Of a DNA stretch of 64,000 bases, positions 1 through 64,000 are shown one piece after another; position 1 is the stretch's first letter, and each line of letters starts with the position of its first letter. The notes beneath the pieces are model-generated. The model saw only the letters and a program-made list of their open reading frames with translations, had not been told where the DNA came from and made no database searches. Location: assembly GCA_020444545.1 (NCBI GenBank), contig JAHLKT010000001.1, positions 310,001 through 374,000 on the forward strand, written 5' to 3'. The stretch is from Desulfarculaceae bacterium (GTDB taxonomy: Bacteria > Desulfobacterota > Desulfarculia > Desulfarculales > Desulfarculaceae). Both the position numbers and the translations under genes were made by a program.

Positions 1-1
1 C

Positions 2-352
2 TGCTCCCCCGAGGACGCCCGCCAGCTGGTGTTCATCCGCTCCAACACCATGGGGCGCGGCGACGACAAGCTGGGCACCGGCCTGATGAAGAACTTCATC
101 CTCACCCTCAAGGAGATGGGCCCGGCCCTGTGGCGGATTTTGTTCGTCAACTCCGGGGTGAAGCTCTGCTGCGAAGGCTCCGAGAGCCTCGAGGCGCTCA
201 AGGAGCTGCAAGAGTCCGGCGTGAGCATCCTGGTCTGCGGCACCTGCCTGGATTTCTTCGGCCTGCTGGAGAAGAAACAGGTGGGCGAGACCACCAACAT
301 GCTCGACATCGTGACCTCGCTCCAGGTGGCCGGCAAGGTCATCACGATCTAG
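2..352 (+). CDS. yedF: Selenium metabolism protein YedF (C-terminal part, cut by window edge)
   Basis: The reading frame is open from the first bases of the window to a TAG at 350-352, so only the last ~116 residues are seen. They read as the C-terminal DsrE/F-like domain of the YedF family: a stretch around SNTMGRGDD, a predicted helix LMKNFILTLKEM, then a CGTCLDFFGL motif with a Cys pair and a last strand before the stop. In this family an N-terminal TusA-like sulfur-carrier domain normally precedes it; it would lie outside the window. YedF-type proteins occur with selenium utilisation genes, and selD and a selenium-type LysR gene lie 23 kb away. The exact biochemical role is not established. 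Confidence 0.8.
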   Translation, partial: CSPEDARQLVFIRSNTMGRGDDKLGTGLMKNFILTLKEMGPALWRILFVNSGVKLCCEGSESLEALKELQESGVSILVCGTCLDFFGLLEKKQVGETTNMLDIVTSLQVAGKVITI

Positions 353-413
353 GCCCGCTCCGCTCCCCTCCCCTTCTCAAGCTTCACTTTTGCTTGTCCA
401 AGATATCGGCAAA

Positions 414-429
414 TACGATTTAAATCGTA
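414..429. repeat. Perfect 16-bp palindrome
   Basis: The sequence TACGATTTAAATCGTA is its own reverse complement over 16 bases and sits in an AT-richer pocket of a convergent intergenic region. It looks like an operator half-site pair, but no gene starts just downstream on either strand, so a regulatory role is unproven. Confidence 0.4.
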
Positions 430-508
430 CTTGTGGATTGACTTGTCCTATCATCAAGCAGCCCGCCAAACGCGCCTCAGTGCCGGGGCATGGCTTCTCC
501 TGGCGCAC

Positions 509-551
509 AGAGATTGCCGCGTCGCGCCCAGAGGGCGCTCCTCGCAATGAC
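509..551 (+). repeat. Short interspersed repeat, family B, copy 1
   Basis: Begins AGAGATTGCCGCGTCGCG and ends GCTCCTCGCAATGAC. The same ends occur at 9021-9064, and related copies lie at 9090-9125 (inverted) and 9209-9281. The middle (CGCCC-AGA-GGGCG) is an inverted repeat that differs between copies while staying self-complementary. Similar repeats with a GTCATTGCGAGGAGC end are widespread in bacterial intergenic DNA; their function is not settled. Confidence 0.7.
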
Positions 552-569
552 AATGACGGCTGTTGCTGA

Positions 570-601
570 ACAAAGAAAAGGCGGGAATGAACCCCGCCTT
601 T
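570..601 (-). terminator. Rho-independent terminator-like hairpin ending the leftward operon
   Basis: A 9-bp perfect stem (577-585 with 593-601, AAAGGCGGG/CCCGCCTTT) with a 7-base loop. On the minus strand the stem runs into TTTTCTTTG. It lies ~75 bp past the stop of the leftward methyltransferase gene, so it probably ends that five-gene operon. Confidence 0.6.
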
Positions 602-674
602 ACATTTGGCCCTTGATTTTTCCGCCTCACGACCATTCCCGGCATAGCCGCGTCTGGCTATGCCGGCCATTGCT

Positions 675-1682
675 TTAGGGCTTGATGCCTTTGACCAGCG
701 CCGCCGGGCTCCCCTCCTTGGTGGGGCCGGCGTACTCGCAGGCAATGAGGCCCGCCTGTTCCATGAAGCCGCAGACCTCGGCCACGGTGTAGCTGCGGCC
801 CTCGGGGGTGTTGAGGAGCATGTTCAGGCTGAACAGAGCAGGCCAGGGGTGCTTGGGGCCCTCGGGGCCCACGTAGAACTCCTGCACCCAAAGCACGCCG
901 CCGGACTTTAGCGCCGCCGCCGCTTTGTCGATCAGCGCCTGGCAGTTGTCGTAGCCGTCGCCGTGCAGCACCTGGCTGATCCAGATCACGTCGTAGGGCC
1001 CGCCCAGGGGGTCCTGGCGGTAGTCGCCGGTGATGAAGCCCACCTCGCCGCCATGAGGGTGGCGGGAAGCCTCCTCATCGAAGGCCTGCCGGGCGCCGGG
1101 CAGGTCGAACACCGCCGCCTGGAGGCCCGGGGTCTCCTCGGCAAAGGTGTGGGCATAGACTCCCGGCCCGCCGCCGAGGTCCAGGAGGCTCTGGCCCGCT
1201 TTAAGGCCAAGGCGCTCAGCCAGGCCCGGCGCCTGTCCCCGCGCGATGTCGCGCATGGCCAGGTAGAAGTGAGTGCGGCCGGGCGACTCCTTGGAATCGG
1301 GCAGCTCCTCGCGCTCCACCGGCTTGCCGGTCCGCACGCAATCGGCCAGCTGGGCCCAGGTGGCCATCATGTCGGCCATGTGGTGGGCGTAGTTGACCAG
1401 GCTGCGGGGCCCGTCCGGGTCCAGGAAGGGAACCAGGTCCGGGTGCAGGCGAAAGGTGTCGCCCTCGGCCGAGAGCACCCCCAGGGCCGCCAGGGACCCG
1501 GCCAGGCGCTGGGTTGCGTCGGCATCCAGGCCCAGGCGGGCGGCCAGCTCCTCGGCCGTGGCCGGTCCCCGGCTCAGTTCGGGCAGCAGCCCGGTTTGCA
1601 CCCCGGCGTGCAGGGCCGCGGTGGGCCAATAGCCGCTGGCCAGGCGCATGAAATCCTCGGCCTTCCATTCCCGTTTGCTCAT
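675..1682 (-). CDS. SAM-dependent methyltransferase, O-methyltransferase (family 2) type
   Basis: 335 residues. An N-terminal winged-helix dimerisation region (about residues 20-85, with the ATAEELAARLGL type helix) precedes a class I SAM-binding Rossmann domain; motif I is DLGGGPG at 168-174, followed by an acidic strand and a GDYRQDPLGG segment. This layout is that of the plant-type/bacterial O-methyltransferase family that also includes bacteriochlorophyll and ubiquinone-like methyltransferases. The substrate cannot be named from sequence. AAGGAG precedes the ATG. It is the last gene of a leftward operon, 10 bp after the DUF401 permease, so it may modify a product linked to that permease, which is only a guess. 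Confidence 0.75.
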   Translation of the reverse strand: MSKREWKAEDFMRLASGYWPTAALHAGVQTGLLPELSRGPATAEELAARLGLDADATQRLAGSLAALGVLSAEGDTFRLHPDLVPFLDPDGPRSLVNYAHHMADMMATWAQLADCVRTGKPVEREELPDSKESPGRTHFYLAMRDIARGQAPGLAERLGLKAGQSLLDLGGGPGVYAHTFAEETPGLQAAVFDLPGARQAFDEEASRHPHGGEVGFITGDYRQDPLGGPYDVIWISQVLHGDGYDNCQALIDKAAAALKSGGVLWVQEFYVGPEGPKHPWPALFSLNMLLNTPEGRSYTVAEVCGFMEQAGLIACEYAGPTKEGSPAALVKGIKP

Positions 1683-1692
1683 CCGGCTCTCC

Positions 1693-2988
1693 TTAGCGAA
1701 GGATCAGAAACCACACCACCATGAACCCGGCGGTCACCGCAATGGGACCATACAGATAAGGGTAGCAGGCGCTGAGGGTGCATTTGAAGTAGTCGCGGGA
1801 AAGCAGGAAGCACAAGTGCAGGGGCGAGAGCATCATGCCGAAGAAGCCCGAGGCGAAGGCCAACATGCCGTGGGCCAAATAGTGGGTGCCGGTGTAGTGG
1901 CTGATCAGGGGCACCACCACCGGCAGGCTGGCGGCCACATAGCCCACCCCCACCCCAATGACCAGGCCGCTGATAAAGGGCAAAAGGGCCACCATGACCA
2001 GGGGCGGGATGCCGTAATGGTTCAGCTCGCCCTGGATGGCCCCCACCGCGCCAGAGCTTTTCATCAGGCCCTGAAAGATCATGATGCCCACCACCAGGCC
2101 CAGCAGGCTGAGCACCTCGCGGCGGGCGAACATGGCCAGCACCTTGGCGGGCGGGGTGCGGTTGGCCAGGGCGGCGGCCACCAGCGCTGCCACCAGGCCG
2201 CTGATCAGCGGGGCTCCCCCGGGCCAGGGCGGGCCGGGCGCGGGCCACAGGCTCTCCAGCCCGCTGACCAGGATCACCACCGCGATCATCACCAGGATGG
2301 GAGCCAGCTCTTTTAGGAAAGCGCCCAGGGAGCCCGCCGCGCGGTGGTCTGCCTGGGGCGGCTCGGGCAGGCGGCGCAGCAGGAGCCACACCCCGCTGGC
2401 CAGGTGCACCAGGGCGATGGGCAGCATGACCAGCATGAAGGAGATGGTGCCCACCCCCAACAGGCTGATGGCCAGGATGATGCCCGGATACATGGGCCAC
2501 CAGTACTCGCCGTGGTGGCGGAACCAGTAGTTCACCGAGCTGAGCAGCGCGCCCTGTTTGCCGCCCGCGCCGTTGGCCGGGCAGGAGGCCTCCACCATGG
2601 GCGCGGAGAACAGGGCCCCGCCGGGCATGGGCAGCAGGCCGATGATGGCGGGCATCACTGCCGCCGTGGCCCGGGGCGAGCTGACCAGCTTGCCGAAGGT
2701 GGCCACGATGCGCTCCAGTTGGCCCGACTCCTTCATAAGATGGCTGAGCACCAGCATGAGGGCCACGGCCAGGGCCAGGCGCAGGCTCACCGGCGCGATG
2801 AGGGCCTTGCCCGCCGCGACGGCGGTCTGGGCCGGGCCCAGGCCCATGCCCAGGCCCAGGAGCAGGCCCCCCAGGGCCAGGCACAGCCCCAAGTGCAGTT
2901 TCAGGCGGCTTACCGTGACCACCAGGGCGAATACGGCCAGGACCTTGACCAGGGCCGGCCAAAGCAGCGGATTGAGTATTTGGATCAT
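1693..2988 (-). CDS. DUF401 family integral membrane permease
   Basis: 431 residues, almost entirely hydrophobic segments (about 10-12 membrane helices) broken by short loops. The conserved stretch GLLPMPGGALFSAPM and the NYWFRHHGEYWWP loop are typical of DUF401, a permease family common in Desulfobacterota and related to anion/gluconate-type transporters of the IT superfamily. The transported compound is unknown. Its ATG overlaps the stop of the upstream gene by four bases (2985-2988), a sign of translational coupling with the MptE-like protein. The family call is secure; the function is not. Confidence 0.8.
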   Translation of the reverse strand: MIQILNPLLWPALVKVLAVFALVVTVSRLKLHLGLCLALGGLLLGLGMGLGPAQTAVAAGKALIAPVSLRLALAVALMLVLSHLMKESGQLERIVATFGKLVSSPRATAAVMPAIIGLLPMPGGALFSAPMVEASCPANGAGGKQGALLSSVNYWFRHHGEYWWPMYPGIILAISLLGVGTISFMLVMLPIALVHLASGVWLLLRRLPEPPQADHRAAGSLGAFLKELAPILVMIAVVILVSGLESLWPAPGPPWPGGAPLISGLVAALVAAALANRTPPAKVLAMFARREVLSLLGLVVGIMIFQGLMKSSGAVGAIQGELNHYGIPPLVMVALLPFISGLVIGVGVGYVAASLPVVVPLISHYTGTHYLAHGMLAFASGFFGMMLSPLHLCFLLSRDYFKCTLSACYPYLYGPIAVTAGFMVVWFLILR

Positions 2989-4748
2989 GCCAAGGTGGCC
3001 TGGGTGTGTCCGGCGGAATGGGCGAAGTGTTTGAGGAAGGCGGAGTCGTTGTCGCGGCGGGCCTGGGCCAGCTCGTTCATTTCGGTGGCGGTGCGCCGGA
3101 GGCCGGCGGCCAGTTCCCCGGCCCGGCCCTCCAGCTCGGCCAGGCAGAGGCGGAGTTGGTCGCAGCAGTCGTTGATCTGGATCTGATGGGCCCGGCTGCG
3201 GCAGACCAGGTGGTGCCGCCGCCTAAAGGAGCGCACCAGGCAGCCGTCCAAAAAGGCGGCCAGCATGGCGTCGGCCGCGGCCTGCTCGGCCAGGGCCAGG
3301 AACAATGCCTCCGAGGCGTAGAGCCAATCCGAGGCCCGCACCGAGCACAGCTCCTGGTAGTCGGCCAGGGGCGCGGCGGCGCGCTGCCAGAGGCGGGTGG
3401 CCGCGGTGGAGGCGCGGTTGAGGCCCAGGGCGTACTGCTCCAGGGCATCGGCCTCCAGCCAGGTTTCTTGGTGCAACAGCGGCACCTGCAAGGGCTGGCC
3501 CGGCCCGCCCAGGCCGGGCAGGACGCTCTCCAGGGAAACGTAGCGGGTGCCCGGCAGGCCCAGGCCGTGGGGGCTGGTGTTCAGGGCGTTGGCTCCGCGC
3601 CGGGCCAATACCCGGCCCAGGGCGCAGGCCCCGGCCGCCTGGTACAGGGTGGCCTGCACCGTGCCGCCGTTCATATCGGGCATGATCAGCTCGCCCCGGG
3701 GGTCCACCATGTCCGCGCCCACCAGGATGATGGGGTCGCAGCCGATGACCAGGGCCAGCTCGGCCAAACGGCCCAAGGTGTGCTGCTGGGGCGTGAGATA
3801 CTCGGCCATGGGAGCCAGGGGGCCCAGGGCGGTACCCCGGGGGCCCAGGCACATGAAAACCGGGCCTGGATGGGCCCGGATCGTCGGTGCGTGGGCCACT
3901 TCCTCGGCGATGAGGGGGGTGCGCTCCAACACTGGATGGCTGAAGGCGAACAGGGGGCCCAGGGCCGGACCGGCCAGGCCCACCCCGCTGGGCTCGATGC
4001 CCATGCGGGCCACCCGGGGCAGGGCGCGGTCGGAGCAGAAGAACACCGCGCCGCCCATATTGCCCGCCAAGCGCTCCAGGGCGGGCTCCAGGGAGGGGCC
4101 GTCCAGGGCCAGCACCGCGGGCCGTCCGGGCATACAGGCGGGCAGGCCGTTGGCCGCGCCCGCGAACACGGCGTGGATCAGGTTGGCCACCAGGTTGGCT
4201 CCGGATTGCATCTCCCAGTCCAGAGCCAGGTCGCGGGCCCTGAGGGCGTGGCCCAGCACGCGGTAGAGCCGGGCCCGGGCCGCGGCGGCCTCGGGGTCGG
4301 TGTCCGAGTGCAGATGCACCATCTCCATCTGGCCGGTGAGGCTCAGCTGGGGATTGTGGCTCAGCGCCTCTTCCAGGGCGGCCTCGGAGGGGGCCAAGAG
4401 CACCAGCTCCTCCTGGCCCAGGGGCATGCCCAGGTCGTGGCGGCCCAGGGCGGCGGCCAAGACCTCGGCGCGGGGCTGCAAGCAGAAGACCTGGTGCCCG
4501 GCGGGCATGCGCTCCAGCAAGAGCGCCACCTCGTCCATCAGGCCGCCGCCCACCACCAGGGTGATGCCCCCGGCGCGGGCCTTCAGGCCGCTGAGGCCGG
4601 GGCCCTCGCTCTGCACGGACCCCACCGCCGGCGGAGCCAGGGGCCCCACCCCGCTACGCTCCAGCCAGGCGGCCACCTCGGGCGACACCATGGCCAGGAC
4701 GTCCAGGTTCTTGCGGTACAGCTCTGGTGAGAAGGACTCTACCGGCAC
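2985..4748 (-). CDS. DUF115 / MptE-like protein related to motility-associated Maf glycosyltransferases
   Basis: 587 residues from a GTG start at 4748, chosen because AAGAGGA lies about eight bases upstream and residues before it are Pro/Arg/Gly-rich shadow sequence of the neighbouring gene. The middle holds the DUF115 (6-hydroxymethylpterin diphosphokinase MptE-like) fold; the strongest match is IGCDPIILVGADMVDPRGE, the phosphate-binding strand region of Maf-type flagellin glycosyltransferases. The C-terminal ~120 residues are helical. Maf proteins attach nonulosonic acids to flagellin, but no flagellar genes are nearby, so another glycan or pterin role is possible. It is third in the leftward operon. 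Confidence 0.7.
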   Translation of the reverse strand: MPVESFSPELYRKNLDVLAMVSPEVAAWLERSGVGPLAPPAVGSVQSEGPGLSGLKARAGGITLVVGGGLMDEVALLLERMPAGHQVFCLQPRAEVLAAALGRHDLGMPLGQEELVLLAPSEAALEEALSHNPQLSLTGQMEMVHLHSDTDPEAAAARARLYRVLGHALRARDLALDWEMQSGANLVANLIHAVFAGAANGLPACMPGRPAVLALDGPSLEPALERLAGNMGGAVFFCSDRALPRVARMGIEPSGVGLAGPALGPLFAFSHPVLERTPLIAEEVAHAPTIRAHPGPVFMCLGPRGTALGPLAPMAEYLTPQQHTLGRLAELALVIGCDPIILVGADMVDPRGELIMPDMNGGTVQATLYQAAGACALGRVLARRGANALNTSPHGLGLPGTRYVSLESVLPGLGGPGQPLQVPLLHQETWLEADALEQYALGLNRASTAATRLWQRAAAPLADYQELCSVRASDWLYASEALFLALAEQAAADAMLAAFLDGCLVRSFRRRHHLVCRSRAHQIQINDCCDQLRLCLAELEGRAGELAAGLRRTATEMNELAQARRDNDSAFLKHFAHSAGHTQATLA

Positions 4749-4798
4749 GAATCGCTTCCTCTTTTGTGTGGTTGCCAGCCGGGAAAGTTGAGGGAATT

Positions 4799-5527
4799 TT
4801 ATCGTTGAGTCGGGGGGTTTGCAACTTTGGCCGGGATCGAAGCTGCGGCGGGCGGGGTTTCGGCCAGGTGTCCGCCCTTGAAGCGCAAGAGCACCGGGCC
4901 GGTGGGAAGCAGGTAAACGTAGTGCTGCTCGTCGGAGAGGTAGTTGACCATGAAGGAGCGCTGGGGCCGTCCCCAGGCCAGCTCCACGGTCCAGAAGTCG
5001 TCGCCTTTCTCGATGTGGCCCGCGGCCAGGCGGGCTTTGCGCGCGGGCGGCAGGTCCGCGGCCTTGAGCTTGGCCAGGCGGTCGGCGTGGCGCGCGGCCG
5101 GTCCGGGCAAGGGCACCCCGGCGGCGCGGGGCAGGCGGCCCAGGGCCTCCAGGCCCACCACCGCCTCCAGGCCGGGGGCGGGATCGGCGGGTTTTTGCAG
5201 CGCGGAGGCGGGCACCCACCAGGGGCCGGGCCGCCCCCGTGGCGCGAAGAGCCACAGGGCCTCGTGGGCGCGATATGCACGGCGCTCCAGCAGGCGGCCG
5301 GGGACGGGCCGCCCTTGCGGGCCGAAGCGGGCGATCAGAAAGTATTCGGGGGTTTGGCCCAAAAGCTCCCAGGCGCTGAAGGCGGCGGCGGTCCCGGCGG
5401 AGCCGCCGTCCAGGCCGATCAGGGGCGTGTCGCGCAGCAGGGTCAGGGAGCGGGGCTCCGGCGCCTGGGCAACGGCGGCCGTGGCCAGGGCCAACAGCAG
5501 GGCCGGGGCCAGAAGCCAGCGGAGCAT
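4799..5527 (-). CDS. Secreted protein of unknown function
   Basis: 242 residues starting with a clear signal peptide (MLRWLLAPALLLALATAAVAQA, predicted cleavage after the AVAQA region). The mature part is Pro/Ala-rich with several aromatic segments (WELLGQTPEYFLIARFG, WWVPASAL, FMVNYLSDEQHYVYLLP). I recognise no family. It begins seven bases after the stop of the upstream SH3-domain protein and has no strong ribosome site, suggesting coupled translation. A role in the envelope together with that neighbour is plausible. Confidence 0.6.
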   Translation of the reverse strand: MLRWLLAPALLLALATAAVAQAPEPRSLTLLRDTPLIGLDGGSAGTAAAFSAWELLGQTPEYFLIARFGPQGRPVPGRLLERRAYRAHEALWLFAPRGRPGPWWVPASALQKPADPAPGLEAVVGLEALGRLPRAAGVPLPGPAARHADRLAKLKAADLPPARKARLAAGHIEKGDDFWTVELAWGRPQRSFMVNYLSDEQHYVYLLPTGPVLLRFKGGHLAETPPAAASIPAKVANPPTQR

Positions 5528-5534
5528 CAGCTTT

Positions 5535-6182
5535 TTAATAGATCGAGGAATTCCAGCGCTTCTTGCGGCGGTGCAGGGCCAGGCCCATGAGCCAGCCGAT
5601 GACCAGCACGCCGGCCCCGGCCAGGAACCACTTCAGGTTGGAGGAGAACTTCAGCGACTTGTTCTCCACCACCAGCTCCTTGAGCTCCTTGTCCTGCTTT
5701 TCGTAGCGGGCTTGCAGGGCCTTATGACGCTTCTTGAGGGTCATGACGTCGGCCGAATCGGCCTGGAGCTTCTCGTGGCGGGCGGTGAGCTCGGCCAGCT
5801 GGCCCTGGGCGGTGCTGAGCTCGCGGCTCAGGCGCTGGTTCTCGCTGTGCAGCTCTTCCAGGCGGCGGGCCATGTCCTTGTTGGCCGGGTCCAGCTCGGC
5901 CAGGCGCAAACGGGCGGGCCGCTCCTTGGTCAGGAAACGGGTGAGCACCCAGCCTTCCTTGCCGTCGGGCAGGCGCACCAGGGCCCAGCCGTCGCGTTCC
6001 TTGCCCAGCAGGGTGACCGCGTCGCCGGTCTCGGTCATGGCCACCACCTTGTTGCTCAGGCTGGGGCCCGAACGCACCGTGATGCGCAGCTGGTCGCTGA
6101 CGTAGAGGGTGTCCTGGGCCAGGGCGGGCAAGGCGGCCAGGCAGGCCAAAAGCACCAAAAGGGCGGCAAGGCGCGGTTTCAT
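5535..6182 (-). CDS. TIGR04211-type SH3 domain protein with C-terminal membrane anchor
   Basis: 215 residues from ATG 6182, preceded by AAGGAG. The order is signal peptide (to about residue 23, ALPALAQ), a bacterial SH3 domain (about 24-90, with LYVSDQLRITVRSGPS and GWVLTRFL), a long coiled coil (about 95-180), one membrane helix (WFLAGAGVLVIGWLMGLAL) and a short basic tail (HRRKKRW). This matches the YgiM-like SH3-and-anchor family, thought to be periplasmic and anchored in the inner membrane. It is the first gene of the five-gene leftward operon. Confidence 0.85.
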   Translation of the reverse strand: MKPRLAALLVLLACLAALPALAQDTLYVSDQLRITVRSGPSLSNKVVAMTETGDAVTLLGKERDGWALVRLPDGKEGWVLTRFLTKERPARLRLAELDPANKDMARRLEELHSENQRLSRELSTAQGQLAELTARHEKLQADSADVMTLKKRHKALQARYEKQDKELKELVVENKSLKFSSNLKWFLAGAGVLVIGWLMGLALHRRKKRWNSSIY

Positions 6183-6305
6183 GAGACGAAGCTCCTTTCC
6201 AGGCACTGGGACACCAAAAACTTAACAAACCCCTCCGGGGCTGTCAACGAAGCCTACCACAGTACAACTGCCGACAAAATAAGGCGAATTATTGATTTTT
6301 AAATT

Positions 6306-6334
6306 TTGACTGGGAATGGCTACTGTCCTAAAAT
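6306..6334 (+). promoter_or_regulatory. Sigma-70 type promoter for the HD-GYP regulator
   Basis: TTGACT at 6306-6311 and TAAAAT at 6329-6334 with a 17-bp spacer, in an AT-rich pocket between divergent genes, about 60 bp before the start codon at 6394. Confidence 0.6.
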
Positions 6335-6393
6335 GATTTAATCGGCCTGCCCAACTTCACGCCGTTTCGGTCCGCGCGGCGGGGTGGAGAGTT

Positions 6394-7917
6394 ATGCAAA
6401 ATAGCCGCGTCCTGATTGTGGACGACGAGCCGGATATCCTCCAGGCTCTGGGTGACCTATACCTTGCCCACGGAGCCGAGGTGCTTACTTCCGGCGACAG
6501 CCGTCGCGCTTTGGACATCGCACGCCGGGAACTGCCCGATCTGGTCCTTTTGGACGTGATGATGCCGGGGGTGGACGGGTATGCCATCTGCCGGGAGCTG
6601 AAGCAGAACGACGAAACCCGCCGCATCCCGGTGATCATGGTGACCGGCCTGGGCGACCTGGACCACAAGCTCCGGGGCCTGGACGTGGGGGCCGACGATT
6701 TCCTGACCAAGCCGGTGAACTCCTCCGAGCTCCTGACCCGCTCGCGGGCCCTGTTGCGGGTGAAGGAGCTGGGCGACGAGCTGGAGAGCGCCTACCGCTC
6801 CATGGCCGACATCGCCTCCTACACCAACAACCTGCTCCGGAGCTTCGACCCCAGCGGCTTCGACCCCCAGCAGAGCCTGGGCGGGCTCATGGAATTTCTC
6901 CTGGGCTCCGGGGCCAACGCCCACAGCCGCCCCCAGCGGGTGATCCTGCTCAGCAAAAACCCCGAAAGCGGCTGGGAGGCCTGGCGCTATTCCAACGGCG
7001 GCGAGAGCATCGACTGCCGCCACCTGGGCTCCCTGGTGCCCGACGAGGCGGTGGAGCCCATGTTCCAGGGTCAGGCCAGCATTTTCTGCAACCGCGACGA
7101 CGAGTGCCACCAGCGGGTGGTCAACGCCTCGCTGTGGGAGCGCCTGGGCGAGCCCACCCCCAAGGACAACATGGTGGCCTACCAGTCGGGCTCGGTGGCG
7201 GTGTTGGCCATAGACAACAACAAGGAGGTGAGCGACTACGAGGCCAAGGTGCTCTCGGCCATAGTGGCCACCATCCACGTTTTCATGAAGACCATCGTCG
7301 GCCAGCTCCGCGAGGTGGAGCGGGCCTTCTTCTACACCATCGAGTCCCTGGCCCGGGCGGCCGAGAGCCACGACGAGGACACGGCCAACCACATCGTGCG
7401 GGTCAAGCGCTACGCCGAGGCCCTGGGCCGGGCCCTAGGCCGCGAGGAATCCTATGTCGTCGCCCTGGGCTACGCCGCCCAGATGCACGACGTGGGCAAG
7501 CTGCACGTGCACCCGGACATCCTGCGCAAGCCCGGCCCCCTCACCCCCGGCGAGTGGGAGGAGGTCAAGCGCCACACCCTCTTCGGGGCGCGCATCCTGG
7601 GCGAGCACCCCCGCCTGGCCATGGCCCGCGAGGTGGCCCTGAACCACCACGAGCATTGGGACGGCAGCGGCTATCCCCAGGGGCTCTCCGGCGAGGAGAT
7701 CCCCCTGTCGGGGCGCATCAGCATGATGGCCGACGTGTACGACGCCCTGCGCAGCGCGCGGCATTACAAACTGCCCTACAGCCACGAGCGGGCGGTGGAG
7801 GTGATCCGCCTCGGCGATCACCGCCTGCGGCCCCAGTGGTTTGATCCCCAGGTGTTGCAAGCCTTTCTGGACATTCACGTCGAATTCGCTAAGATATACC
7901 GCGAATCCAAGGACTAG
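6394..7917 (+). CDS. Response regulator with HD-GYP output domain (predicted c-di-GMP phosphodiesterase)
   Basis: 507 residues. The N-terminal receiver domain (1-125) has the acidic pair D10/D11, phospho-acceptor D54 in LVLLDVMMP and the TKPV lysine loop. Residues about 130-300 form an unassigned middle region that could be GAF-like. The C-terminal HD-GYP domain has the metal-binding HD pair at 365-366 (MHDVGK) and an intact GYP at 426-428 (HHEHWDGSGYP), so activity is expected. It probably lowers c-di-GMP upon phosphorylation. No sensor kinase is adjacent, so its partner is elsewhere; the window also encodes a GGDEF enzyme that would act in the opposite direction. Confidence 0.9.
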   Translation: MQNSRVLIVDDEPDILQALGDLYLAHGAEVLTSGDSRRALDIARRELPDLVLLDVMMPGVDGYAICRELKQNDETRRIPVIMVTGLGDLDHKLRGLDVGADDFLTKPVNSSELLTRSRALLRVKELGDELESAYRSMADIASYTNNLLRSFDPSGFDPQQSLGGLMEFLLGSGANAHSRPQRVILLSKNPESGWEAWRYSNGGESIDCRHLGSLVPDEAVEPMFQGQASIFCNRDDECHQRVVNASLWERLGEPTPKDNMVAYQSGSVAVLAIDNNKEVSDYEAKVLSAIVATIHVFMKTIVGQLREVERAFFYTIESLARAAESHDEDTANHIVRVKRYAEALGRALGREESYVVALGYAAQMHDVGKLHVHPDILRKPGPLTPGEWEEVKRHTLFGARILGEHPRLAMAREVALNHHEHWDGSGYPQGLSGEEIPLSGRISMMADVYDALRSARHYKLPYSHERAVEVIRLGDHRLRPQWFDPQVLQAFLDIHVEFAKIYRESKD

Positions 7918-8018
7918 CTGCGCCCTTCCGGAACCGCCAGCCGAAGGAGGGCCCCGGGGCGCGCCGCGAACAGCGGCGAGACTTGCCGCGTGCACCAATA
8001 TTTTGTGAGGAGGGATAA

Positions 8019-8882
8019 ATGAGCGAAATCAAGACCATCGGCGTGGTGGGCGCCGGCACCATGGGCAACGGCATCGCCCAATTGGCCGCCCAGACCGGGG
8101 CTTCGGTTATCATGCGCGACATCAAGGACGAGTTCGTGGAGCGCGGCCTGGGCGCCATCGACAAGTTCCTGTCCAAGGGCGTGGAGCGCGGCAAGGTGAC
8201 CCCCGAGGCCAAGGCCGAGGTGTTGGGCCGCATCAAGGGCACCACCGACATGGGCGCCCTGTCCGAGGCCGACTTCATCATCGAGGCGGTGATCGAGGAC
8301 CTGGACCTGAAAAAAACAGTCTACGGCGAGCTGGACGAGGTCTGCCGCCCCGAGGTGATCCTGGCCACCAACACCAGCTCCATGAGCGTCACCCTGATCG
8401 CGGCCGCCACCAAGCGCCCCGACCAGGTGGTGGGCATGCACTTCTTCAACCCCGCCCAGATCATGCGCCTGTGCGAGATCATCCGGGGCTATTCCACCAG
8501 CGACGAGACCGTGGCCGTGACCACCGCCCTGGCCCAGAAGATGGGCAAGGAGACCGTGGAGGTCATGGTGGACAGCCCGGGCTTCATCGTCAACCGGCTG
8601 ATGATCCCCCACATGGTGGAAGCCGCCCGCATGTTGCAGGAGGGCGTGGCCTCCAAGGAAGACATCGACAAGGCGGTCAAGCTGGGCCTGAACTACCCCA
8701 TGGGCCCGTTTGAGCTGATGGACTTCACCGGCATCGACATCTGCAAGTTCGTGGCCGACTACTTCGCTCAGGAATTGAACAAGGAGCTGAAGTGGGACGT
8801 GCCCACCAACATGAAGAACCAGATCCGCTCGGGCAACCTGGGCCGCAAGAGCGGCGCCGGCTGGTACGACTACAAGAAGTAG
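8019..8882 (+). CDS. hbd: 3-hydroxybutyryl-CoA dehydrogenase family protein
   Basis: 287 residues. NAD-binding Rossmann domain with GAGTMG at 11-16, and the catalytic His in GMHFFNPAQIM at 141, followed by the all-helical C-terminal domain containing NRLMIPHMVEAARM and the NYPMGPFELMDFTG motif. Length is typical for the single-function bacterial enzyme. It oxidises (S)-3-hydroxyacyl-CoA to 3-oxoacyl-CoA in beta-oxidation or butyrate-type metabolism. AGGAGGG precedes the ATG. No other fatty acid genes are adjacent, and a strong terminator follows, so it is likely a single-gene unit. Confidence 0.9.
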   Translation: MSEIKTIGVVGAGTMGNGIAQLAAQTGASVIMRDIKDEFVERGLGAIDKFLSKGVERGKVTPEAKAEVLGRIKGTTDMGALSEADFIIEAVIEDLDLKKTVYGELDEVCRPEVILATNTSSMSVTLIAAATKRPDQVVGMHFFNPAQIMRLCEIIRGYSTSDETVAVTTALAQKMGKETVEVMVDSPGFIVNRLMIPHMVEAARMLQEGVASKEDIDKAVKLGLNYPMGPFELMDFTGIDICKFVADYFAQELNKELKWDVPTNMKNQIRSGNLGRKSGAGWYDYKK

Positions 8883-8906
8883 TTCGCGCCGCCTGACAAG
8901 GCACGC

Positions 8907-8940
8907 AAGCCCCCGCCCGGCACCGGGCGGGGGCTTATTT
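8907..8940 (+). terminator. Rho-independent terminator after hbd
   Basis: A 13-bp GC-rich perfect stem (8907-8919 with 8924-8936) with a 4-base loop, followed by a short AT run (ATTTATTT), 25 bp past the hbd stop. Confidence 0.85.
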
Positions 8941-9020
8941 ATTTGGGGGAGAACTAAAATAGGGGCGGATGGTTAACCATCGGCGAAGCGCATCGGAAAG
9001 GCATGCGCCGTGCCCGTCGC

Positions 9021-9064
9021 AGAGATTGCCGCGTCGCGGCCGGGAGGCCGCTCCTCGCAATGAC
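9021..9064 (+). repeat. Interspersed repeat, family B, copy 2
   Basis: Begins AGAGATTGCCGCGTCGCG and ends CTCCTCGCAATGAC, as in the copy at 509-551. The middle CGGCC-GGGA-GGCCG is again an inverted repeat, but with different bases from copy 1 (CGCCC/GGGCG), so the stem is kept while its sequence changes. Confidence 0.75.
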
Positions 9065-9089
9065 ACCCTGCTATTTTAGATAATGCCTT

Positions 9090-9125
9090 GTCATGGCGAG
9101 GAGCCTTGGCGACGAAGCAATCTCC
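9090..9125 (-). repeat. Interspersed repeat, family B, copy 3 (inverted, diverged)
   Basis: Reads GTCATGGCGAGGAGCC then GACGAAGCAATCTCC on the plus strand, the reverse-oriented form of the same repeat with a shortened middle. It faces copy 2 across 25 bp. Confidence 0.6.
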
Positions 9126-9208
9126 GCCTGGAGCAGGCGCGGCCCAGTTCAAGCACGGCCCACGTTTCCCTTCACTCAGCCCTTGACCACCGTTTGACGA
9201 TCACCAAG

Positions 9209-9281
9209 GAAGATCGCCACGTCGCGGCGGGAGGGACACCTTTTTCAAAAACCCTCTTTCGCCGCCGCTCCTCGCGATGAC
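9209..9281 (+). repeat. Interspersed repeat, family B, copy 4 with an inserted middle
   Basis: Has the usual ends (AGATCGCCACGTCGCGGCGG and GCCGCTCCTCGCGATGAC), but the loop is enlarged by about 25 bases containing CACCTTTTTCAAAAACC. That insert resembles the centre of the other repeat family seen at 34292-34345, suggesting a nested insertion or recombination. Confidence 0.55.
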
Positions 9282-9319
9282 TGTCTATTTCTGAATTTGG
9301 TTTTTTCGCGAAATCAGGT

Positions 9320-10159
9320 TTAGACCAGCCGGGCGATGACCGCGAATTCGTCGGAGTCCGGCTCGTAGGAGTCGCCGGCCACGCTGCCCAGGGCCTGCTC
9401 CACGGCCCAGCCGTGGGCGGCCAGCTCCGCCCCAAGCCCCTGGGGCTCGAAGTGCTGCAGCCAGTTGTAGACCTCGCGCTCGCCCTGCTGCTCCACGATG
9501 TGGTAGCGGTCCAGGGCCAGGCTGTGCTCGGGGTAGAGGAAGCTCCGGCTTAGCACGCGGTGGGGGCCCTGGGCCCAGAAGCCGCCCTGGGGGAACTCCT
9601 CCTCGCTGGCGGCTTCGCTCAGGCCCGCGAAGCGGTGGGTGGAAAACAGGTCCATGAGCAGCGCGCCGCCGGGCTTGAGCGACCGCGCGAACACGCCCAG
9701 CAGGCGGCCCCGTTGCTCCGGGCTCAGGGCGCAGTAGTCGCCGTAGATAAGTAGGATCAGGTCGAAGCGCTCCGGCCCGGCGAAATCCAGGTAGTTCATG
9801 CAGCGGTAGTCGATGCTCAGGCCCAAGGCCTCGGCCTGGCCGCGGGCGTAGGCGATGGAGCGCGGCGAGAAGTCGATGCCCGTGACCTCGGCCCCGGTGG
9901 CGGCCAGGCGCGAGGCATAGAGCCCCGGCCCGCAGCCGAAGTCGCCCACCGCCCTGCCCGGCCCCAGGTAGAAACGCTCGGTCATCCACTGGGTGGCGCG
10001 GGTTATGAATGCGCCGCTCCGCGAGGAGATGTCATGGCTGGGGTCCAGGTGGAAGGCCAGCATCTGGGAAGACACCCAGGGGTCGGCCCAAAGCAGCTCG
10101 GCGGTGTAGCGCTCCCAGGGCTCGGGGCGCTGGTCCAGTGAGTGCGGATCAAGGGGCAT
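9320..10159 (-). CDS. Class I SAM-dependent methyltransferase
   Basis: 279 residues. A helical lead-in of about 65 residues precedes a Rossmann-type methyltransferase domain with motif I DFGCGPGLYASRL, the acidic SAM-ribose contact in VTGIDFSPRSIAYA, and a motif IV-like LILLIYGDYCALSP. The C-terminal part is rich in strands. The family fits generic methyltransferase domains 11/25; no substrate can be named. It is the last gene of the mce-nifU-nifS operon, starting 5 bp after the isochorismatase stop. Confidence 0.8.
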   Translation of the reverse strand: MPLDPHSLDQRPEPWERYTAELLWADPWVSSQMLAFHLDPSHDISSRSGAFITRATQWMTERFYLGPGRAVGDFGCGPGLYASRLAATGAEVTGIDFSPRSIAYARGQAEALGLSIDYRCMNYLDFAGPERFDLILLIYGDYCALSPEQRGRLLGVFARSLKPGGALLMDLFSTHRFAGLSEAASEEEFPQGGFWAQGPHRVLSRSFLYPEHSLALDRYHIVEQQGEREVYNWLQHFEPQGLGAELAAHGWAVEQALGSVAGDSYEPDSDEFAVIARLV

Positions 10160-10164
10160 GATTA

Positions 10165-10716
10165 TCAGGCCAGCAGCTCGTCCACGGTCTGCACGGTGAG
10201 CAGGGGCCGCAGCGGACTCTTGCGGTAGAGCTCCAGGCAGCTGGTGTGCGCCTCGTCGCTCACCGCCGTGGTGGCGTCATCCACCATGACCGCGTGGAAA
10301 TCGTGGCATACCGCGTCCAGGGCAGTGGTCAGCACGCAGTAGGGGGTCATCAGGCCGCAGGCGGCCACCCGCTCCACCTGCCACAAACGCAGGGTCTGAT
10401 CCAGGTCGGTCTTGAAAAAGGCGCTCATGCGGCGCTTGGGCAGCCAGGTGTCGCCGGGCTCCTGGGTGAGCAGGCCGCTGACCTCGGCGCCCTCGGTGCC
10501 GCGCAAGCTATGGTCCTTCATGCGGCCGCGAAACAGGGCGTCGCCGGGCAGAAAGCTGTCCGTGGCGAAGATCACCGGCCAGCCGCGCTCCCGCGCCCCG
10601 GCGGTCAGGCGGTTCACCGCGGGCACGATGGCCTTGCCCCGCTGGGCGATGCCCGCGTGGGCCGCGCTCTCCAGGTTGTCCTTGACCATGTCCACCACCA
10701 CGATGGCCGTTTTCAT
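10165..10716 (-). CDS. Isochorismatase-family cysteine hydrolase
   Basis: 183 residues, the usual length. The triad of this family is visible: D9 in IVVVDM, K94 in WLPKRRMSAF and C127 in TPYCVLTTALDA. Members hydrolyse amide or vinyl-ether bonds (nicotinamide, N-carbamoylsarcosine, isochorismate); the sequence does not single out one, though the short compact form is closest to nicotinamidase-like hydrolases. It overlaps the upstream TIM-barrel gene by four bases (10713-10716). Confidence 0.85.
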   Translation of the reverse strand: MKTAIVVVDMVKDNLESAAHAGIAQRGKAIVPAVNRLTAGARERGWPVIFATDSFLPGDALFRGRMKDHSLRGTEGAEVSGLLTQEPGDTWLPKRRMSAFFKTDLDQTLRLWQVERVAACGLMTPYCVLTTALDAVCHDFHAVMVDDATTAVSDEAHTSCLELYRKSPLRPLLTVQTVDELLA

Positions 10717-11693
10717 GCCGCCCCCTTATGCTCCTTGGGTTTATCGGCCGCCGCGAACAGCTCCTCCAGCATGGCCGCGCCTTCGCGCAAGGGGCCGGGG
10801 TCGTCGCCGGGAGCCACCTCCAGCACCTTGAGCGGTGAGCCCGCCAGGGCCTTGGTCAACTGGGGCCAGTCCATCTCGCCCACGCCCGGGGCCTGGTGAT
10901 CGTGGCGCCCCTGGGCGTCGTGCAGATGGCAGCCCACCAGGGTATGGCCGAAGCGCTCCAGCCATTCCGAGGCCGGGCCCATGCCGGCCAGCTCCTGCAC
11001 CCAGGCGTGTCCGCAGTCGTACCACAGGCCCATAGGCGCGCCCGCGAAGCGCTCCAGCAGGGTGCCGGTTTCCTCCAGGCTGGGGATCTGGAAGGCGTGG
11101 AAGCGGTTCTCCAGGCCCAGGCGCACCCCCAGGGCCTCGGCCCGGGGGGCCAGGCGCTCCAGGGAGAAGCTCACCGCGTCCAGATGGCGCGGGGCGGTCA
11201 GCGCCCTTTGCTCCAAATGGGCGGCCAGCTCGGGGGTCATCTTCCCGGCCTGGGCCGCCGCGCCGGTCACGGCTTTTTCGCGCGCCCCGCTCACCCCGCC
11301 CAGGTGCAGAACCACGCCGGTGGCCTCCAGGTCGCTGGCAATCTCCAGGGTGCGCTCGGTGTACTCCACCGCCTGGGCCCGCTCGTCGGGGTCCAGGGCG
11401 GCCAGGTTGAACAGGTCGCCGGAGGCCTGGTCGCGGGGCACGCCCTGGGGCAGGGGCACGAAGTTGTGCAAACTCTCCACCCGCCAGCCACGCGCCGCGA
11501 ACTCGGGTAAAAGGTGGTCGATCACCGGCCTGGGCAGGCGGTATTCCAGCTCCAGGCGGGGCAGGCCGATGGGGTCCAGGGCGCTTAGAATCGCCTTGGC
11601 CTCGGCCGCCGGGCCAAAAGGAGCCGCCTCCAGGGCCCGGGCCTTGGCCCAGACCGTGGAGACGGCGAGTCGAGTTTCATTTAGGTCATTCAC
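10713..11693 (-). CDS. Sugar phosphate isomerase/epimerase-like TIM-barrel protein
   Basis: 326 residues from GTG 11693, selected because residues further upstream run through the end of nifS. The protein has the AP-endonuclease-2/xylose isomerase-like barrel: LGGVSGAREKAVTG, RLGLENRFHAFQIPS with the metal-binding Glu, GLWYDCGHAW and GCHLHDAQGRHDHQAPG with metal-binding His residues. Members isomerise sugars, inosose or hydroxypyruvate; the substrate is unknown here. No strong ribosome site is visible, so it may be translated by coupling to nifS, whose stop is 11 bp upstream. Confidence 0.75.
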   Translation of the reverse strand: MNDLNETRLAVSTVWAKARALEAAPFGPAAEAKAILSALDPIGLPRLELEYRLPRPVIDHLLPEFAARGWRVESLHNFVPLPQGVPRDQASGDLFNLAALDPDERAQAVEYTERTLEIASDLEATGVVLHLGGVSGAREKAVTGAAAQAGKMTPELAAHLEQRALTAPRHLDAVSFSLERLAPRAEALGVRLGLENRFHAFQIPSLEETGTLLERFAGAPMGLWYDCGHAWVQELAGMGPASEWLERFGHTLVGCHLHDAQGRHDHQAPGVGEMDWPQLTKALAGSPLKVLEVAPGDDPGPLREGAAMLEELFAAADKPKEHKGAA

Positions 11694-11704
11694 GAGAAAG
11701 GTGT

Positions 11705-12907
11705 TTACGGCTCCACGTACCCCGGGGTGTTGCATTTGGTCTGCTGGTACTTGGACCAGAAGGGGCTCATGGTGCGCAGGCGCTCGATGATGCCCGGCAT
11801 GTGCTCCAGAATGTGGTCCACGTCCGCGTCGTTGTTGAAGATGCTCAGGCTGAAGCGAATGGAGCCGTGGGCCGCGGTGAAGGGTACGCCCATGGCCCGA
11901 AGCACGTGGCTGGGCTCCAGAGAGCCGGAGGTACAGGCGCTGCCCGAGGAGGCGCAGATGCCCAGGGAGCTGAGGTGCAAGAGGATGGACTCGCCCTCCA
12001 CGTACTCGAAGCTCACCGAGCTGGTGTTGGGCAGGCGGCGGTCGGGATCGCCGTTGACCATGGTGGCCTCGATCTCCAACAGCCCTTTTTCCAGGCGGTC
12101 GCGCAGGGCCTTGACCCGGGTGTTCTCCTCTTCCATGTGCTCCATGGCCATGCGGGCTGCCGCGCCCATGCCGATGATGTAGGGCACGTTCTCCGTGCCC
12201 GCCCGGCGGCCGTGCTCCTGGTGCCCGCCCTTCATGAAGGGCACGAAGGGGGTGCCTTTCTTGATGTAGAGCACCCCGATGCCCTTGGGGGCGTGCAGCT
12301 TGTGGCCGCTAAGGGCCAACATGCTGATGGCGGTGCTGCTCAGGTTGATGGGCACCTTGCCCACCGCCTGCACCGCGTCGGTGTGGAACAACACGCCCTT
12401 GGCCGCGCAGATCTCGGCGATCTCCTCCACCGGGAAGATCACGCCGGTCTCGTTGTTGGCCCACATCACGCTGACCAGGGCGGTGTCCTCGCGGATGGCC
12501 TCGGCCAGAGCCTCCAGGTCCAGGTTGCCCTGGCGGTCCACCTTGAGGAAGGTCACGTCGTAGCCCTGGGTGGCCAGGGACTGGCTGGTGTTTAAGACCG
12601 CCGGGTGCTCCACCCGGGTGGTGACGATGTGGCGCTTGTCCGGCTGGCAGGCCAGGGCGCTGCTGATGGCGGTGTTGTCGCTCTCGGTGCCGCAGGAGGT
12701 GAAGACGATCTCCTCGGGCGAGGCGCCCAACAGGGCGGCCACCTGGGCCCGGGCCTCGTCCACCTTGGCCCCCACCTGGCCGCCGAAGTTATGCATGGAG
12801 CTGGGGTTGCCGTAATACTCCGCGAAGTAGGGCAGCATGGCCGCCACCACCTCGGGCGCCACCTGGCTGGTGGCGTTGTTGTCCATGTAGACCACGCGCT
12901 CGCTCAC
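11705..12907 (-). CDS. nifS: Cysteine desulfurase NifS
   Basis: 400 residues, class V PLP enzyme. The PLP lysine is K203 in ALSGHKLHAPKG, and the persulfide-forming Cys is C325 in CASSGSACTSG. The enzyme removes sulfur from cysteine and passes it to the scaffold NifU for iron-sulfur cluster assembly. The GTG start overlaps the nifU stop (GTGA), so the two are translationally coupled. The short loop around the catalytic Cys marks it as the NifS/IscS type, not SufS. In anaerobes without IscS, NifUS is the general assembly system and need not imply nitrogen fixation. Confidence 0.95.
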   Translation of the reverse strand: MSERVVYMDNNATSQVAPEVVAAMLPYFAEYYGNPSSMHNFGGQVGAKVDEARAQVAALLGASPEEIVFTSCGTESDNTAISSALACQPDKRHIVTTRVEHPAVLNTSQSLATQGYDVTFLKVDRQGNLDLEALAEAIREDTALVSVMWANNETGVIFPVEEIAEICAAKGVLFHTDAVQAVGKVPINLSSTAISMLALSGHKLHAPKGIGVLYIKKGTPFVPFMKGGHQEHGRRAGTENVPYIIGMGAAARMAMEHMEEENTRVKALRDRLEKGLLEIEATMVNGDPDRRLPNTSSVSFEYVEGESILLHLSSLGICASSGSACTSGSLEPSHVLRAMGVPFTAAHGSIRFSLSIFNNDADVDHILEHMPGIIERLRTMSPFWSKYQQTKCNTPGYVEP

Positions 12908-13758
12908 GGCTTTACCTCCTGCACCTTAAGATCGTCGCTGACGAACTCGCGGAGCTTGCTCTGCACGAACTGCCCCAGGGTGGCCGCGCTGGCCGCGCAG
13001 GAGGAGCAGCGGCCCCGGAGCGACACCATCACGTTGTCGCCGTCGATGTCGATCAGCTCGATGTCGCCGCCGTCGGCCTTGAGGGCCGGGCGCACCTCGC
13101 GCTCCAGGGTCTGCTCGATCAGTTTCATCTTCTGGATGTTGGACAAGGGCTTCTTGGCCGCCGCCGGGGCCGCGGCCGGGGCCGCCGCCTTGGGGGTGGT
13201 CTCCCACACGCGGTCCAGGATGGCTTGGATCTTGTCCACGCAGTCGCCGCAGCCGCCGCCCGCCTTGGTGTAGTTGGTGATCTCCTCCACCGTGTGCAGG
13301 TCGTTGCTGCGGGCCACCTTCTCGATCTCCTGGTCGGTGACCCCGAAGCACTGGCAGACCACCTCGCCCTCGGCCTGGGGCAGGGGCTCCAAACCGCGGT
13401 AGTTGCGGATGGCCGCTTGCAGGGCTTCCTCGCCCATGACCGAGCAGTGCATCTTTTCCTTGGGCAGGCCGCCCAGGAAGTCGGCGATGTCCTTGTTGGT
13501 CAGCTTCTCGGCCTCTTCCAGGGTCTTGCCCTTGACCAGCTCGGTGAGGGCGCTGGAGGAGGCGATGGCGCTGGCGCAGCCGAAGGTCTGGAACTTGGCG
13601 TCGACGATCTTGCCGTCCTCGCCCAGCTTGAAGCTGAGCTTGAGGGCGTCACCGCAGGCCAAAGAGCCCACCTCGCCCACCCCGTCGGGGTTTTCCACCT
13701 CGCCCACGTTCACGGGGTCGGTGAAGTACTTTTTAACCTTGTCGGTGTATTCCCACAT
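12904..13758 (-). CDS. nifU: Fe-S cluster assembly scaffold NifU (three-domain form)
   Basis: 284 residues. The N-terminal IscU-like scaffold has C35, C61 and C105; the central BFD-like [2Fe-2S] domain has C135, C137, C170 and C173 (CQCFGVTD and GGGCGDC); after an Ala/Pro-rich linker (about 190-203) the C-terminal Nfu domain has the CSSC pair at 251 and 254. All three modules have intact ligands. It receives sulfur from NifS, encoded immediately downstream, and hands clusters to apoproteins. GGAGAG precedes the ATG. Confidence 0.95.
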   Translation of the reverse strand: MWEYTDKVKKYFTDPVNVGEVENPDGVGEVGSLACGDALKLSFKLGEDGKIVDAKFQTFGCASAIASSSALTELVKGKTLEEAEKLTNKDIADFLGGLPKEKMHCSVMGEEALQAAIRNYRGLEPLPQAEGEVVCQCFGVTDQEIEKVARSNDLHTVEEITNYTKAGGGCGDCVDKIQAILDRVWETTPKAAAPAAAPAAAKKPLSNIQKMKLIEQTLEREVRPALKADGGDIELIDIDGDNVMVSLRGRCSSCAASAATLGQFVQSKLREFVSDDLKVQEVKP

Positions 13759-13785
13759 GGATTGCTCTCCGTAGTTGGCTAAAAG

Positions 13786-14193
13786 CTAGTGACCCTCGGG
13801 GTACTCCACCAGCTCGATCAACACGCCGTGGGTGGCCTTGGGGTGCAGAAAAACCACCTTGGACCCGTGGGCGCCGGGCTTGGCCTCGTCGCTGGTCAGC
13901 GGCACGCCCTTGGCCTTGAGCTCCTCCACCGCCTGGTCGATGTCCTCGACCTCGAAGGCCAGGTGGTGGATGCCCTCGCCGCGCTTTTCCACGTATTTGC
14001 TCATGATGCCCTCGGGGGTGGTGCTCATCACCAGCTCCACGTTGGTCTCGCCAACGGGGACGAAACCGGTCTTGAGCTCGCCCACGTCGTCGGTGGAGGT
14101 CATCTCCAGGGGCAGCATTTCCGTGTAGACCTTGGCCACCTCGCCCAGGTCCTTCACCGCCACCCCGATATGAGCCAATCGCTTGATTTTCAT
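13786..14193 (-). CDS. mce: Methylmalonyl-CoA epimerase
   Basis: 135 residues, a single VOC/glyoxalase fold. Metal ligands expected for this enzyme are visible: H8 (LAHIGVAV), the HH pair at 76-77 (GEGIHHLAFEV) and E127 in VLIELVEY. It interconverts the R and S forms of methylmalonyl-CoA in the propionate route. GGGGGAGGG stands ahead of the ATG. It is first in the operon that continues with nifU 27 bp downstream; no methylmalonyl-CoA mutase gene is in the window. Confidence 0.9.
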   Translation of the reverse strand: MKIKRLAHIGVAVKDLGEVAKVYTEMLPLEMTSTDDVGELKTGFVPVGETNVELVMSTTPEGIMSKYVEKRGEGIHHLAFEVEDIDQAVEELKAKGVPLTSDEAKPGAHGSKVVFLHPKATHGVLIELVEYPEGH

Positions 14194-14259
14194 TGCACAC
14201 CCTCCCCCGTGGGCAGGCCCCGCCCAGGGTCGAACCCGTCAATTTACAGCTACGCCATC

Positions 14260-14288
14260 ATATTAGTGGCTGGAGGCCACAGGCGCAA
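14260..14288 (-). promoter_or_regulatory. Candidate promoter of the mce-nifUS operon
   Basis: On the minus strand, TTGCGC (14288-14283), a 17-bp spacer and TAATAT (14265-14260), about 65 bp ahead of the mce start codon. The -35 box matches only in its first three bases, so this is a moderate call. Confidence 0.45.
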
Positions 14289-14315
14289 GTTTTGCGGCGA
14301 GAGGCCGCCCTCTCC

Positions 14316-15041
14316 CTAGGCCCGGAAACGGCGGCGCAGGGCCCAGCCCAGGGGCATCAGCGAACCCACCAGCATGAGGGTGCCCGGCTCGGGCGCGGCG
14401 GCCGAGCCGCCCACGCTCACCGTGCCCGACTCCACCCGGGTGGCCAGCTTGCCCCCCTTGCCCGTGTTCAAAAAGTCCACGATGGAGCTGTCGGCGGCGA
14501 TCACCAGGTTGAACTCGGCCGGGTCGTTGGAGGTGATGATCTCCATTACCTCGGAGTCGAAGGCCTTGGAGCCCACGGTCCAGTTGGCCAGGGAGCCGGA
14601 CAGGGTCATGTACTTGCCGTCGCCGCTGAAGCTGATGGTGCTCAGATTCAGCGGGGCGCGGTAGCCGATGTTGTGGCGGTAGTCCCAGTAAGGGTCGTCG
14701 GGCAGGGTGTTGTAGAGCCTGAGGTCGTCGAAGTAGAGGAAGGAGAAGTCCTGGGCCACGTCGTAGGTGCCCCCCGCCTGGATCTCGCTGCCGATGGCGT
14801 CGTAAATGCTGAAGTCGCTGAAACCGGCCATGCGCCCCACCACGCCGTCCTGGGCCAGGCTGGCCGAGTTGACGATGGTGCCGTTGTGCACGTACACCCC
14901 CTTGTGGGAGATGTAGCCGGTGCCGTAGTCCTTGCCCGACACCCCGAAGTTGAAAAAGGCCATGGTGTCGGCCGAGGCCGGCGAGGGAGCCCAGAGCAGG
15001 AGCAGGAGCAAGGGAAAGCAAAAGAGCCGCGACAACTTCAT
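14316..15041 (-). CDS. PEP-CTERM sorting-signal protein, exported
   Basis: 241 residues from ATG 15041, where the signal peptide begins (MKLSRLFCFPLLLLLLWA, cleavage near SPASA). The mature part is a beta-rich secreted domain with no recognised family. The C-terminus has the PEP-CTERM signature: a PEPGTLML motif, a hydrophobic helix and the basic tail RRRFRA. Such proteins are processed by an exosortase in exopolysaccharide-producing Gram-negative bacteria; none is encoded in this window. The ribosome site is weak. Confidence 0.75.
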   Translation of the reverse strand: MKLSRLFCFPLLLLLLWAPSPASADTMAFFNFGVSGKDYGTGYISHKGVYVHNGTIVNSASLAQDGVVGRMAGFSDFSIYDAIGSEIQAGGTYDVAQDFSFLYFDDLRLYNTLPDDPYWDYRHNIGYRAPLNLSTISFSGDGKYMTLSGSLANWTVGSKAFDSEVMEIITSNDPAEFNLVIAADSSIVDFLNTGKGGKLATRVESGTVSVGGSAAAPEPGTLMLVGSLMPLGWALRRRFRA

Positions 15042-15151
15042 AACAACACCCAGTATTGGAAAGAGCAGCCCTGTGCGGGCAGGCAATACCCCGGATTATG
15101 TTGGGGCGTTTATTTCATTATATGCCCAGCGGGCGGCTTGGCAAAGCCTTC

Positions 15152-15961
15152 TCAGGCCGGGGCCAGGCCCACGCCCTTGAAAAAGGTGTAAAGGAAGGTG
15201 CCGCCTTGGGCGGCGGTGTCGTGCAGCTGGGCGATGCCCTTCTCCCATTCGGCCGGGCTCATCATGCCCTCGGCCAAGGCCTGCTCCTTTACCCCCTCCA
15301 CCATGGGGATGATGGTAAGGCGCACGAAGCCCTCCACCCAGGCCGGGCGCGAGGCGTCGCAATACACCGCGCGGGGGCCCACCACGATGTCCTCGATGCC
15401 GGCCTCGGCCATGAGGGGGTAGACCCGGCGGCCGATGAGCGAATCGCCCCCCAAGCCGGCCTGGCAGTCGATGAGGCATTGCCAGGCGCGCCGGGCCTCG
15501 GGCTGCTCGGGGTGGAAGTAGCAGGAGCCGTGGTCGCCCTCGATCACCGTGACCGTGCCCCCGGGTTTGACCAGCCTGGCCAGGCCTTTCAGCGCCTCAA
15601 CGGGCCGGGTGAGGTGCTCCAGCACGAAGCACACGAACAGGTGATCGAAGCTCTGGGGCTCGAAGGGCGGTCCGTAGAGGTCGCCCTGCACGAAGGTGAG
15701 GTTGTCCCAGCCTTGGCTCCGGGCCTGGGCCTCGGCCGCGGCCAGGGATTCGGTCGAGATGTCCAAACAGGTGAACTGGGCCTCGGGGCTGTGCTCCACC
15801 AAGAAGCGGGTCTGGGAGCCCACTCCGCAGCCCGCCTCCAAGACCTTGGCCCCGGCGGGGTAGTGGGTGTCTTCGTGGAGCAGTTCGGCCAGGGTGCCGG
15901 CCTGGTCACCCAGGCGCTGGGCCTCGCGTTCGGTGTAGCCGTGAACATACGGGTCGGACAT
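15152..15961 (-). CDS. SAM-dependent methyltransferase
   Basis: 269 residues from ATG 15961. Class I methyltransferase fold: motif I VLEAGCGVGSQTRFL, acidic ribose contact in FTCLDISTESLAAAE, motif IV with FDHLFVCFVLEHL, and post-motif KPGGTVTVIEGDHGSCYFHP. The last ~90 residues form a helical cap. It resembles methyltransferases annotated with quinone or small-molecule O/C-methylation, but the substrate is not evident. It begins 11 bp after the membrane methyltransferase upstream. Confidence 0.8.
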   Translation of the reverse strand: MSDPYVHGYTEREAQRLGDQAGTLAELLHEDTHYPAGAKVLEAGCGVGSQTRFLVEHSPEAQFTCLDISTESLAAAEAQARSQGWDNLTFVQGDLYGPPFEPQSFDHLFVCFVLEHLTRPVEALKGLARLVKPGGTVTVIEGDHGSCYFHPEQPEARRAWQCLIDCQAGLGGDSLIGRRVYPLMAEAGIEDIVVGPRAVYCDASRPAWVEGFVRLTIIPMVEGVKEQALAEGMMSPAEWEKGIAQLHDTAAQGGTFLYTFFKGVGLAPA

Positions 15962-15972
15962 GGATGCAGCCT

Positions 15973-16581
15973 TCACTTCAGATAAGGGATTAAGGGGACG
16001 CGCCGGGCGTAGGCGCGGTACTCGCCGCCGAACTGCCGCCGCAGGCGGGATTCCTCGTGCCAGGTGCCGGCCACGATATAGGCGCTTAGCAGGATAGAGA
16101 TGAGCCAGTCGGCCGGGCCGGAATGGGGCCGGAGCCACACCACCACCAAGGCGGCCAGGTGCATGGGGTGGCGCAGGTGGGCGTAGGCCCCGCTGGTGAC
16201 CAGGCGGTGGGTTTCGCCCTGGGGCTGAAAGGCCGCGCCCAGGCCCAGCAGATCGAAGCCGCCCCGGGAGAAATCCCAGGACGACCACAAGAGCAGGCCC
16301 ACCGCCCCGGCCCAGGCCGCCAGCTGGAGCCCCAGCCAGGGCCAGCCCCAAAGCAGGGGCGACAAGGCCCCCAGCTCCCGGCTGTACCACACCACCGGGT
16401 AGATGCTGAGCAGCGAGAGCACCGAGTAGGCCAGGCGGTATTGCGCGCTGTTCAGGCGCAGCGCCTTTTCCAGGCGGGGGCGCAGCCAGCCGGCCAGGAG
16501 CAGGCTGTGCGCCACGCACCAAACGGCCCAGGACAGGGCCAGAATGATCAGTTGGGCAGGGCCGGGAATGTGTTCGGTCAT
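15973..16581 (-). CDS. Membrane methyltransferase of the isoprenylcysteine carboxyl methyltransferase/PEMT-like family
   Basis: 202 residues from ATG 16581. About five membrane helices, then the conserved C-terminal SAM-binding part: GAYAHLRHPMHLA (the R-HP motif) and GTWHEESRLRRQFGGEYRAY with its EE pair. These motifs define the ICMT/NnrU/PEMT-like family. The relatives methylate prenylated proteins, phospholipids or thiols; none can be chosen here. It is paired with the soluble methyltransferase downstream. Confidence 0.8.
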   Translation of the reverse strand: MTEHIPGPAQLIILALSWAVWCVAHSLLLAGWLRPRLEKALRLNSAQYRLAYSVLSLLSIYPVVWYSRELGALSPLLWGWPWLGLQLAAWAGAVGLLLWSSWDFSRGGFDLLGLGAAFQPQGETHRLVTSGAYAHLRHPMHLAALVVVWLRPHSGPADWLISILLSAYIVAGTWHEESRLRRQFGGEYRAYARRVPLIPYLK

Positions 16582-16724
16582 AGTGGTATCTCGCCAGGTT
16601 TTGTATACAATGCTAAGTCCCCCGGCCGGGCGGCGCAAGCCGGGGCTGCGCATTGACTGCCGGGGCATATGGCCCTAAGATGAACCTGGGCTGCGGAGAG
16701 CCCCCACTTCGGAGACGAATCAAG

Positions 16725-18032
16725 ATGATCGCTCGTTACACCCTGCCCGAAATGGGCCGCATCTGGACCGACGAAAACCGCTACGCCCAATGGCTGGCCG
16801 TGGAGATCGCCGCCTGCCGGGCTTGGAACAAGCTGGGGCGCATCCCCGACGACGCCCTGGCCGAGATAGAGAACAAGGCCGCCTTCGAGGTGGCCCGGGT
16901 GGAGGAGATCGAGCTCGAAACCCGCCACGACGTCATCGCCTTTTTGACCAACGTGGCCGAGCACGTGGGACCCTCCAGCCGCTACATCCACTTGGGCCTG
17001 ACCTCCAGCGACGTGCTGGACACGGCCTATGCCCTGCTTATAAAGCAATCCGGCGAGCTGATCCTGGCCGCCCTGGACCGCCTTTTGGCCGCGCTCAAGG
17101 CCCGGGCCGAGGAGCACAAGTACACCATCCAGATGGGGCGCTCCCACGGCATCCACGCCGAGCCGGTGACCTTCGGGCTCAAGCTGGTGGGCTTCCACGC
17201 CGAGTTCGCCCGCGACCGCGAGCGCCTGGAGCGGGCCATCGCGGCGGCCGCCCGGGGCAAGATCTCCGGCGCGGTGGGCACCTATGCCAACGTGACCCCC
17301 GAGGTGGAGGCCATGGTCATGGAGGAGCTGGGGCTGACCCCGGCGGTGGCCAGCACCCAGGTGGTGGCCCGCGACGGCCTGGCCGAGTACTTCTGCACCC
17401 TGGCCATCATCGGCGGCACCATCGAGCGCCTGGCCATCGAGATCCGCCATTTGCAGCGCACCGAGGTGCTGGAGGCGGAGGAAGCCTTCGCCAAGGGCCA
17501 GAAGGGCTCCAGCGCCATGCCCCACAAGCGCAACCCCATCGGCAGCGAGAACCTTTCCGGCCAGGTGCGCCTTTTGAGAGGCTATGCCCTGGCCGCGTTG
17601 GAAGACATGGCCCTGTGGCACGAGCGCGACATCAGCCACAGCTCGGTGGAGCGCACCATCGGGCCGGACGCGGACATCCTGACCCACTACAGCCTCAACC
17701 GGCTGGCGGGCATGGTGGAGCGGCTCACGGTCTATCCCGAGAACATGCTCAAGAACCTGAACCTCACCGGCGGGCTGATCCACTCCCAGCAAGTGCTCCT
17801 GGCCCTGGCCGAGGGCGGCCTGAGCCGGGAGGACGCCTACCGCCTGGTGCAGAAGCACGCCATGGCCACCTGGGCCGATGGCGGCTCCTTCCGGGAGCGC
17901 CTGGAGAACGACCCCGAGCTGAGCGCGGCCCTGGGCGAGAAGAAAGAGGCCCTTTTGGACGCGGCCTTCGACACCTCCGGGCACCTGAAGCAGGTGGACT
18001 TCATTTTCGAGAAGATTCTGGGCGAGGCCTAG
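16725..18032 (+). CDS. purB: Adenylosuccinate lyase
   Basis: 435 residues from ATG 16725, with GGAG ten bases upstream; the family usually starts MIxRYTLPEM as here. Signature loop KGSSAMPHKRNPIGSENL is intact, as is the HLGLTSSDVLDTA segment and the His in GRSHGIHAEP. It acts twice in purine synthesis, releasing fumarate from SAICAR and from adenylosuccinate. A lipoprotein gene follows 38 bp downstream; no other purine genes are close. Confidence 0.95.
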   Translation: MIARYTLPEMGRIWTDENRYAQWLAVEIAACRAWNKLGRIPDDALAEIENKAAFEVARVEEIELETRHDVIAFLTNVAEHVGPSSRYIHLGLTSSDVLDTAYALLIKQSGELILAALDRLLAALKARAEEHKYTIQMGRSHGIHAEPVTFGLKLVGFHAEFARDRERLERAIAAAARGKISGAVGTYANVTPEVEAMVMEELGLTPAVASTQVVARDGLAEYFCTLAIIGGTIERLAIEIRHLQRTEVLEAEEAFAKGQKGSSAMPHKRNPIGSENLSGQVRLLRGYALAALEDMALWHERDISHSSVERTIGPDADILTHYSLNRLAGMVERLTVYPENMLKNLNLTGGLIHSQQVLLALAEGGLSREDAYRLVQKHAMATWADGGSFRERLENDPELSAALGEKKEALLDAAFDTSGHLKQVDFIFEKILGEA

Positions 18033-18070
18033 GAGGCCCGCCCCCGCAAGGCCCCCGGGCCAAGGAGACG

Positions 18071-18715
18071 ATGTTCATGTTTGCGGCGCGCAGGTTGGCG
18101 GTTGCCCTGATCCTGTCCCTGGCCCTTTTGGCGGCCTGCTCCACGGTGAAGGATGCCTACCACGAGTTCGACCCCCGGCCCCGGCCGGCGGACGCCGCCT
18201 TCCAGGCGGTGATCAAGAAGTTCGTGCAAGACGGCTCCATCCACACCGGCCCGGCCACCGAGCTTCTGCTCAACGTCTTGCCCGCCAACTGGGAAGTGCG
18301 CAAGGCGTGGGTGGACCGGCGGGCCGAGGCCTTTGCCTGGGACGCGGCCCAGAAGGCCAAGGACCTGGCCGACCAGAAGGCCGAGTACGAAAAGTACAAC
18401 ACCATCCTGGGCAGCGTGTACGTGCCGGACCGCAAATGGAACAACCTCAACGGCAAGGAAGCCAACTGGCGGGTCTATCTGATCAACAAGAAGGGCCAGC
18501 GCCTGGAGCCGGAGGACGTGCGCCTGATCAAGCGGCGCACCGCCATCAACGAGGCCATCTACCCCTTCTGGGGCAAGTGGAGCCAGCTGTATCTGGTGAA
18601 GTTCCCCATCAAGGGCCCGGACGGAGAGCCTTTCCTGGCCCCGGGCGAAAAAGACGCCAAGTTCCTGATCACCGGCGCGCCGGGCCAGGAGACCCTGACC
18701 CTGCAAATGCGCTGA
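18071..18715 (+). CDS. Lipoprotein of unknown function
   Basis: 214 residues starting ATG 18071 behind AAGGAG; an in-frame ATG two codons later is possible. The signal peptide ends in a lipobox, LLAAC-S, so the mature protein is lipid-anchored at the following Cys. The body has a helical middle (QKAKDLADQKAEYEKYN) and a C-terminal beta region (SQLYLVKFPIKGPDGEPF, ITGAPGQETLTLQM). No family recognised. Its position behind purB looks accidental rather than functional. Confidence 0.7.
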   Translation: MFMFAARRLAVALILSLALLAACSTVKDAYHEFDPRPRPADAAFQAVIKKFVQDGSIHTGPATELLLNVLPANWEVRKAWVDRRAEAFAWDAAQKAKDLADQKAEYEKYNTILGSVYVPDRKWNNLNGKEANWRVYLINKKGQRLEPEDVRLIKRRTAINEAIYPFWGKWSQLYLVKFPIKGPDGEPFLAPGEKDAKFLITGAPGQETLTLQMR

Positions 18716-18728
18716 TCTCCCCGCGCGC

Positions 18729-21236
18729 CTAGCGGCCTCCCAGGCCGGCGGCGCCCCGCGCCATCACTTTCACCCCGCCCTGCCTGAGGTCGGCCGCCAC
18801 GCTGTCGCGGCCGGCCTGCTTGGCCGCGTAGAGCGCGCCGTCGGCCCGGCGCACCAAGTCCTCTTCCTGCTCCTCCGGCCCCAGAGTGGCCGCCCCCAGG
18901 CTCACGGTGATCTTCACCTTGCCCTCGCCGCCGTCGGGCGAGAAGGGCGTGTTGGCCACCCCGGCGCGCACCCGCTCGGCCACTCCCAGGGCCTCGTTCA
19001 TGGTGGCGTGGGGCAGCAGGATGGCGAACTCCTCCCCGCCGTAGCGGCAGCACAGGTCCATGCCCCGCACGCAGGAGCCCAGGGTGTCGGCGAACAGGCG
19101 CAGGGCCTTGTCCCCGGCCAGGTGGCCGAAGCGGTCGTTGTAGGCCTTGAAGAAGTCCAGATCGGCCATGAGCAGGGACAGGGGCGTGCCGTAGCGCGAG
19201 GCGGCCTCGATCTCCCGCCTGAGGGTGGCGTAGAAAAAGCGCTGGTTGTACAGGCCGGTGAGGCTGTCGGTGACCGACAGGCGCCGAAGCTCGCGCTCCA
19301 GGCGGCGCTTGTCCGAAAGGTCCACCAGGGTCTCCACCGCGTGGGTCACCCGGCCGTTGTCCCCGGTGATGGGCGCGGCCAAAAAGTAGAGGTGGCGGCC
19401 GTCGGGCTCCAGGGTGGGGAAGAAGCCCTCCCCTTCCAGCCCGCCCTCGACCAGGGGCGAGCGCTTGAGCCCCATGCCGGCGTAGCCTTCCATTACCTGG
19501 GTGGGATCGCCCTCCAGGATCAGGTCGGCCAGCACCGGGCGGGGCTCCAGGTAGAAGGGCCGCCACTGCTGGCTGGTGCCCACCATCTGGCTGGCCTCCA
19601 TGCCGGTGAGCGCCTCCATGGCCCGGTTCCAGTGCACCACCTTGTGCTGCTCGTCGATGACCATGACCGCGGCGGGCAGGCCTTGCAGGGTGCTCTCCAC
19701 CATCTGGCGGCCCCGCTTGAGCTCCTGCTCCAGGAGCTTGCGCTCGGTGATGTCGGTGGCGATGCCCTCCAGCATGAGGGGGCGGCCCATCTCGTCGCGC
19801 ATCACCAGGGCCTTGTCCCGCAGCCAGCGGGTCTCGCCCGAGGCGGTGATGATCTTGTAGTCCTCGCGGCACAGCTCGCCCGGGGCGCTGGCCAGCAGGC
19901 GCTTGTGGTGGGCCCGCGCCCGTTCGCGGTGCTCCGGGTGCAGCATGCGCGCCACGCTCATCTCGCCCTTGAGCAAGCGGTTGGGGGCGTAGCCGGTCAC
20001 CTCGGTGACCGCCGAGCTCACGTAGTCGAACTGCTTTTCGCTCAGGGACCAGCGGTAGATGATGTCCGGCGCGTTTTCCACCAGGCGGCGGTAGCGGGCC
20101 TCGCTCTGGCCCAGGGCCAGCTGGCCGGCGCGCATCTGGGTCACGTCGCGGATGATGCCGAAGCGGCCCTCGCCGTCCTCGTCGCGGGTGGCGGTGATGA
20201 GCACCTCGAACTCGCTGCCGTCCTTGCGGCGCATGGTGGCCGGGAAGTCCTGCACGTAGCCCTGGGCCCGCAGGGAGTTCAGGTAGAGCTGGGCCTCCTC
20301 CTGGTTGGCGTTGAGGCGCTTGGTGGCCTTCAGTCCCACCATCTCCTCGCGGCCGCCATAGCCGAACATCTCCACCACCGCCGGGTTCACGTCGGTCAGA
20401 CGGCCGTCGGGCCCGGTGATGAACACCCCGTCCTTGCTGTCGTTGAACAGGCGCTGGAAGCGGGCCTGCTCCTCGCGGGCCCGCTCCACCATGGCCCGGG
20501 CCGCGCTGGTCAGGTGGTTCAGGGCCAGGGAGAGGCGCCCCAGCTCGTCGCCGCGCTCCAAGGGAGCGGGAGGGATCAGGTCGCCGGAAGCGGCCTGGAC
20601 CGCCTCGTCGGCCAGGCGCTTGAGGGGGCGCGAGAGGAACCAGTGGATCCACACCACCGCCACCAGGGCGGCCAAAAGGGCCACCACCGCCGCGGAAAAC
20701 ACCGTGACCTGCCACATGCTCAGGCCCAGGGGCCCCGAGGGCAACACCGGCGAGGCGCTCACCCCCACGATCAGCTCGCCGCTGGGCAGCCGGTCGTAGG
20801 CCACCATCACCGGCTTGCCCTTCTGACGGTAGCTGACCACGCCCCAGGCGGTGGAGGCCATGTGGCGAAGGATCTCGGGGGGCGGCAGCACCGCGTCCGG
20901 CTCGCGGGGGGGCACCACCACCCTGCCCTGGTTGTCCAGGCCGAACAGGAAGAAGCCGTTGCCCGCCAGAGACTTGAGGGCGCCGTGGTTCTGGGCCATG
21001 GCCATTCGCCGGGCCGCGCCGCCGGCCTGGCTGCCCAACGATTGCATCAGGTTGATGGCGCGGTGCAGATGGGACTCGGCGTGCTCCTTGAAGTGCTCGC
21101 TGACCGCTCCCTGGGCCAGCCAGTATTGCAGGCCGGCCAGGAGCAGGGTGGAACCGAACACCGACGCCACCAGCACCAGAGCCAGCTTGGCCCCCACCGA
21201 GGGACGGCGCGTATGCTTCGAAAGGGCGCGAGCCAC
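18729..21236 (-). CDS. Membrane-bound PAS/GGDEF diguanylate cyclase
   Basis: 835 residues from GTG 21236 (GGAGG four bases upstream). Order: membrane helix (about 20-40), periplasmic sensor region (45-175), second helix (about 180-205), HAMP (about 205-260), three PAS domains (about 268-390, 390-515 ending DITERKLLEQ, 520-660) and a GGDEF domain with GGEEF at 733-737. RGMD sits just before it, matching the RxxD inhibitory site. The catalytic motif is intact, so c-di-GMP synthesis with product inhibition is expected. It converges on the lipoprotein gene with a 13-bp gap. Confidence 0.9.
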   Translation of the reverse strand: MARALSKHTRRPSVGAKLALVLVASVFGSTLLLAGLQYWLAQGAVSEHFKEHAESHLHRAINLMQSLGSQAGGAARRMAMAQNHGALKSLAGNGFFLFGLDNQGRVVVPPREPDAVLPPPEILRHMASTAWGVVSYRQKGKPVMVAYDRLPSGELIVGVSASPVLPSGPLGLSMWQVTVFSAAVVALLAALVAVVWIHWFLSRPLKRLADEAVQAASGDLIPPAPLERGDELGRLSLALNHLTSAARAMVERAREEQARFQRLFNDSKDGVFITGPDGRLTDVNPAVVEMFGYGGREEMVGLKATKRLNANQEEAQLYLNSLRAQGYVQDFPATMRRKDGSEFEVLITATRDEDGEGRFGIIRDVTQMRAGQLALGQSEARYRRLVENAPDIIYRWSLSEKQFDYVSSAVTEVTGYAPNRLLKGEMSVARMLHPEHRERARAHHKRLLASAPGELCREDYKIITASGETRWLRDKALVMRDEMGRPLMLEGIATDITERKLLEQELKRGRQMVESTLQGLPAAVMVIDEQHKVVHWNRAMEALTGMEASQMVGTSQQWRPFYLEPRPVLADLILEGDPTQVMEGYAGMGLKRSPLVEGGLEGEGFFPTLEPDGRHLYFLAAPITGDNGRVTHAVETLVDLSDKRRLERELRRLSVTDSLTGLYNQRFFYATLRREIEAASRYGTPLSLLMADLDFFKAYNDRFGHLAGDKALRLFADTLGSCVRGMDLCCRYGGEEFAILLPHATMNEALGVAERVRAGVANTPFSPDGGEGKVKITVSLGAATLGPEEQEEDLVRRADGALYAAKQAGRDSVAADLRQGGVKVMARGAAGLGGR

Positions 21237-21447
21237 CCGTCCTCCAGTCCCCGGCGCGGGCTGGCGTCAAATTGACACCGCCGGAACAGGCATTTAGGAT
21301 AATCTGAGAAGGAGGCGGCGGAATATTGGTCCGGGACCCTCGGCCGATAGGCGCCACCGATCCTCCATAATTTAAACCATATGAGCCAAGGGGCCGGGGC
21401 GTCAAGCGCCTTAACGGGCCGCCCCGGTGCCAAAAAGGAGCTTCGCA

Positions 21448-21780
21448 ATGCTCGAAACCATCAAAAACCTTATGCTGGCCAGCCTGGGGGCGGCGGTGCT
21501 CACCAAGGAAAAGGCCATGCAGTTCATGGACGACGCGGTGAAGCGCGGCGAGATGAGCGCCAGCGAGGCCGAGAAGGTGGCCGAGGAGGTGGTGGCCGAG
21601 TCCAAGCGCCAGGCGTCGCTCTGGGGCGACAAGCTCCAAGAGGCGGTGAACGAGGCCCTGGCCTCTTTGGATCTGGTCAAGCGCTCCGAGGTGGAGGCCC
21701 TGGAGGCCCGCCTGGCCAAGGTGGAGCTGGAGCTGGACGCTATCAAGCGCAAGATGGAGAGCGCCGGCGGAGACCAGTAG
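21448..21780 (+). CDS. Phasin-like coiled-coil protein
   Basis: 110 residues from ATG 21448, behind AAAAAGGAG. Largely helical, with a hydrophobic start (LMLASLGAAVLT), an AMQFMDDAVKRGEMSASEAE segment and a coiled coil near the end (SEVEALEARLAKVELELDAIKRKM). It resembles the short phasin superfamily/polyhydroxyalkanoate-granule-associated proteins that often precede UbiB-like kinases in Desulfobacterota. Only two bases separate its stop from the next start, so the two are probably made together. Granule binding is not shown. Confidence 0.7.
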   Translation: MLETIKNLMLASLGAAVLTKEKAMQFMDDAVKRGEMSASEAEKVAEEVVAESKRQASLWGDKLQEAVNEALASLDLVKRSEVEALEARLAKVELELDAIKRKMESAGGDQ

Positions 21781-21782
21781 AG

Positions 21783-23456
21783 GTGCTGGAGACCTTCCGC
21801 AACCTGGGGCGCCTGACCGAGCTGGCCATGGTGCTGGTGCACCACGGCTTCGCCGATCTGGTGGAGCGCCTGGAGCTGCCCTTCACCCGGGGCACCGGGG
21901 CCAAGAGCGGCGGAGAGCAGCTCGCCAAGCGTTACGGGGTCTACCCCCGCCTGCGCATGGTGGCCGAGGAGATGGGCCCCACCTTCGTAAAGCTGGGCCA
22001 GCTCTTGTCCCAACGGCCGGACCTTTTGCCCCCCGAGCTGATCCTGGAGCTACGCAAGCTCCAGGACTCGGTGACCCCCCTGGACTTCGCCAAGATCAAA
22101 CAGGAGGTGGAGGACTCGCTGGAGAGGCCCCTGGGCGAGGTGTTCTCCCAGTTCGATGAGAAGTGCCTGGCCAGCGCCTCTCTGGCCCAGGTGCACCGCG
22201 CGGTGCTGGCCAAGGACGGCTCCGAGGTGGCGGTGAAGGTGCGCAAGCCGGGCATCGGGCGCACCATCCGGGCGGACATGGAGCTGATGACCACTCTGGC
22301 CCGCCTGCTGGACAAGGAATTGGAGGCCGTGGCCCCCTACGCCCTGCCCGCCCTGGTGGCGGAGATGGACCGCTCCCTGCACCAGGAGCTGGACTTCGCC
22401 CTGGAGGCCAAGCACATGCGCACCGCGCGGGCCAACCTGGCCCCGGACGCCAAGGTGGTGGTGCCCCAGCCGGTGATGGAGCTGTGCAGCCCGGGCCTGC
22501 TGGTCATGGATCTGGTCGAGGGAGCGACCCTGGACAAGGCCGAGCTGAGCCCGGAGCAGAAAAAGCAGCTCGCCCAGGACCTCACCGAGATGATGCTGGA
22601 CCAGGTGCTGCTCAAGGGCTTTTTCCACGGCGACCCCCACCCGGGCAACCTCATGGTGACCACCGACCCCGGCGGCGAGCCCCGCCTGGCGGTGCTGGAC
22701 TGGGGCCTGGTGGGGCGGCTCAGCGACCAGGACCGCTACATCCTCTGCGATTTGTTGATCGCCACCTTGCAGGGCGACGCCCCCGGGGTGGTGCGGGCCT
22801 GGACCGACGCGGGGGTGGTGCCCCCGGGCGGGAGCGATCCCTCCCTGGAGCAGGACGTGAGCGAGCTGTTGGAGGACATGAGCCACGACGGCGGCGCGCC
22901 CATCGACACCGGCCAGCTGATCCTGGACATGATGGAGATAATGCGCCAGCACCATCTCCGGGTGCCCATGCAATACGCCCTGGCCGACAAGGCCTTGCTG
23001 GAGCTGGAGGGGGTGGGCCGCGCCCTGGACCCGGACTACCACCCGGTGGAGGCCACCCGGCCCTACGTCTGGCGGCTCTACTTCGAGCGCTGGCGGCCCG
23101 ACACCATGGCCAAGCGCCTGCTGGCCCACCTCAACGACGGCTTCCGCTTCTTCCAGGCCCTGCCGCGCCGTTTGGACGCGGTGGTCACCCAGCTGGAAAA
23201 GGGCGAGCTGAACCTCCAGATCAAGCACCAGGGCCTGGTGCCCCTCACCCGGGCGGTGCAGGAGGGGGCCAGCCGGGTCACGGTGGGGCTCGTCGTGGCC
23301 GCCCTGATCCTGGGCAGCTCCATGATCGTCACCACCGGAGTGGAGCCCAAAATCTTCGGCCTGCCCCTGTTGGGCGTGATGGGCTATTTCATCTCCGGCA
23401 TCATCGGCCTGTGGCTGGTGTGGTCCATCCTGCGCTCACGGGGAGGCAAGTTCTAA
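21783..23456 (+). CDS. ABC1/UbiB (AarF) family atypical kinase
   Basis: 557 residues from GTG 21783, with GGAG 11 bases upstream, right behind the phasin-like gene. Family motifs are present: KxGQ in TFVKLGQLLSQRPDLLP, the A-rich loop in ASASLAQVHRAVL, VAVKVRKPGI, the EMDRSLHQELDF segment, a catalytic-like GFFHGDPHPGNLMV and the VLDWGLVGRL DFG-like motif. Two membrane helices close the protein. UbiB proteins support quinone synthesis or lipid transport; the partner here would fit menaquinone or lipid metabolism of an anaerobe, which is inference. Confidence 0.9.
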   Translation: MLETFRNLGRLTELAMVLVHHGFADLVERLELPFTRGTGAKSGGEQLAKRYGVYPRLRMVAEEMGPTFVKLGQLLSQRPDLLPPELILELRKLQDSVTPLDFAKIKQEVEDSLERPLGEVFSQFDEKCLASASLAQVHRAVLAKDGSEVAVKVRKPGIGRTIRADMELMTTLARLLDKELEAVAPYALPALVAEMDRSLHQELDFALEAKHMRTARANLAPDAKVVVPQPVMELCSPGLLVMDLVEGATLDKAELSPEQKKQLAQDLTEMMLDQVLLKGFFHGDPHPGNLMVTTDPGGEPRLAVLDWGLVGRLSDQDRYILCDLLIATLQGDAPGVVRAWTDAGVVPPGGSDPSLEQDVSELLEDMSHDGGAPIDTGQLILDMMEIMRQHHLRVPMQYALADKALLELEGVGRALDPDYHPVEATRPYVWRLYFERWRPDTMAKRLLAHLNDGFRFFQALPRRLDAVVTQLEKGELNLQIKHQGLVPLTRAVQEGASRVTVGLVVAALILGSSMIVTTGVEPKIFGLPLLGVMGYFISGIIGLWLVWSILRSRGGKF

Positions 23457-23474
23457 GGACGTTTCCCGATTAGC

Positions 23475-23503
23475 TTGACCCTTGTCCCCGGGCCTGCTAT
23501 CTT
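23475..23503 (+). promoter_or_regulatory. Candidate promoter of the selenium-type LysR gene
   Basis: TTGACC at 23475-23480 and TATCTT at 23498-23503, spaced 17 bp, 56 bp before the LysR start codon. It begins 18 bp after the UbiB stop. Confidence 0.55.
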
Positions 23504-23558
23504 TGGTCATCTCGATAGTTGCCCATATACTTCACCAATAGGACTGGTGGGCCAAGCC

Positions 23559-24449
23559 ATGGATCTCAGGCGCTTGCAGGTATTCGCCAAGGTATACGAA
23601 AGACGGTCTTTTTCCCGCGCGGCCGAGGAGGTCTTCCTCAGCCAGCCCACGGTAAGCGGGCACATAAAGAGCCTGGAAGAGGAGCTGGGAGTCCAGCTTT
23701 TCGACCGTTTGGGCCGGGAGATTCTGCCCACCAAGGCGGCCGAGCTGCTCTATGACCACGCGCGGGACATCCTGGAGCGGGTGGACGACGCCCAGCGCTC
23801 GGTGGACGCCTTTTTGGGCCGCCTGCGCGGCGAGCTGGTGGTGGGCGGCTCCACCATCCCGGGCCAATACGTGCTGCCCGCTTTCATCGGCCGCTTCCGG
23901 CTGTTGCATCCCGAGGTGAAGGCGACCCTGCACATCGGCGACACCCGCCAGATCGCCGAGGCGGTGCAGACCGGCGAGCTGGAGGCGGGCATCGTGGGGG
24001 CCACGGTGGAGGACGAGCGCCTGGCCTTTTCGCCGCTCATGGACGACGTGGTTAGCCTGGCCGGCTGGAAGGGCCACCCCTACGGCAAAAGCCTGGAGCC
24101 CAAGGACCTGAAGCAGGTGCCGGTGGTGTTCCGCGAGCCGGGCAGCGGCACCCGCATGTTCCTGGCCCGCGCCCTCAAAAAAGCTGGGCTGGATCCTGCC
24201 GAGATGAATATCGTGGCCCAGATGGGCTCCACCATGGCCGTGATGCAGGCGGTGCGGGCCCAGGTGGGCCTGGGTTTCCTAAGCCACCGGGCCATCACCG
24301 AGGAGCTGGCCGCCGGCCGCCTGGTGGAGGTGGATCTGGACAGGGTGAACCTCAAGCGCCAGTTCTATCTGGTCACCCGCAAGAAGCGCACCCACTCCCC
24401 CGCGGCCCAGGCCTTCATGGCCCTGTGCCTGGCCGGGCTGGAAGAGTAG
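23559..24449 (+). CDS. LysR-family regulator, selenium-metabolism-associated type
   Basis: 296 residues from ATG 23559. N-terminal winged helix-turn-helix (about 1-60: MDLRRLQVF, FSRAAEEVFLSQPTVSGHIK) and a two-lobe effector domain beginning near residue 90 (GELVVGGSTIPGQYVLPAFI). The GGSTIPGxYxLP and EAGIVGA segments are characteristic of the LysR subgroup that travels with selD and other selenium genes. The COG4087 gene follows after 8 bp and the Sec-containing selD is next, which supports the assignment. The effector is unknown. Confidence 0.8.
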   Translation: MDLRRLQVFAKVYERRSFSRAAEEVFLSQPTVSGHIKSLEEELGVQLFDRLGREILPTKAAELLYDHARDILERVDDAQRSVDAFLGRLRGELVVGGSTIPGQYVLPAFIGRFRLLHPEVKATLHIGDTRQIAEAVQTGELEAGIVGATVEDERLAFSPLMDDVVSLAGWKGHPYGKSLEPKDLKQVPVVFREPGSGTRMFLARALKKAGLDPAEMNIVAQMGSTMAVMQAVRAQVGLGFLSHRAITEELAAGRLVEVDLDRVNLKRQFYLVTRKKRTHSPAAQAFMALCLAGLEE

Positions 24450-24457
24450 GCCCCGCC

Positions 24458-24928
24458 ATGTCCCTGGTGGTGGATATCCCCGGCTGGCGGCGCTTGGAGC
24501 TGAGGCACCTGGTGCTGGATCTGAACGGCACCCTGGCTTTGGACGGCGCCCTGCTGCCCGGGGTGCGCCAGGCCGTGGAGGAGCTGAGCGCCTCGCTGGA
24601 ATGCCATCTGGTCACGGCCGACACCTTCGGCACGGCCGGAGGCCTGTTGGGCCCGGCCGCCGCGCTGGCCCTGATCAGCCCGGGCGATGAAATCGGGCAA
24701 AAACAGGCTATAGTTGAAGGCCTGGGCGCGAAAAGCGTGGCCGCCCTGGGCAACGGGGCCAACGACGCCTACATGCTCAAGGCCGCCGCCCTGGGCATCG
24801 CGGTGCTGGGGCCCGAGGGAGCGGCCACCGCCGCCCTGAGCGCGGCCGACGTGGTGGTTCCCGGCCCCCTGGAGGCCCTGGGGCTGCTGCTCAATCCCGA
24901 CCGCCTCAAGGCCACCCTGCGCCGTTAA
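24458..24928 (+). CDS. COG4087 soluble P-type-ATPase-like HAD protein
   Basis: 156 residues from ATG 24458. HAD motif I is DLNGT (nucleophile D21); the usual second Asp is Asn, as in the soluble P-type-ATPase-like subgroup. Motif II lies in LVTADTFGTA, and motifs III/IV in ALGNGANDAYML. There is no cap domain. A phosphatase activity is likely but unproven, because the Asp at +2 normally acts as general acid. Its place between the selenium-type LysR and selD suggests a selenium-linked role. Confidence 0.75.
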   Translation: MSLVVDIPGWRRLELRHLVLDLNGTLALDGALLPGVRQAVEELSASLECHLVTADTFGTAGGLLGPAAALALISPGDEIGQKQAIVEGLGAKSVAALGNGANDAYMLKAAALGIAVLGPEGAATAALSAADVVVPGPLEALGLLLNPDRLKATLRR

Positions 24929-25036
24929 AAGGCGTTCCGCGCCAAATTAGTCCAGAATGCTGGGATGGCGGTTTTCTGTTTGCGTGCCCCCAGCATATGA
25001 GTCACCATCCGTGGTGAGCACTTTATAAGGGCAACC

Positions 25037-25156
25037 GGCACAGCCAGCCGCCGGCAGACAAGGCGTCTGGCGAGCGAGGGCCGCAGGCGTAGCTGAAACT
25101 ACGTCGAGGCCCGAGCGATGCCAGCAACACCGTATGCCGGTGGCTGGCGAAGCCGG
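25037..25156 (+). repeat. Structured interspersed repeat, family A, copy 1
   Basis: About 120 bp. The ends form a long inverted repeat (CAGCCAGCCGCCGGC near the left, GCCGGTGGCTGGC near the right), and the centre holds a second hairpin (GGGCCGCAGGCGTAG with CTACGTCGAGGCCC). Three more copies lie at 57478-57693, 59042-59166 (inverted) and 62677-62796. This copy ends 15 bp before the selD start codon, so it would be in the selD leader if transcribed. Confidence 0.8.
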
Positions 25157-25171
25157 CGATTAGGAGACAAG

Positions 25172-26215
25172 ATGGGCGACGACCCCAAGCTGGCCGAAAA
25201 AGCCCGCGCCGCCGGTTGAGCCGCCAAGATAGGTCCGGCGGATCTGGCGCGCATACTCCAGGGGCTGCCCACGGAAGAGCACCCCGACTTGTTGGTGGGC
25301 CTGAACACCGCCGACGACGCCGGGGTCTATCGTCTCACCGATGAGATCGCCCTGATCCAGACCCTGGACTTCTTCACCCCCATCGTCAACGACCCCTACC
25401 TCTTCGGGCGCATCGCGGCCACCAACGCCCTGAGCGACGTGTACGCCATGGGCGGACGCCCGCTCACCGCCATGAACATCTGCTGCTTCCCGGTGAAGGA
25501 CCACCCGGTGGAGATTTTCCGCGAGGTGCTCCGGGGGGGCATGGACGCGGTGCACCAGGCGGGCGCGGTCTTGGCCGGGGGGCATTCGGTGGAGGACCCG
25601 GAGCTGAAGTACGGCCTCAGCGTCACCGGGGTGGTGCACCCGGACCAGCTGGTGACCAACGCGGGCCTGAGCGCGGGCCAGGTCTTGGTGCTCACCAAGC
25701 CCCTGGGCACCGGGGTGATCGCCACGGCCTTGAAGGCAGGCCTGGCCAGCCAGGAGGCGGTGGCCAGCGCGGTGGAGGTGATGACCGCGCTCAACGCCCC
25801 GGCCGCCGAGGTGATGAGCGCCTGCGGGGTCAAGGGAGCCACGGACATCACCGGCTTCGGGCTCATCGGCCACGCCCTGGAGCTGGCCTCGGCCTCGGGC
25901 GTGGGCCTGGAGATCGAGGCGGGCGCGGTGCCCATCATCCCCGAGGCGCGGGAAATGGCGGCCATGGGCCTGGTGCCCCTGGGCAGCCACGCCAACCGCA
26001 ACTTCTGCGCGCATAATTTGAGCTTCCGGGGAACCCCGGAGGAGATTCAGGTGGATCTCTTGGCCGACGCCCAGACTTCGGGAGGCATGCTCCTGGGCCT
26101 GGACCCGGATCAGGCTGATCGGGCCTTGGACCTGCTTGCCGAGCGGGGAATCAAGGGCGCGGTGATCGGCCGGGCGGTGGCCGAGCATCCCGGCGTGCTG
26201 GAGCTGATCTTCTAG
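25172..26215 (+). CDS. selD: Selenide, water dikinase (selenophosphate synthase) with selenocysteine
   Basis: 347 residues when the in-frame TGA at 25217-25219 is read as selenocysteine (residue 16). GGAGA precedes ATG 25172. The context is RAAGUAAKIGP, where other SelD proteins have GxGC(U)xxKxxP, so Sec sits at the catalytic position. The rest is a full-length AIRS-type enzyme: DDAGVY metal site, TNALSDVYAMGG, AVLAGGHSVEDPE, GATDITGFGLIGH. It makes selenophosphate from selenide and ATP, needed for its own translation. Read without Sec, the gene would look 5'-truncated. Confidence 0.95.
25217..25245 (+). promoter_or_regulatory. SECIS-like element just after the selD UGA codon
   Basis: The UGA is followed at once by a small stem (CCGCC 25221-25225 with GGCGG 25237-25241) whose loop holds AGGTC (25231-25235). 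Bacterial SECIS hairpins start close behind the UGA and carry a GGU in the apical loop for SelB, as here. The stem is short and was judged by eye. Confidence 0.6.
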
Positions 26216-26231
26216 GCCGTTCTTCAGGCCC

Positions 26232-27302
26232 CTAGCGCGGGGCCTTGCCACCCTTCATAAGCTTTTGCAACTCAGCCAAGCGCTGGCGGCCCTGCGGGCT
26301 GTTGGGCGCCAAGCGCAGATACTGCTGCATGTCCGAGACGGCCTGGGGCAAACGACCCAGGTCCTGGTTCACCCCGGCCCGGTTGAACCAGGCCTCGGCC
26401 ATGTCGGGCTGCAACCGGATGGCCTGGTCCAGCTCCAGAAGGGCCTGCTCCAGGCGGCCCTCGTGGATCATCATGAAGGCCTTGTCATAGTGCAGTTCCG
26501 GGTTGTTGGGCTGCAAGGACAGGGCCCGGTCCAGGTCCTTCTCGGCCTCGGGGAGCTTGCCCAGGCGGTAGAGGCTCATGCCCCGCAGGCTGTAGCCCCC
26601 CGCGTCGGCCGGGTAGCGGGCCAACAGGCGGTTGCAGGCCTCCACCGCCCGCTGCCACTGGCCTTGGCGGGCCAGGGCCTGGCCCAGGTTGTACCAGGCG
26701 TTCTGCGAGGCGGGCTCGATCTCCACCGAGCGCTTGAGGTCGGCCTCGGCCTTTTTGAAATCGCCCAAACGCAGATACACCGTGCCCCGGTTGTACAGGG
26801 CGGCGGCGTTGTCGGGGTTCAGCTTGAGAGCGCGGGAGAAGTCCTGCCCGGCGGTGGGCAGGTCGCCCAAGGCCGCGCGGCACTCGCCCCGCCACACGTA
26901 AGTCGTGGGGTTCTTGGGGGCGCGCTTGACGGCCTCGGCGAACAGGGGCATGGCCTGGGGGCAGCGGCCCAGATGGCTCAGGGCGCGGCCCCTCAGGGCA
27001 TAGGCCCCGGCCTGGGCGGGGTCCAGCTCGATGGCCTGGGCCAGGTCGGCCTCGGCCCCGGCCCACTTCCCAAGCCCCACCCGCAGACGTCCCCGGTTGT
27101 AATAGGCCGCGGCCAGGGCCTTCAGGTTTTTGGGCTGGGCCTCGATGACCCGGCTGAAGGCGGCCTCGGCCTGAGCGGTGTCCCCCGCCCTGGCCGCCGC
27201 CACCCCGGCCTGCACTTGCGCCATGGGGTCGGCGGCCAGCCCCGGCGCGGCCAGGAACAAGAGCAGGCCCAATACGGGCAAGGCGAGCAGGCGGTGGTTC
27301 AT
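26232..27302 (-). CDS. Secreted TPR-repeat protein
   Basis: 356 residues with a signal peptide (MNHRLLALPVLGLLLFLAA, cleavage near PGLAA) followed by about nine tetratricopeptide repeats, seen as recurring 34-residue units such as AAYYNRGRLRVGLGKWAGAE and AALYNRGTVYLRLGDFKKAE. TPRs make protein-binding superhelices; the partner is unknown. GGAGG precedes the ATG. It converges on selD with a 16-bp gap and lies at the end of no obvious operon. Confidence 0.85.
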   Translation of the reverse strand: MNHRLLALPVLGLLLFLAAPGLAADPMAQVQAGVAAARAGDTAQAEAAFSRVIEAQPKNLKALAAAYYNRGRLRVGLGKWAGAEADLAQAIELDPAQAGAYALRGRALSHLGRCPQAMPLFAEAVKRAPKNPTTYVWRGECRAALGDLPTAGQDFSRALKLNPDNAAALYNRGTVYLRLGDFKKAEADLKRSVEIEPASQNAWYNLGQALARQGQWQRAVEACNRLLARYPADAGGYSLRGMSLYRLGKLPEAEKDLDRALSLQPNNPELHYDKAFMMIHEGRLEQALLELDQAIRLQPDMAEAWFNRAGVNQDLGRLPQAVSDMQQYLRLAPNSPQGRQRLAELQKLMKGGKAPR

Positions 27303-27393
27303 GACAAGCCTCCGGGTTGAGCGGGGCGCGGCCCCCCGGTTTCACGAGCCCATCCTGCCAAAGCGGAGCGGCGGCTGTAAAGGGAAGCGTTTC

Positions 27394-27921
27394 CTAGAGG
27401 TCGAAGCTGAAGCCGCCCAGATACTCCGCCAGCGCGGCGGCGGCCTGGGGCGAGAGCTCCGGGCAGTCCCCCGGGCCCAGCACCCCCTGGGCGGCCAGGG
27501 TGGCGAAGACCAGGCAGGTGGGCCGCCCGCAGGCCCCGCAGCCGGCCTTGTTGGGCAATAGGCGCAGGATGTGCATCACCTGGGGCTCGGGGGCCGAGTC
27601 GGTGCTGGGGGTTATCTCGCCGCGCTGCTCCCAGGCCTGGTTGATCTCCCCTTGCAGCCAGGCCAGGATCTTGTCCGCCTCGGCCTCGTCGTTCAGGGCG
27701 TTGATGGCGATGCGGTCGTGGTGCACGGTGATGAGGCGGCCGTGCACCTTGAAGGTCACGGCGGGCGGGTCCAGCTGGTAATGATGGCCGCCGAGCTGGG
27801 TGTTGAGAAAAGGCAGGGCCTCGCCCACGTTCTGGTCCAGGTGGGCGATGCAGTGCAAAGACTCGAAGCCGGGGTTGCACTCGGGGCGGAAAATTTCCTT
27901 GCGCCAACTGCTCAGGAGCAT
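27394..27921 (-). CDS. Protein with C-terminal 4Fe-4S (CODH/ACS-type) domain
   Basis: 175 residues. The C-terminal part has the Cys pattern of the FeS domain found in the acetyl-CoA synthase complex and Rnf/HdrA-type proteins: NKAGCGACGRPTCLVFA followed by GDCPEL, i.e. CxxCxxxxC plus a distal Cys. Residues 1-110 are not recognised but hold conserved-looking aromatic and His residues (LHCIAHLDQN, GGHHYQLDP). It probably carries a [4Fe-4S] cluster in the cytoplasm. GGAGG precedes the ATG. Function unknown. Confidence 0.75.
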   Translation of the reverse strand: MLLSSWRKEIFRPECNPGFESLHCIAHLDQNVGEALPFLNTQLGGHHYQLDPPAVTFKVHGRLITVHHDRIAINALNDEAEADKILAWLQGEINQAWEQRGEITPSTDSAPEPQVMHILRLLPNKAGCGACGRPTCLVFATLAAQGVLGPGDCPELSPQAAAALAEYLGGFSFDL

Positions 27922-27960
27922 GGCCGTCCTCCGGTGGGGGTTGTGGGGGCGCGCTGGGGC

Positions 27961-28443
27961 CTACTCCACAGACGAATCTCCCCCGGCCGGGGTTACGCTT
28001 TTTTGCGCCGGCCGCACCACCAGGCAGGAGCAGGGAGCCCGGCGGCTGACCCGCTCGGCCACCGAGCCCAGGAGGAACAGCCCCACCCCGCTCAGGCCCT
28101 CGGCCCCCATGACCACCAGCCCGGCGTTGCTCTGGGCCAGCTCGTCCAGGATCTCCACGCTGGGCAGGCCGCGCCGCAGGCGCACCTTGACCGGATAGCC
28201 CCCGGCCTTTTGCACGTAGCGCTGGTCCATCTCCTGTTTCAGGCGCTCTTTGAGCTCCTCGCGGCTCAGGCCGCGCACCACGCCGGGTTTTTCGCCGGGC
28301 AGGGTGGGTGCCCCGGAGTGCACCACGTGCAACAGGATCAGCTCGGCCCCTTCGTCTTGGGCCTGCTCCAGGGCGGCGGCAAAGGCGGCATCGGCCTGGG
28401 GGCTGAAGTCCAGGCAGCAGACGATGCGGCGGTAGTTGGTCAT
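27961..28443 (-). CDS. Universal stress protein (UspA family)
   Basis: 160 residues, one Usp domain. It starts RRIVCCLDFSPQADAAF with the nucleotide-site Asp and has the ATP-binding signature VVMGAEGLSGVGLFLLGSVAERV (G-2x-G-9x-G-S type), so the ATP-binding subclass is likely. A Lys/Arg-rich segment and the SREELKERLKQEMDQRY helix separate the two halves. It sits 10 bp downstream of the TetR-type gene on the same strand and may be controlled with it. Confidence 0.9.
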   Translation of the reverse strand: MTNYRRIVCCLDFSPQADAAFAAALEQAQDEGAELILLHVVHSGAPTLPGEKPGVVRGLSREELKERLKQEMDQRYVQKAGGYPVKVRLRRGLPSVEILDELAQSNAGLVVMGAEGLSGVGLFLLGSVAERVSRRAPCSCLVVRPAQKSVTPAGGDSSVE

Positions 28444-28453
28444 TTATTTAGCC

Positions 28454-29065
28454 TTAAGGACGCACGGCGGCGGCGAAGACGTCCTGCTGCCGGGCCAGGT
28501 AATGGGCGAAGCTCAGGCCGCGCCGCTTGTAGTGCCAGGCCTTGAGGGCCCAGGCGTGGCCGGCCATGACGATGTCGTAGGCGGCCAGGTCGGTGTCCAT
28601 GGCCCGGAACTCGCCGCTGGCCACGCCCTCGTCCAGGATGTTCTTGAACACCTCCACGCCCTCGCGCTCCAGCTGCATGATGCGCTTGCGGCCCTCCTTG
28701 CCCAGGGTCAGGGAGTCGCGGTAGACCAACACCACCTTGGCCGCGTCGGAATCCACCACCTTGAAGAACTGGGCCATGGCTTCCAAGAGGCGGTCCAGGG
28801 CGGGCGCGCCGTCCACCACCGCCTCCTGCACCCCGGCGCAGAACTTGGTCTGCAGCCGCTCCATGATCAAGAGCATGATGTCCGAGGGCTTCTTGACGAA
28901 CTGGTAGGTGACCGGGGTGGAGATTCCGGCGGCCACGGCGATCTCGTCCACCGAGGCCGAGCGCCCCTTCTTCTCGTACAGCCGGGCCGCCGCCTCGGCC
29001 ACGCGGTCGCGCATCTGCTCCAGCTCCTGGTCTCCGTTGTGCTCCGGGGCCTTGCACTCGCTCAT
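28454..29065 (-). CDS. TetR-family transcriptional regulator
   Basis: 203 residues from ATG 29065, with GGAGG six bases upstream. The N-terminal helix-turn-helix spans about residues 20-65 (AEAAARLYEKKGRSASVDEI then AGISTPVTYQFVKKPSDIM); the remaining helices form the ligand-binding and dimer domain (about 70-200). The ligand and targets are unknown; the universal stress gene directly downstream is the obvious candidate member of its operon. Confidence 0.85.
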   Translation of the reverse strand: MSECKAPEHNGDQELEQMRDRVAEAAARLYEKKGRSASVDEIAVAAGISTPVTYQFVKKPSDIMLLIMERLQTKFCAGVQEAVVDGAPALDRLLEAMAQFFKVVDSDAAKVVLVYRDSLTLGKEGRKRIMQLEREGVEVFKNILDEGVASGEFRAMDTDLAAYDIVMAGHAWALKAWHYKRRGLSFAHYLARQQDVFAAAVRP

Positions 29066-29136
29066 CTTCAACCTCCATGGCTTCAGGACCGGCCTATGTC
29101 TAAATTATAGCCTTATCCCCGGCCATGCGGGGCGGG

Positions 29137-29370
29137 TTATGCCACGGCCAGCAGATGCTTGAGGCGGCCGGGGCCCAGGCCGCTCTCCCGGGCGATGGCC
29201 GAGAGGGTGCCCTTGGCCATCTCGTCATGGTCGGGCACGGTCAGGCGGCGGTGGGGCGGGGCCGCGCGGCGCAGCACCATATGGCTGCCCTTCTGGTGGC
29301 TCAGCTCGAAGCCCGCCCGGCCCAGGGCCTTGACCACCTCCCGCCCGGAAACCACCGGCCAGCCGCTCAC
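29137..29370 (-). CDS. hicA: HicA-type toxin (mRNA interferase family)
   Basis: 77 residues from GTG 29370, overlapping the hicB stop by four bases. The fold is the small double-stranded RNA-binding-like HicA/YcfA domain: GREVVKALGRAGFELSHQKG with catalytic His at residue 30 in the GSHMVLRR motif, then the LTVPDHDEMAKGTLSAI segment. HicA cleaves mRNA when free of HicB. Its start was placed by the hicB overlap and the family's length. Confidence 0.85.
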   Translation of the reverse strand: MSGWPVVSGREVVKALGRAGFELSHQKGSHMVLRRAAPPHRRLTVPDHDEMAKGTLSAIARESGLGPGRLKHLLAVA

Positions 29371-29570
29371 GGCTTTTGCCCGCCCAGGCAGTCGGCCAGG
29401 GCCTCGCCCCGGCGGTCCAGGCACTCTTGGTAGGCCTCCATGGCCTCGCTCAGGTTGGCCTTGGCCTCGGCCTGGCTTTTGCCCTGGCTGATGCAGCCGG
29501 GCATCCCCGGGCACACGGCCACCCAGGCGCCGTCCTCGTCCTGCTCGATGATGATGGGTTGGTCGCTCAT
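29367..29570 (-). CDS. hicB: HicB-type antitoxin (short form)
   Basis: 67 residues: MSDQPIIIEQDEDGAWVAVC, then the family motif PGMPGCISQGKSQAEAKANL and a final helix. This is the partial RNase H-like fold that binds HicA. Longer HicB proteins add a DNA-binding domain; it is absent here, so autoregulation may need another protein or none. The order hicB then hicA is one of the two usual arrangements. Confidence 0.85.
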   Translation of the reverse strand: MSDQPIIIEQDEDGAWVAVCPGMPGCISQGKSQAEAKANLSEAMEAYQECLDRRGEALADCLGGQKP

Positions 29571-29588
29571 GAAATATCCGGGCTTGCC

Positions 29589-29924
29589 TCAGGGGGCCAG
29601 GAACACCTGCTCCCCGAACTTCTCCTTGAGTGCGGTGGCCAGGGCCTCGGCCGCGGCCTGGTCCTCAAACTCCACCATTAGCTCGCCGCCCTGGCCCACG
29701 GTGAGATGGCCGTGGGCCGTTACCACCGGCTCGATATCCCCGGACTCCACGGTCCACCAGCCCTTGGTGCGGCGCAAAAGCTCCGGCCCCTTGAGGTGGC
29801 GGGGGGTGACCAGATCTATGCTGCGGTAAAAGGCGGACCACCCGATCTGGGGCGGGGCCTTGAGCACCGGGCTCACCGGATCGTGGTAGATGCGGCAGCG
29901 GCCGAACAGGCGCAAACGGATCAT
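29589..29924 (-). CDS. Hypothetical protein
   Basis: 111 residues with no family I recognise. It is a small alpha/beta protein: basic start (MIRLRLFGRCRIYHDP), a middle rich in aromatics (GWSAFYRSIDLVTPRHLKG, KGWWTVESGD) and a C-terminal amphipathic helix (QAAAEALATALKEKFGEQ). ATGA overlap with the preceding helical protein's stop (29921-29924) shows that it is translated and coupled. Cytoplasmic by composition. Confidence 0.55.
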   Translation of the reverse strand: MIRLRLFGRCRIYHDPVSPVLKAPPQIGWSAFYRSIDLVTPRHLKGPELLRRTKGWWTVESGDIEPVVTAHGHLTVGQGGELMVEFEDQAAAEALATALKEKFGEQVFLAP

Positions 29925-30256
29925 GAGCCCTTCTCCAACAGCGCGGCCAGAGCCGGGACCTCGGGCAGGGCGCCCTCCGGCAGGCTCAGGCCGCCGGCGG
30001 TGAGCAGCCGCCCCAGGCAGAGCAGATAGAGCGCGGCGGCCTCTTCCGGCTGGCGGGCCAGGCCCTGGCTCAGAGCGCTGGGCCAGGCCGCCTCGAAGGC
30101 ATCGCGCGCCTTCTGCCGCCAGGCGCGCAGGCGCGGGTCCCAGGCCTTCAGGCCGCTGCGGCCCAGCAGTTCGGCCTCGGCAGCCTCCAGGGCCGCGAAC
30201 ACGGCGCGCATGGCCCGCACCGAGGGGTCGGCGGCAAAGGGGTCGGCCTGGTTCAC
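29921..30256 (-). CDS. Hypothetical helical protein
   Basis: 111 residues from GTG 30256, which overlaps the glycosyltransferase stop (GTGA). Nearly all helix: VRAMRAVFAALEAAEAELLG, RLRAWRQKARDAFEAAWP, EEAAALYLLCLGRLLTAGG. No family recognised and no signal or membrane segment. Its tight overlaps on both sides argue that it is a real gene acting in the same operon as the glycosyltransferase. Confidence 0.55.
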   Translation of the reverse strand: MNQADPFAADPSVRAMRAVFAALEAAEAELLGRSGLKAWDPRLRAWRQKARDAFEAAWPSALSQGLARQPEEAAALYLLCLGRLLTAGGLSLPEGALPEVPALAALLEKGS

Positions 30257-31422
30257 GGCCTGGCCTCTTGGGCGCGCTGATAGGTCTGCTTCAATCGGGC
30301 CATAAGCTTGTCCTCGTCCAGGTGTTGCCGCACCCAGTCCCTCCCGGCCCGGCCCAGGCCACGGGCCAGGGCGGAATCGGCGGCCAAACGGTCGGCGGCC
30401 TCGGCCAGGGCGCGGGCGTCGCCGGGAGCGGCGGCCAGGCCGTGCTCGCCGGGGCGGAGCCACTCGGGCACCCCGCCCACCGGCGCGGCGGCCACCGGAG
30501 TGGCCCGGCTCAGCGCCTCGGGCCCCACCAGGCCCCAGGGCTCGGCCCACAGGCTGGGCACCCACAGGCTGGCCGCTCCGGCCAACAGCGCGCCCATCCT
30601 AGCACGATCGGCCCAGCCTTCAAAGATCAGCCGCCCGCCCGAGGCACTGGCGGCCCGAGCCACCTCCCCGGCCAGGGGGCCGTCGCCCGCCACCACCAGG
30701 GGCAGGGGCTCGCTCAGCAGCTCCCTTGCCTCCAGGGCCACCCGCACCCCCTTGCGCCCTACCAGACGCCCGGCCAGCAGGTGATAGCCCCGCTCCCCTG
30801 TCCCCACGCGCGGGGGCAGCTCCACCGGCGGGGGCAGCACGCTGATGCGCGCCGGGTCCACCCCCACCAGGGCCAACTCGGAGGCCATGTAGTTGGAGAG
30901 CACCAGCACCCGGCCCATGGCCTGGAGCGCCTCCAGGCGGGCCCGGGTCAGCTCCAGCATCCGGCGGCCATAGTCCGGGTCGTCGAAGCAGGCCAGGCAC
31001 TCCGGCCCCATGGCCCGGTCGCAAAGGCGGCCATCGGGCAAGAGCTTGCCCCGGCCCGGGCAGAAGAGGCGATGGTCCTGCACGGTCATCACCGTGGGCC
31101 CGGCCTCGGCGGCCAGGGCCATGAGCCCCGGGTCCATGAGGTTGTGCACATGGATAAGCTCGGGCGCGAAGGCGTCGATGGCCTCGCCCAGGCGGGCGCG
31201 GGCCGCCTGGCCCCCCCGCGCGCTCAGGCCGGAGCGGTCCAGGCCCTTGACCCGCTGCCAGGGGCCGATCTCGACCCGCTCGGCCGGGGGCAGGCTGGCG
31301 TCGTCAAAACCCACGGCCAAGAGCGTGTCGTCGCGCCCTTGCAGCCGGGCCAACAGGCTGAGCAAATGGCGCTCGGCCCCGCCCCGGGCCGAAAGCCGGT
31401 CGTGTAAGTGCAAGACCCTCAT
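30253..31422 (-). CDS. GT4-family glycosyltransferase
   Basis: 389 residues from ATG 31422 (an in-frame ATG four codons upstream is also possible). GT-B fold: N-terminal HDRLSARGGAERHLLSLLAR (donor/acceptor lobe with GGAER), a Cys-rich loop LFCPGRGKLLPDGRLCDRAM with CLACFDD that may bind metal, and the C-terminal GRLVGRKGVRVALEA, VVAGDGPL and LWAEPWGLVGPEAL with its EPxGxxxxE motif. It transfers a sugar from an activated donor, likely to a surface glycan. It is first in a five-gene leftward string ending in hicA. Confidence 0.85.
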   Translation of the reverse strand: MRVLHLHDRLSARGGAERHLLSLLARLQGRDDTLLAVGFDDASLPPAERVEIGPWQRVKGLDRSGLSARGGQAARARLGEAIDAFAPELIHVHNLMDPGLMALAAEAGPTVMTVQDHRLFCPGRGKLLPDGRLCDRAMGPECLACFDDPDYGRRMLELTRARLEALQAMGRVLVLSNYMASELALVGVDPARISVLPPPVELPPRVGTGERGYHLLAGRLVGRKGVRVALEARELLSEPLPLVVAGDGPLAGEVARAASASGGRLIFEGWADRARMGALLAGAASLWVPSLWAEPWGLVGPEALSRATPVAAAPVGGVPEWLRPGEHGLAAAPGDARALAEAADRLAADSALARGLGRAGRDWVRQHLDEDKLMARLKQTYQRAQEARP

Positions 31423-31963
31423 GGTCCCCACCATACAACGAGACGCCCCCTCAGGGCACGGCCCGGAAAGCCCGAAAGCGGCCCCGCCGGGGATTCTGGC
31501 AAATTTATATGCAAATACAATGCATTACCCCAAAAAACCCACCAAGAGGCCCCCTTACTAAATTGTAAAAAATCCCGTCACCCCGTGAAACGCCAGGTAT
31601 GCAAGCAAGGCAAGGGGTTAAGTGACAATTGATATCAGTTCCTGACAATGCGCCAAAAAATGCGTTTTAAGGGTTGACACCCCCATATGTAGTGTACGAA
31701 GATGAGAGCCGTACAACATAGCGGGTAAGGAGCGGCACAAGCAGGCCGTTCACGTTTTTGGAGCTAAAACAGGGCCTAGGGCGATGCGGCACATGGGGCG
31801 AAAAGCAGGCGGGCGGCTGAGAGATGTTCTCGGGCGCGCTCGCGTTTTCGCGGACCGGGCCCAGGGCCTTGGCGTGGCGGCTGCCCCTCGGGCGGTCCAA
31901 TAATAAGGGCCTGGCGGCAGGCACCCCCCAGGGGGGCAACCAAAGTGGCGGGAGATATTGAAG
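31423..31963. other. Divergent intergenic region upstream of nrdD
   Basis: About 540 bp between the leftward glycosyltransferase and nrdD. The left half (31490-31680) is AT-richer than the rest and should hold promoters for both directions. The right half contains the TTGACA/NrdR-box region (31674-31726) and then a ~235-base nrdD leader with several GC-rich inverted repeats but no pattern I can match to a known riboswitch. No gene is evident. Confidence 0.5.
31674..31726 (+). promoter_or_regulatory. Candidate nrdD promoter with tandem NrdR boxes
   Basis: TTGACA at 31674-31679 looks like a -35 element. Two sites resemble the 16-bp NrdR box (acaCwAtATaTwGtgt): CCCCCATATGTAGTGT at 31680-31695 (about 12 of 16) and GTACAACATAGCGGGT at 31711-31726 (about 10 of 16). 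They are exactly 31 bp apart, the spacing of known NrdR box pairs, and precede a ribonucleotide reductase gene. The -10 box is weak. Confidence 0.5.
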
Positions 31964-34114
31964 ATGGCCGATCTTAGGGTAGTGGATGGCAGCAAAAAAG
32001 CCGAGCCGATCATAAACTCCGAGACCACCGACATGGCCCTGTTCGTGCGCACCAGCGCCGAAGAAATGGACTCGTGGGACCGGGCGCGCATCGAGGAAGC
32101 CCTCATCCGCGAGACCCAGCTCGACGACATCACCGCCAAGGAGATCGCCGCCGAGGTGGAGACCCAGATCGCGGCGGCGGGGATCAAGATGGTCACCGCT
32201 CCCCTCATCCGTGAGCTGGTCAACACCAAGCTCATCGAGCGCGGCCTGGAGGAGGAGCGCCTGCGCCACACCCGCTTGGGCGTGCCGCTCTACGACGTGG
32301 ACAACATGCTCCGGCTGCCCAACAAGGAAAACGCCAACGTGCCCCACGGCCCGGAGGCCACCAACCTCACCCTGGCCGAGAACATCAAAAAGGAATACGC
32401 CCTGATCAGCGTGTTCTCCCAGGACGTGGGCGACGCCCATATGCGCGGCGATTTGCACTTGCACGACCTGGGCTTCGTGGACCGCCCCTACTGCTCGGGC
32501 CAGAGCCTGGAGTACATCAAGAAGTTCGGGCTCAACCTGCCCGCCAGCCTGGCCCTGGCCAAACCGGCCAAGCACCCCGAGGTGCTCCTGGCCCATATGG
32601 TCAAGTTCGCCGCCGCCCTGCAATCCAACTTCGCCGGAGCCATCGGCTGGGACGCGGTGAACCTGTTCTTCGCGCCCTACCTGGAGGGCCTGAGCGACAA
32701 GGCGGTCAAGCAGCTGGCCCAGATCCTCATCTTCGAGTTCTCCCAGCAGGCGGTGGCCCGCGGCGGCCAGGCCATCTTCACCGACATCAACCTCTACTGG
32801 GAGGTCCCCAAGCACTTCGAGGACGTGCCGGCCATCGGCCCCAACGGCGAGTACACCGGCAAGACCTACGCCGAGTACGAGAAAGAGGCCCAGCGCTTCG
32901 TGTGGAAGCTCTTCGAGGTCTACAAAGAGGGCGACGGCGCGGGCCGGCCCTTCTTCTTCCCCAAGCCTCTGGTGCACATCACCGAGAAGTTCTTCCAGAC
33001 CGAAGGCCACATGGACTTCCTGCACCATATCTGCGACGTGGCCGCGGACAAGGGCAACACCTACTTCGTGTTCGACCGGGGCGAGACCGCCAAGATCTCC
33101 GAGTGCTGCCGCCTGTCCTTTAAGCTGGAAAAGAGCGACATCGACGACGCCAAGACCCCCTGGAAGATGCGCTACAGCGCCCTGCAGAACGTGACCGTGA
33201 ACCTGCCGCGCATCGCCTACGAGGCGGCCGGCGACGACACCAAGCTCTTCCAGATCCTGCGCCAGCGGGTGCGCCTGGCGGCCAAGGCCCATGTGGAGAA
33301 AAAACGCTTCATCGAGCGCCTGCTCTCCTTCGGCAACCGCGGCCCCCTGGCTCTGTTGGCCATGGAGCTGGACGGCCAGCCCTATCTGCGCATGCACCGG
33401 GTCACCTACCTCATCGGCATGGTGGGGCTCAACGAGATGGTGGACGAGCACCTGGGCCAGGAGCTGCACGACTCCGAGGAGGCCATGAAGTTCGGCCTCA
33501 AGGTCATCGCCCAGATGAAGTACCTCTGCGACGAGTACGCCGAGCGCGAGGGCATGCGCTTCGTGCTGGAGCAGACCCCGGCCGAGAGCACCTCCTACCG
33601 CTTCGCCAAGCTGGACCTGAAGCACTTCCCCGAGCGGGCCAAGCACGCGGTCAAGGGCGACCTGTTCAACAACGAGGTCTATTACACCAACTCCACCCTG
33701 TTCAACGTGGGATCGCACACCAACCCCATCGAGCGGGTGAAGCTGGAAGGCCGCTTCCATCCCCTGATCGAGGCCGGGGCCATCACCCATGTGTGGCTGG
33801 GCGAGCAGAAGCCCTCCAAGGAGTCCCTGGCCAACTTCGTGATCAAGATCTTCCGCGAGACCAAGAACGACCAGGTGGCCTTCAGCCCCGAGTTCTCCTG
33901 CTGCAAGGACTGCCAGCAGAACGTGCGCGGCCTGGTGGAGGTCTGCCCCCACTGCGGCTCCGAGGACCTGGACCTCATCACCCGCATCACCGGCTACTTC
34001 ACCCGGGTCAGCTCCTGGAACAAGGGCAAGGTCGGCGAGCTGCGCGACCGCTGGCGCAACCAGGGCTTCTTTAGCGCCCCGCCCGAGGGAGACACCGAGG
34101 CCAAGGTCGGTTAG
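31964..34114 (+). CDS. nrdD: Anaerobic (class III) ribonucleoside-triphosphate reductase
   Basis: 716 residues from ATG 31964, with GGGAG nine bases upstream. The N-terminal ~100 residues (ALFVRTSAEEMDSWDRARIE...) take the place of an ATP-cone. The catalytic barrel follows (GDAHMRGDLHLHDLGF, RGGQAIFTDINLYW). Near the end are the four Zn-binding Cys (C647, C650, C661, C664) and the glycyl-radical site G677 in RITGYFTRVSSWNKG. It reduces NTPs to dNTPs in the absence of oxygen. The radical is installed by NrdG, encoded two genes downstream. Confidence 0.97.
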   Translation: MADLRVVDGSKKAEPIINSETTDMALFVRTSAEEMDSWDRARIEEALIRETQLDDITAKEIAAEVETQIAAAGIKMVTAPLIRELVNTKLIERGLEEERLRHTRLGVPLYDVDNMLRLPNKENANVPHGPEATNLTLAENIKKEYALISVFSQDVGDAHMRGDLHLHDLGFVDRPYCSGQSLEYIKKFGLNLPASLALAKPAKHPEVLLAHMVKFAAALQSNFAGAIGWDAVNLFFAPYLEGLSDKAVKQLAQILIFEFSQQAVARGGQAIFTDINLYWEVPKHFEDVPAIGPNGEYTGKTYAEYEKEAQRFVWKLFEVYKEGDGAGRPFFFPKPLVHITEKFFQTEGHMDFLHHICDVAADKGNTYFVFDRGETAKISECCRLSFKLEKSDIDDAKTPWKMRYSALQNVTVNLPRIAYEAAGDDTKLFQILRQRVRLAAKAHVEKKRFIERLLSFGNRGPLALLAMELDGQPYLRMHRVTYLIGMVGLNEMVDEHLGQELHDSEEAMKFGLKVIAQMKYLCDEYAEREGMRFVLEQTPAESTSYRFAKLDLKHFPERAKHAVKGDLFNNEVYYTNSTLFNVGSHTNPIERVKLEGRFHPLIEAGAITHVWLGEQKPSKESLANFVIKIFRETKNDQVAFSPEFSCCKDCQQNVRGLVEVCPHCGSEDLDLITRITGYFTRVSSWNKGKVGELRDRWRNQGFFSAPPEGDTEAKVG

Positions 34115-34383
34115 TCAGGGAGAGGCCGGGGGCGCGGGATTCGAACCCGCGACCCAGGCCGAAAAGAGCAGGCAGGTAAATAAAGATTGGCAACCGCAAT
34201 GAAGGCAGTGAGCCACCCCCATACTCCCAGGGAAATTTTCCCGGCCGCAGACCGGACCGCAGGTCCGGGCCAGGGCGGGGAAATTTCGCGGAGTTTTTTG
34301 GGAGGGGGCCCGGGGGAGGCCTTTTTTGCAAAAAAGGGTTCCCCCGGAAGCTCTGAAATCAATCTTAAAGGAGGGCAAATCGT
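34115..34383. other. Intergenic region with tRNA-like T-arm and repeat family C
   Basis: 269 bp between nrdD and the redoxin gene. On the minus strand 34133-34149 matches a tRNA T-arm (stem GCGGG/CCCGC, loop TTCGAAT), but no matching D-arm or acceptor stem is found. At 34226-34285 there are GC-rich inverted repeats, and 34292-34345 is a member of repeat family C. Transcription from nrdD may continue through it to the redoxin and nrdG. Confidence 0.4.
34292..34345 (+). repeat. Interspersed repeat, family C, copy 1
   Basis: A 54-bp pattern: AGTTTTTTGGGAGGGGGCCC, then GGGGGAGGCC, then TTTTTTGCAAAAAAGGGTTC and a C-run. The copy at 36941-36994 has the same layout on the other strand. G/C blocks on either side of a T6/A6 hairpin mark both. 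Confidence 0.55.
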
Positions 34384-34629
34384 ATGACCCTGTTTACCAA
34401 GCCGGGTTGCGAGAAGTGCCACTACATCACCGACAAGTTCGACCTGGCCGCCTTAGGGATCGGCATTGACGTGCTGACTCCCGAGGACCCGGCGGCCCTG
34501 GCCCATTTGGCCTGGCACGAGCTGGTGGAGGTGGCCGAGAAGGAGCTGCCCATTCTGGTGTTGGACGACTCCAGCCACATCAGCGGGGCGATCAAGATCA
34601 AGAGCTATCTCAAGACCATTCATGCCTGA
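34384..34629 (+). CDS. Glutaredoxin/NrdH-like redoxin
   Basis: 81 residues with the thioredoxin-fold start MTLFTKPGCEKCHYITDKFD: the CEKC motif follows a first strand as in glutaredoxins and NrdH. The cis-Pro region is LPILVLDD and the last helix is HISGAIKIKSYLKTI. AGGAGG stands before the ATG. It lies between nrdD and nrdG and overlaps nrdG by 8 bp, so it is probably the thiol electron donor of this class III reductase, as known for the NrdH-dependent subtype; many NrdD enzymes use formate instead. Confidence 0.8.
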   Translation: MTLFTKPGCEKCHYITDKFDLAALGIGIDVLTPEDPAALAHLAWHELVEVAEKELPILVLDDSSHISGAIKIKSYLKTIHA

Positions 34630-35350
34630 TCCGGCCACCACCCTGCCCCCGGCGGGCCTGCCGCCGGTAAAGGGCTTCATCGAGACCAGCTTTTTGGACT
34701 GGCGGGGCCAGATCGCGGCGGTGCTTTTTCTGCCGGGCTGCAACTTCGCCTGCCCTTATTGCCACAACTTCGCCCTGGTATCGGACCCGGACAGCTATCT
34801 GACCCTGCCCTTGGACGGGGTGCTGGACCGGCTCAAGCCCTTTGTGGGCTGGATCGACGGGGTGGTGGTGTCCGGCGGCGAGCCCACCCTGCACCCTGGC
34901 CTGGAGCGGCTTCTGGGCGAGGTGAAACAGGCGGGCTTCAAGGTGAAGCTGGACTCCAACGGCTACCGGCCCGAGGCCCTGGTCCGCGTGGTGGAGCAGG
35001 GCCTGGTGGACATGGTGGCCATGGACGTGAAGGCGCCCCTGGAGCCCCTGGCCTACCGCCGCAGTTGCGGCCGGGCGGTGGAGGTGGACCGGGTGCGCGA
35101 GTCTTTGGAGTATTTGAAGGCCTGCGGCGTAGCCCACGAGTTCCGCTCCACCATCTGCCCCCAGTGGCACGGCCCGGAGGAGCTGGGGCGCATGGCCGAG
35201 GCGGTGGGCGGCTGCCAGGCCTGGACCCTGCAAGCCATGAACCCGGCCAGCGCCTGGAACGAGGAGGCGGTGGACGGGGTGAGCATGTATTCCGCCGAGG
35301 AGCTGGACGAGTTGCAGAGGACTATCGCCGATCCAGCGTGTCGGAAGTAA
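34622..35350 (+). CDS. nrdG: Anaerobic ribonucleotide reductase activating protein (radical SAM)
   Basis: 242 residues. The radical-SAM cluster motif is C40-x3-C44-x2-C47 in LPGCNFACPYCHNF; GGEPTLHPGLE is the SAM-binding GGE motif; VDMVAMDVKAPL lies later. It generates the glycyl radical on NrdD by reductive SAM cleavage. The length (a bit over 220) fits the longer NrdG type that includes a C-terminal helical part. The start overlaps the redoxin gene, and a terminator follows 26 bp after the stop. Confidence 0.92.
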   Translation: MPDPATTLPPAGLPPVKGFIETSFLDWRGQIAAVLFLPGCNFACPYCHNFALVSDPDSYLTLPLDGVLDRLKPFVGWIDGVVVSGGEPTLHPGLERLLGEVKQAGFKVKLDSNGYRPEALVRVVEQGLVDMVAMDVKAPLEPLAYRRSCGRAVEVDRVRESLEYLKACGVAHEFRSTICPQWHGPEELGRMAEAVGGCQAWTLQAMNPASAWNEEAVDGVSMYSAEELDELQRTIADPACRK

Positions 35351-35375
35351 GTAGGCCCGAGGGGTTAGATGATTT

Positions 35376-35410
35376 AAAGCGTCTGCCGGGGGGCAGGCGC
35401 TTTTGTTTTG
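35376..35410 (+). terminator. Rho-independent terminator after the nrd operon
   Basis: AAAGCGTCTGCC pairs with the inverted segment ending GGCAGGCGCTTTT across a G-run loop, then TTTTGTTTT. It separates the GC-rich nrd operon from the AT-rich gene downstream. Confidence 0.8.
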
Positions 35411-35427
35411 GGGGAAAGACAGAACTT

Positions 35428-36234
35428 ATGAAGTTTGCATATTTTGATGAAAGCGGCAAGGGCGACCTGCTAGTAATGGCAGGGGTAATCGTTGATGCCT
35501 ATAGGATGCATATAACAAAAGAGATTTGGAACGATTTTTTATCAAACGTTTCCAAAGCGCTTGGGAAGGAAATAACCGAATTTCACACCAAAGATTTTTA
35601 CAGTGGGAACGGCCCTTGGAGGCAAGTAAGTGGAGACAAACGATCCGACGTAATGGACTCCATAGTTAAGTGGTGGCTGAGACGAAAGCATTCCTTGGTG
35701 GTAAGCGCTGTAGATCTCAATTTATTCTCTACCCACCAAGCGAGACATGGCCTATTGTCGCCCTGGCAGGCAGTTGCACTGCATTGTGTCTTGGCTCTTC
35801 AGAGAAATCACCAGACGATCAAAAGCAACAAAGGCCATACGGTGCTGATTTTTGATCACCAGGTTCGGGAAGCTGATAAATTTTGCGATTTACTCAACAG
35901 TCCGCCGAACTGGACTGATTCTTATTATGGCTTGGTTGGCGACGGCACACAGCTAAATCAGATAATTGATGTTCCATATTTTGCCGATTCTGAGCGAGCC
36001 TTGCTAATACAGATAGCTGATTTAGCGGCTTACCTAATAAGGAGACATATCGAATTAGAAGATGGTATTGAGCCAGAAAAATACCAAGATGAAAGTGTTA
36101 AAGTTAGCAAATGGGTTAATCAACTTTGTTCGTGCTGCTTACCCCGAGCTTGCCTTTATAGACGAACCAACCATTGTGTTGCGTCAGAAATATTCCGTGA
36201 CATGGCTCCGGATGCCATAAAAAATCTAATTTGA
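35428..36234 (+). CDS. DUF3800 domain protein, AT-rich and probably acquired
   Basis: 268 residues from ATG 35428, 18 bp after the terminator. It begins MKFAYFDESGKGD, the FDESG motif of DUF3800, and later has HTVLIFDHQ and SERALLIQIADLAAYLIRR, where the acidic/D-motif pattern of the family lies. DUF3800 is a predicted nuclease-like (RNase H-like) fold often found with mobile or defence genes. Base composition is much lower in GC than every neighbour and codon use differs (many ATA, TTA, AAA). It looks horizontally acquired. The function is unknown. Confidence 0.85.
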   Translation: MKFAYFDESGKGDLLVMAGVIVDAYRMHITKEIWNDFLSNVSKALGKEITEFHTKDFYSGNGPWRQVSGDKRSDVMDSIVKWWLRRKHSLVVSAVDLNLFSTHQARHGLLSPWQAVALHCVLALQRNHQTIKSNKGHTVLIFDHQVREADKFCDLLNSPPNWTDSYYGLVGDGTQLNQIIDVPYFADSERALLIQIADLAAYLIRRHIELEDGIEPEKYQDESVKVSKWVNQLCSCCLPRACLYRRTNHCVASEIFRDMAPDAIKNLI

Positions 36235-36287
36235 TTTTTTGGACTTAAACCGTTTATTAAGCTAAAGTGTGATCCGGCTTTTATACT

Positions 36288-36923
36288 TTAAAAACCTCTT
36301 CCCAACGTCTCTATTATCCCACTCGCGTCCGGCAGCACCACCTCGGCCCCGGCTTCTCTTAGCTCCTCCTCGCCCACCCGGCCGGAGGTGACCCCCACCG
36401 CCAAACACCCGGCGGCCACCGCCGCCTGCATGTCCGTGGGATGATCGCCCACCATGGCCGCGCGCATGGGCGGTAGGCCCAGGGCATCGCAAGCGTCCAA
36501 AAGCTGGCCGGGATGGGGCTTGGGACGGGGAGACTTCTCCCGGGGCAGGAACACCGGCAGCTCGTCCACCTCGGGCAAGAGCCGCCGCACCGCCGGGCCG
36601 CAGTTGCGCGTCACCACCGCCAGGTCATAGCCCAGGGTGGTGGCGTTGCAGAGCAGGGTGCGCGTGAACTCGAACAGCCGCGAGCGCCCGGCCGCCTCCA
36701 CCTCGATGGCCTCGATGAGCCGCCCCGCCCGCTCCGGGAAGCCGTCGCCCAGCTCGGCGCTCACCACCTTGAGCGCCTCCAGCAAATAGCCCTCCGGCCA
36801 GGGGCCGCCAAAGCCCTCGTCCCGGGCCAGGGCCTCCACCTGGCGGGCCATGTCCCCGAAGTCCAGGTTCAGCTCGGCCAGGGTGCCGTCAAAATCGAAG
36901 ATGATGCCTTTGATGTGGTTCAT
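36288..36923 (-). CDS. HAD-superfamily hydrolase (phosphoglycolate phosphatase-like)
   Basis: 211 residues. Motif I is IIFDFDGTLAEL with D10 and D12; motif II Thr is in LAVVTRNCG; the motif III Lys is in SPRPKPHPGQLLDA; motif IV is MVGDHPTDMQAAV. A helical cap (about 20-95) sits between motifs I and II, as in the Gph/PGP subfamily. It is a phosphomonoesterase of unknown substrate. Its ribosome site is weak, and it stands alone between repeats. Confidence 0.85.
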   Translation of the reverse strand: MNHIKGIIFDFDGTLAELNLDFGDMARQVEALARDEGFGGPWPEGYLLEALKVVSAELGDGFPERAGRLIEAIEVEAAGRSRLFEFTRTLLCNATTLGYDLAVVTRNCGPAVRRLLPEVDELPVFLPREKSPRPKPHPGQLLDACDALGLPPMRAAMVGDHPTDMQAAVAAGCLAVGVTSGRVGEEELREAGAEVVLPDASGIIETLGRGF

Positions 36924-36940
36924 GGGTAGGTAGTTTATCC

Positions 36941-36994
36941 GAGGGGGAACTTTTTTGGAAAAAAGTTCCCCCTCGGGCTCCCCCTCAAAAAACT
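36941..36994 (-). repeat. Interspersed repeat, family C, copy 2, with perfect hairpin
   Basis: At 36941-36974 it contains a perfect 16-bp inverted repeat around GG (GAGGGGGAACTTTTTT and its complement). The rest reads on the minus strand as AGTTTTTTGAGGGGGAGCCC, matching copy 1 at 34292-34345. Confidence 0.6.
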
Positions 36995-36998
36995 ATCT

Positions 36999-37037
36999 GG
37001 TTTGTTTTCTTTGCGCTTTGCGCAAAGAAAACAAACC
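36999..37037 (-). terminator. Perfect 18-bp hairpin beyond the APC permease gene
   Basis: GGTTTGTTTTCTTTGCGC (36999-37016), a TTT loop and its exact complement (37020-37037). It lies 18 bp past the stop of the leftward permease gene and is followed on that strand by a T6 run a few bases on, so termination is the likely use. The stem is perfect and unusually long. Confidence 0.6.
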
Positions 37038-37055
37038 GGGGTTTGAGCAAAGAGA

Positions 37056-38399
37056 TCAAGCGCTGGGCTTGGCTTGTTGCGCCTTCTTTTTGCGAGGGCC
37101 TTTAAACCCTACCAGCCTATAAACGCCTTCTAAAAGCAGCGCCCCGCCCAGCATGGCCACCAGCACCCAGGCGTGGGCCGGGGTGTCGCTGATGCTCTGC
37201 CAGGCCATGGCCGCAAAGGCCGCCAAACAGGCGAAAGCGCCCACCCCTGCCAGGCAGCGGTTGCACTTGGTCTCCCCCGCGTCCTTCAGGTTGGCCGCGT
37301 TCACCGCCGCGAAGATGAGCAGGAACCCGCCGCTGCCCAGGGTAGAGATGGAGCTCAGGTCCGCGGTGTTGGCCAAGATCAGGGCCAGGCCCGAGGTGAT
37401 GAACAGGCCCTCCAGGGGCTGGCCCCAGATTTGGCGCTCCAGGGCGGCGGGCAGCTCGCCCTCCTTGGCAATGGTGTAGCTAAGCCGGGCCGAGCCGTAG
37501 AGCGTGGCGTTGATGGCGCTGAAGGTGCTGAGCAAGGCGGCCACCACGATAAGGGTGAAGCCCGCCGAGCCCAGGAAGGGTTTGGCCGCCTCGGCCAGGG
37601 CGTAGTCCCGCGCGCCCACCAGCTTTTCTATGGACAGCCCGCCCACGCAGACCACCGCGATGGCCACGTAGAGAAAGATCACGAAGATCACCGAGGTGTA
37701 AAAGGCCCGCGGCAGGTTCTTCTGGGGGTTCTTGATGTCCTCGCCGGTGTTGGCGATCAGCTCGAAGCCCTCGTAGGCCACGAAGATGATCATGCCCCCG
37801 GCCACCAGGGGCACCGCCGGCACCCACTGGTCCATGGCCAGGCGCGAGGGCTCCACCCCTCCGAAGCCCATAGCCAAAAAGAACAGCAGGATCGACAGCT
37901 TGATGGCCACCACGTAGATCTCGGCCTGACCGATGATCTTGGCGCTGGCCACGTTCAAGACCGTAGGGGCCACGATGCCCAGGGAGATGAGCAGATGCTT
38001 GGCCAGCGCGTTGTGCTCGCCGGGGAAGAAGGTGGCCCCGTAGGAACCGAAGGCATAGGAGTACAAGGCCAGCATCACCACATAGGACAGCCACAAGAGC
38101 ACGTTGGCCGAGCCGCTGAAATAGCCCGCCCCGAACACCCGGTCCAGGAACACCACCGTGCCGCCCCGGCTGGGGTAGCGCACCGATAGCTTGGCGTAGG
38201 AATAGGCCGTGAGCAGGGCCACCGCCCCGGCGATGGCAAAGGCCACCGGGGTGCCCCCCCGGGCCAGCTGCACGCTGAGCCCCAGCACCGCGAAGATGCC
38301 GCCGCCCACCATGCCCCCCACGCCGATGGCCGAGGCCTCCCAGAAGCCTATCTTGCCGTCACTCTTACCCTTGTCGCCCAAAACCCGCTTCCCTTCCAA
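37056..38399 (-). CDS. APC-family amino acid permease
   Basis: 447 residues with about 12 membrane helices. The first helix holds the family hallmark, GVGGMVGGGIFAVLG (G-x-G-x-GIF type unwound helix), and helix 6 has MIIFVAYEGFELIANTGEDI with the FxxxEG-like motif, typical of the amino acid-polyamine-organocation superfamily. After the last helix is a basic tail (GPRKKKAQQ). The substrate is not clear. The start is TTG 38399, uncertain, since an in-frame TTG six codons later has a better ribosome site. Confidence 0.85.
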   Translation of the reverse strand: MEGKRVLGDKGKSDGKIGFWEASAIGVGGMVGGGIFAVLGLSVQLARGGTPVAFAIAGAVALLTAYSYAKLSVRYPSRGGTVVFLDRVFGAGYFSGSANVLLWLSYVVMLALYSYAFGSYGATFFPGEHNALAKHLLISLGIVAPTVLNVASAKIIGQAEIYVVAIKLSILLFFLAMGFGGVEPSRLAMDQWVPAVPLVAGGMIIFVAYEGFELIANTGEDIKNPQKNLPRAFYTSVIFVIFLYVAIAVVCVGGLSIEKLVGARDYALAEAAKPFLGSAGFTLIVVAALLSTFSAINATLYGSARLSYTIAKEGELPAALERQIWGQPLEGLFITSGLALILANTADLSSISTLGSGGFLLIFAAVNAANLKDAGETKCNRCLAGVGAFACLAAFAAMAWQSISDTPAHAWVLVAMLGGALLLEGVYRLVGFKGPRKKKAQQAKPSA

Positions 38400-38492
38400 A
38401 AAGAATTAAGGCAGTTTATAGAATAAACCGCCCGCTAGCCCGGCACAAGGCAGGGTATTGCTATTTGGACCGCCAAATTCTATAGTTGCCCA

Positions 38493-39149
38493 ATGCCCGC
38501 ACCTCCCATCCATAGGCTGGACTGGGGATTGACCCCCTATTTGGAAGCCCTGGAGCGCATGCGCGCCCGCCACCAGGAACGGGCCGCGGGCAAGGTGCCC
38601 GACGCCCTGATCTGCGTGGAGCACCCGCCGGTGTTCACCCTGGGGCGCCACGCCGAGCTTGGCCACGTGCTCATGCCCCCGGAAAAGCTGGCGGAGATGG
38701 GCTTCGGCCTGCACGAGGTGGAGCGCGGCGGCCAGGTCACATACCACGGCCCGGGCCAGGCGGTGGTCTATATGGTGATATCCTTGCGGGAGCGGGGGCT
38801 TGGGGCGCGCAACCTGGTGGAGGCCATCACCAGGGCGGTATGCAACACGGCCGCCGAGTTCGGGGTGGAGGCGGCGGGCGACCCCGAACGTCCCGGCGCC
38901 TGGGTGCAAGGGCGCAAGCTCGCGGCCATCGGGCTGGCCATCCAAAAAGGCGTCACTTTGCACGGCCTGGCCATGAACGTGAGCACCGACCTAAGTCATT
39001 TCAACCACATACGCCCGTGCGGCCTGGACGCGCCGGTGACCAGCCTGGAGAGGGAAGCCAAGGTGGCCCCCGGCATGTCTCAGGTGTATGATGGGCTGTA
39101 CAAGGAGTTGGTCCAAGAGCTGGCCAGGTTTCATAATGCAACGGAATGA
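38493..39149 (+). CDS. lipB: Lipoyl(octanoyl) transferase
   Basis: 218 residues. Catalytic dyad K142 (GRKLAAIGLAI) and C176 (RPCGLDAPVTSL) are both present, with the family motifs TLGRHAE and RGGQVTYHGPGQAVVY. LipB moves octanoyl from acyl carrier protein to lipoyl domains; LipA would finish lipoate but is not here. No ribosome site is seen ahead of the ATG at 38493, so a leaderless or weakly translated message is possible. Confidence 0.95.
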   Translation: MPAPPIHRLDWGLTPYLEALERMRARHQERAAGKVPDALICVEHPPVFTLGRHAELGHVLMPPEKLAEMGFGLHEVERGGQVTYHGPGQAVVYMVISLRERGLGARNLVEAITRAVCNTAAEFGVEAAGDPERPGAWVQGRKLAAIGLAIQKGVTLHGLAMNVSTDLSHFNHIRPCGLDAPVTSLEREAKVAPGMSQVYDGLYKELVQELARFHNATE

Positions 39150-39290
39150 TTATTCTTTGCGGAACCCTTGAAAGCCTAGCGAGGGTTGTGATATTCAAGG
39201 CATAGCCCGGCCGACGCCGGTTTTTCCATACAACTGTGAACCTACACACATCGACATAACCGTCGGGGCCTTGCGCCCGGGGAGGCAGAC

Positions 39291-40646
39291 ATGAGGAAGC
39301 TTTGGTTGGCAACCGTCACACTCATGGTTCTGGGCCTGATGACCGTTCTGGCAGCGAGCGGCACTCTGGCCCAGAAACAACCCGCCGCGGGTGACAGCCA
39401 GGCGACGGCTCAGATCGCCAGCAAGGACATGCCGGCTAAACTGCAAACGGCCATCGCCAAGAGCCTGGCCGATCCAAAGTACGCCGACAAGACCAAAAAG
39501 GCCGTGGCCGCGGGCGTGGCCCAGCGCGGACCGGAGCCCGGTTTCCTGGGCATCCCCGGCGCGCCGGCCGCCCACTACGTCTGGGGCCTGTTGTGGGCCA
39601 TCTGGGTGGGCTGGATCTTCTCCACGGTGGGCGCCTTCGGCGGCATCATGGCCGGCGTGGGCCACATCACCATCTTCGGCCTGGCCGACTACGCCAAGAG
39701 CTTCGGCAAGGGCAACCCGGTGAACAAGCTGGTCACCGACTCCATCCGCGTGTCCAACCAATGGTTGGTGGGCCTATCCGCCCTTATCTCCAGCTTCAAC
39801 TACTACAAGATGGGCCGTCTGGTGCTGCCCCTGGGCGCCTGCCTGGCCATCGGCGGCGTGGCCGGCTCCTGGATGGTCCCCGAGCTGAGCGCCGGCAAGG
39901 TCTCGCTCAAGGACTACCTGGGCTACTTCGGCCTGATCGTGTTCGTGCTGGGTTGCTTCCTCATCTACGAGATGACCCCCCGGGGCCAGGCCTCCAAGAA
40001 GGCGGCCAAGGCGGCGGCGGCGGCCTTTGAGAAGAGCACCAAGGAAGGCGACACCAGCGACAAGGGCGTGAAGATCGTCGAGGGCAACCAGGGCCTCATG
40101 TGGGTCGCCCTGGGCTGCGTGGTGCTCAGCGCCCTGTGGTTCAACCTCTACGGCAAGTTCATGATCGTGGCCTATTTGCTGGCCCTGGCCGGCATGATCA
40201 TCACCTTCTTCATGGGCACCATCCGCTTCACCTTCTTCGGGGTGGAGTTCAAGTTCCGCGCCTTCATCCCCATGCTGGGCGGGCTCATCATCGCGGCCAT
40301 CGCCTCCTTCCTGGGCGTGGGCGGCGGCTTCCTGTTCGTGCCCTTCCTCACCTCGGTGGCCGGCCTGCCCATGTTCCTGGTGGCCGGCACCAGCGCCCTG
40401 GCCGTGCTGGTGGGCATGATCGTGAGCATCTTCTCCTACATGGTGGGCAAGGGCGTGGTGGTCTCCTGGGGCCTCATCGGCGCCGAGCTCATCGGCATCT
40501 TCATCGGCTCCATGATCGGCCCGCGCACCTCCAAGTACATCCCCGAGAAGGGCCTCAAGTGGATGTTCATCATCCTGGCCTTCTACGTGGGCCTGCGCTA
40601 CACCACCAAGGGCTTCCTGGGACAGAGCTGGGTGCCCCCCTTCTAG
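39291..40646 (+). CDS. TauE/SafE-family permease (anion or sulfite exporter)
   Basis: 451 residues. After a first hydrophobic segment and a ~60-residue Ala/Lys-rich periplasmic loop, about nine membrane helices follow. The family motif [16 protein letters not shown] (repeat with the G-G-G-F/P pattern) and GAFGGIMAGVGH are clear. A cytoplasmic or periplasmic charged loop (KKAAKAAAAAFEKSTKE) splits the protein in two. In sulfate reducers such proteins are linked to sulfite or sulfonate transport, which fits the likely lifestyle but is not shown. GGGGAGG precedes the ATG. Confidence 0.85.
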   Translation: MRKLWLATVTLMVLGLMTVLAASGTLAQKQPAAGDSQATAQIASKDMPAKLQTAIAKSLADPKYADKTKKAVAAGVAQRGPEPGFLGIPGAPAAHYVWGLLWAIWVGWIFSTVGAFGGIMAGVGHITIFGLADYAKSFGKGNPVNKLVTDSIRVSNQWLVGLSALISSFNYYKMGRLVLPLGACLAIGGVAGSWMVPELSAGKVSLKDYLGYFGLIVFVLGCFLIYEMTPRGQASKKAAKAAAAAFEKSTKEGDTSDKGVKIVEGNQGLMWVALGCVVLSALWFNLYGKFMIVAYLLALAGMIITFFMGTIRFTFFGVEFKFRAFIPMLGGLIIAAIASFLGVGGGFLFVPFLTSVAGLPMFLVAGTSALAVLVGMIVSIFSYMVGKGVVVSWGLIGAELIGIFIGSMIGPRTSKYIPEKGLKWMFIILAFYVGLRYTTKGFLGQSWVPPF

Positions 40647-40669
40647 GCCCAAACGACCAAGCACCAACC

Positions 40670-40703
40670 AGCGGGGCGGCCCATCGCGGCCGCCCCGCTG
40701 TTA
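40670..40703 (+). terminator. Terminator after the TauE/SafE gene
   Basis: A 12-bp GC stem (40670-40681 with 40688-40699) followed by GTTATTT. It sits 23 bp past the stop, and the small membrane protein's own start follows 50 bp on. Confidence 0.7.
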
Positions 40704-40752
40704 TTTGGGCTATACTTGTCCGGTACGAGCGCCCCATTTCAGGCGAGGCATC

Positions 40753-41283
40753 ATGGACCCGGTGTACTGGCTCTTGGCAAAAGCCGACCCCATCCTCATC
40801 GCCCCCTACCGCTGGTTCGCCGACCCGGTGACGGGCTGGTGGGTGGGCACGGCCATGCTCTGCCTATGGTGCACCCTGTTGGGCGAGGCCACCCTGGCCC
40901 TGGTGCACTGGTTCAACCGGGAGTACATCGAGCGCGAGAAGCGGCTGATGATGGAGGGCCAGGAGAAGAGCTGGGAGGCACTCCAGGCCGGCAACCGGCT
41001 GGCATACAAGGGGTTTAACGACCAGGCCAACGACTCCTTCGGCAAGAGCTTCTTCATGGGCGTGGCCATGGGCTCCTCATCCCTGTGGCCCGCTTTTTTG
41101 GCAATGGCCTGGCTGACTTGGCGCTTCGGCTCGGTGCAGGTGCCCCTGCCGCTCACCCCCTGGACCATTAATTTCGCGGCCGGGTTCATCCCCATATACA
41201 TCGCCATGCGCGTCTTGTGGTCCCTGGGCAAGCGGGCCTTGCGCCCTCCCTCCGAGCCTCCCTCGCGCTCCGGGCCGGCTTAA
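40753..41283 (+). CDS. Small membrane protein of unknown function
   Basis: 176 residues from ATG 40753. Three or four membrane helices: WWVGTAMLCLWCTLLGEATL, SLWPAFLAMAWLTWRF and FAAGFIPIYIAMRVLW. Between the first and second is a charged loop (FNREYIEREKRLMMEGQEKS, then NRLAYKGFNDQANDSFGKSF). The C-terminus is Pro/Ser-rich and basic. I do not recognise the family. It follows the TauE/SafE gene behind a terminator, so it is likely an accompanying protein. Confidence 0.65.
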   Translation: MDPVYWLLAKADPILIAPYRWFADPVTGWWVGTAMLCLWCTLLGEATLALVHWFNREYIEREKRLMMEGQEKSWEALQAGNRLAYKGFNDQANDSFGKSFFMGVAMGSSSLWPAFLAMAWLTWRFGSVQVPLPLTPWTINFAAGFIPIYIAMRVLWSLGKRALRPPSEPPSRSGPA

Positions 41284-41319
41284 TGTCTTCTAGGGCCGCG
41301 AAAAGATATTACAATCAGC

Positions 41320-41349
41320 TTGACAAACCGCCGCCTTAGTTGCTATTTT
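41320..41349 (+). promoter_or_regulatory. Promoter of the outer-membrane barrel gene
   Basis: TTGACA at 41320-41325 and TATTTT at 41344-41349 with an 18-bp spacer (or CTATTT at 17). The expected start is near 41356, at the 5' side of the folded leader. Confidence 0.55.
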
Positions 41350-41354
41350 TGGCG

Positions 41355-41571
41355 ACAAGGTTTCGTCAGGACCACGGGAAGCCGTCTCTCGGCTAGGAGA
41401 TCGGCGTCAATTTCCGCCCTGTCGTGGCCTTGTTAGCAAGGTTCTCCGCCTACAAAGGCCCAGGGGTGAGCCTACCCAGGACGGAGGATCTCGGCTGGAA
41501 TCGCCAGCCCTGGACATAGTGTTCAACGGCAAATGGCGCTTCCGGTATCCCTGGAAAGGAGAAAAGGTCTA
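41355..41571 (+). ncRNA. Long structured 5' leader of the barrel-protein gene
   Basis: About 217 bases ahead of the start codon. Long-range stems are ACAAGG (41355-41360) with CCTTGT (41428-41433) and CCACG (41372-41376) with CGTGG (41423-41427); inside them are two hairpins (GCCGTCTC/GAGATCGGC and GGCG/CGCC). A second domain is closed by CTCCG/CGGAG around 41443-41488, and the hairpin GGCTGG-AATCG-CCAGCC follows at 41492-41508. I cannot match it to a known riboswitch. Confidence 0.45.
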
Positions 41572-42726
41572 ATGAAGAAATTTATGATCATCGCTATCGC
41601 GGCGATGGCCATGTTGGCCGTATCCGTGCCGGCCCTGGCGGACGTGTCGCCTTCGACCTACACGTTCCAGATGGGCGCTCGTATGCTGACCGACATCGGC
41701 TGGGATCAGCGTAGCGAAGAGCTTACCAACAACGGCTCCGACGCGGTCGGCAGCTGGTTCCTGAACATGCCTGGTCACAGCTACCTGCGCGCCCGCTTCT
41801 ACAGCGTGGACAAAAACGTGGGTGGCCGTATCGAGCTCGGCCTTAAGAGCCTGCAGCCCGAAGCCAGCGTCAGCCTGCGTTATGCCTACGCCTATTGGCG
41901 TGTGGGCAACTGCCGTATCCTGGCTGGTCAGACCGACAACTGGTTCGGTTCCTTGGCCTACCACGTGCGTCAGTACGTCGGCCTGAACGAGAACGCTCAC
42001 CTGTTGATGTTCGGCTGGGGCTTCCTGTGGCCTCACCGCGTGCCTCAGGTGCAGTTCACCTATAACACCGCCAAGTGGGGCGTCCAGTTCGCGCTGGAAG
42101 AGCCGCGCCAGAAGACCAACTACTTCGGCACCGGCACCGACAGCAGCTTCATGTTCCCCCGCGCCAGCGTGACCTTGATGTTCAAGTTCGGCGGCTTCAT
42201 GGCTCACCCGGGCTTCAACTTCGTGAACCACAAGTATGAGTCCGGCAGCACCGGCGCCTTTGACGACAGCTACAACACCTGGGCCTTCGTGCTCCCGATC
42301 AAGTACACTGTCGGCGCCTTCACCCTAAAGTTCCAGGGCCACTACGGCGTGAACTTCGCGACTGAGTATCCCTTCTACCCCGTCGCCCTTACCCAGCCTT
42401 ACCGCAACGGCATCACCACCGGCGGTATCGACGACACCACCATCTACGGTGGTATCCTGGCCGGCGAGTACAAGATCGGCAAGATCATGATCACCGGTGG
42501 CGTGGGCTACGAGAACTTCTCCAACGACGCCTGGTCCGGCAAGAACGGCTTCTCCAAGGACGAGAACGTCCGCATGGGCGCCTTCATCGCCGTGCCTTAC
42601 CAGTTCACCAAGAACTTCGGTGTCCACCCCGAGTTCTCGTACTTCAACTACGGCGACAGCCCCCAGACCGGCAACGGCCAGGGCAACGAGTGGCTGCTGG
42701 GCGTGCAGTTCCGCTTCGTCTTCTAA
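41572..42726 (+). CDS. Outer-membrane beta-barrel (porin-like) protein
   Basis: 384 residues from ATG 41572. A signal peptide (MKKFMIIAIAAMAMLAVS, cleavage at VPALA-D) is followed by alternating aromatic strands typical of a barrel (YLRARFYSVDKNVGGRIELG, WLLGVQFRFVF) and a C-terminal Phe, the BAM recognition signal. The codon usage (more CGT and GGT) suggests strong expression. It resembles the conserved outer-membrane proteins of sulfate reducers described as porins; transported solutes are unknown. AAAGGAGAA precedes the start. Confidence 0.8.
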   Translation: MKKFMIIAIAAMAMLAVSVPALADVSPSTYTFQMGARMLTDIGWDQRSEELTNNGSDAVGSWFLNMPGHSYLRARFYSVDKNVGGRIELGLKSLQPEASVSLRYAYAYWRVGNCRILAGQTDNWFGSLAYHVRQYVGLNENAHLLMFGWGFLWPHRVPQVQFTYNTAKWGVQFALEEPRQKTNYFGTGTDSSFMFPRASVTLMFKFGGFMAHPGFNFVNHKYESGSTGAFDDSYNTWAFVLPIKYTVGAFTLKFQGHYGVNFATEYPFYPVALTQPYRNGITTGGIDDTTIYGGILAGEYKIGKIMITGGVGYENFSNDAWSGKNGFSKDENVRMGAFIAVPYQFTKNFGVHPEFSYFNYGDSPQTGNGQGNEWLLGVQFRFVF

Positions 42727-42753
42727 GACAAGCTTAACCGCATAAATCACCCC

Positions 42754-42790
42754 AAGGGGGCCCGGCTTAAAGCCGGGCCCCCTTTCTTTT
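42754..42790 (+). terminator. Rho-independent terminator after the barrel gene
   Basis: A 14-bp perfect stem (AAGGGGGCCCGGCTT with its complement across AA) followed by TTTCTTTT, 27 bp past the stop. It is among the strongest terminators in the window. Confidence 0.9.
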
Positions 42791-43107
42791 GCCCTTCGCC
42801 CCCGGCCGGGCCCGGCGGCGGTGGCGCGGGAGGCCCGGCGATGGTAGCTTTTGGCTCACTTTCGCACAATAACCTTGACAGAGTTGGTTTTATGGGCTTA
42901 CAAAACGGCATCCGGGAAATTGCCGGTCCCGCTGCCGCCGAAGGCGGGGCGGGAGTTTTAGCTTGCACCGGGAGTGCGATGCGGGCGGCCGCCTTTCAGG
43001 GCTGACGATAGGTCTTAATACCTGAGCGGCAAGCGCCGGTCCCCAGCGGGTCCGCCGCCGTCCCAACCGTATCTCCCGTTTGGACATTCAAGGTAAGGAG
43101 CTCCGCG
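42791..43107 (+). other. Upstream region of the aminotransferase gene with a possible leader
   Basis: 317 bp without a gene. TTGACA at 42875-42880 is followed 17 bp later by TTACAA, a weak promoter match. The remaining ~200 bases to the start codon hold several inverted repeats (for example CCGCC-GAA-GGCGG near 42934 and AGGT-ACCT near 43010). AAGGAG precedes ATG 43108. I do not recognise a riboswitch class. Confidence 0.4.
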
Positions 43108-44250
43108 ATGAAAAAAGTCTCCCTTTTGGCGCCTGGCCCCACGCCGGTTCCGCCTCGCACCCTGCTGGCCATGGCTCAGCCCTTGATCCACCACCGCTCC
43201 AGCGACTTCCTGGAGATTTTCGGCAAGGTGCGCGCCGGTCTCAAAAAGATCTTCAAGACCGAGAACGACGTTCTGGTCTTCTGCAGCAGCGGCACCGGCG
43301 CCATGGAGAGCGCGGTGGCCAACCTGCTCTCCCCGGGCGACAAGGCCATCGCCATCCGCGGCGGCAAGTTCGGCGAGCGTTGGACCGAGATCCTGGAGGC
43401 TTACGGCTGCGTCCCGGTGAACCTGGACGTGGAGTGGGGACACGCGGTCAAGCCGGCCGACGTGGCCAAGCTTTTGGCCGACGACCCCAGCATCAAGGCG
43501 GTCTACGTGCAGGCCCTGGAGACCTCCACCGGCGTGAACCACCCCATCAAGGAGCTGGCCGAGGTGACCAAGGACACCGGCGCCGTCCTGGTGGTCGACG
43601 CGGTGAGCGCCTTGGGCGTGTACGACATCCCCACCGACGAGTGGGGCCTGGACGTGGTGATCAGCGGCTCCCAGAAGGCCCTCATGCTGCCTCCGGGCCT
43701 GGCTTTCGCGGCCATCGGCCCCAAGGCCAAGAAGATGATGGAAAGCTCCACTTGCCCCAAGTTCTATTTCTCCTGGGCCAAGGAGCTCAAGACCCAGAGC
43801 ATCAACAAGGGCTCCTTCACTTCGCCGGTGCCCTTGTTCCTGGGTCTGTTGGACATCTTCGAGGTCATGGAGGAGATGGGCGGCCTGGAGAACATCTACA
43901 AAGAGACCGAGATCAAGTCCAAGGCCTTCAAGGCCGCCGTGGCCGCCTGGGGCCTGGAGCTCTACTCCAAGGAGAACGCCTCCACCGGCCTGACCGCGGT
44001 CATGGCTCCGGAGGGCATGGACGCCCAGGACGTGGTGGGCTGGCTCAAGAACAAGTACGCCATCTTCATCGCCGGCGGCCAGGCCCAGGCCAAGGGCAAG
44101 ATCTTCCGCGTGGCCCACATGGGCTTCATCAGCGAGTTCGACACCCTGCAGGCCATCAGCGCCATCGAGATGGCTCTGGCCGGCCTGGGTTATGATTTCG
44201 AAATGGGCTCCGGCGTGGCCGCGGCCCAGAAGATTTTCGGGGAGGCGTAG
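43108..44250 (+). CDS. Class V aminotransferase (alanine/serine-glyoxylate or phosphoserine type)
   Basis: 380 residues. PLP lysine K190 is in SGSQKALMLPPGLAF, with VFCSSGTGAMESAVANLLSP and VVVDAVSALGVYDIP typical of the AGXT-like class V branch. Start behind AAGGAG. It is followed after 2 bp by a phosphoglycerate dehydrogenase-like gene; in many anaerobes this pair stands in for SerC plus SerA in serine synthesis. So a phosphoserine transaminase role is likely, but glyoxylate transamination cannot be excluded. Confidence 0.85.
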   Translation: MKKVSLLAPGPTPVPPRTLLAMAQPLIHHRSSDFLEIFGKVRAGLKKIFKTENDVLVFCSSGTGAMESAVANLLSPGDKAIAIRGGKFGERWTEILEAYGCVPVNLDVEWGHAVKPADVAKLLADDPSIKAVYVQALETSTGVNHPIKELAEVTKDTGAVLVVDAVSALGVYDIPTDEWGLDVVISGSQKALMLPPGLAFAAIGPKAKKMMESSTCPKFYFSWAKELKTQSINKGSFTSPVPLFLGLLDIFEVMEEMGGLENIYKETEIKSKAFKAAVAAWGLELYSKENASTGLTAVMAPEGMDAQDVVGWLKNKYAIFIAGGQAQAKGKIFRVAHMGFISEFDTLQAISAIEMALAGLGYDFEMGSGVAAAQKIFGEA

Positions 44251-44252
44251 TC

Positions 44253-45200
44253 ATGAAGATACTGGTCTCTGACGCCCTGCATGAAAAAGGCGTGCAGATT
44301 TTCAAGGACGAGGGTTTCGAGGTGGAGGTCAACACGGGCCTGAGCCCCGAGGAGCTCCGCCAGGCCATCAAGGGCGTGTCCGGGCTGGTCATCCGCTCGG
44401 CCACCCAGGTGGACCAGGCTCTCTTGGACGCCGCCGACGAGCTGAAGGTGGTGGGCCGGGCCGGCACCGGCCTGGACAACGTGGACATCCCGGCGGCCAC
44501 CGAGGCCGGCGTGGTGATCATGAACACCCCGGGCCAGAACTCCAATGCCGCCGCCGAGCTGGCCATGGGCCACATCTTCGCGCTTAGCCGCCACATCGCC
44601 CGGGGCAACCGGGGCCTGAAGGAAGGCAAGTGGGAGAAGAAGCAGCTCCGCGGCCGCGAGCTCAAGGGCAAGACCCTGGGCATCGTGGGCATGGGCAACA
44701 TCGGGCGCATCCTGGCCGAGCTGGGCGCGGGCGTCAAGATGAAGGTCATCGGCTTCGACCCCTTCCTGGGGCCCGAGGACATCAAGGCCCGGGGCGCCGA
44801 GCCGGCCAGCTTCGATGACATCCTGGCCAACTCCGACTACATCTCCATCCACGTGCCCAAGACCGCCGAAACCAGCGGCCTGTTCAACGCCGAGAACATC
44901 GCCAAGATGAAGGACGGCGCCTATCTGATCAACTGCGCCCGGGGCGGCATCGTGGACGAGGGCGCCCTGTGCGACGCCCTGGCCGAGGGCAAGCTCTCCG
45001 GCGCGGCCCTGGACGTGTTCGAGGTGGAGCCCCTGCCGGCCGATAGCCGCCTGGTGTTCGCCGACGACGTGGCCTGCACCCCGCACCTGGGGGCCAACAC
45101 CTTCGAGGCCCAGGAGAACGTGGCCGTGGCCGTGGCCAACCAGATCAGCAAGTACCTTAAGACCGGCGTGGCCGACTTCGCGGTGAACCAACCCAAGTAG
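44253..45200 (+). CDS. serA: D-3-phosphoglycerate dehydrogenase, short form
   Basis: 315 residues. 2-hydroxyacid dehydrogenase fold: NAD-binding GIVGMGNIGRIL, catalytic Arg in NCARGGIVDEGAL, the acidic residue in ALDVFEVEPLP and catalytic His in CTPHLGANT. The Gly-rich GRAGTGLDNVDIPAA segment is typical of SerA. It ends without the C-terminal ASB/ACT domains of long SerA, so serine feedback by ACT is not expected. The 2-bp gap to the aminotransferase and the following terminator define a two-gene operon. Confidence 0.85.
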   Translation: MKILVSDALHEKGVQIFKDEGFEVEVNTGLSPEELRQAIKGVSGLVIRSATQVDQALLDAADELKVVGRAGTGLDNVDIPAATEAGVVIMNTPGQNSNAAAELAMGHIFALSRHIARGNRGLKEGKWEKKQLRGRELKGKTLGIVGMGNIGRILAELGAGVKMKVIGFDPFLGPEDIKARGAEPASFDDILANSDYISIHVPKTAETSGLFNAENIAKMKDGAYLINCARGGIVDEGALCDALAEGKLSGAALDVFEVEPLPADSRLVFADDVACTPHLGANTFEAQENVAVAVANQISKYLKTGVADFAVNQPK

Positions 45201-45225
45201 CAAGGCCCACCAGCCAAGGCATTCC

Positions 45226-45261
45226 GGCCCGGCCGCTCCCCCGAGCGGCCGGGCCTTTTTT
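45226..45261 (+). terminator. Rho-independent terminator after serA
   Basis: GGCCCGGCCGCTC pairs with GAGCGGCCGGGCC across CCCC (13 bp, perfect), followed by T6, 25 bp after the stop. Confidence 0.92.
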
Positions 45262-45330
45262 GGGCCCCCGGCCCGCCTCCGGGCTTTGCCCGGTTGCGCA
45301 TGGCCCCGGGCATACTTATAGTTATGGATA

Positions 45331-45393
45331 GTTGGCGACCGGATAGGTGCGTTCCGGTTGGCGACACGTAAAAGTTTTGGTGCGTTCCGGTGG
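45331..45393 (+). repeat. Interleaved direct repeats upstream of the DUF1844 gene
   Basis: Unit GTTGGCGAC occurs at 45331-45339 and 45357-45365; unit GGTGCGTTCCGGT occurs at 45346-45358 and 45379-45391. They alternate A-B-A-B just ahead of the start codon at 45417. They could be operator sites or a recent small duplication. Confidence 0.5.
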
Positions 45394-45416
45394 TTAGGTT
45401 CACGAAAGGCTAGTAA

Positions 45417-45881
45417 ATGAGCGAACAAGACAAGGGTTTCACGGTAAAGGATCGCCGCCGCCGTTTCGACATGGACGGCGAGGCGCCCTCCGCCCAAGAG
45501 GAGGCGAAAGAGACTCAGTTGCGCGAAGAGGCCGCGGCTCCCCCGCCGCCTCCCGATCCCCAGCCCGACCTGGGCCAGGGGTCCGACCTGGAGATGGAGA
45601 TGGAGCAAGAGCCCCAAGAGGGACAAAGGCACCATCTGCCTCCGGTGGACTTCAGCGGACTGATCCTATCCCTTGCCCATGCCACCATGATGCACCTGGG
45701 CCAGATTCCCGATCCCAACGGGCAGCCCATGCCCGCGGACCTGGAGCTGGCCCGGCACACCATCGACACCATCGCCATGCTCAAGGAAAAGACCCAGGGC
45801 AACCTGAGCCCCGAGGAGCAGCAGTTGGTGGAGACCGCCTTGACCGAGCTGCGCATGGCCTTTGTCCAGATCGCACGCTAG
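45417..45881 (+). CDS. DUF1844 domain protein
   Basis: 154 residues. The N-terminal ~75 residues are charged and Pro-rich (SAQEEAKETQLREEAAAPPP) and likely unstructured. The C-terminal ~80 residues are the DUF1844 helical domain: PVDFSGLILSLAHATMMHLG, ELARHTIDTIAMLKEKTQGN and EEQQLVETALTELRMAFVQI. Such proteins are common in Desulfobacterota; no function is known. It precedes the DegP gene by 35 bp and may be cotranscribed. Confidence 0.9.
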   Translation: MSEQDKGFTVKDRRRRFDMDGEAPSAQEEAKETQLREEAAAPPPPPDPQPDLGQGSDLEMEMEQEPQEGQRHHLPPVDFSGLILSLAHATMMHLGQIPDPNGQPMPADLELARHTIDTIAMLKEKTQGNLSPEEQQLVETALTELRMAFVQIAR

Positions 45882-45916
45882 CCTCCTAATTCACCTTTCT
45901 TAGGAGGAGACACTAA

Positions 45917-47407
45917 ATGTCTTTTGCAAGACGTATGAATATCCATAAGCCCCTGCTGCTGGCGCTGGCCCTGTTGATGGCCCTGGCCGTGGCGGTTCCG
46001 GCGAGCGCCGAGTACGTGCCCGCCTCCTTCGCCGACCTGGCCTCCAAGGTCTCGCCGGCGGTGGTCAACATCCGCATCGTCAAGGTCATCAAATCCGGTG
46101 GCCCCGGCATGTACAACTTCCAGGGACAGCAGCAGGGCCCGGGCTCGGAAAACCAGCCCGGCGCGCCCGACCTGCATGAGTTCTTCCGCCGCTTCTTCGG
46201 CGGCCAGGGCGGCCCCGGCGGTCCCGGCGGCCCCGGCATGCCTCCGGGCCATCCCCGCGAGTTCAAGCAGCGCGCCCTGGGCTCCGGCGTGATCATCGAC
46301 CCCACCGGCTACGCCATCACCAACAACCATGTGGTGGCCGAGGCCGACGAGATCCTGGTGCGGACCAAGGACGAGAAGGAATACCCGGCCACCATCGTGG
46401 GCCGCGACCCCAAGACCGACCTGGCCCTGATCAAGATCAAGGCCGATCATGAGCTGCCCTTCTTGTCCCTGGGCGACAGCGACAAGGTGCGGGTGGGCGA
46501 TTGGGTCCTGGCCGTGGGCAACCCCTTCGGCCTGGAGCACACCGTCACCGCGGGCATCATCAGCGCCAAGGGCCGCATCATCGGCGCGGGCCCCTATGAC
46601 AACTTCCTGCAGACCGACGCCAGCATCAACCCGGGCAACTCCGGCGGCCCGTTGATCAACCTCAAGGGCGAGGTGATCGGCATCAACACCGCCATCGTGC
46701 CCCAGGGCCAGGGCCTGGGCTTCGCCATCCCGGTGAACACCACCAAGCAGATAGTGGCCCAGCTCAAGACTACCGGCCGGGTGATCCGCGGCTGGCTGGG
46801 CGTCACTATCCAGCCCGTGACCAAGGAGCTGGCCGAGAAGTTCGGCCTGGACGAGGCCATGGGAGCCCTGGTGGCCGACGTGGTGCCCGGCAGCCCGGCG
46901 GCCAAGGCCGGCCTGAAGCGCGGCGACGTGATCGTGCGCTACGACGGCAAGAAGGTCAAGGACATGCAGGCCCTGCCCCGCCTGGTGGCCGAGACCAAGG
47001 TGGGCAACGAGGTCACCGTGGAAGTGGTGCGCGGCGGCAAGAAGCGCCCCTTGCAGGTCACCATCGGCGAGCTCAAGTCCGAGACCCCGGCCAAGGCCAA
47101 GGTGGGCAAGGTGGAGCAGAACAAGCTGGGCCTGGCCCTGCAGCAGCTCACCCCCGACCTGGCCAAGCAGCTGGGCATCCCGGGCAAGAAGGGCCTGGTC
47201 ATCACCGGCATCGAGGGCGGCAGCCCCGCGGCCGAGGCCGGTCTGATGCGCGGCGACGTGATCCTGGAGGCGGCCCAGAAGCCGGTGACCAACCTGCAAG
47301 AGTTCAACGACGCGGCGGGCAAGCTCAAGCCCGGCGACGGCCTGCTCCTGCTGGTCCAGCGCCGCGACTCCACCCTGTTCGTGGTGATCAAGGCGCCTAA
47401 AAACTAG
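45917..47407 (+). CDS. degP: DegP/HtrA-type periplasmic serine protease
   Basis: 496 residues. A signal sequence (LLLALALLMALAVAVPASAE) is followed by a Gly/Pro-rich flexible loop (about residues 65-110, GGQGGPGGPGGPGMPPG) and the trypsin-like domain with triad H138 (NNHVVAEAD), D168 (KTDLALIKI) and S242 (NPGNSGGPL). Two PDZ domains follow (about 285-385, with SPAAKAGLKRGDVI, and about 395-495, with SPAAEAGLMRGDVI). It is an envelope quality-control protease/chaperone. AGGAGG precedes the ATG. Whether Q or P type is not clear. Confidence 0.93.
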   Translation: MSFARRMNIHKPLLLALALLMALAVAVPASAEYVPASFADLASKVSPAVVNIRIVKVIKSGGPGMYNFQGQQQGPGSENQPGAPDLHEFFRRFFGGQGGPGGPGGPGMPPGHPREFKQRALGSGVIIDPTGYAITNNHVVAEADEILVRTKDEKEYPATIVGRDPKTDLALIKIKADHELPFLSLGDSDKVRVGDWVLAVGNPFGLEHTVTAGIISAKGRIIGAGPYDNFLQTDASINPGNSGGPLINLKGEVIGINTAIVPQGQGLGFAIPVNTTKQIVAQLKTTGRVIRGWLGVTIQPVTKELAEKFGLDEAMGALVADVVPGSPAAKAGLKRGDVIVRYDGKKVKDMQALPRLVAETKVGNEVTVEVVRGGKKRPLQVTIGELKSETPAKAKVGKVEQNKLGLALQQLTPDLAKQLGIPGKKGLVITGIEGGSPAAEAGLMRGDVILEAAQKPVTNLQEFNDAAGKLKPGDGLLLLVQRRDSTLFVVIKAPKN

Positions 47408-47421
47408 ACCAACCGCAAACC

Positions 47422-47448
47422 GGGGGGCCCTTCGGGGCCCCCCTTTTT
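47422..47448 (+). terminator. Rho-independent terminator after degP
   Basis: GGGGGGCCC, TTC loop, matching GGGCCCCCC and TTTTT. It lies 15 bp past the stop, and the ispE start follows 13 bp later. Confidence 0.85.
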
Positions 47449-47460
47449 CGTGAGGGGCTC

Positions 47461-48306
47461 ATGCATCTGACCCTCGAGGCCCCGGCCAAGGTCAATCTTT
47501 ACCTGCGCATCCTGGGGCGCCGCCCCGACGGCTACCACGACCTGGCCACCCTCATGCAGCCCCTGGACTTAAGCGACACCCTGGAAGTGACCCTGGGCGC
47601 CCCGGGCCTGAGCCTCAGCTGCGACCGCCCCGAGCTGGAGGGCCCGGACAACTTGGTGCTTAAGGCGGCCCGCGCCTATTACGCCGCCCTGGGCCGCCCC
47701 CCGGCGGCGCGTTTTCATTTGGTGAAACGCATCCCCGTGGCCGCCGGACTGGGCGGGGGCAGCTCCGACGCGGCCGCCGCGCTCATCGCTCTTAACGCAT
47801 TGCACCAAAGCGCCCTGGAGCCCCAGCGCCTGGCCGAGCTGGCCGCCGGGCTGGGCGCGGACGTTCCTTTCTTCCTGGCCGGGTGCGCCGCCTGGTGCAC
47901 CGGCATCGGCGAGCGGGTGGAGCCCTGGGAAGATTTCCCTCCCCTGCACTATGTCCTGGTCAATCCCGGCTTCGCCCTGTCCACGGCCTGGGTCTACCAA
48001 CAATTTGATTTGCAATGGACAAATACCCTTCAAACCACTAAAATAAAACGCCCCCAAAGAAAGACGGACCCTATCGGCGGACTCCTGTTCAATGATTTGG
48101 AGTCGGTTTCTCTTAGGGAGCACCCCATACTGGGCAAGATCAAGTCGGCGCTAAAAGAGGCCGGTGCCGAGGGGTGTTTGATGAGCGGCAGCGGACCCAC
48201 CGTGTTCGGGGTGTTCGCCCAAGCCACCCAGTGTGGGGAAGCGGCCCGCCGCCTCCGCCAACGGGGAGGGTGGTGGGTTCGGTCTTGCCAAGGCGTCAGA
48301 GCTTGA
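47461..48306 (+). CDS. ispE: 4-diphosphocytidyl-2-C-methyl-D-erythritol kinase
   Basis: 281 residues, GHMP kinase. The ATP loop is PVAAGLGGGSSDAAAA (about 92-107), with catalytic K10 in APAKVNLYLRILGRR and Asp in LGADVPFFL. It phosphorylates CDP-ME in the MEP route to isoprenoids, implying that route here. Residues about 180-205 (nt ~48000-48060) have a lower-GC, Lys/Thr-rich stretch (NTLQTTKIKRPQRKT) unlike the rest. GTGAGG precedes the start. Confidence 0.92.
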   Translation: MHLTLEAPAKVNLYLRILGRRPDGYHDLATLMQPLDLSDTLEVTLGAPGLSLSCDRPELEGPDNLVLKAARAYYAALGRPPAARFHLVKRIPVAAGLGGGSSDAAAALIALNALHQSALEPQRLAELAAGLGADVPFFLAGCAAWCTGIGERVEPWEDFPPLHYVLVNPGFALSTAWVYQQFDLQWTNTLQTTKIKRPQRKTDPIGGLLFNDLESVSLREHPILGKIKSALKEAGAEGCLMSGSGPTVFGVFAQATQCGEAARRLRQRGGWWVRSCQGVRA

Positions 48307-48327
48307 GCTACGAGGAGGGGGCTTAGC

Positions 48328-48612
48328 ATGGACGTGACCGAGGTAAGGGTCTTCCCGGTAGAGGAAGAGCGACTAAAGGCTTACGCAACTATCACCCTTG
48401 ATCATTGCTTCCTGGTGAGAGACCTCAAGATCATCCATGGCAATAAGGGCCTGTTTGTGGCTATGCCCAGCAAAAAGCGCAAGGATGGCACTTACCAGGA
48501 CACCGCACATCCCCTGAACCGGGAAACGCGGCGCATGATCGAGGATGCGGTTCTAGCCGAATACGAACGCGTCCGGAACGAAGACGTTCTGGTCAGCGAA
48601 GCCGGCGGATAG
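48328..48612 (+). CDS. spoVG: SpoVG family regulatory protein
   Basis: 94 residues, the usual SpoVG length: MDVTEVRVFPVEEERLKAYA, then ITLDHCFLVRDLKII and the GLFVAMPSKKRKDGTY motif that marks the family. It is a small site-specific DNA/RNA-binding protein, widespread beyond sporulating bacteria; here there is no sign of sporulation. GAGGAGGGGG precedes the ATG 21 bp after ispE, a frequent gene order. Confidence 0.95.
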   Translation: MDVTEVRVFPVEEERLKAYATITLDHCFLVRDLKIIHGNKGLFVAMPSKKRKDGTYQDTAHPLNRETRRMIEDAVLAEYERVRNEDVLVSEAGG

Positions 48613-48642
48613 GCCGGCACCGGGCAGTCGCCGCCAACGGGG

Positions 48643-48730
48643 GGGCCGGCCTTTTGAGGCCGGCGCGGCTTTGAGCCAGCGAGACTCTCGCCGGGCTCCG
48701 ATGGTGGAGTTCGGGCGAGGGCTGGCTTTT
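48643..48730 (+). terminator. Two hairpins after spoVG, terminator-like
   Basis: A first stem GCCGGCC/GGCCGGC near 48643-48664, then a long stem-loop at 48674-48726 built of AGCCAGC/GCTGGCT, CTCGCC/GGGCGAG and CTCC/GGAG with mismatches, ending in CTTTTTGG. It probably ends the ispE-spoVG transcript. I checked the gap (48613-48890) for a tRNA, which often sits ahead of prs, and found none. Confidence 0.6.
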
Positions 48731-48890
48731 TGGCGGAAGCCTGTTAAAAATTTAGGTCTTACTTAGGCTCCGGCGCCCGCCCGGTCCGCCCCCCGGCGGC
48801 AGAGGCCCGCGCCGGACGCGCCAAACAGGCGGCCGCGCGCCGGGCGCCGGGTATTGGGCCCCGTGGGGCCCGGGGAATAACTGGGAAGCC

Positions 48891-49832
48891 ATGTTCAACA
48901 AGCTCAAGGTCTTCACGGGCAACAGCAATCCCCATCTGGTGGAGGAGATCTGCCACTACCTGCACCTGCCGGTGTCCCAGGCGGTGGTGCGCCGTTTCAG
49001 CGACGGCGAGGTCTTCGTGGAGGTGGGCGAAAACGTGCGCGGCTCGGACGTGTTCGTGGTGCAGTCCACCAGCCCGCCGGTCAACGACCACCTGATGGAG
49101 CTTCTGATAATGCTGGACGCCTTCAGGCGCTCCAGCGCCCAGCGCATCACCGCGGTGATCCCCTACTACGGCTATGCCCGCCAGGACCGCAAGGTGGCCC
49201 CCCGGGTGCCCATCACCGCCAAGCTGGTGGCCGACTTGATCACCACGGCGGGGGCCCGCCGCGTGCTGGCCATGGATCTGCACGCCGGACAGATCGGCGG
49301 CTTCTTCAACATCCCGGTGGACCATCTCTACTCCGCGCCCATCATGCTGGACTATCTGCGCAAGAACCTCACCGGCGACGCGGTCATCGTGAGCCCCGAC
49401 GCCGGCGGCGTGGAGCGCGCCCGGGCCATCGCCAAGCGGTTGCAGGCCGGGCTGGCCATCATCGACAAACGGCGCGAGGCGGCCAACGTGGCCGAGGCCA
49501 TGAACATCATCGGCGACGTCAAGGGCCGCCGGGCGGTGATCCTGGACGACATGATCGACACCGCGGGCACCCTCACCGAGGCGGCCCGGGCGCTGACCGA
49601 GCATGGGGCCAGCGAGGTCTGGGCCTGCGCGGCCCACCCGGTGCTCTCCGGGCCGGCGGTCACCCGCCTGGCCGAGAGCCCCATTAGCCGGGTGGTGGTC
49701 ACCAACACCATCCCCCTGGCCGAGGAAGCCGCCTCCAACCCCAAGATCCACCAGCTCTCGGTGGCCCAGCTTCTGGGCGAGGCGGTCAGGCGCATCCATA
49801 TGGAGGATTCGGTGAGTTCCCTGTTCGTATAG
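48891..49832 (+). CDS. prs: Ribose-phosphate pyrophosphokinase
   Basis: 313 residues. Type [21 protein letters not shown], the ATP-loop [20 protein letters not shown] and the PRPP loop [21 protein letters not shown]. It makes PRPP from ribose 5-phosphate and ATP for nucleotides, His and Trp. Followed by rplY, pth and hppA, the prs-rplY-pth order being common in bacteria. A strong hairpin after it (49889) separates it from rplY's own promoter. Confidence 0.97.
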
Positions 49833-49888
49833 ACAGGCGACCCGGGGCGCCCCCAAAAGGGCGCAGAGCAAAATTAGTAGTCGACACA

Positions 49889-49925
49889 GATGATTGCCGG
49901 GGGTTGTCGCCGGCAATCATCTTGT
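49889..49925 (+). terminator. Terminator hairpin after prs
   Basis: A perfect 12-bp stem (49889-49900 with 49910-49921, GATGATTGCCGG and complement) and a 9-base loop, followed by TTGTT. The T-run is short. Confidence 0.65.
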
Positions 49926-49981
49926 TAGGAGTCAGGCGAGCATAGGACCGCTTCCGCGGTGAGCGGGGCGCGGAAATTCGT

Positions 49982-50010
49982 TTGCCTTTTGTGAAAAATC
50001 GCATTATAGT
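49982..50010 (+). promoter_or_regulatory. Promoter of the rplY-pth region
   Basis: TTGCCT (49982-49987) and TATAGT (50005-50010) with a 17-bp spacer, 60 bp before the rplY start at 50071. It lies just after the prs terminator. Confidence 0.6.
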
Positions 50011-50070
50011 CACATGACCCAGCAGGCAGGACCTGTTTAGAAGAGGTTCGGCCGGAGGAAGTTTGCAACC

Positions 50071-50736
50071 ATGGAACAGATACCCCTGGCGGCGGAGCGC
50101 CGCGAAAGCACTGGCAAAGGCCCGGCCCGGCAGATGCGCGTCGAGGGCCAAGTGCCGGCTATTTTTTACAGCGGCGGCCAAGAGGCGGACAAGCTCACCA
50201 TCGAAAAGGCCGAGATCGATCGCGTTCTGCGCGTGTCCAGCGGCGGCACCGCCTTCTTGTCGCTCATCATCGGTGACGACGCCCCCCGCATGGCGGTGAT
50301 CAAAGAGCTTCAGTTCGACTACCTGGGCAAGAGCGTCCTGCACGCCGACTTCTACGAGGTGCGGGCCGACCAGGAGCTGACCATCGACGTGCCCATCGAG
50401 CTCGTTGGCGAGCCCAAGGGCATGACCACCGGCACCCTGCTTTCCCAGACCGCCTACACCGCGGCCATCGTGGGCACCGTGGCCGATATTCCCGACTCGC
50501 TCACCCTTGACGTGACCGAGATGGAGATCGGCGACGCCCTGTACTCCGACGCCCTGACCCTGCCCGAGGGTGCCAAGCTCCAGGCCGAGGAGAACTTCAT
50601 GATCGTCTCCTTGTCCGAGGCTACCTTGGCCCTGGAGGAGGAAGAGGAAGAAGAAGGCGAAGAGGGCGAAGGCGAAGAGGGAGCCGAGGGCGAAGGCGCC
50701 GGCGAGGAAGAGAAGACCGAGGAAGGCAGCGAGTAG
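50071..50736 (+). CDS. rplY: 50S ribosomal protein L25, long (Ctc) form
   Basis: 221 residues. Residues 1-95 are the L25/5S-rRNA-binding barrel (ERRESTGKGPARQMRVEGQV; VIKELQFDYLGKSVLHADFY) and 96-190 the C-terminal TL5/Ctc domain. The tail from about 190 is a run of Glu/Gly (EEEEEEEGEEGEGEEG) with low complexity. L25 binds 5S rRNA; the Ctc extension is linked to general stress in some bacteria. GGAGGAAG lies ahead of the ATG. The acidic tail length often varies between relatives. Confidence 0.95.
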   Translation: MEQIPLAAERRESTGKGPARQMRVEGQVPAIFYSGGQEADKLTIEKAEIDRVLRVSSGGTAFLSLIIGDDAPRMAVIKELQFDYLGKSVLHADFYEVRADQELTIDVPIELVGEPKGMTTGTLLSQTAYTAAIVGTVADIPDSLTLDVTEMEIGDALYSDALTLPEGAKLQAEENFMIVSLSEATLALEEEEEEEGEEGEGEEGAEGEGAGEEEKTEEGSE

Positions 50737-50763
50737 CTCGCCTTGGCCTCGTATTGGGACCAG

Positions 50764-51359
50764 ATGCCAGGACCGGCCTTGGTCCTGGGTCTGGGAAATC
50801 CGGGAGCGCAATATTCGGGCTCCCGGCACAACCTGGGCTTCGCGGTCACCAGCCTTTTGGCCGACCGCCACGGTCTGGTCCTGAGCAAGAGCGGGCACCA
50901 CAGCCACTGGGCCAAGGGCCGGGTGGCGGGCCGCGAGACGATCATAGCCCAGCCGCAGACCTTCATGAACCTGAGCGGCGAGGCGGCCCTGAGCCTCCTG
51001 GGCTATTTCGATCTGGAGCCCGGCAGCCTGATCGCGGTGCACGACGACCTGGACCTGCCCCTGGGGCGGCTGAAGGTGGCCCTCAGGGGGGGACCGGGGG
51101 GCCACAAGGGGGTGGCCTCGATAATACGATTATTGGGCAGCGAGGCCTTCGGTCGCCTGAAGGTGGGCATCGGAAGGCCGCGTTTCGAAGAACCCGTAGA
51201 GAAATTTGTGCTGAGCGGCTTTTATGCCGATCAGCGTGAAAAAGTAGCAGAAACGGTGCTGGTCGCCGCGGATTGCCTGGAGGTAATGCTCGCCTCGGGC
51301 GCCCAGGAGGCCATGCAAAAGTTCCACCGACCCTTTAGCAACGAGGAGGAAGAGGGGTA

Positions 51360-51360
<1 letters not shown>
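50764..51360 (+). CDS. pth: Peptidyl-tRNA hydrolase
   Basis: 198 residues from ATG 50764, since family proteins start close to the LVLGLGNPG motif; a TTG at 50743 would add seven residues. The catalytic His is in SRHNLGFAV, and [22 protein letters not shown] and [11 protein letters not shown] follow. It frees tRNA from peptidyl-tRNA that has dropped off the ribosome. The stop overlaps the hppA start by one base (TAATG). Confidence 0.93.
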
Positions 51361-53393
<2,033 letters not shown>

Positions 53394-53414
53394 GCACCTA
53401 AGGCACAAAAACTC

Positions 53415-53449
53415 AGGGGCCGGCCCTTCGGGGTCGGCCCCTGTTTTTT
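53415..53449 (+). terminator. Rho-independent terminator after hppA
   Basis: AGGGGCCGGCCC, TTCG loop, then GGGTCGGCCCCT and T6. One G-T pair in the 12-bp stem. It lies 20 bp past the stop. Confidence 0.85.
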
Positions 53450-53494
53450 GCCCTATGCCTGGGCACTTAGCCCATCATCCCCCGCCGATAATGC

Positions 53495-53522
53495 TTGACA
53501 GAAATACCCCGCCTGATATAAT
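53495..53522 (+). promoter_or_regulatory. Consensus sigma-70 promoter of carD
   Basis: TTGACA at 53495-53500 and TATAAT at 53517-53522, both perfect, with a 16-bp spacer, 58 bp before the carD start. Confidence 0.8.
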
Positions 53523-53580
53523 AACAATTCATACAGGTTATCCGACCTACCGCTATACAACCATTCCTCAGGAGAGCGCC

Positions 53581-54063
53581 TTGTTCAAAAAGGGACAGCT
53601 TGCGGTATATCCTGCCCACGGAGTGGGGGTCATCGAGTCCGAGGAAGAGAAACATATCGGCGGGCAAGCGCAGCGCTTCTACATCCTGCGCATCCTGGAA
53701 AACGATATGATCATAATGATACCCACCGACAACGCCGCCACGGTGGGCCTCCGGCCCGTGATCGATCAGCGCCAAGTTACTCAGGTCTACTCCATCCTCA
53801 AGGACCGCGACGTGGTCATCGAAAGTCAGACCTGGAACCGGCGCTACCGCGACTACATGAAAAAGATCAAGACCGGCTCGGTCTTCGAGGTGGCCGAGGT
53901 GCTCCGCGACCTCTTTTTGCTCAAGCTGGACAAGGAGCTATCCTTCGGCGAGCGCAAAATGCTCGACACCGCGCGCAGCCTGCTGGTCAAAGAGGTCTCC
54001 ATCGCGCGCCAGGCCGAGGAGGCCGAGATCGAGGCCGAGGTGGAGAAGATCTTCCACGCCTGA
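53581..54063 (+). CDS. carD: CarD/CdnL family transcription factor
   Basis: 160 residues from TTG 53581 (AGGAG seven bases upstream). The N-terminal Tudor-like RNA-polymerase-interacting domain is about residues 1-60 (KKGQLAVYPAHGVGVIES; YILRILENDMIIMIPTDNA), and the helical C-terminal domain follows (WNRRYRDYMKKIKTGSVFEV...). CarD binds the polymerase beta subunit and stabilises open complexes at many promoters. Its own promoter is a near-perfect consensus. Confidence 0.92.
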   Translation: MFKKGQLAVYPAHGVGVIESEEEKHIGGQAQRFYILRILENDMIIMIPTDNAATVGLRPVIDQRQVTQVYSILKDRDVVIESQTWNRRYRDYMKKIKTGSVFEVAEVLRDLFLLKLDKELSFGERKMLDTARSLLVKEVSIARQAEEAEIEAEVEKIFHA

Positions 54064-54089
54064 TGGCCCCGCTTCTTCCGCATAATTTT

Positions 54090-54127
54090 GCCCCGGCCGG
54101 CCTCTCTCCGGCCGGGGCTTCCTTTTA
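54090..54127 (+). terminator. Rho-independent terminator after carD
   Basis: GCCCCGGCCGG and its complement across a CCTCTCT loop (11-bp stem), then TTCCTTTT. It stands 26 bp past the carD stop and just before the next start. Confidence 0.8.
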
Positions 54128-54131
54128 AGCC

Positions 54132-55088
54132 GTGCAAGAACACCGCCTCATAGTCCCCCCCGAAAGAGCGGGCCGCCGCTTGGACGCCCTCTTGGCCGAG
54201 CTGATGGCCCCGGAGCTCTCCCGGGCCCAGGCCCAGCGCCTCATCAAGGAGGGCCGCGTCACCCTGGGCGGCCGCACCGCCCGCCCTTCGTCCAAGGTGG
54301 CCGCCGGACAGGAGCTGGTGGTGGCGGTGCCCCCGCCCGAGCCCCTGGAGCTGGCACCTGAGCCCATGGACCTGGACGTGCTGTACGAGGACTCCGAAAT
54401 CATCGTGGTGAACAAGCCGCCCGGCCTGGTGGTGCACCCGGCGGCGGGTCACTACAGCGGCACCCTGGTGGCCGGGCTTTTGGCCCACTGCGGCGACCTG
54501 GCCGGCATCGGCGGCAAGCTCCGGCCCGGCATCGTGCACCGCCTGGACAAGGACACCTCCGGCGCCCTGGTGGCGGCCAAGAGCGACCGAGCCCACCGGG
54601 GCCTGGTGGCCGCCTTTGCCGCCGGCCTGGTGGACAAGACCTATTTGGCCCTGGTGCGCGGCGCGCCTCCGGCCAAGGGCAAGGCCGAGAGCGCCATCGG
54701 GCGCCATCCGGTGGACCGCAAGCGCATGTCCTCGGCCGCCAAGCACGGCAAGGCCGCGCGCACCGCCTGGCGGGTGGTGCATCGCTTCGACGGGGAGGCC
54801 AGCCTGCTGCGGGTGAAGATCGCCACCGGCCGCACCCACCAGATCCGGGTGCATCTGTCCGAGGCGGGCTTCCCGGTGTGCGGCGACCGCACCTATGGCG
54901 GACGCCGGACCCGAAGCGGCCTGGAAGGCACGGCGGGCGCGGCGCTCAAGAAAGCCGGCCGCCAAATGCTGCACGCCCTGGAGCTGGGCTTCGCCCACCC
55001 GCTCGGCGGCGAACGGGTGGAGGTCATGGCCCCCCTGCCCCCGGATTTCCGCGCGGTGCTCCGCGCCCTGGAGCAGGAGTATGCTTAG
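54132..55088 (+). CDS. rluD: RluA/RluD-family 23S rRNA pseudouridine synthase
   Basis: 318 residues from GTG 54132. An S4 domain (about 10-75, RAGRRLDALLAELMAPELSR) comes first, then the synthase domain with the HRLDKDTSG motif and catalytic D139, and RTHQIRVHLSEAGFPVCGD. RluD makes pseudouridines in 23S rRNA helix 69; RluC has the same organisation, so which one is not fully certain. The next gene, coaE, starts inside its last 8 bases. Confidence 0.88.
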   Translation: MQEHRLIVPPERAGRRLDALLAELMAPELSRAQAQRLIKEGRVTLGGRTARPSSKVAAGQELVVAVPPPEPLELAPEPMDLDVLYEDSEIIVVNKPPGLVVHPAAGHYSGTLVAGLLAHCGDLAGIGGKLRPGIVHRLDKDTSGALVAAKSDRAHRGLVAAFAAGLVDKTYLALVRGAPPAKGKAESAIGRHPVDRKRMSSAAKHGKAARTAWRVVHRFDGEASLLRVKIATGRTHQIRVHLSEAGFPVCGDRTYGGRRTRSGLEGTAGAALKKAGRQMLHALELGFAHPLGGERVEVMAPLPPDFRAVLRALEQEYA

Positions 55089-55704
55089 GGTGGGCCTCAC
55101 CGGCGGCATCGCCTCGGGCAAGTCCACGGTGGACCGGATGCTGGTGGAGCTGGGTGCCTTTTTAGTGGACACGGACCAGCTTTCGCGGGTGGCGGTGGAA
55201 CCCGGCTCCCCCGGCCTGGAGCGGATCGCGGCCAGGTTCGGCCCGGAGATGATCGCCCCGGACGGCAGCCTGGACCGCGCCCGTTTGCGCGCCCTGGTCT
55301 TCGCCGACGCCGCCGCCCGGAACCAGCTCAACCGCATCGTGCACCCCGAGGTGGCCCGGCTGACGAACGCTCAGCTGGCCAGCCTGGAGAGTGAGCATCC
55401 CCAAGGCGTGGCCATCATCGACGTGCCGCTGTTGTTCGAGAGCGGCTGGCAGCGGGGCCTGGACCGCACCGTGTTGGTGTGGGTGCCCCGCGAAGTGCAG
55501 CTAAAGCGGCTCATGTCCCGCGACCATTGCAGCCAAAACCAGGCCGAGGAGGCTCTGGAGGCCCAGATGCCTTTGAAAAACAAGAAGGCCTTGGCCGATT
55601 TTTTAGTTGACAATGCGGGGGCCCTGGACGAAACTCTCAAGCAGGTAAAGCGTTTGTGGCAACAATTAGATTCTCTTGCCCGCGCCGCCGACCCCCGGTC
55701 ATAA
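55081..55704 (+). CDS. coaE: Dephospho-CoA kinase
   Basis: 207 residues from ATG 55081, overlapping the pseudouridine synthase gene by 8 bp. The P-loop is GGIASGKST at 8-16, followed by LVDTDQLSRVAVEPG with the substrate Asp and IIDVPLLFESGW. The lid region QLKRLMSRDHCSQNQAEEAL is intact. It adds the 3'-phosphate that completes CoA. It overlaps no later gene. Confidence 0.93.
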   Translation: MLRVGLTGGIASGKSTVDRMLVELGAFLVDTDQLSRVAVEPGSPGLERIAARFGPEMIAPDGSLDRARLRALVFADAAARNQLNRIVHPEVARLTNAQLASLESEHPQGVAIIDVPLLFESGWQRGLDRTVLVWVPREVQLKRLMSRDHCSQNQAEEALEAQMPLKNKKALADFLVDNAGALDETLKQVKRLWQQLDSLARAADPRS

Positions 55705-55939
55705 TCGCCCCCGGAAACAACTCCCAGACACGCGGCCTTGCGACCGCCTGCGTATATGCGGATACACCCGGGGACTACAGCGCCAATAGCCTTTTTTCCC
55801 GAGCACGCGGCTAGATAAGCGAACCACTCAAAACAATACGTAATCAGGCGCCATGAGCCGCGCATGCGGCCGCGCCTTCCCTGGCCGCCCCAGGCGGCAA
55901 TCCCGAAGCAAGCATCTCAACCCAAACAGTGAAAGATCA
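55705..55939 (+). promoter_or_regulatory. Leader region of rho
   Basis: 235 bp ahead of the rho start. Rho genes in other bacteria are autoregulated by attenuation in a leader, and this gap may serve so, but I see no clear promoter pair, only CG-rich palindromes such as GCGCATGCGGCCGCGC near 55859. The ribosome site before ATG 55940 is weak (GAAAGATCA). Confidence 0.35.
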
Positions 55940-57373
<1,434 letters not shown>

Positions 57374-57765
57374 CCGGCCCGGTTCGAGTTGGCGAAGGGG
57401 ATTGTTGGGTTGGAACCAGCTGGCGAGGAAGCTGCCAAACCGCCGCGAACCCGAAGAGCGAATCGCTCTAGATTAGCGGCACAGCCAGCCGCCGGAAGAC
57501 GAGGCGACCCAAGGCTTGGGTGGCCGACGGGTTACGGCGGGAGCAACAGGCGCTTAAGAAATGATTAGTTGCGCCGACCCGCTTTGCCGGCAGCGGCACG
57601 CTGCCTGGCAAGCGAGGGCCGCAGGCGTAGCCAAAGCTACGTTAAGCTCCGAGCGCGGCCAGCAACAAAGTATGCCGGTGGCTGGCGCAGCCGTATCTTG
57701 CAAAAGCGGCGGCAGAGGTTATACTTGCGGTTTAAATCGAGCACACGCCTGAGGAGGCGATAGAA
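57374..57765. other. Intergenic region between rho and rpmE, mostly repeat
   Basis: 392 bp. From 57478 to 57693 it is an enlarged copy of repeat family A. The rest is a short stretch after the rho stop and 70 bp before the rpmE start, where GAGGAGG gives the ribosome site. No gene. Confidence 0.65.
57478..57693 (+). repeat. Structured repeat, family A, copy 2 (enlarged)
   Basis: The outer ends match copy 1 (GGCACAGCCAGCCGCCGG and TGCCGGTGGCTGGCGCAGCC), and the central hairpin is there as GAGGGCCGCAGGCGTAGC with GCTACGTTAAGCTCCGAGCG. Between them near the left end is an extra ~95 bp, partly self-complementary, that the other copies lack. Confidence 0.7.
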
Positions 57766-58056
57766 ATGAAAAGCGACATTCATCCCGACTTCAAAGAGGT
57801 GACCGTCCGCTGCGCCTGCGGCAACGAGTTCCTCTCCGGCTCCACCAAGGACGAGATCCGGGTGGAGATCTGCTCGGCATGCCATCCCTTCTTCACCGGC
57901 AAGCAGAAGCTGGTGGACAGCGCCGGCCGCGTGGAGCGCTTCTACAAGAAGTACGCCCACCTGGACAAGTACGCCGGCAAGGCGGCCGAGATGGAAGCCG
58001 AGCGCCTGGCCGCGGCCGAGGCCAAGGACAAGGCCGCCGAAGAGTCCGGGGAGTAG
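57766..58056 (+). CDS. rpmE: 50S ribosomal protein L31, zinc-binding form
   Basis: 96 residues: [20 protein letters not shown], then [20 protein letters not shown]. The Cys ligands (C16, C18, C37 and C40, by eye) show the C+ zinc form. The C-terminal 30 residues ([17 protein letters not shown]) extend past the usual ~70 and are Ala/Glu-rich. The order rpmE, DUF1385, prfA, prmC is conserved in many bacteria. GAGGAGG precedes the ATG. Confidence 0.95.
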
Positions 58057-58077
58057 TATCAGCCGGGAGGCCATGCC

Positions 58078-59016
58078 ATGAACCCGGCCAACGTGGGAGG
58101 CCAGGCGGTTATCGAGGGGGTTATGATGAAAGCCCCCTCGCGCCTTTGCGTGGCGGTCCGCCGTCCCTCCGGCGACATCCTGGTCAAGAACGACCCCCTG
58201 CGCTCCCTGGCGGCCCGCTGGCCCATGCTGGGCTGGCCGTTTTTGCGCGGCCCGGTCATCCTGGGCGAGACCCTGGTGCAGGGCATGAAGGCCCTGTCCT
58301 TCTCGGCCCAGCAGGCCTTGGAGGAAGAGGGCGAGGAGCTGGGCTCCTGGGCCCTGCTGCTAACGCTGGTGGCGGCCATCGCGGCGGGCCTGGGCCTGTT
58401 CGTGGCCGTGCCCCATCTGCTGTCCCTGGCCCTGGGCCGCGTGGTGCCCGGCGGCTACGACACCCACAGCTTCTGGTTTCATCTGGTGGACGGCCTGATC
58501 AAGGTGGCCATCTTCGGGGCCTACCTGTACATCATCTCCCTGATGCGCGACATCCGGCGGGTGTTCGAGTATCACGGGGCCGAGCATAAGGCCATCTACT
58601 GCTACGAGTCCGGCGGCGAACTCTGCGTGGAGGCGGCGCGGGGCTATTCCCGCCTGCACCCCCGCTGCGGCACCGCCTTCCTGCTGGTGGTGCTGGTGGT
58701 CTCCATCCTGGTCTTCGCGGTGGCCCTGCCTTTCGTGCCCCGCCTGGCCGAGGCCGGCTGGCTCAACCAGGCCCTCTTGATCGCCCTGAAGATCGTGCTC
58801 ATGCTGCCCATCGCCGGGGTGTCCTACGAGGTCATCCGCCTGGCGGGCAAAAAGCAGGGGAAGGGCATCTGGGGCGCCCTGATCTGGCCCGGGCTTCAAC
58901 TTCAGCGCCTGACCACCCGCGAGCCTTCCGACGACCAGATCGAGATCGCCCTAGCCGCCCTGAAGGCCGCCACCTGCACCGACAAGGACCAGGAGGCCAG
59001 CATCTGCGTGCTTTAA
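58078..59016 (+). CDS. DUF1385 membrane protein
   Basis: 312 residues. It starts with the family motif VGGQAVIEGVMMKAPSRL. Four or so membrane helices follow (LLLTLVAAIAAGLGLFVAV; FLLVVLVVSILVFAVALP; LIALKIVLMLPIAGVSYE) with the Cys/His loop YHGAEHKAIYCYESGGELC and SRLHPRCGTAF, likely a metal or redox site. Its function is unknown, but it is regularly found between rpmE and prfA. It starts 21 bp after rpmE. Confidence 0.9.
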   Translation: MNPANVGGQAVIEGVMMKAPSRLCVAVRRPSGDILVKNDPLRSLAARWPMLGWPFLRGPVILGETLVQGMKALSFSAQQALEEEGEELGSWALLLTLVAAIAAGLGLFVAVPHLLSLALGRVVPGGYDTHSFWFHLVDGLIKVAIFGAYLYIISLMRDIRRVFEYHGAEHKAIYCYESGGELCVEAARGYSRLHPRCGTAFLLVVLVVSILVFAVALPFVPRLAEAGWLNQALLIALKIVLMLPIAGVSYEVIRLAGKKQGKGIWGALIWPGLQLQRLTTREPSDDQIEIALAALKAATCTDKDQEASICVL

Positions 59017-59041
59017 GCCCGCATATTTCAGGAAGACAGCG

Positions 59042-59166
59042 CCTCCGGCTGCGCCAGCCACCGCCATACCGCGTTGCCGGCTTCGCCCGGGCCTGGACGT
59101 AGCTACTCGACTAGGCCGGCGGCCCTCGCTCGCCGGACGCCCTGGCTGGCGGCGGCTGACTATGCC
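59042..59166 (-). repeat. Structured repeat, family A, copy 3 (inverted)
   Basis: Reverse orientation, between the DUF1385 gene and prfA. On its own strand it begins GGCATAGTCAGCCGCCGCC and ends TGGCGGTGGCTGGCGCAGCC, so the outer stem is AGCCGCCGCCA with TGGCGGTGGCT; the base changes relative to copy 1 keep the pairing. Confidence 0.75.
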
Positions 59167-59298
59167 GGTGGCGAGCGCAACCCTTCTTCTGATAACCTTA
59201 AGTCCTATTATTACGGGGCTAATGGATGCAGGCTCGATGTTCCAGCCGCCCATTTCTCCTGAAATAAGCGAGCTAGCCCCCCTGGTTGGTGAAAAACT

Positions 59299-60390
59299 AT
59301 GTCCCTATCCCCTGAGTTGAAAAAGCGCCTGACAGAGGTGCGCGAACGCTACCAGGAAGTCGAGAAGAGCCTGGCCGATCCCGAGGTTTTGGGCGACCCC
59401 GAGACCTACACGAACGCGGCCAAGGAGCACTCCGAGCTAGCCGAACTGGTGGAGACCTTCGACACCTATCAGCGCCTGGAAAGGGAGCTGGAGGAGAACC
59501 AACTCCTGCTCAGCGAGGACGACTCCGAGCTGGTGGAGATGGCCGAGGCCGAGATCGCTTCGGCCGAGGAAAAGCTGCCCGAGCTCGAGGATAAGATCAG
59601 CCTGCTCTTGCTGCCCAAAGACCCCAACGACGACAAGAACGTGCTTTTGGAGATCCGGGCGGGCACCGGCGGCGACGAGGCGGCCCTGTTCGCGGCCGAC
59701 CTGCTGCGCATGTATCTGCGCTACGCCGAGCTCAAGGGCTGGAAGCACGAAGAGATGGACTCCCACCCCACCGACGCGGGCGGCTTCAAGGAAGTCATCG
59801 TGATGATCAACGGGCAGGGGGCCTACAGCCAGCTCAAGTACGAGTCCGGGGTGCACCGGGTGCAGCGGGTGCCAGCTACCGAGAGCCAGGGACGCATCCA
59901 CACCTCGGCGGTGACCGTGGCGGTGATGCCCGAGGCCGAGGAGGTCGAGCTGGACATCAACCCCGACGACCTGCGCATCGACGTGTTCCGTTCCTCCGGC
60001 CCCGGCGGCCAGCACGTGAACAAGACCGAGAGCGCGGTGCGCATCACCCACATCCCCACCAACCTGGTGGTCTCCTGCCAGGATGAGAAAAGCCAGCACA
60101 AGAACAAGGCCAAGGCCATGAAGGTGCTGCGGGCGCGGCTCTACGACAAGATGCTGGAAGAGGCCGCCGCCGAGCAGGCCGCCACCCGCCGTTCCATGGT
60201 GGGCAGCGGCGACCGCTCCGAGCGCATCCGCACCTACAACTACCCCCAGAACCGGGTCACCGACCACCGGGCCAACCTGACGGTTTACAAGCTGGAGATG
60301 ATGATGGCCGGCGAGCTGGACCATATGCTCCCCGAGCTGATCCAGCAGTTCCAGTCCGAGGCCCTCAAGGCCCAGGCCGACGCGGCCTAG
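59299..60390 (+). CDS. prfA: Peptide chain release factor 1
   Basis: 363 residues. GGQ at 236-238 in [17 protein letters not shown] is the peptidyl-hydrolysis site; [20 protein letters not shown] follows, and the N-terminal helical domain ends in a coil. Gly and the following Gln (methylated by PrmC) are intact. The length fits RF1, which reads UAA and UAG. prmC follows 12 bp later. With UGA used for Sec in selD, RF2 (not in window) competes at that codon. Confidence 0.97.
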
Positions 60391-60402
60391 GGGCTCAAAC
60401 CC

Positions 60403-61270
60403 TTGCCCGAGGCCTGGACCGTCGGTCGGCTCATCCCCTGGGCGGCCCAGTATCTGAAAAAGTACGACGTGGAGGCGGCCCGCCTCTCGGGCGAGCTTCT
60501 GCTGGCCCGGGTGCTGGGCTGCACCCGTATGGAGCTCTACCTTCGCTTCGAGCAACCGCTCTCGCCCGAAGAGCTGGCCCAGTTCAAGGCTCTGATCCTC
60601 CGCCGCCGCGAGCACGAGCCCGTGGCCTACATCCTGGGCAGCCGCGAGTTCTGGGGCCTGGAGCTCTCTTGCGGCCCCGGCGTCCTGGTGCCCCGGCCGG
60701 AGACCGAGCATCTGGTGCAGGAAGCCCTGGAGCGCCTGGTGGGCCAGGAGGGGCCCAAGGTGCTGGACCTGTGCACCGGCTCCGGGGCGGTGGCCCTGGC
60801 CCTGGCCAGCGAGCGGCCCGACGCCGAAGTGGTGGCCTGCGATATTTCGGAGCAGGCCTTGACCTGGGCGCGGGCCAACGCACAAAATCTAGGACTACAA
60901 GAGCGGGTCTGCTTCAAGGATGGCGATCTTTGGGAGGCCGTGGCCACTTCGCACGGCTTTTTCGACCTGATCACCGCCAACCCGCCCTACGTGTCCGAGG
61001 ACGAGTGGAGCCAGCTGCCCCCCGAGGTGAGGGAGCACGAGCCGCGCCTGGCCCTGTTGAGCGGCGCCAACGGCCTGGATGCCGTGCAGAGCATCATCGC
61101 CGGAGCCGGGGCGCATCTTAGGCCCCTGGGCTGGCTTTTAGTGGAGCTGGGCGCGGGCCAGGCCGCCGCCGCGGCCGAGCTGGCCATGGCCAGCGGGGCC
61201 TTCGACGAGGTGACCACCGCCCCGGACCTGAGCGGCATAGAGCGCGTGCTCATCTGCCGGCGGAAGGATT

Positions 61271-61278
<8 letters not shown>
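60403..61278 (+). CDS. prmC: Peptide chain release factor N5-glutamine methyltransferase
   Basis: 291 residues from TTG 60403. The N-terminal helical domain is about 1-85, then motif I VLDLCTGSGAVALAL and the NPPY motif at 193-196 in ITANPPYVSEDEW, the glutamine-methylating signature. It methylates the GGQ glutamine of RF1/RF2. murA starts inside its last 8 bases. No strong ribosome site stands before the TTG. Confidence 0.95.
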
Positions 61279-62533
<1,255 letters not shown>

Positions 62534-62565
62534 TAAAGCGGGAAGAGACAAGAAGCGAGTAATAA

Positions 62566-62611
62566 AAAGAGGGTAAGGCGGCGATGGCGGCCTTCCCTCT
62601 TTCTTTTTCCC
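62566..62611 (+). terminator. Terminator after the prfA-prmC-murA operon
   Basis: AAAGAGGGTAAGGC and a complementary GGCCTTCCCTCTTT (one mismatch) enclose a GC loop, and CTTTTTCCC follows. Confidence 0.75.
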
Positions 62612-62676
62612 AGCGCCCCGACCTGGGCCCGTCACTGTTTCAGCGCCCGATAGGACTATCTTCCCGCACCACCTTC

Positions 62677-62796
62677 GGCACAGCCAGGCGGCGGCAGACA
62701 AGGCGCGGGCAAGCGAGTTCCGCAGGCGTATATGCCAATACGCCGAGGAAACGAGCGCCCCCCGCAACACCGTATGCCGTCGTCTGGCGAAGCCGC
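62677..62796 (+). repeat. Structured repeat, family A, copy 4
   Basis: Between murA and comEC. Begins GGCACAGCCAGGCGGCGGC and ends GCCGTCGTCTGGCGAAGCC; the centre is TTCCGCAGGCGTAT with ATACGCCGAGGAA. Compared with copy 1, both outer and central stems have changed bases in pairs (GGGCC/GGCCC becomes TTCC/GGAA). It ends 26 bp before the comEC start. Confidence 0.8.
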
Positions 62797-62822
62797 CTCC
62801 AATTAAACTACAATGACTTCCC

Positions 62823-64000
62823 ATGAGCCGCTTGCATCCGCTTGTCATACCTGCGTGCGGCCTGGTGGGGGGAATCGTCCTGACCAACTGGCTGGGTCCC
62901 TGGCCCGGCTGGCTCCTGCTGGCCCTGGCTGCCTTGCCTCTGGCGCTCCTGCTCTGGCGGGGCCTGGGGGGCCGCTCCCTCTCGCCCTGGCTGCTGGCCC
63001 TGGCCTGCCTCCTGGCCGGGGCGGGGCTCTTTTCCCTGGAGCAAAGCGCTCCCCTGCCCTTGGACCACGTCGCCCGCCTGGCCGACGGCAAGCAGCACCA
63101 GCTCACCGCCCTGGCCCTGGCCCCGGCCGAGCCGGGCACGCGAGGCTTCCGCCTGGAGGCCGAAGCGCTCAGCCTGGACGGCCATCCGGTGAGCGGCAAG
63201 CTGCGCCTCTCCCTGGCCGAAGGCACTGCCCCGCCTCCGGCGGGCAGCCGCTTTGCGGCGCGGGTCAGCCTGCGCCCGGTGGTGGGCCTGGCCAACCCCG
63301 GCGGCTTCGACTACGCCGAGCACCTGGCCGGGCAGGGCATCCACGCCACGGCCTACGCGGGCAAGCGGGCGGGGCTCAAGCTGCTGGAGCGCCGCGCCGC
63401 CTCCGGCCCCCGCGCCTGGCTCATGGCCGCCCGCCAGCGCCTGGCCGGCGAGCTGAACGCCCTGCCCGAGGGCCAAGGCCGGGCGCTGCTCAGAGCCCTG
63501 ATCCTGGGGCAGCGCGGCGGGCTCAGCGGCCACACCCGCGAGGCCTTCGGGGCCACGGGCACTGCCCACCTCATCGCCATCAGCGGGCTGCACATCGGCC
63601 TGGTGTGGGGCCTGGCCTATCTGCTCTTGCGCTGGGGCCTGGCCGCCTGGCCCGGCCTGCCCCTGCGTTGGCCGGTGATCAAGCTGGCCTCGGCCGGGGC
63701 GCTCATCCCGGCGGCGGCCTACGCCGCCCTGGCCGGGGCGGGCACGCCCACCCTGCGCGCCCTGATCATGATCGCCTGCCTGGTGGCCGCCCTGTGGGCG
63801 GGCCGCCCCTACCGCCCCGCCGGGGGGCTGGCCCTGGCCGCGTTGGTCATCGGGCTGCTCTGGCCTAGCGCGCCCCTCACGCTCTCCTTTCAGATGTCCT
63901 TCGTGGCCGTGGCCGCCATCCTCCTGGCCGCCGGGCCCCTGTCCCGCTGGCTGCGCGGCCTGGCGCCGGGGCCGCGCGCGGTGGGAGCGGTGCTGGGCTG
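62823..64000 (+). CDS. comEC: ComEC/Rec2 competence protein (N-terminal part, cut by window edge)
   Basis: The open frame from ATG 62823 runs to the end of the window, ~392 residues. It begins MSRLHPLVIPACGLVGGIVL, a membrane region, and continues into an OB-fold-like external domain (about 85-165, GFRLEAEALSLDG; GSRFAARVSLRPVVG). The ComEC motif AFGATGTAHLIAISGLHIGL lies near residue 245 and TPTLRALIMIACLVAALW near 310. ComEC forms the inner-membrane DNA uptake channel; the C-terminal metallo-beta-lactamase-like part lies outside. Confidence 0.9.
   Translation, partial: MSRLHPLVIPACGLVGGIVLTNWLGPWPGWLLLALAALPLALLLWRGLGGRSLSPWLLALACLLAGAGLFSLEQSAPLPLDHVARLADGKQHQLTALALAPAEPGTRGFRLEAEALSLDGHPVSGKLRLSLAEGTAPPPAGSRFAARVSLRPVVGLANPGGFDYAEHLAGQGIHATAYAGKRAGLKLLERRAASGPRAWLMAARQRLAGELNALPEGQGRALLRALILGQRGGLSGHTREAFGATGTAHLIAISGLHIGLVWGLAYLLLRWGLAAWPGLPLRWPVIKLASAGALIPAAAYAALAGAGTPTLRALIMIACLVAALWAGRPYRPAGGLALAALVIGLLWPSAPLTLSFQMSFVAVAAILLAAGPLSRWLRGLAPGPRAVGAVLG

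Follow-up and report, generated by a model that had tools for sequence, protein, structure and literature searches.

Probable ERIC-type mobile hairpins in Desulfobacterota: a repeat family with fixed loops and rewritten stems

The analysed window, 64,000 nt of DNA from a Desulfarculaceae bacterium, contains a ~122-nt element in four copies, which have in common one long hairpin with paired changes. We consider it probable (roughly 70%) that these repeats are non-autonomous mobile hairpins of the ERIC (IRU/RU-1) type, from a branch that has spread through the Desulfobacterota. The repeats keep their loops while their stems co-vary, occur in high copy number, occupy a locus in one related species and leave the matching locus empty in another, insert as composites at TA, often within a TAG/TAA stop codon, and fold like ERIC. 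ERIC elements have been under study since 1990.

Results

Four copies in the window

An earlier note on this DNA had placed four copies of a structured repeat beside selD, rho/rpmE, prfA and comEC. These neighbours were confirmed, with rpmE recognised by its sequence. Copies 1, 3 and 4 lie where the note had put them (Table 1), as does the start of copy 2 (57477), but that copy is split: its 5' arm (57477-57506) is parted from the remainder (57605-57694) by an insert. The stem changes quoted at the time, GGGCC/GGCCC versus TTCC/GGAA and GTAG/CTAC versus GTAT/ATAC, are genuine.

Table 1. Repeat copies and associated features in the window
Feature	Position	Strand	Context
Copy 1, core hairpin, 122 nt	25035-25156	+	gene stop ~107 nt upstream on one side, selD on the other
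Copy 2, core hairpin split by an insert	57477-57694	+	between rho and rpmE
~98-nt insert within copy 2, CAAGGCG loop	57507-57604	+	
Copy 3, core hairpin within a composite element	59045-59168	-	DUF1385 gene on one side, prfA on the other
Composite element that contains copy 3	59016-59273	-	terminal inverted repeats; TA flanks at 59014-59015 and 59274-59275
Copy 4, core hairpin	62675-62796	+	comEC starts 27 nt downstream

Homologous inserts (~95-98 nt) occupy the same loop in three other copies (L020, L031 and L036). The insert of copy 2 is missing from the copies of two congeners (G001 and G006) at the matching site, and in two cases an insert-bearing copy has a G001 counterpart without it. 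Given these insert-free counterparts and the use of the same loop in several copies, the ~98-nt segment looks like a nested, site-preferring insertion. Separately, the selD gene (window 25172-26215, +) has an in-frame TGA (ARAAG-U-AAKIGP), so that SelD is probably itself a selenoprotein.

Copy number and distribution

Using blastn, ~40 copies were found within the source genome. A covariance model (R1) built from 36 of its own copies, with palindromic reverse-strand echoes removed by eye, raised this to ~60; the search of genome and relatives that the earlier note had proposed also returned many copies in all seven congeners searched, and in a member of another genus of the same family (G010). 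The remaining family and class relatives sampled yielded no copies. R1 matched 45 of 395 sampled Desulfobacterota genomes. Copies from ~30 of the genera with R1 matches were aligned (A3), and a second model (R2), built from A3 alone with the source genus left out, at E<=1e-6 matched 172 of the 395 genomes, from 112 of 245 genera. That similar elements occur in other Desulfobacterota, as the note had stated, is thus borne out. At one locus (L247, G296:C16:46733-47189) three core copies stand in tandem with a spacing of 169 bp. No match was obtained in viral contigs (one exact pattern) or in plasmids and phages (one query each), and literature searches, by motif string as well as on repeats of this sort in Deltaproteobacteria, gave nothing relevant.

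A probable constraint on one folded strand

The element is an imperfect palindrome of ~122 nt. It forms a single long hairpin, interrupted by internal loops (ACA/GAA close to the base, CAAGGCG/CAACGCAG halfway up the stem, and tandem G-A motifs) and topped by an apical stem of GGCGTAG/CTACGTC. Copy 1 has a folding z-score of -10, and in 3/3 copies tested folding favours the sense strand over its complement. In a sequence-only MAFFT alignment of the 36 copies of the source genome, 95.3% of the cells pair and 20 of the 41 pairs show changes on both sides. Paired-change cells number 86 versus 19.4 in shuffles (0 of 500 shuffles reached 86), and shifting the pair partners by 1-3 columns abolishes the signal. 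Across the ~30 other genera of A3 we counted 528 both-side changes versus 166 in shuffles, affecting 39 of the 41 pairs, with stems rewritten and loops kept; these counts lean high, since A3 was fitted to the covariance model. Single sequences folded without alignment give the same kind of hairpin. The excess of paired substitutions, whose absence from many-copy alignments the note had named as a refutation, is present within the genome as well as across genera.

The mismatched internal loops are the best-conserved parts of the element across the ~30 genera. In paired columns G-U (106) outnumbers A-C (33; 21 columns versus 7, P=0.013), which identifies the sense strand as the folding strand. 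Together with the strength and phylum-wide extent of the paired change, this polarity suggests constraint on a single folded strand.

Paired change can also arise when one arm of a palindrome is copied onto the other. In one family of genomes (f31), private changes are mirrored between the terminal repeats of single copies (10 versus 0.9 expected from shuffles), so some paired changes are no evidence of selection. A perfected apical stem is likewise seen in one E. coli copy of ERIC (L310). Arm-to-arm copying may therefore add to some of the matching changes and explain part of the paired change. That it accounts for the whole, the repeats being neutral palindromic mobile elements whose arms are matched by hairpin template switching rather than by selection on the fold, is very improbable in our judgement: such copying would erase mismatched loops, whereas it is these that are conserved best, and the polarity of G-U over A-C would be unexpected. 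The earlier reading of the paired changes as a sign of selection on a folded RNA or hairpin DNA accordingly holds in that the changes are real, strong, phylum-wide and biased to G-U over A-C, but needs qualifying in that part of them may stem from arm copying.

Presence, absence and a TA target

We compared the matching regions of five congeners (G001, G006, G005, G004 and G002). Each window copy is present in some genomes and absent from others at matching loci. The copy 1 site is empty in G001 and G006; that of copy 2 is occupied in G001 and G006 and empty in G002, G004 and G005; that of copy 4 is occupied in G001 and G005 and empty in G004 and G006. The composite of copy 3 offers the clearest example: G001, where the site is empty, reads GTGCTGTAGCC, and the source genome reads GTGCTTTA[element]TAGCC. 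Its left TA belongs to the DUF1385 stop codon, and G005 carries an element in the opposite orientation at this same TA. A TA-bounded empty site was likewise found for another composite of the source genome (C1, 414.5 kb).

Composites sit a fixed distance away from stop codons, and the stop at this distance is TAG or TAA in 21 of 21 cases and TGA in none, versus 34% TGA in these genomes (P=1.8e-4). Since the terminal repeat starts with G, TA+G restores a TAG stop, as can be read directly from the sequence. TAG is the commonest stop codon in the source genome, G001 and G006 (40-46% of predicted genes), despite ~67% GC.

Core-only copies, which are without the outer repeats, are numerous in the genus. 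With genes called as hexamer-scored ORFs rather than taken from curated annotation, 26 of 36 such copies have an end 1-13 nt away from an opposite-strand stop codon, and spaces between divergent genes contain none of the 36. A TA occurs within 9 nt of the 3' end in 25/36 (2-9 in control windows) and near the 5' end in 8/36, and because this enrichment is confined to the 3' side, the ends of core-only copies are not fixed. Several copies in other genera lie 0-9 nt from a stop and obey the same rule, as far as approximate, ORF-based calls can tell. Terminal repeats also occur ~111 bp apart with no core match between them (G000:C4:293377-293505, and L282 in G010); this is a shorter, core-less element. 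In genomes of family f31 (G188, G335, G316, G235, G352) the terminal repeats AGCCCGCATTTCTCACCA pair at discrete spacings of ~39, 67-73, 117, 162 and 214 bp.

These data also bear on whether the repeats are a dispersed functional RNA (3'-UTR or terminator-like) that transcript-level selection maintains site by site, with mobility as the mere route of spread. Single-strand polarity with G-U over A-C, conserved internal loops, an upstream gene co-directional with the core in 29/36 copies, and copies at one matching site (site D) that hold the fold as the sequence changes would all suit such an RNA. Copies are nevertheless gained and lost among congeners at the same loci, their gene neighbours are unrelated, and adjacency to stop codons is accounted for by TA targeting, at least for composites. 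We regard this explanation as unlikely. The structured-RNA reading of the earlier note thus stands as regards the apparent constraint on the fold, but the copies are not static RNA genes: they are mobile insertions, found at a locus in some genomes and missing from the matching locus in others. Some of them form part of a larger element that bears terminal inverted repeats and is bounded by TA.

Known repeat systems and the search for a partner enzyme

With RUP and Correia (NEMIS) elements the repeats share terminal inverted repeats, a TA target and many copies, and with REP/BIME/REPIN sequences they share the form of intergenic multi-copy palindromes, some of them in tandem. They differ from the former in that carriers are without an IS630-type transposase domain and internal loops are conserved across genera, and from REP in size (122-258 nt versus 20-40) and in having no consistent Y1 transposase partner. 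As candidates for an IS630 partner, DDE_3 domains (PF13358) are missing from all eight genomes of the source genus and from G010. As candidates for a RAYT partner, Y1_Tnp domains are missing from G001, G004, G006, G007 and G010, all of which carry many copies. Nor was a longer, autonomous element with the same terminal repeats seen: pairs occur only at the fixed spacings of ~39-220 bp, with none at 1-3 kb. We therefore give very little credence to an origin as a REP/RAYT-type palindrome or as an IS630-derived miniature element of the RUP or Correia type, despite the resemblances.

Rfam 15 contains no such family; it gave no match at or above gathering score in the window, none at E<=0.1 on eight loci and chance-level matches only on 20 further loci. 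The only Rfam model to match E. coli ERIC over its whole length was the Vibrio RNA AS5 (RF02818, V_AS5), with E-values down to 9e-9 at three loci (L305, L306 and L309), below the gathering score. Given this whole-length match, that antisense RNA family may consist of ERIC copies. The same ERIC-like model did not match the Desulfobacterota copies.

Comparison with ERIC

As the architecture resembled that of ERIC, we fetched real ERIC loci, using an ERIC consensus as query. Twelve loci form set A4, and two more at ybhJ-ybhI bring the records to fourteen; they are partly non-independent, five representing one place (ybhJ-ybhI) and two Rahnella loci one site. R1 recovered 6/6 E. coli loci at full length (20-33 bits), and R2 recovered 14/14 records (28-53 bits), with 12/12 A4 loci in register. 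The opposite strands of ERIC, which have the same stems, scored at most 8.5 bits and the background at most 10.4 bits; that is, matches were confined to the sense strand. In the reverse direction, a model built from the ERIC loci alone (R3) had sense-strand Desulfobacterota cores as its top matches in 37 kb. The best of these, L267, aligns the model's terminal TA with that of the neighbouring stop codon. In whole-genome searches R3 was insensitive (2 of 198 matched).

At the level of nucleotides we found no similarity to the ERIC consensus. A sequence-only profile across genera scored ERIC near zero, where 0-5 of 1000 structure-preserving shuffles equalled it, so that the two were barely separated, and the own-genus profile did not report the ERIC loci at all.

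The likeness lies in the architecture. Like ERIC (IRU, RU-1), the repeats are intergenic single long hairpins of ~122-127 nt, here a 122-nt core palindrome in ~60 copies. Their loops come in the same order, AAGGCG opposite CAACGCAG, AGCGAG opposite GAGCG and tandem GA below the apical stem, and several ERIC copies likewise lie next to an opposite-strand stop codon. ERIC is described as ending in TA and as duplicating TA (PMC2759123, PMC2229807); in our material TA duplication at the ends is found in the composites, whereas core-only copies have TA enrichment at the 3' side only. Unlike in ERIC, the composites bear an extra outer pair of terminal repeats and a 5' domain; stem sequences are unrelated, and the host phylum differs. 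Because fold and loops match those of enterobacterial ERIC, this kind of element has a precedent. Common descent of the two is likely though not proven, and convergence is possible.

Discussion

If the repeats are indeed ERIC-type mobile hairpins, they would be moved by an enzyme acting in trans, and the hairpin would be recognised or copied as one folded strand. TA targeting in a GC-rich genome would steer insertions to stop codons and the 3' ends of genes, where they would do least harm. Once inserted, a hairpin might be transcribed together with the neighbouring gene. In Yersinia, according to the passages of PMC2229807 that cite De Gregorio 2005, ERIC affects the stability of the upstream transcript in an orientation-dependent manner through RNase E. 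By analogy, hairpins at the 3' ends of genes could alter mRNA decay in Desulfobacterota.

A broader idea, which we put forward as speculative and think rather doubtful, is that ERIC and the Desulfobacterota repeats are two branches of one superfamily of mobile structured strands. It would be ancient and would have persisted across phyla because the conserved internal loops are recognised in a strand, either RNA or single-stranded DNA, that folds on itself, with arm-to-arm copying taking place as the elements move.

New here are probable ERIC-type hairpins outside enterobacteria and vibrios, Enterobacteriaceae and Vibrionaceae being the only hosts in the literature searched (2024 review, PMC10969869). 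For annotators, a repeat that recurs in Desulfobacterota genomes now has a name. The Desulfobacterota branch amounts to hundreds of natural variants of an ERIC-type element, and a relative with rewritten stems and fixed loops would show which parts are recognised. The origin of these elements, their mobility and their effects on mRNA thereby become testable in sulfate reducers.

Follow-up and report, generated by a model that had tools for sequence, protein, structure and literature searches.

A conserved, folded leader of a Desulfarculaceae porin mRNA and a G-rich hairpin loop common to many porin leaders: a candidate cis-regulatory RNA

Introduction

Does the leader of approximately 217 nt that precedes a porin gene of a Desulfarculaceae bacterium form a conserved RNA structure and, if so, what might recognise it? 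The locus was analysed within a window of 64,000 nucleotides (the whole stretch of DNA under study, to which all plain coordinates refer; see Table 1). What is known of porin control after transcription comes mainly from gammaproteobacteria that possess Hfq; the present case matters in that many porin mRNAs carry an RNA hairpin in common although neither Hfq nor ProQ was detected in the family.

Table 1. Features of the porin locus and its leader RNA.
Feature	Position	Strand	Remarks
Promoter	41320..41349	+	TTGACA, 18-nt spacer, extended -10 TGcTATTTT
Leader of porin mRNA	41355-41571	+	~217 nt; start ~41355 predicted from promoter
P1, 5'-terminal hairpin domain	41355..41433	+	outer arms 41355-41370/41418-41433; apical loop around TCGGCTAGG 41389-41397
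P2 hairpin	41443..41487	+	outer stem, internal loop, short inner stem; common to many porin leaders; models R1, R2
P2 apical sequence GGGGTGAGCC	41463..41472	+	loop GGGGTGA + inner-stem GCC; presumed recognition site
P3 hairpin	41494..41546	+	GCTGGAATCGCC 41494-41505 pairs GGCGCTTCCGGT 41535-41546; inner hairpin about 41512-41524; helices 5 and 6
Shine-Dalgarno AAGGAG	41556..41561	+	sequence; AGGAGAAAAGG-like block before ATG conserved in relatives
Porin gene	41572..42726	+	384 aa, signal peptide, porin-type barrel

Results and Discussion

The porin gene and its relatives

The encoded protein scored above cut-off with neither Pfam nor NCBIfam families; its AlphaFold model (mean pLDDT 68.8; 12 sequences) matched solved porins, with DcaP (6eus_A, E 1.7e-14) as the best match, and according to this model the gene behind the leader is a porin. 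A search of 60 genomes yielded the porin in 22, counting the own genome. Upstream sequences of up to 600 bases were collected for 56 porin-like matches, six of which (G004_C71, G003_C416, G014_C87 (twice), G017_C555_4278, G010_C1_1017261) were dropped before clustering on account of an improper start or coding sequence upstream, leaving 50 usable regions in 34 clusters. The gene of the window (41572-42723) and its paralogue G000:C7:179901-181052 are identical at gene bases 241-1140; their first 60 bases are 68% alike and their leaders unrelated, a sequence pattern suggestive of a recent gene conversion that left the leader out. Behind the porin gene lies a strong terminator hairpin (42754-42784), which accounts for a weak Rfam match to BjrC68.

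Promoter and fold of the leader

The promoter matches 10 of 12 consensus positions with TG preceding the second hexamer (0.4 such sites expected in the stretch scanned), and it is also present in the orthologous leaders of G001, G007 and G004, with the variants TACCTT in G006 and TAATTT in G002. A transcription start near 41355 is therefore plausible, in agreement with the start at about 41356 that a preliminary description of this DNA had proposed; it is predicted from the promoter. The promoter-to-ATG distance is alike in several leaders with well-predicted promoters (about 180-220); the promoter prediction is poor in many leader clusters.

The leader reached a fold energy of -91.9 kcal/mol (z = -3.3; none of 200 dinucleotide shuffles was that low), as expected of the folded leader described beforehand, and the conserved P1+P2+P3 fold (-91.0 kcal/mol) differs by 0.9 kcal/mol from the plain minimum-energy fold. 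The final hairpin of the preliminary description was revised: both segments, GGCTGG (41493-41498) and CCAGCC (41504-41509), are present, but they do not form the conserved pairing, and forcing this hairpin costs 5.6 kcal/mol (-86.3 versus -91.9). The P2 loop of the window's leader could alternatively pair with 41505-41513. For the leader of the next gene (42906-43107), z was -0.39 and the promoter search found none. A terminator scan of 41200-42850 revealed three sites, all at 42752-42784, and no intrinsic terminator inside the window's leader; terminator-like sequence was seen in the relatives G010 and G014, by eye only. Gap lengths in the orthologue alignment A2, judged by eye, gave no support for a conserved leader peptide.

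Compensatory changes in orthologous leaders

Alignment A2 comprises the five leaders that are orthologous over their full length (window, G001, G007, G006, G004) and contains the three hairpins plus a small Shine-Dalgarno hairpin, P4. Conserved pairing with covariation had been named beforehand as the test of a regulatory RNA, and it was found: 17 of the 61 pairs carry double-sided changes, and 88.7% of the cells are paired, compared with 37-53% for slid partners and a value never attained in 500 shuffles. The three hairpins are thus kept by compensatory change, and the leader, in which this change exceeds both the slid and the shuffled controls, belongs to the conserved structured RNAs. That it is a real, structured element we regard as very likely.

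The contributions of the individual hairpins differ. In P1, 10 of 25 pairs are changed on both sides (five orthologues, helices 1 and 2). Within A2 alone, the long stem of P2 has one double change and its inner stem two. P4 (A2 columns 209-225) pairs the Shine-Dalgarno sequence in the window's group; covariation is absent from it. The P1 loop sequence TCGGCTAGG is unchanged in all five orthologous leaders, and a similar sequence, TGGCTAGG, is present in the leader of the paralogue G000:C7:124082.

The P2 hairpin and its shared loop

The most informative part of the leader is the GGGGUGA loop of P2 (41463-41469), which the preliminary description did not contain. In six leaders, 8 of 13 P2 pairs are double-changed and 94.8% paired, versus 32-62% for slid partners, a signal that owes much to the addition of G002 and an improved register. 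Among 16 divergent leaders, the corresponding values are 10 of 13 and 87.3% (32-53% slid); the latter alignment, having been fitted to the model, is biased towards it. The apical sequence GGGGUG(A/C)(G/A)CC was found in 34 of the 50 usable porin regions, 83-131 nt upstream of the ATG, and in 20 of the 34 sequence clusters; the regions that share it are otherwise almost unalignable. As to the origin of this pattern, a first version (GGGTGN(G/A)(C/T)C, last 350 bases) had matched 29 of 56 upstream regions; slightly widened and supplied with a position limit, it matched 34 of the 56 (the same 34 of the 50 usable).

An unbiased k-mer test, independent of the pattern, gave the following counts among the 34 leader clusters: GGGGTG in 21 (shuffles, 6.7), GGGTGAGC in 10 and GGGTGCGC in 8 (shuffles, 0.3 each). 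Across 30 shuffles, the top count of any 6-mer was 19 and that of any 8-mer 6, so that the two 8-mers are the stronger result. Pairing between the two flanks of the loop exceeds that of shuffled flanks, with p<0.05 in 12 of 20 clusters (Fisher 6e-11; 3e-9 after leaving out the window's group and G002), and the loop has a mean unpaired probability of 0.59 versus 0.38 for the leader. Mean fold z was -1.73 for leaders with the motif and -1.28 for those without it, a modest excess over shuffles. P2 with its near-invariant G-rich loop is thus common to many otherwise unrelated porin leaders. Fourteen of the 34 clusters are without the loop, including one of the five full-length porins of the own genome (G000:C7:124082) and tandem downstream copies; such copies may be under other control. 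The loop-less copies G006:C1:3649149, G006:C1:3650704, G005:C18:52607, G007:C182:26150 and G004:C118 have AT-rich upstream sequence and are mostly tandem downstream genes.

Two further readings of the loop were considered. As a short conserved sequence in a promoter region, the loop might be the DNA-level operator of a transcription factor; however, where the promoter of a leader is good, it lies approximately 100 nt within the transcript, and the compensated variation of its stem is unneeded for DNA binding, which leaves this as the least probable of the explanations considered. The 3' end of 16S rRNA reads UCACCUC. With GGGGUGA, seven contiguous pairs including one wobble are possible, and the loop could in principle serve as an extra ribosome docking site; yet AGGUG would pair better than GGGUG and no A occurs at that place among the loops listed, so that we regard ribosome docking as highly improbable.

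The own genome contains 65 GGGGTGAGCC sites, and 27 of the 30 inspected lie in coding frames; in consequence, the loop sequence by itself would not suffice for a reader, which would need the surrounding hairpin. An antisense partner was sought among the 30 inspected sites, of which, besides the window's leader, L184 and L192 looked intergenic. L192:1480-1545 is an intergenic GGGGTGAGCC copy with a P2-like hairpin by eye; within the genus it was not conserved, the sole match being a 24-base piece of G005 that misses the loop. Cis complements of the P2 loop were not found at a consistent position across the leaders, and a pseudoknot between the loop and a downstream CTGG, proposed by eye, was dropped since CTGG is part of P3.

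Recurrence in P3, and possible roles in mRNA stability or ligand binding

A second short sequence, AGCTGGT, was found in 7 of 34 leader clusters (0.6 in shuffles), and in leaders outside the window's group, L137, L133 and L149 among them, AAGCTGGT is found again within or close to the P3 loop. Judged from the sequences, AGCTGGT/AAGCTGGT near the P3 loop is a possible second recognition site. Two short conserved sequences in or near neighbouring hairpins would also suit a metabolite or ion riboswitch of P2 and P3 whose binding residues would be GGGGUG(A/C) and, for several genera, AGCUGGU of P3, and the outline resembles that of two-hairpin riboswitches such as guanidine-II. Against this speak the absence of AGCTGGT from most leaders, the very small conserved core, the lack of an Rfam match, the restriction of P2 to porin genes among the strong R2 matches (see below) and the window's leader being without a terminator; nor does masking of the Shine-Dalgarno sequence appear consistent (0.41 unpaired on average versus a background of 0.38). 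A riboswitch therefore appears improbable.

The same value, which means that the Shine-Dalgarno region is not notably open, also tells against a pure mRNA stabiliser of the ompA type, in which P1 and further stems would shield a highly expressed porin mRNA from RNase E-type enzymes and the shared loop would be merely structural. P1 does begin at the predicted start, several leaders with well-predicted promoters are similar in length (about -180 to -220), and passages of PMC7509114 deal with how stable ompA mRNA is. A protective stem needs no fixed loop, however, and it is the GGGGUG sequence that is kept across clusters while the stems are not; pure stabilisation is accordingly regarded as rather unlikely, though more credible than a riboswitch.

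Distribution of the element

Two covariance models were used. R1, for which six leaders of the group around the window were used, matched leaders outside its training (L054, E 0.0045; L058, E 0.008; 177 kb searched). R2, a model of P2, was built from 16 of the 34 leaders (row L148 visibly misaligned), selected to keep out the opposite-strand palindromic matches of R1. Over 20 whole genomes of the family, R2 gave 19 matches at E<=0.05: 18 are porin leaders (13 model rows; four held out, namely G004:C9, G002:C36, G006:C1 and G007:C75; one new, G019:C89) and the remaining one is antisense to secG. Two further new matches lay above the cut-off, G003:C423 (E 0.052; a porin-like start downstream, where the contig ends) and G019:C170 (E 0.19; a porin 91 bases on). 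Eight other matches above the cut-off were examined, several of them on secG-like or other coding sequence, and the remainder is mostly what is expected at chance level. Class-wide, R2 at E<=0.05 matched 13 of 20 family genomes and none of 43 genomes outside the family; of 297 genomes sampled evenly across the phylum, seven matched, six of them of the family and the seventh (G184, E 0.044) as expected by chance. Searches over more than 40 genomes were run with stricter filters, through which weak relatives may escape.

The comparison with Rfam bore out the earlier impression that the leader belongs to no known family: Rfam 15 gave no match above gathering threshold in the window, seven matches at E<=5 of which none lay within the leader, and, for 20 of the 34 leaders at a relaxed threshold (E<=1), one weak, unrelated match only. 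The families of a 2017 study of 224 motifs are assumed here to be largely included in Rfam.

Candidate trans-acting factors

Hfq (search profile PF17209) and ProQ were each detected in none of the 20 family genomes, some of them incomplete drafts (own genome listed at 100%), while control genomes were positive. CsrA was found in none of the eight genomes of the window's genus and is present in 10 of the 12 other family genomes. These results are at odds with the classical control of porin mRNAs. In other bacteria, such as enterobacteria, Hfq- or ProQ-assisted small RNAs or CsrA often act on porins. Besides the undetected proteins, the P2 loop is without GGA, the CsrA motif, and such control is very unlikely here, in spite of the precedent of ompA (PMC7509114). 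Of the structured regulatory leader initially proposed, the structured part is backed by covariation, whereas the analogy with small-RNA control of porins is weakened.

Proposed mode of action

We infer that the leader acts in cis once transcription has started. A stem free to vary around a fixed loop is what loop recognition predicts, and recognition is consequently favoured; what remains is a putative protein, an RNA that acts without Hfq, a ligand, or an effect on stability only. Tentatively, and ahead of the alternatives above, we propose that the leader is a new cis-regulatory RNA and that a putative trans-acting factor binds its P2 loop. The exposed GGGGUG(A/C) loop on its variable stem would be the docking site of one such factor per cell, either a protein that binds RNA or a small RNA that would pair through a CACCCC seed and work without Hfq or ProQ. 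Several porin paralogues with different promoters would thereby receive one common post-transcriptional signal; P1, at the extreme 5' end, and P3 would flank the site and probably also shield the mRNA from decay. With the same reserve, the element may represent a new RNA family that unites Desulfarculaceae porin paralogues in one post-transcriptional regulon with a reader outside Hfq, ProQ and, in the genus, CsrA. If functional, one loop on unrelated leaders would mean a regulon defined by RNA instead of by the promoter, and the exact loop could be used as bait to fish out the putative regulator.

Comparison with known systems

The literature on Desulfarculus and porin, candidate structured RNAs, and conserved RNA motifs and porin, as far as its texts were accessible, does not describe the element; the words porin and outer membrane are absent from the accessible main text of PMC11109978, PMC8632094 and PMC2864571. 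A search on Desulfarculus and Hfq returned nothing.

In outline, riboswitches of the guanidine-II type offer a parallel, with adjacent hairpins, short conserved loops and variable stems; the porin element differs in its loop sequences, its porin-only association and the lack of an Rfam match. Desulfobacteraceae is a group related to Desulfarculaceae. Its gcsH motif is likewise a rare, lineage-specific leader RNA, which, according to PMC11109978, precedes gcsH, whereas the present element precedes a porin gene. A further parallel is the predicted cis-regulatory RNA of omp35 (SO3896) of Shewanella, a porin leader for which cis action was suggested where enterobacterial small RNAs are absent (PMC2659441); the lineage differs, and the two are likened by description, not by sequence. 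The 5' untranslated region of E. coli ompA, finally, is also a long, structured leader of an outer-membrane-protein mRNA with a 5'-terminal hairpin, a likeness of architecture: The ompA leader is a stabiliser and a target of MicA/Hfq, whereas the Desulfarculaceae leader has three hairpins and a loop common to many paralogues, in a family in which Hfq was not found.
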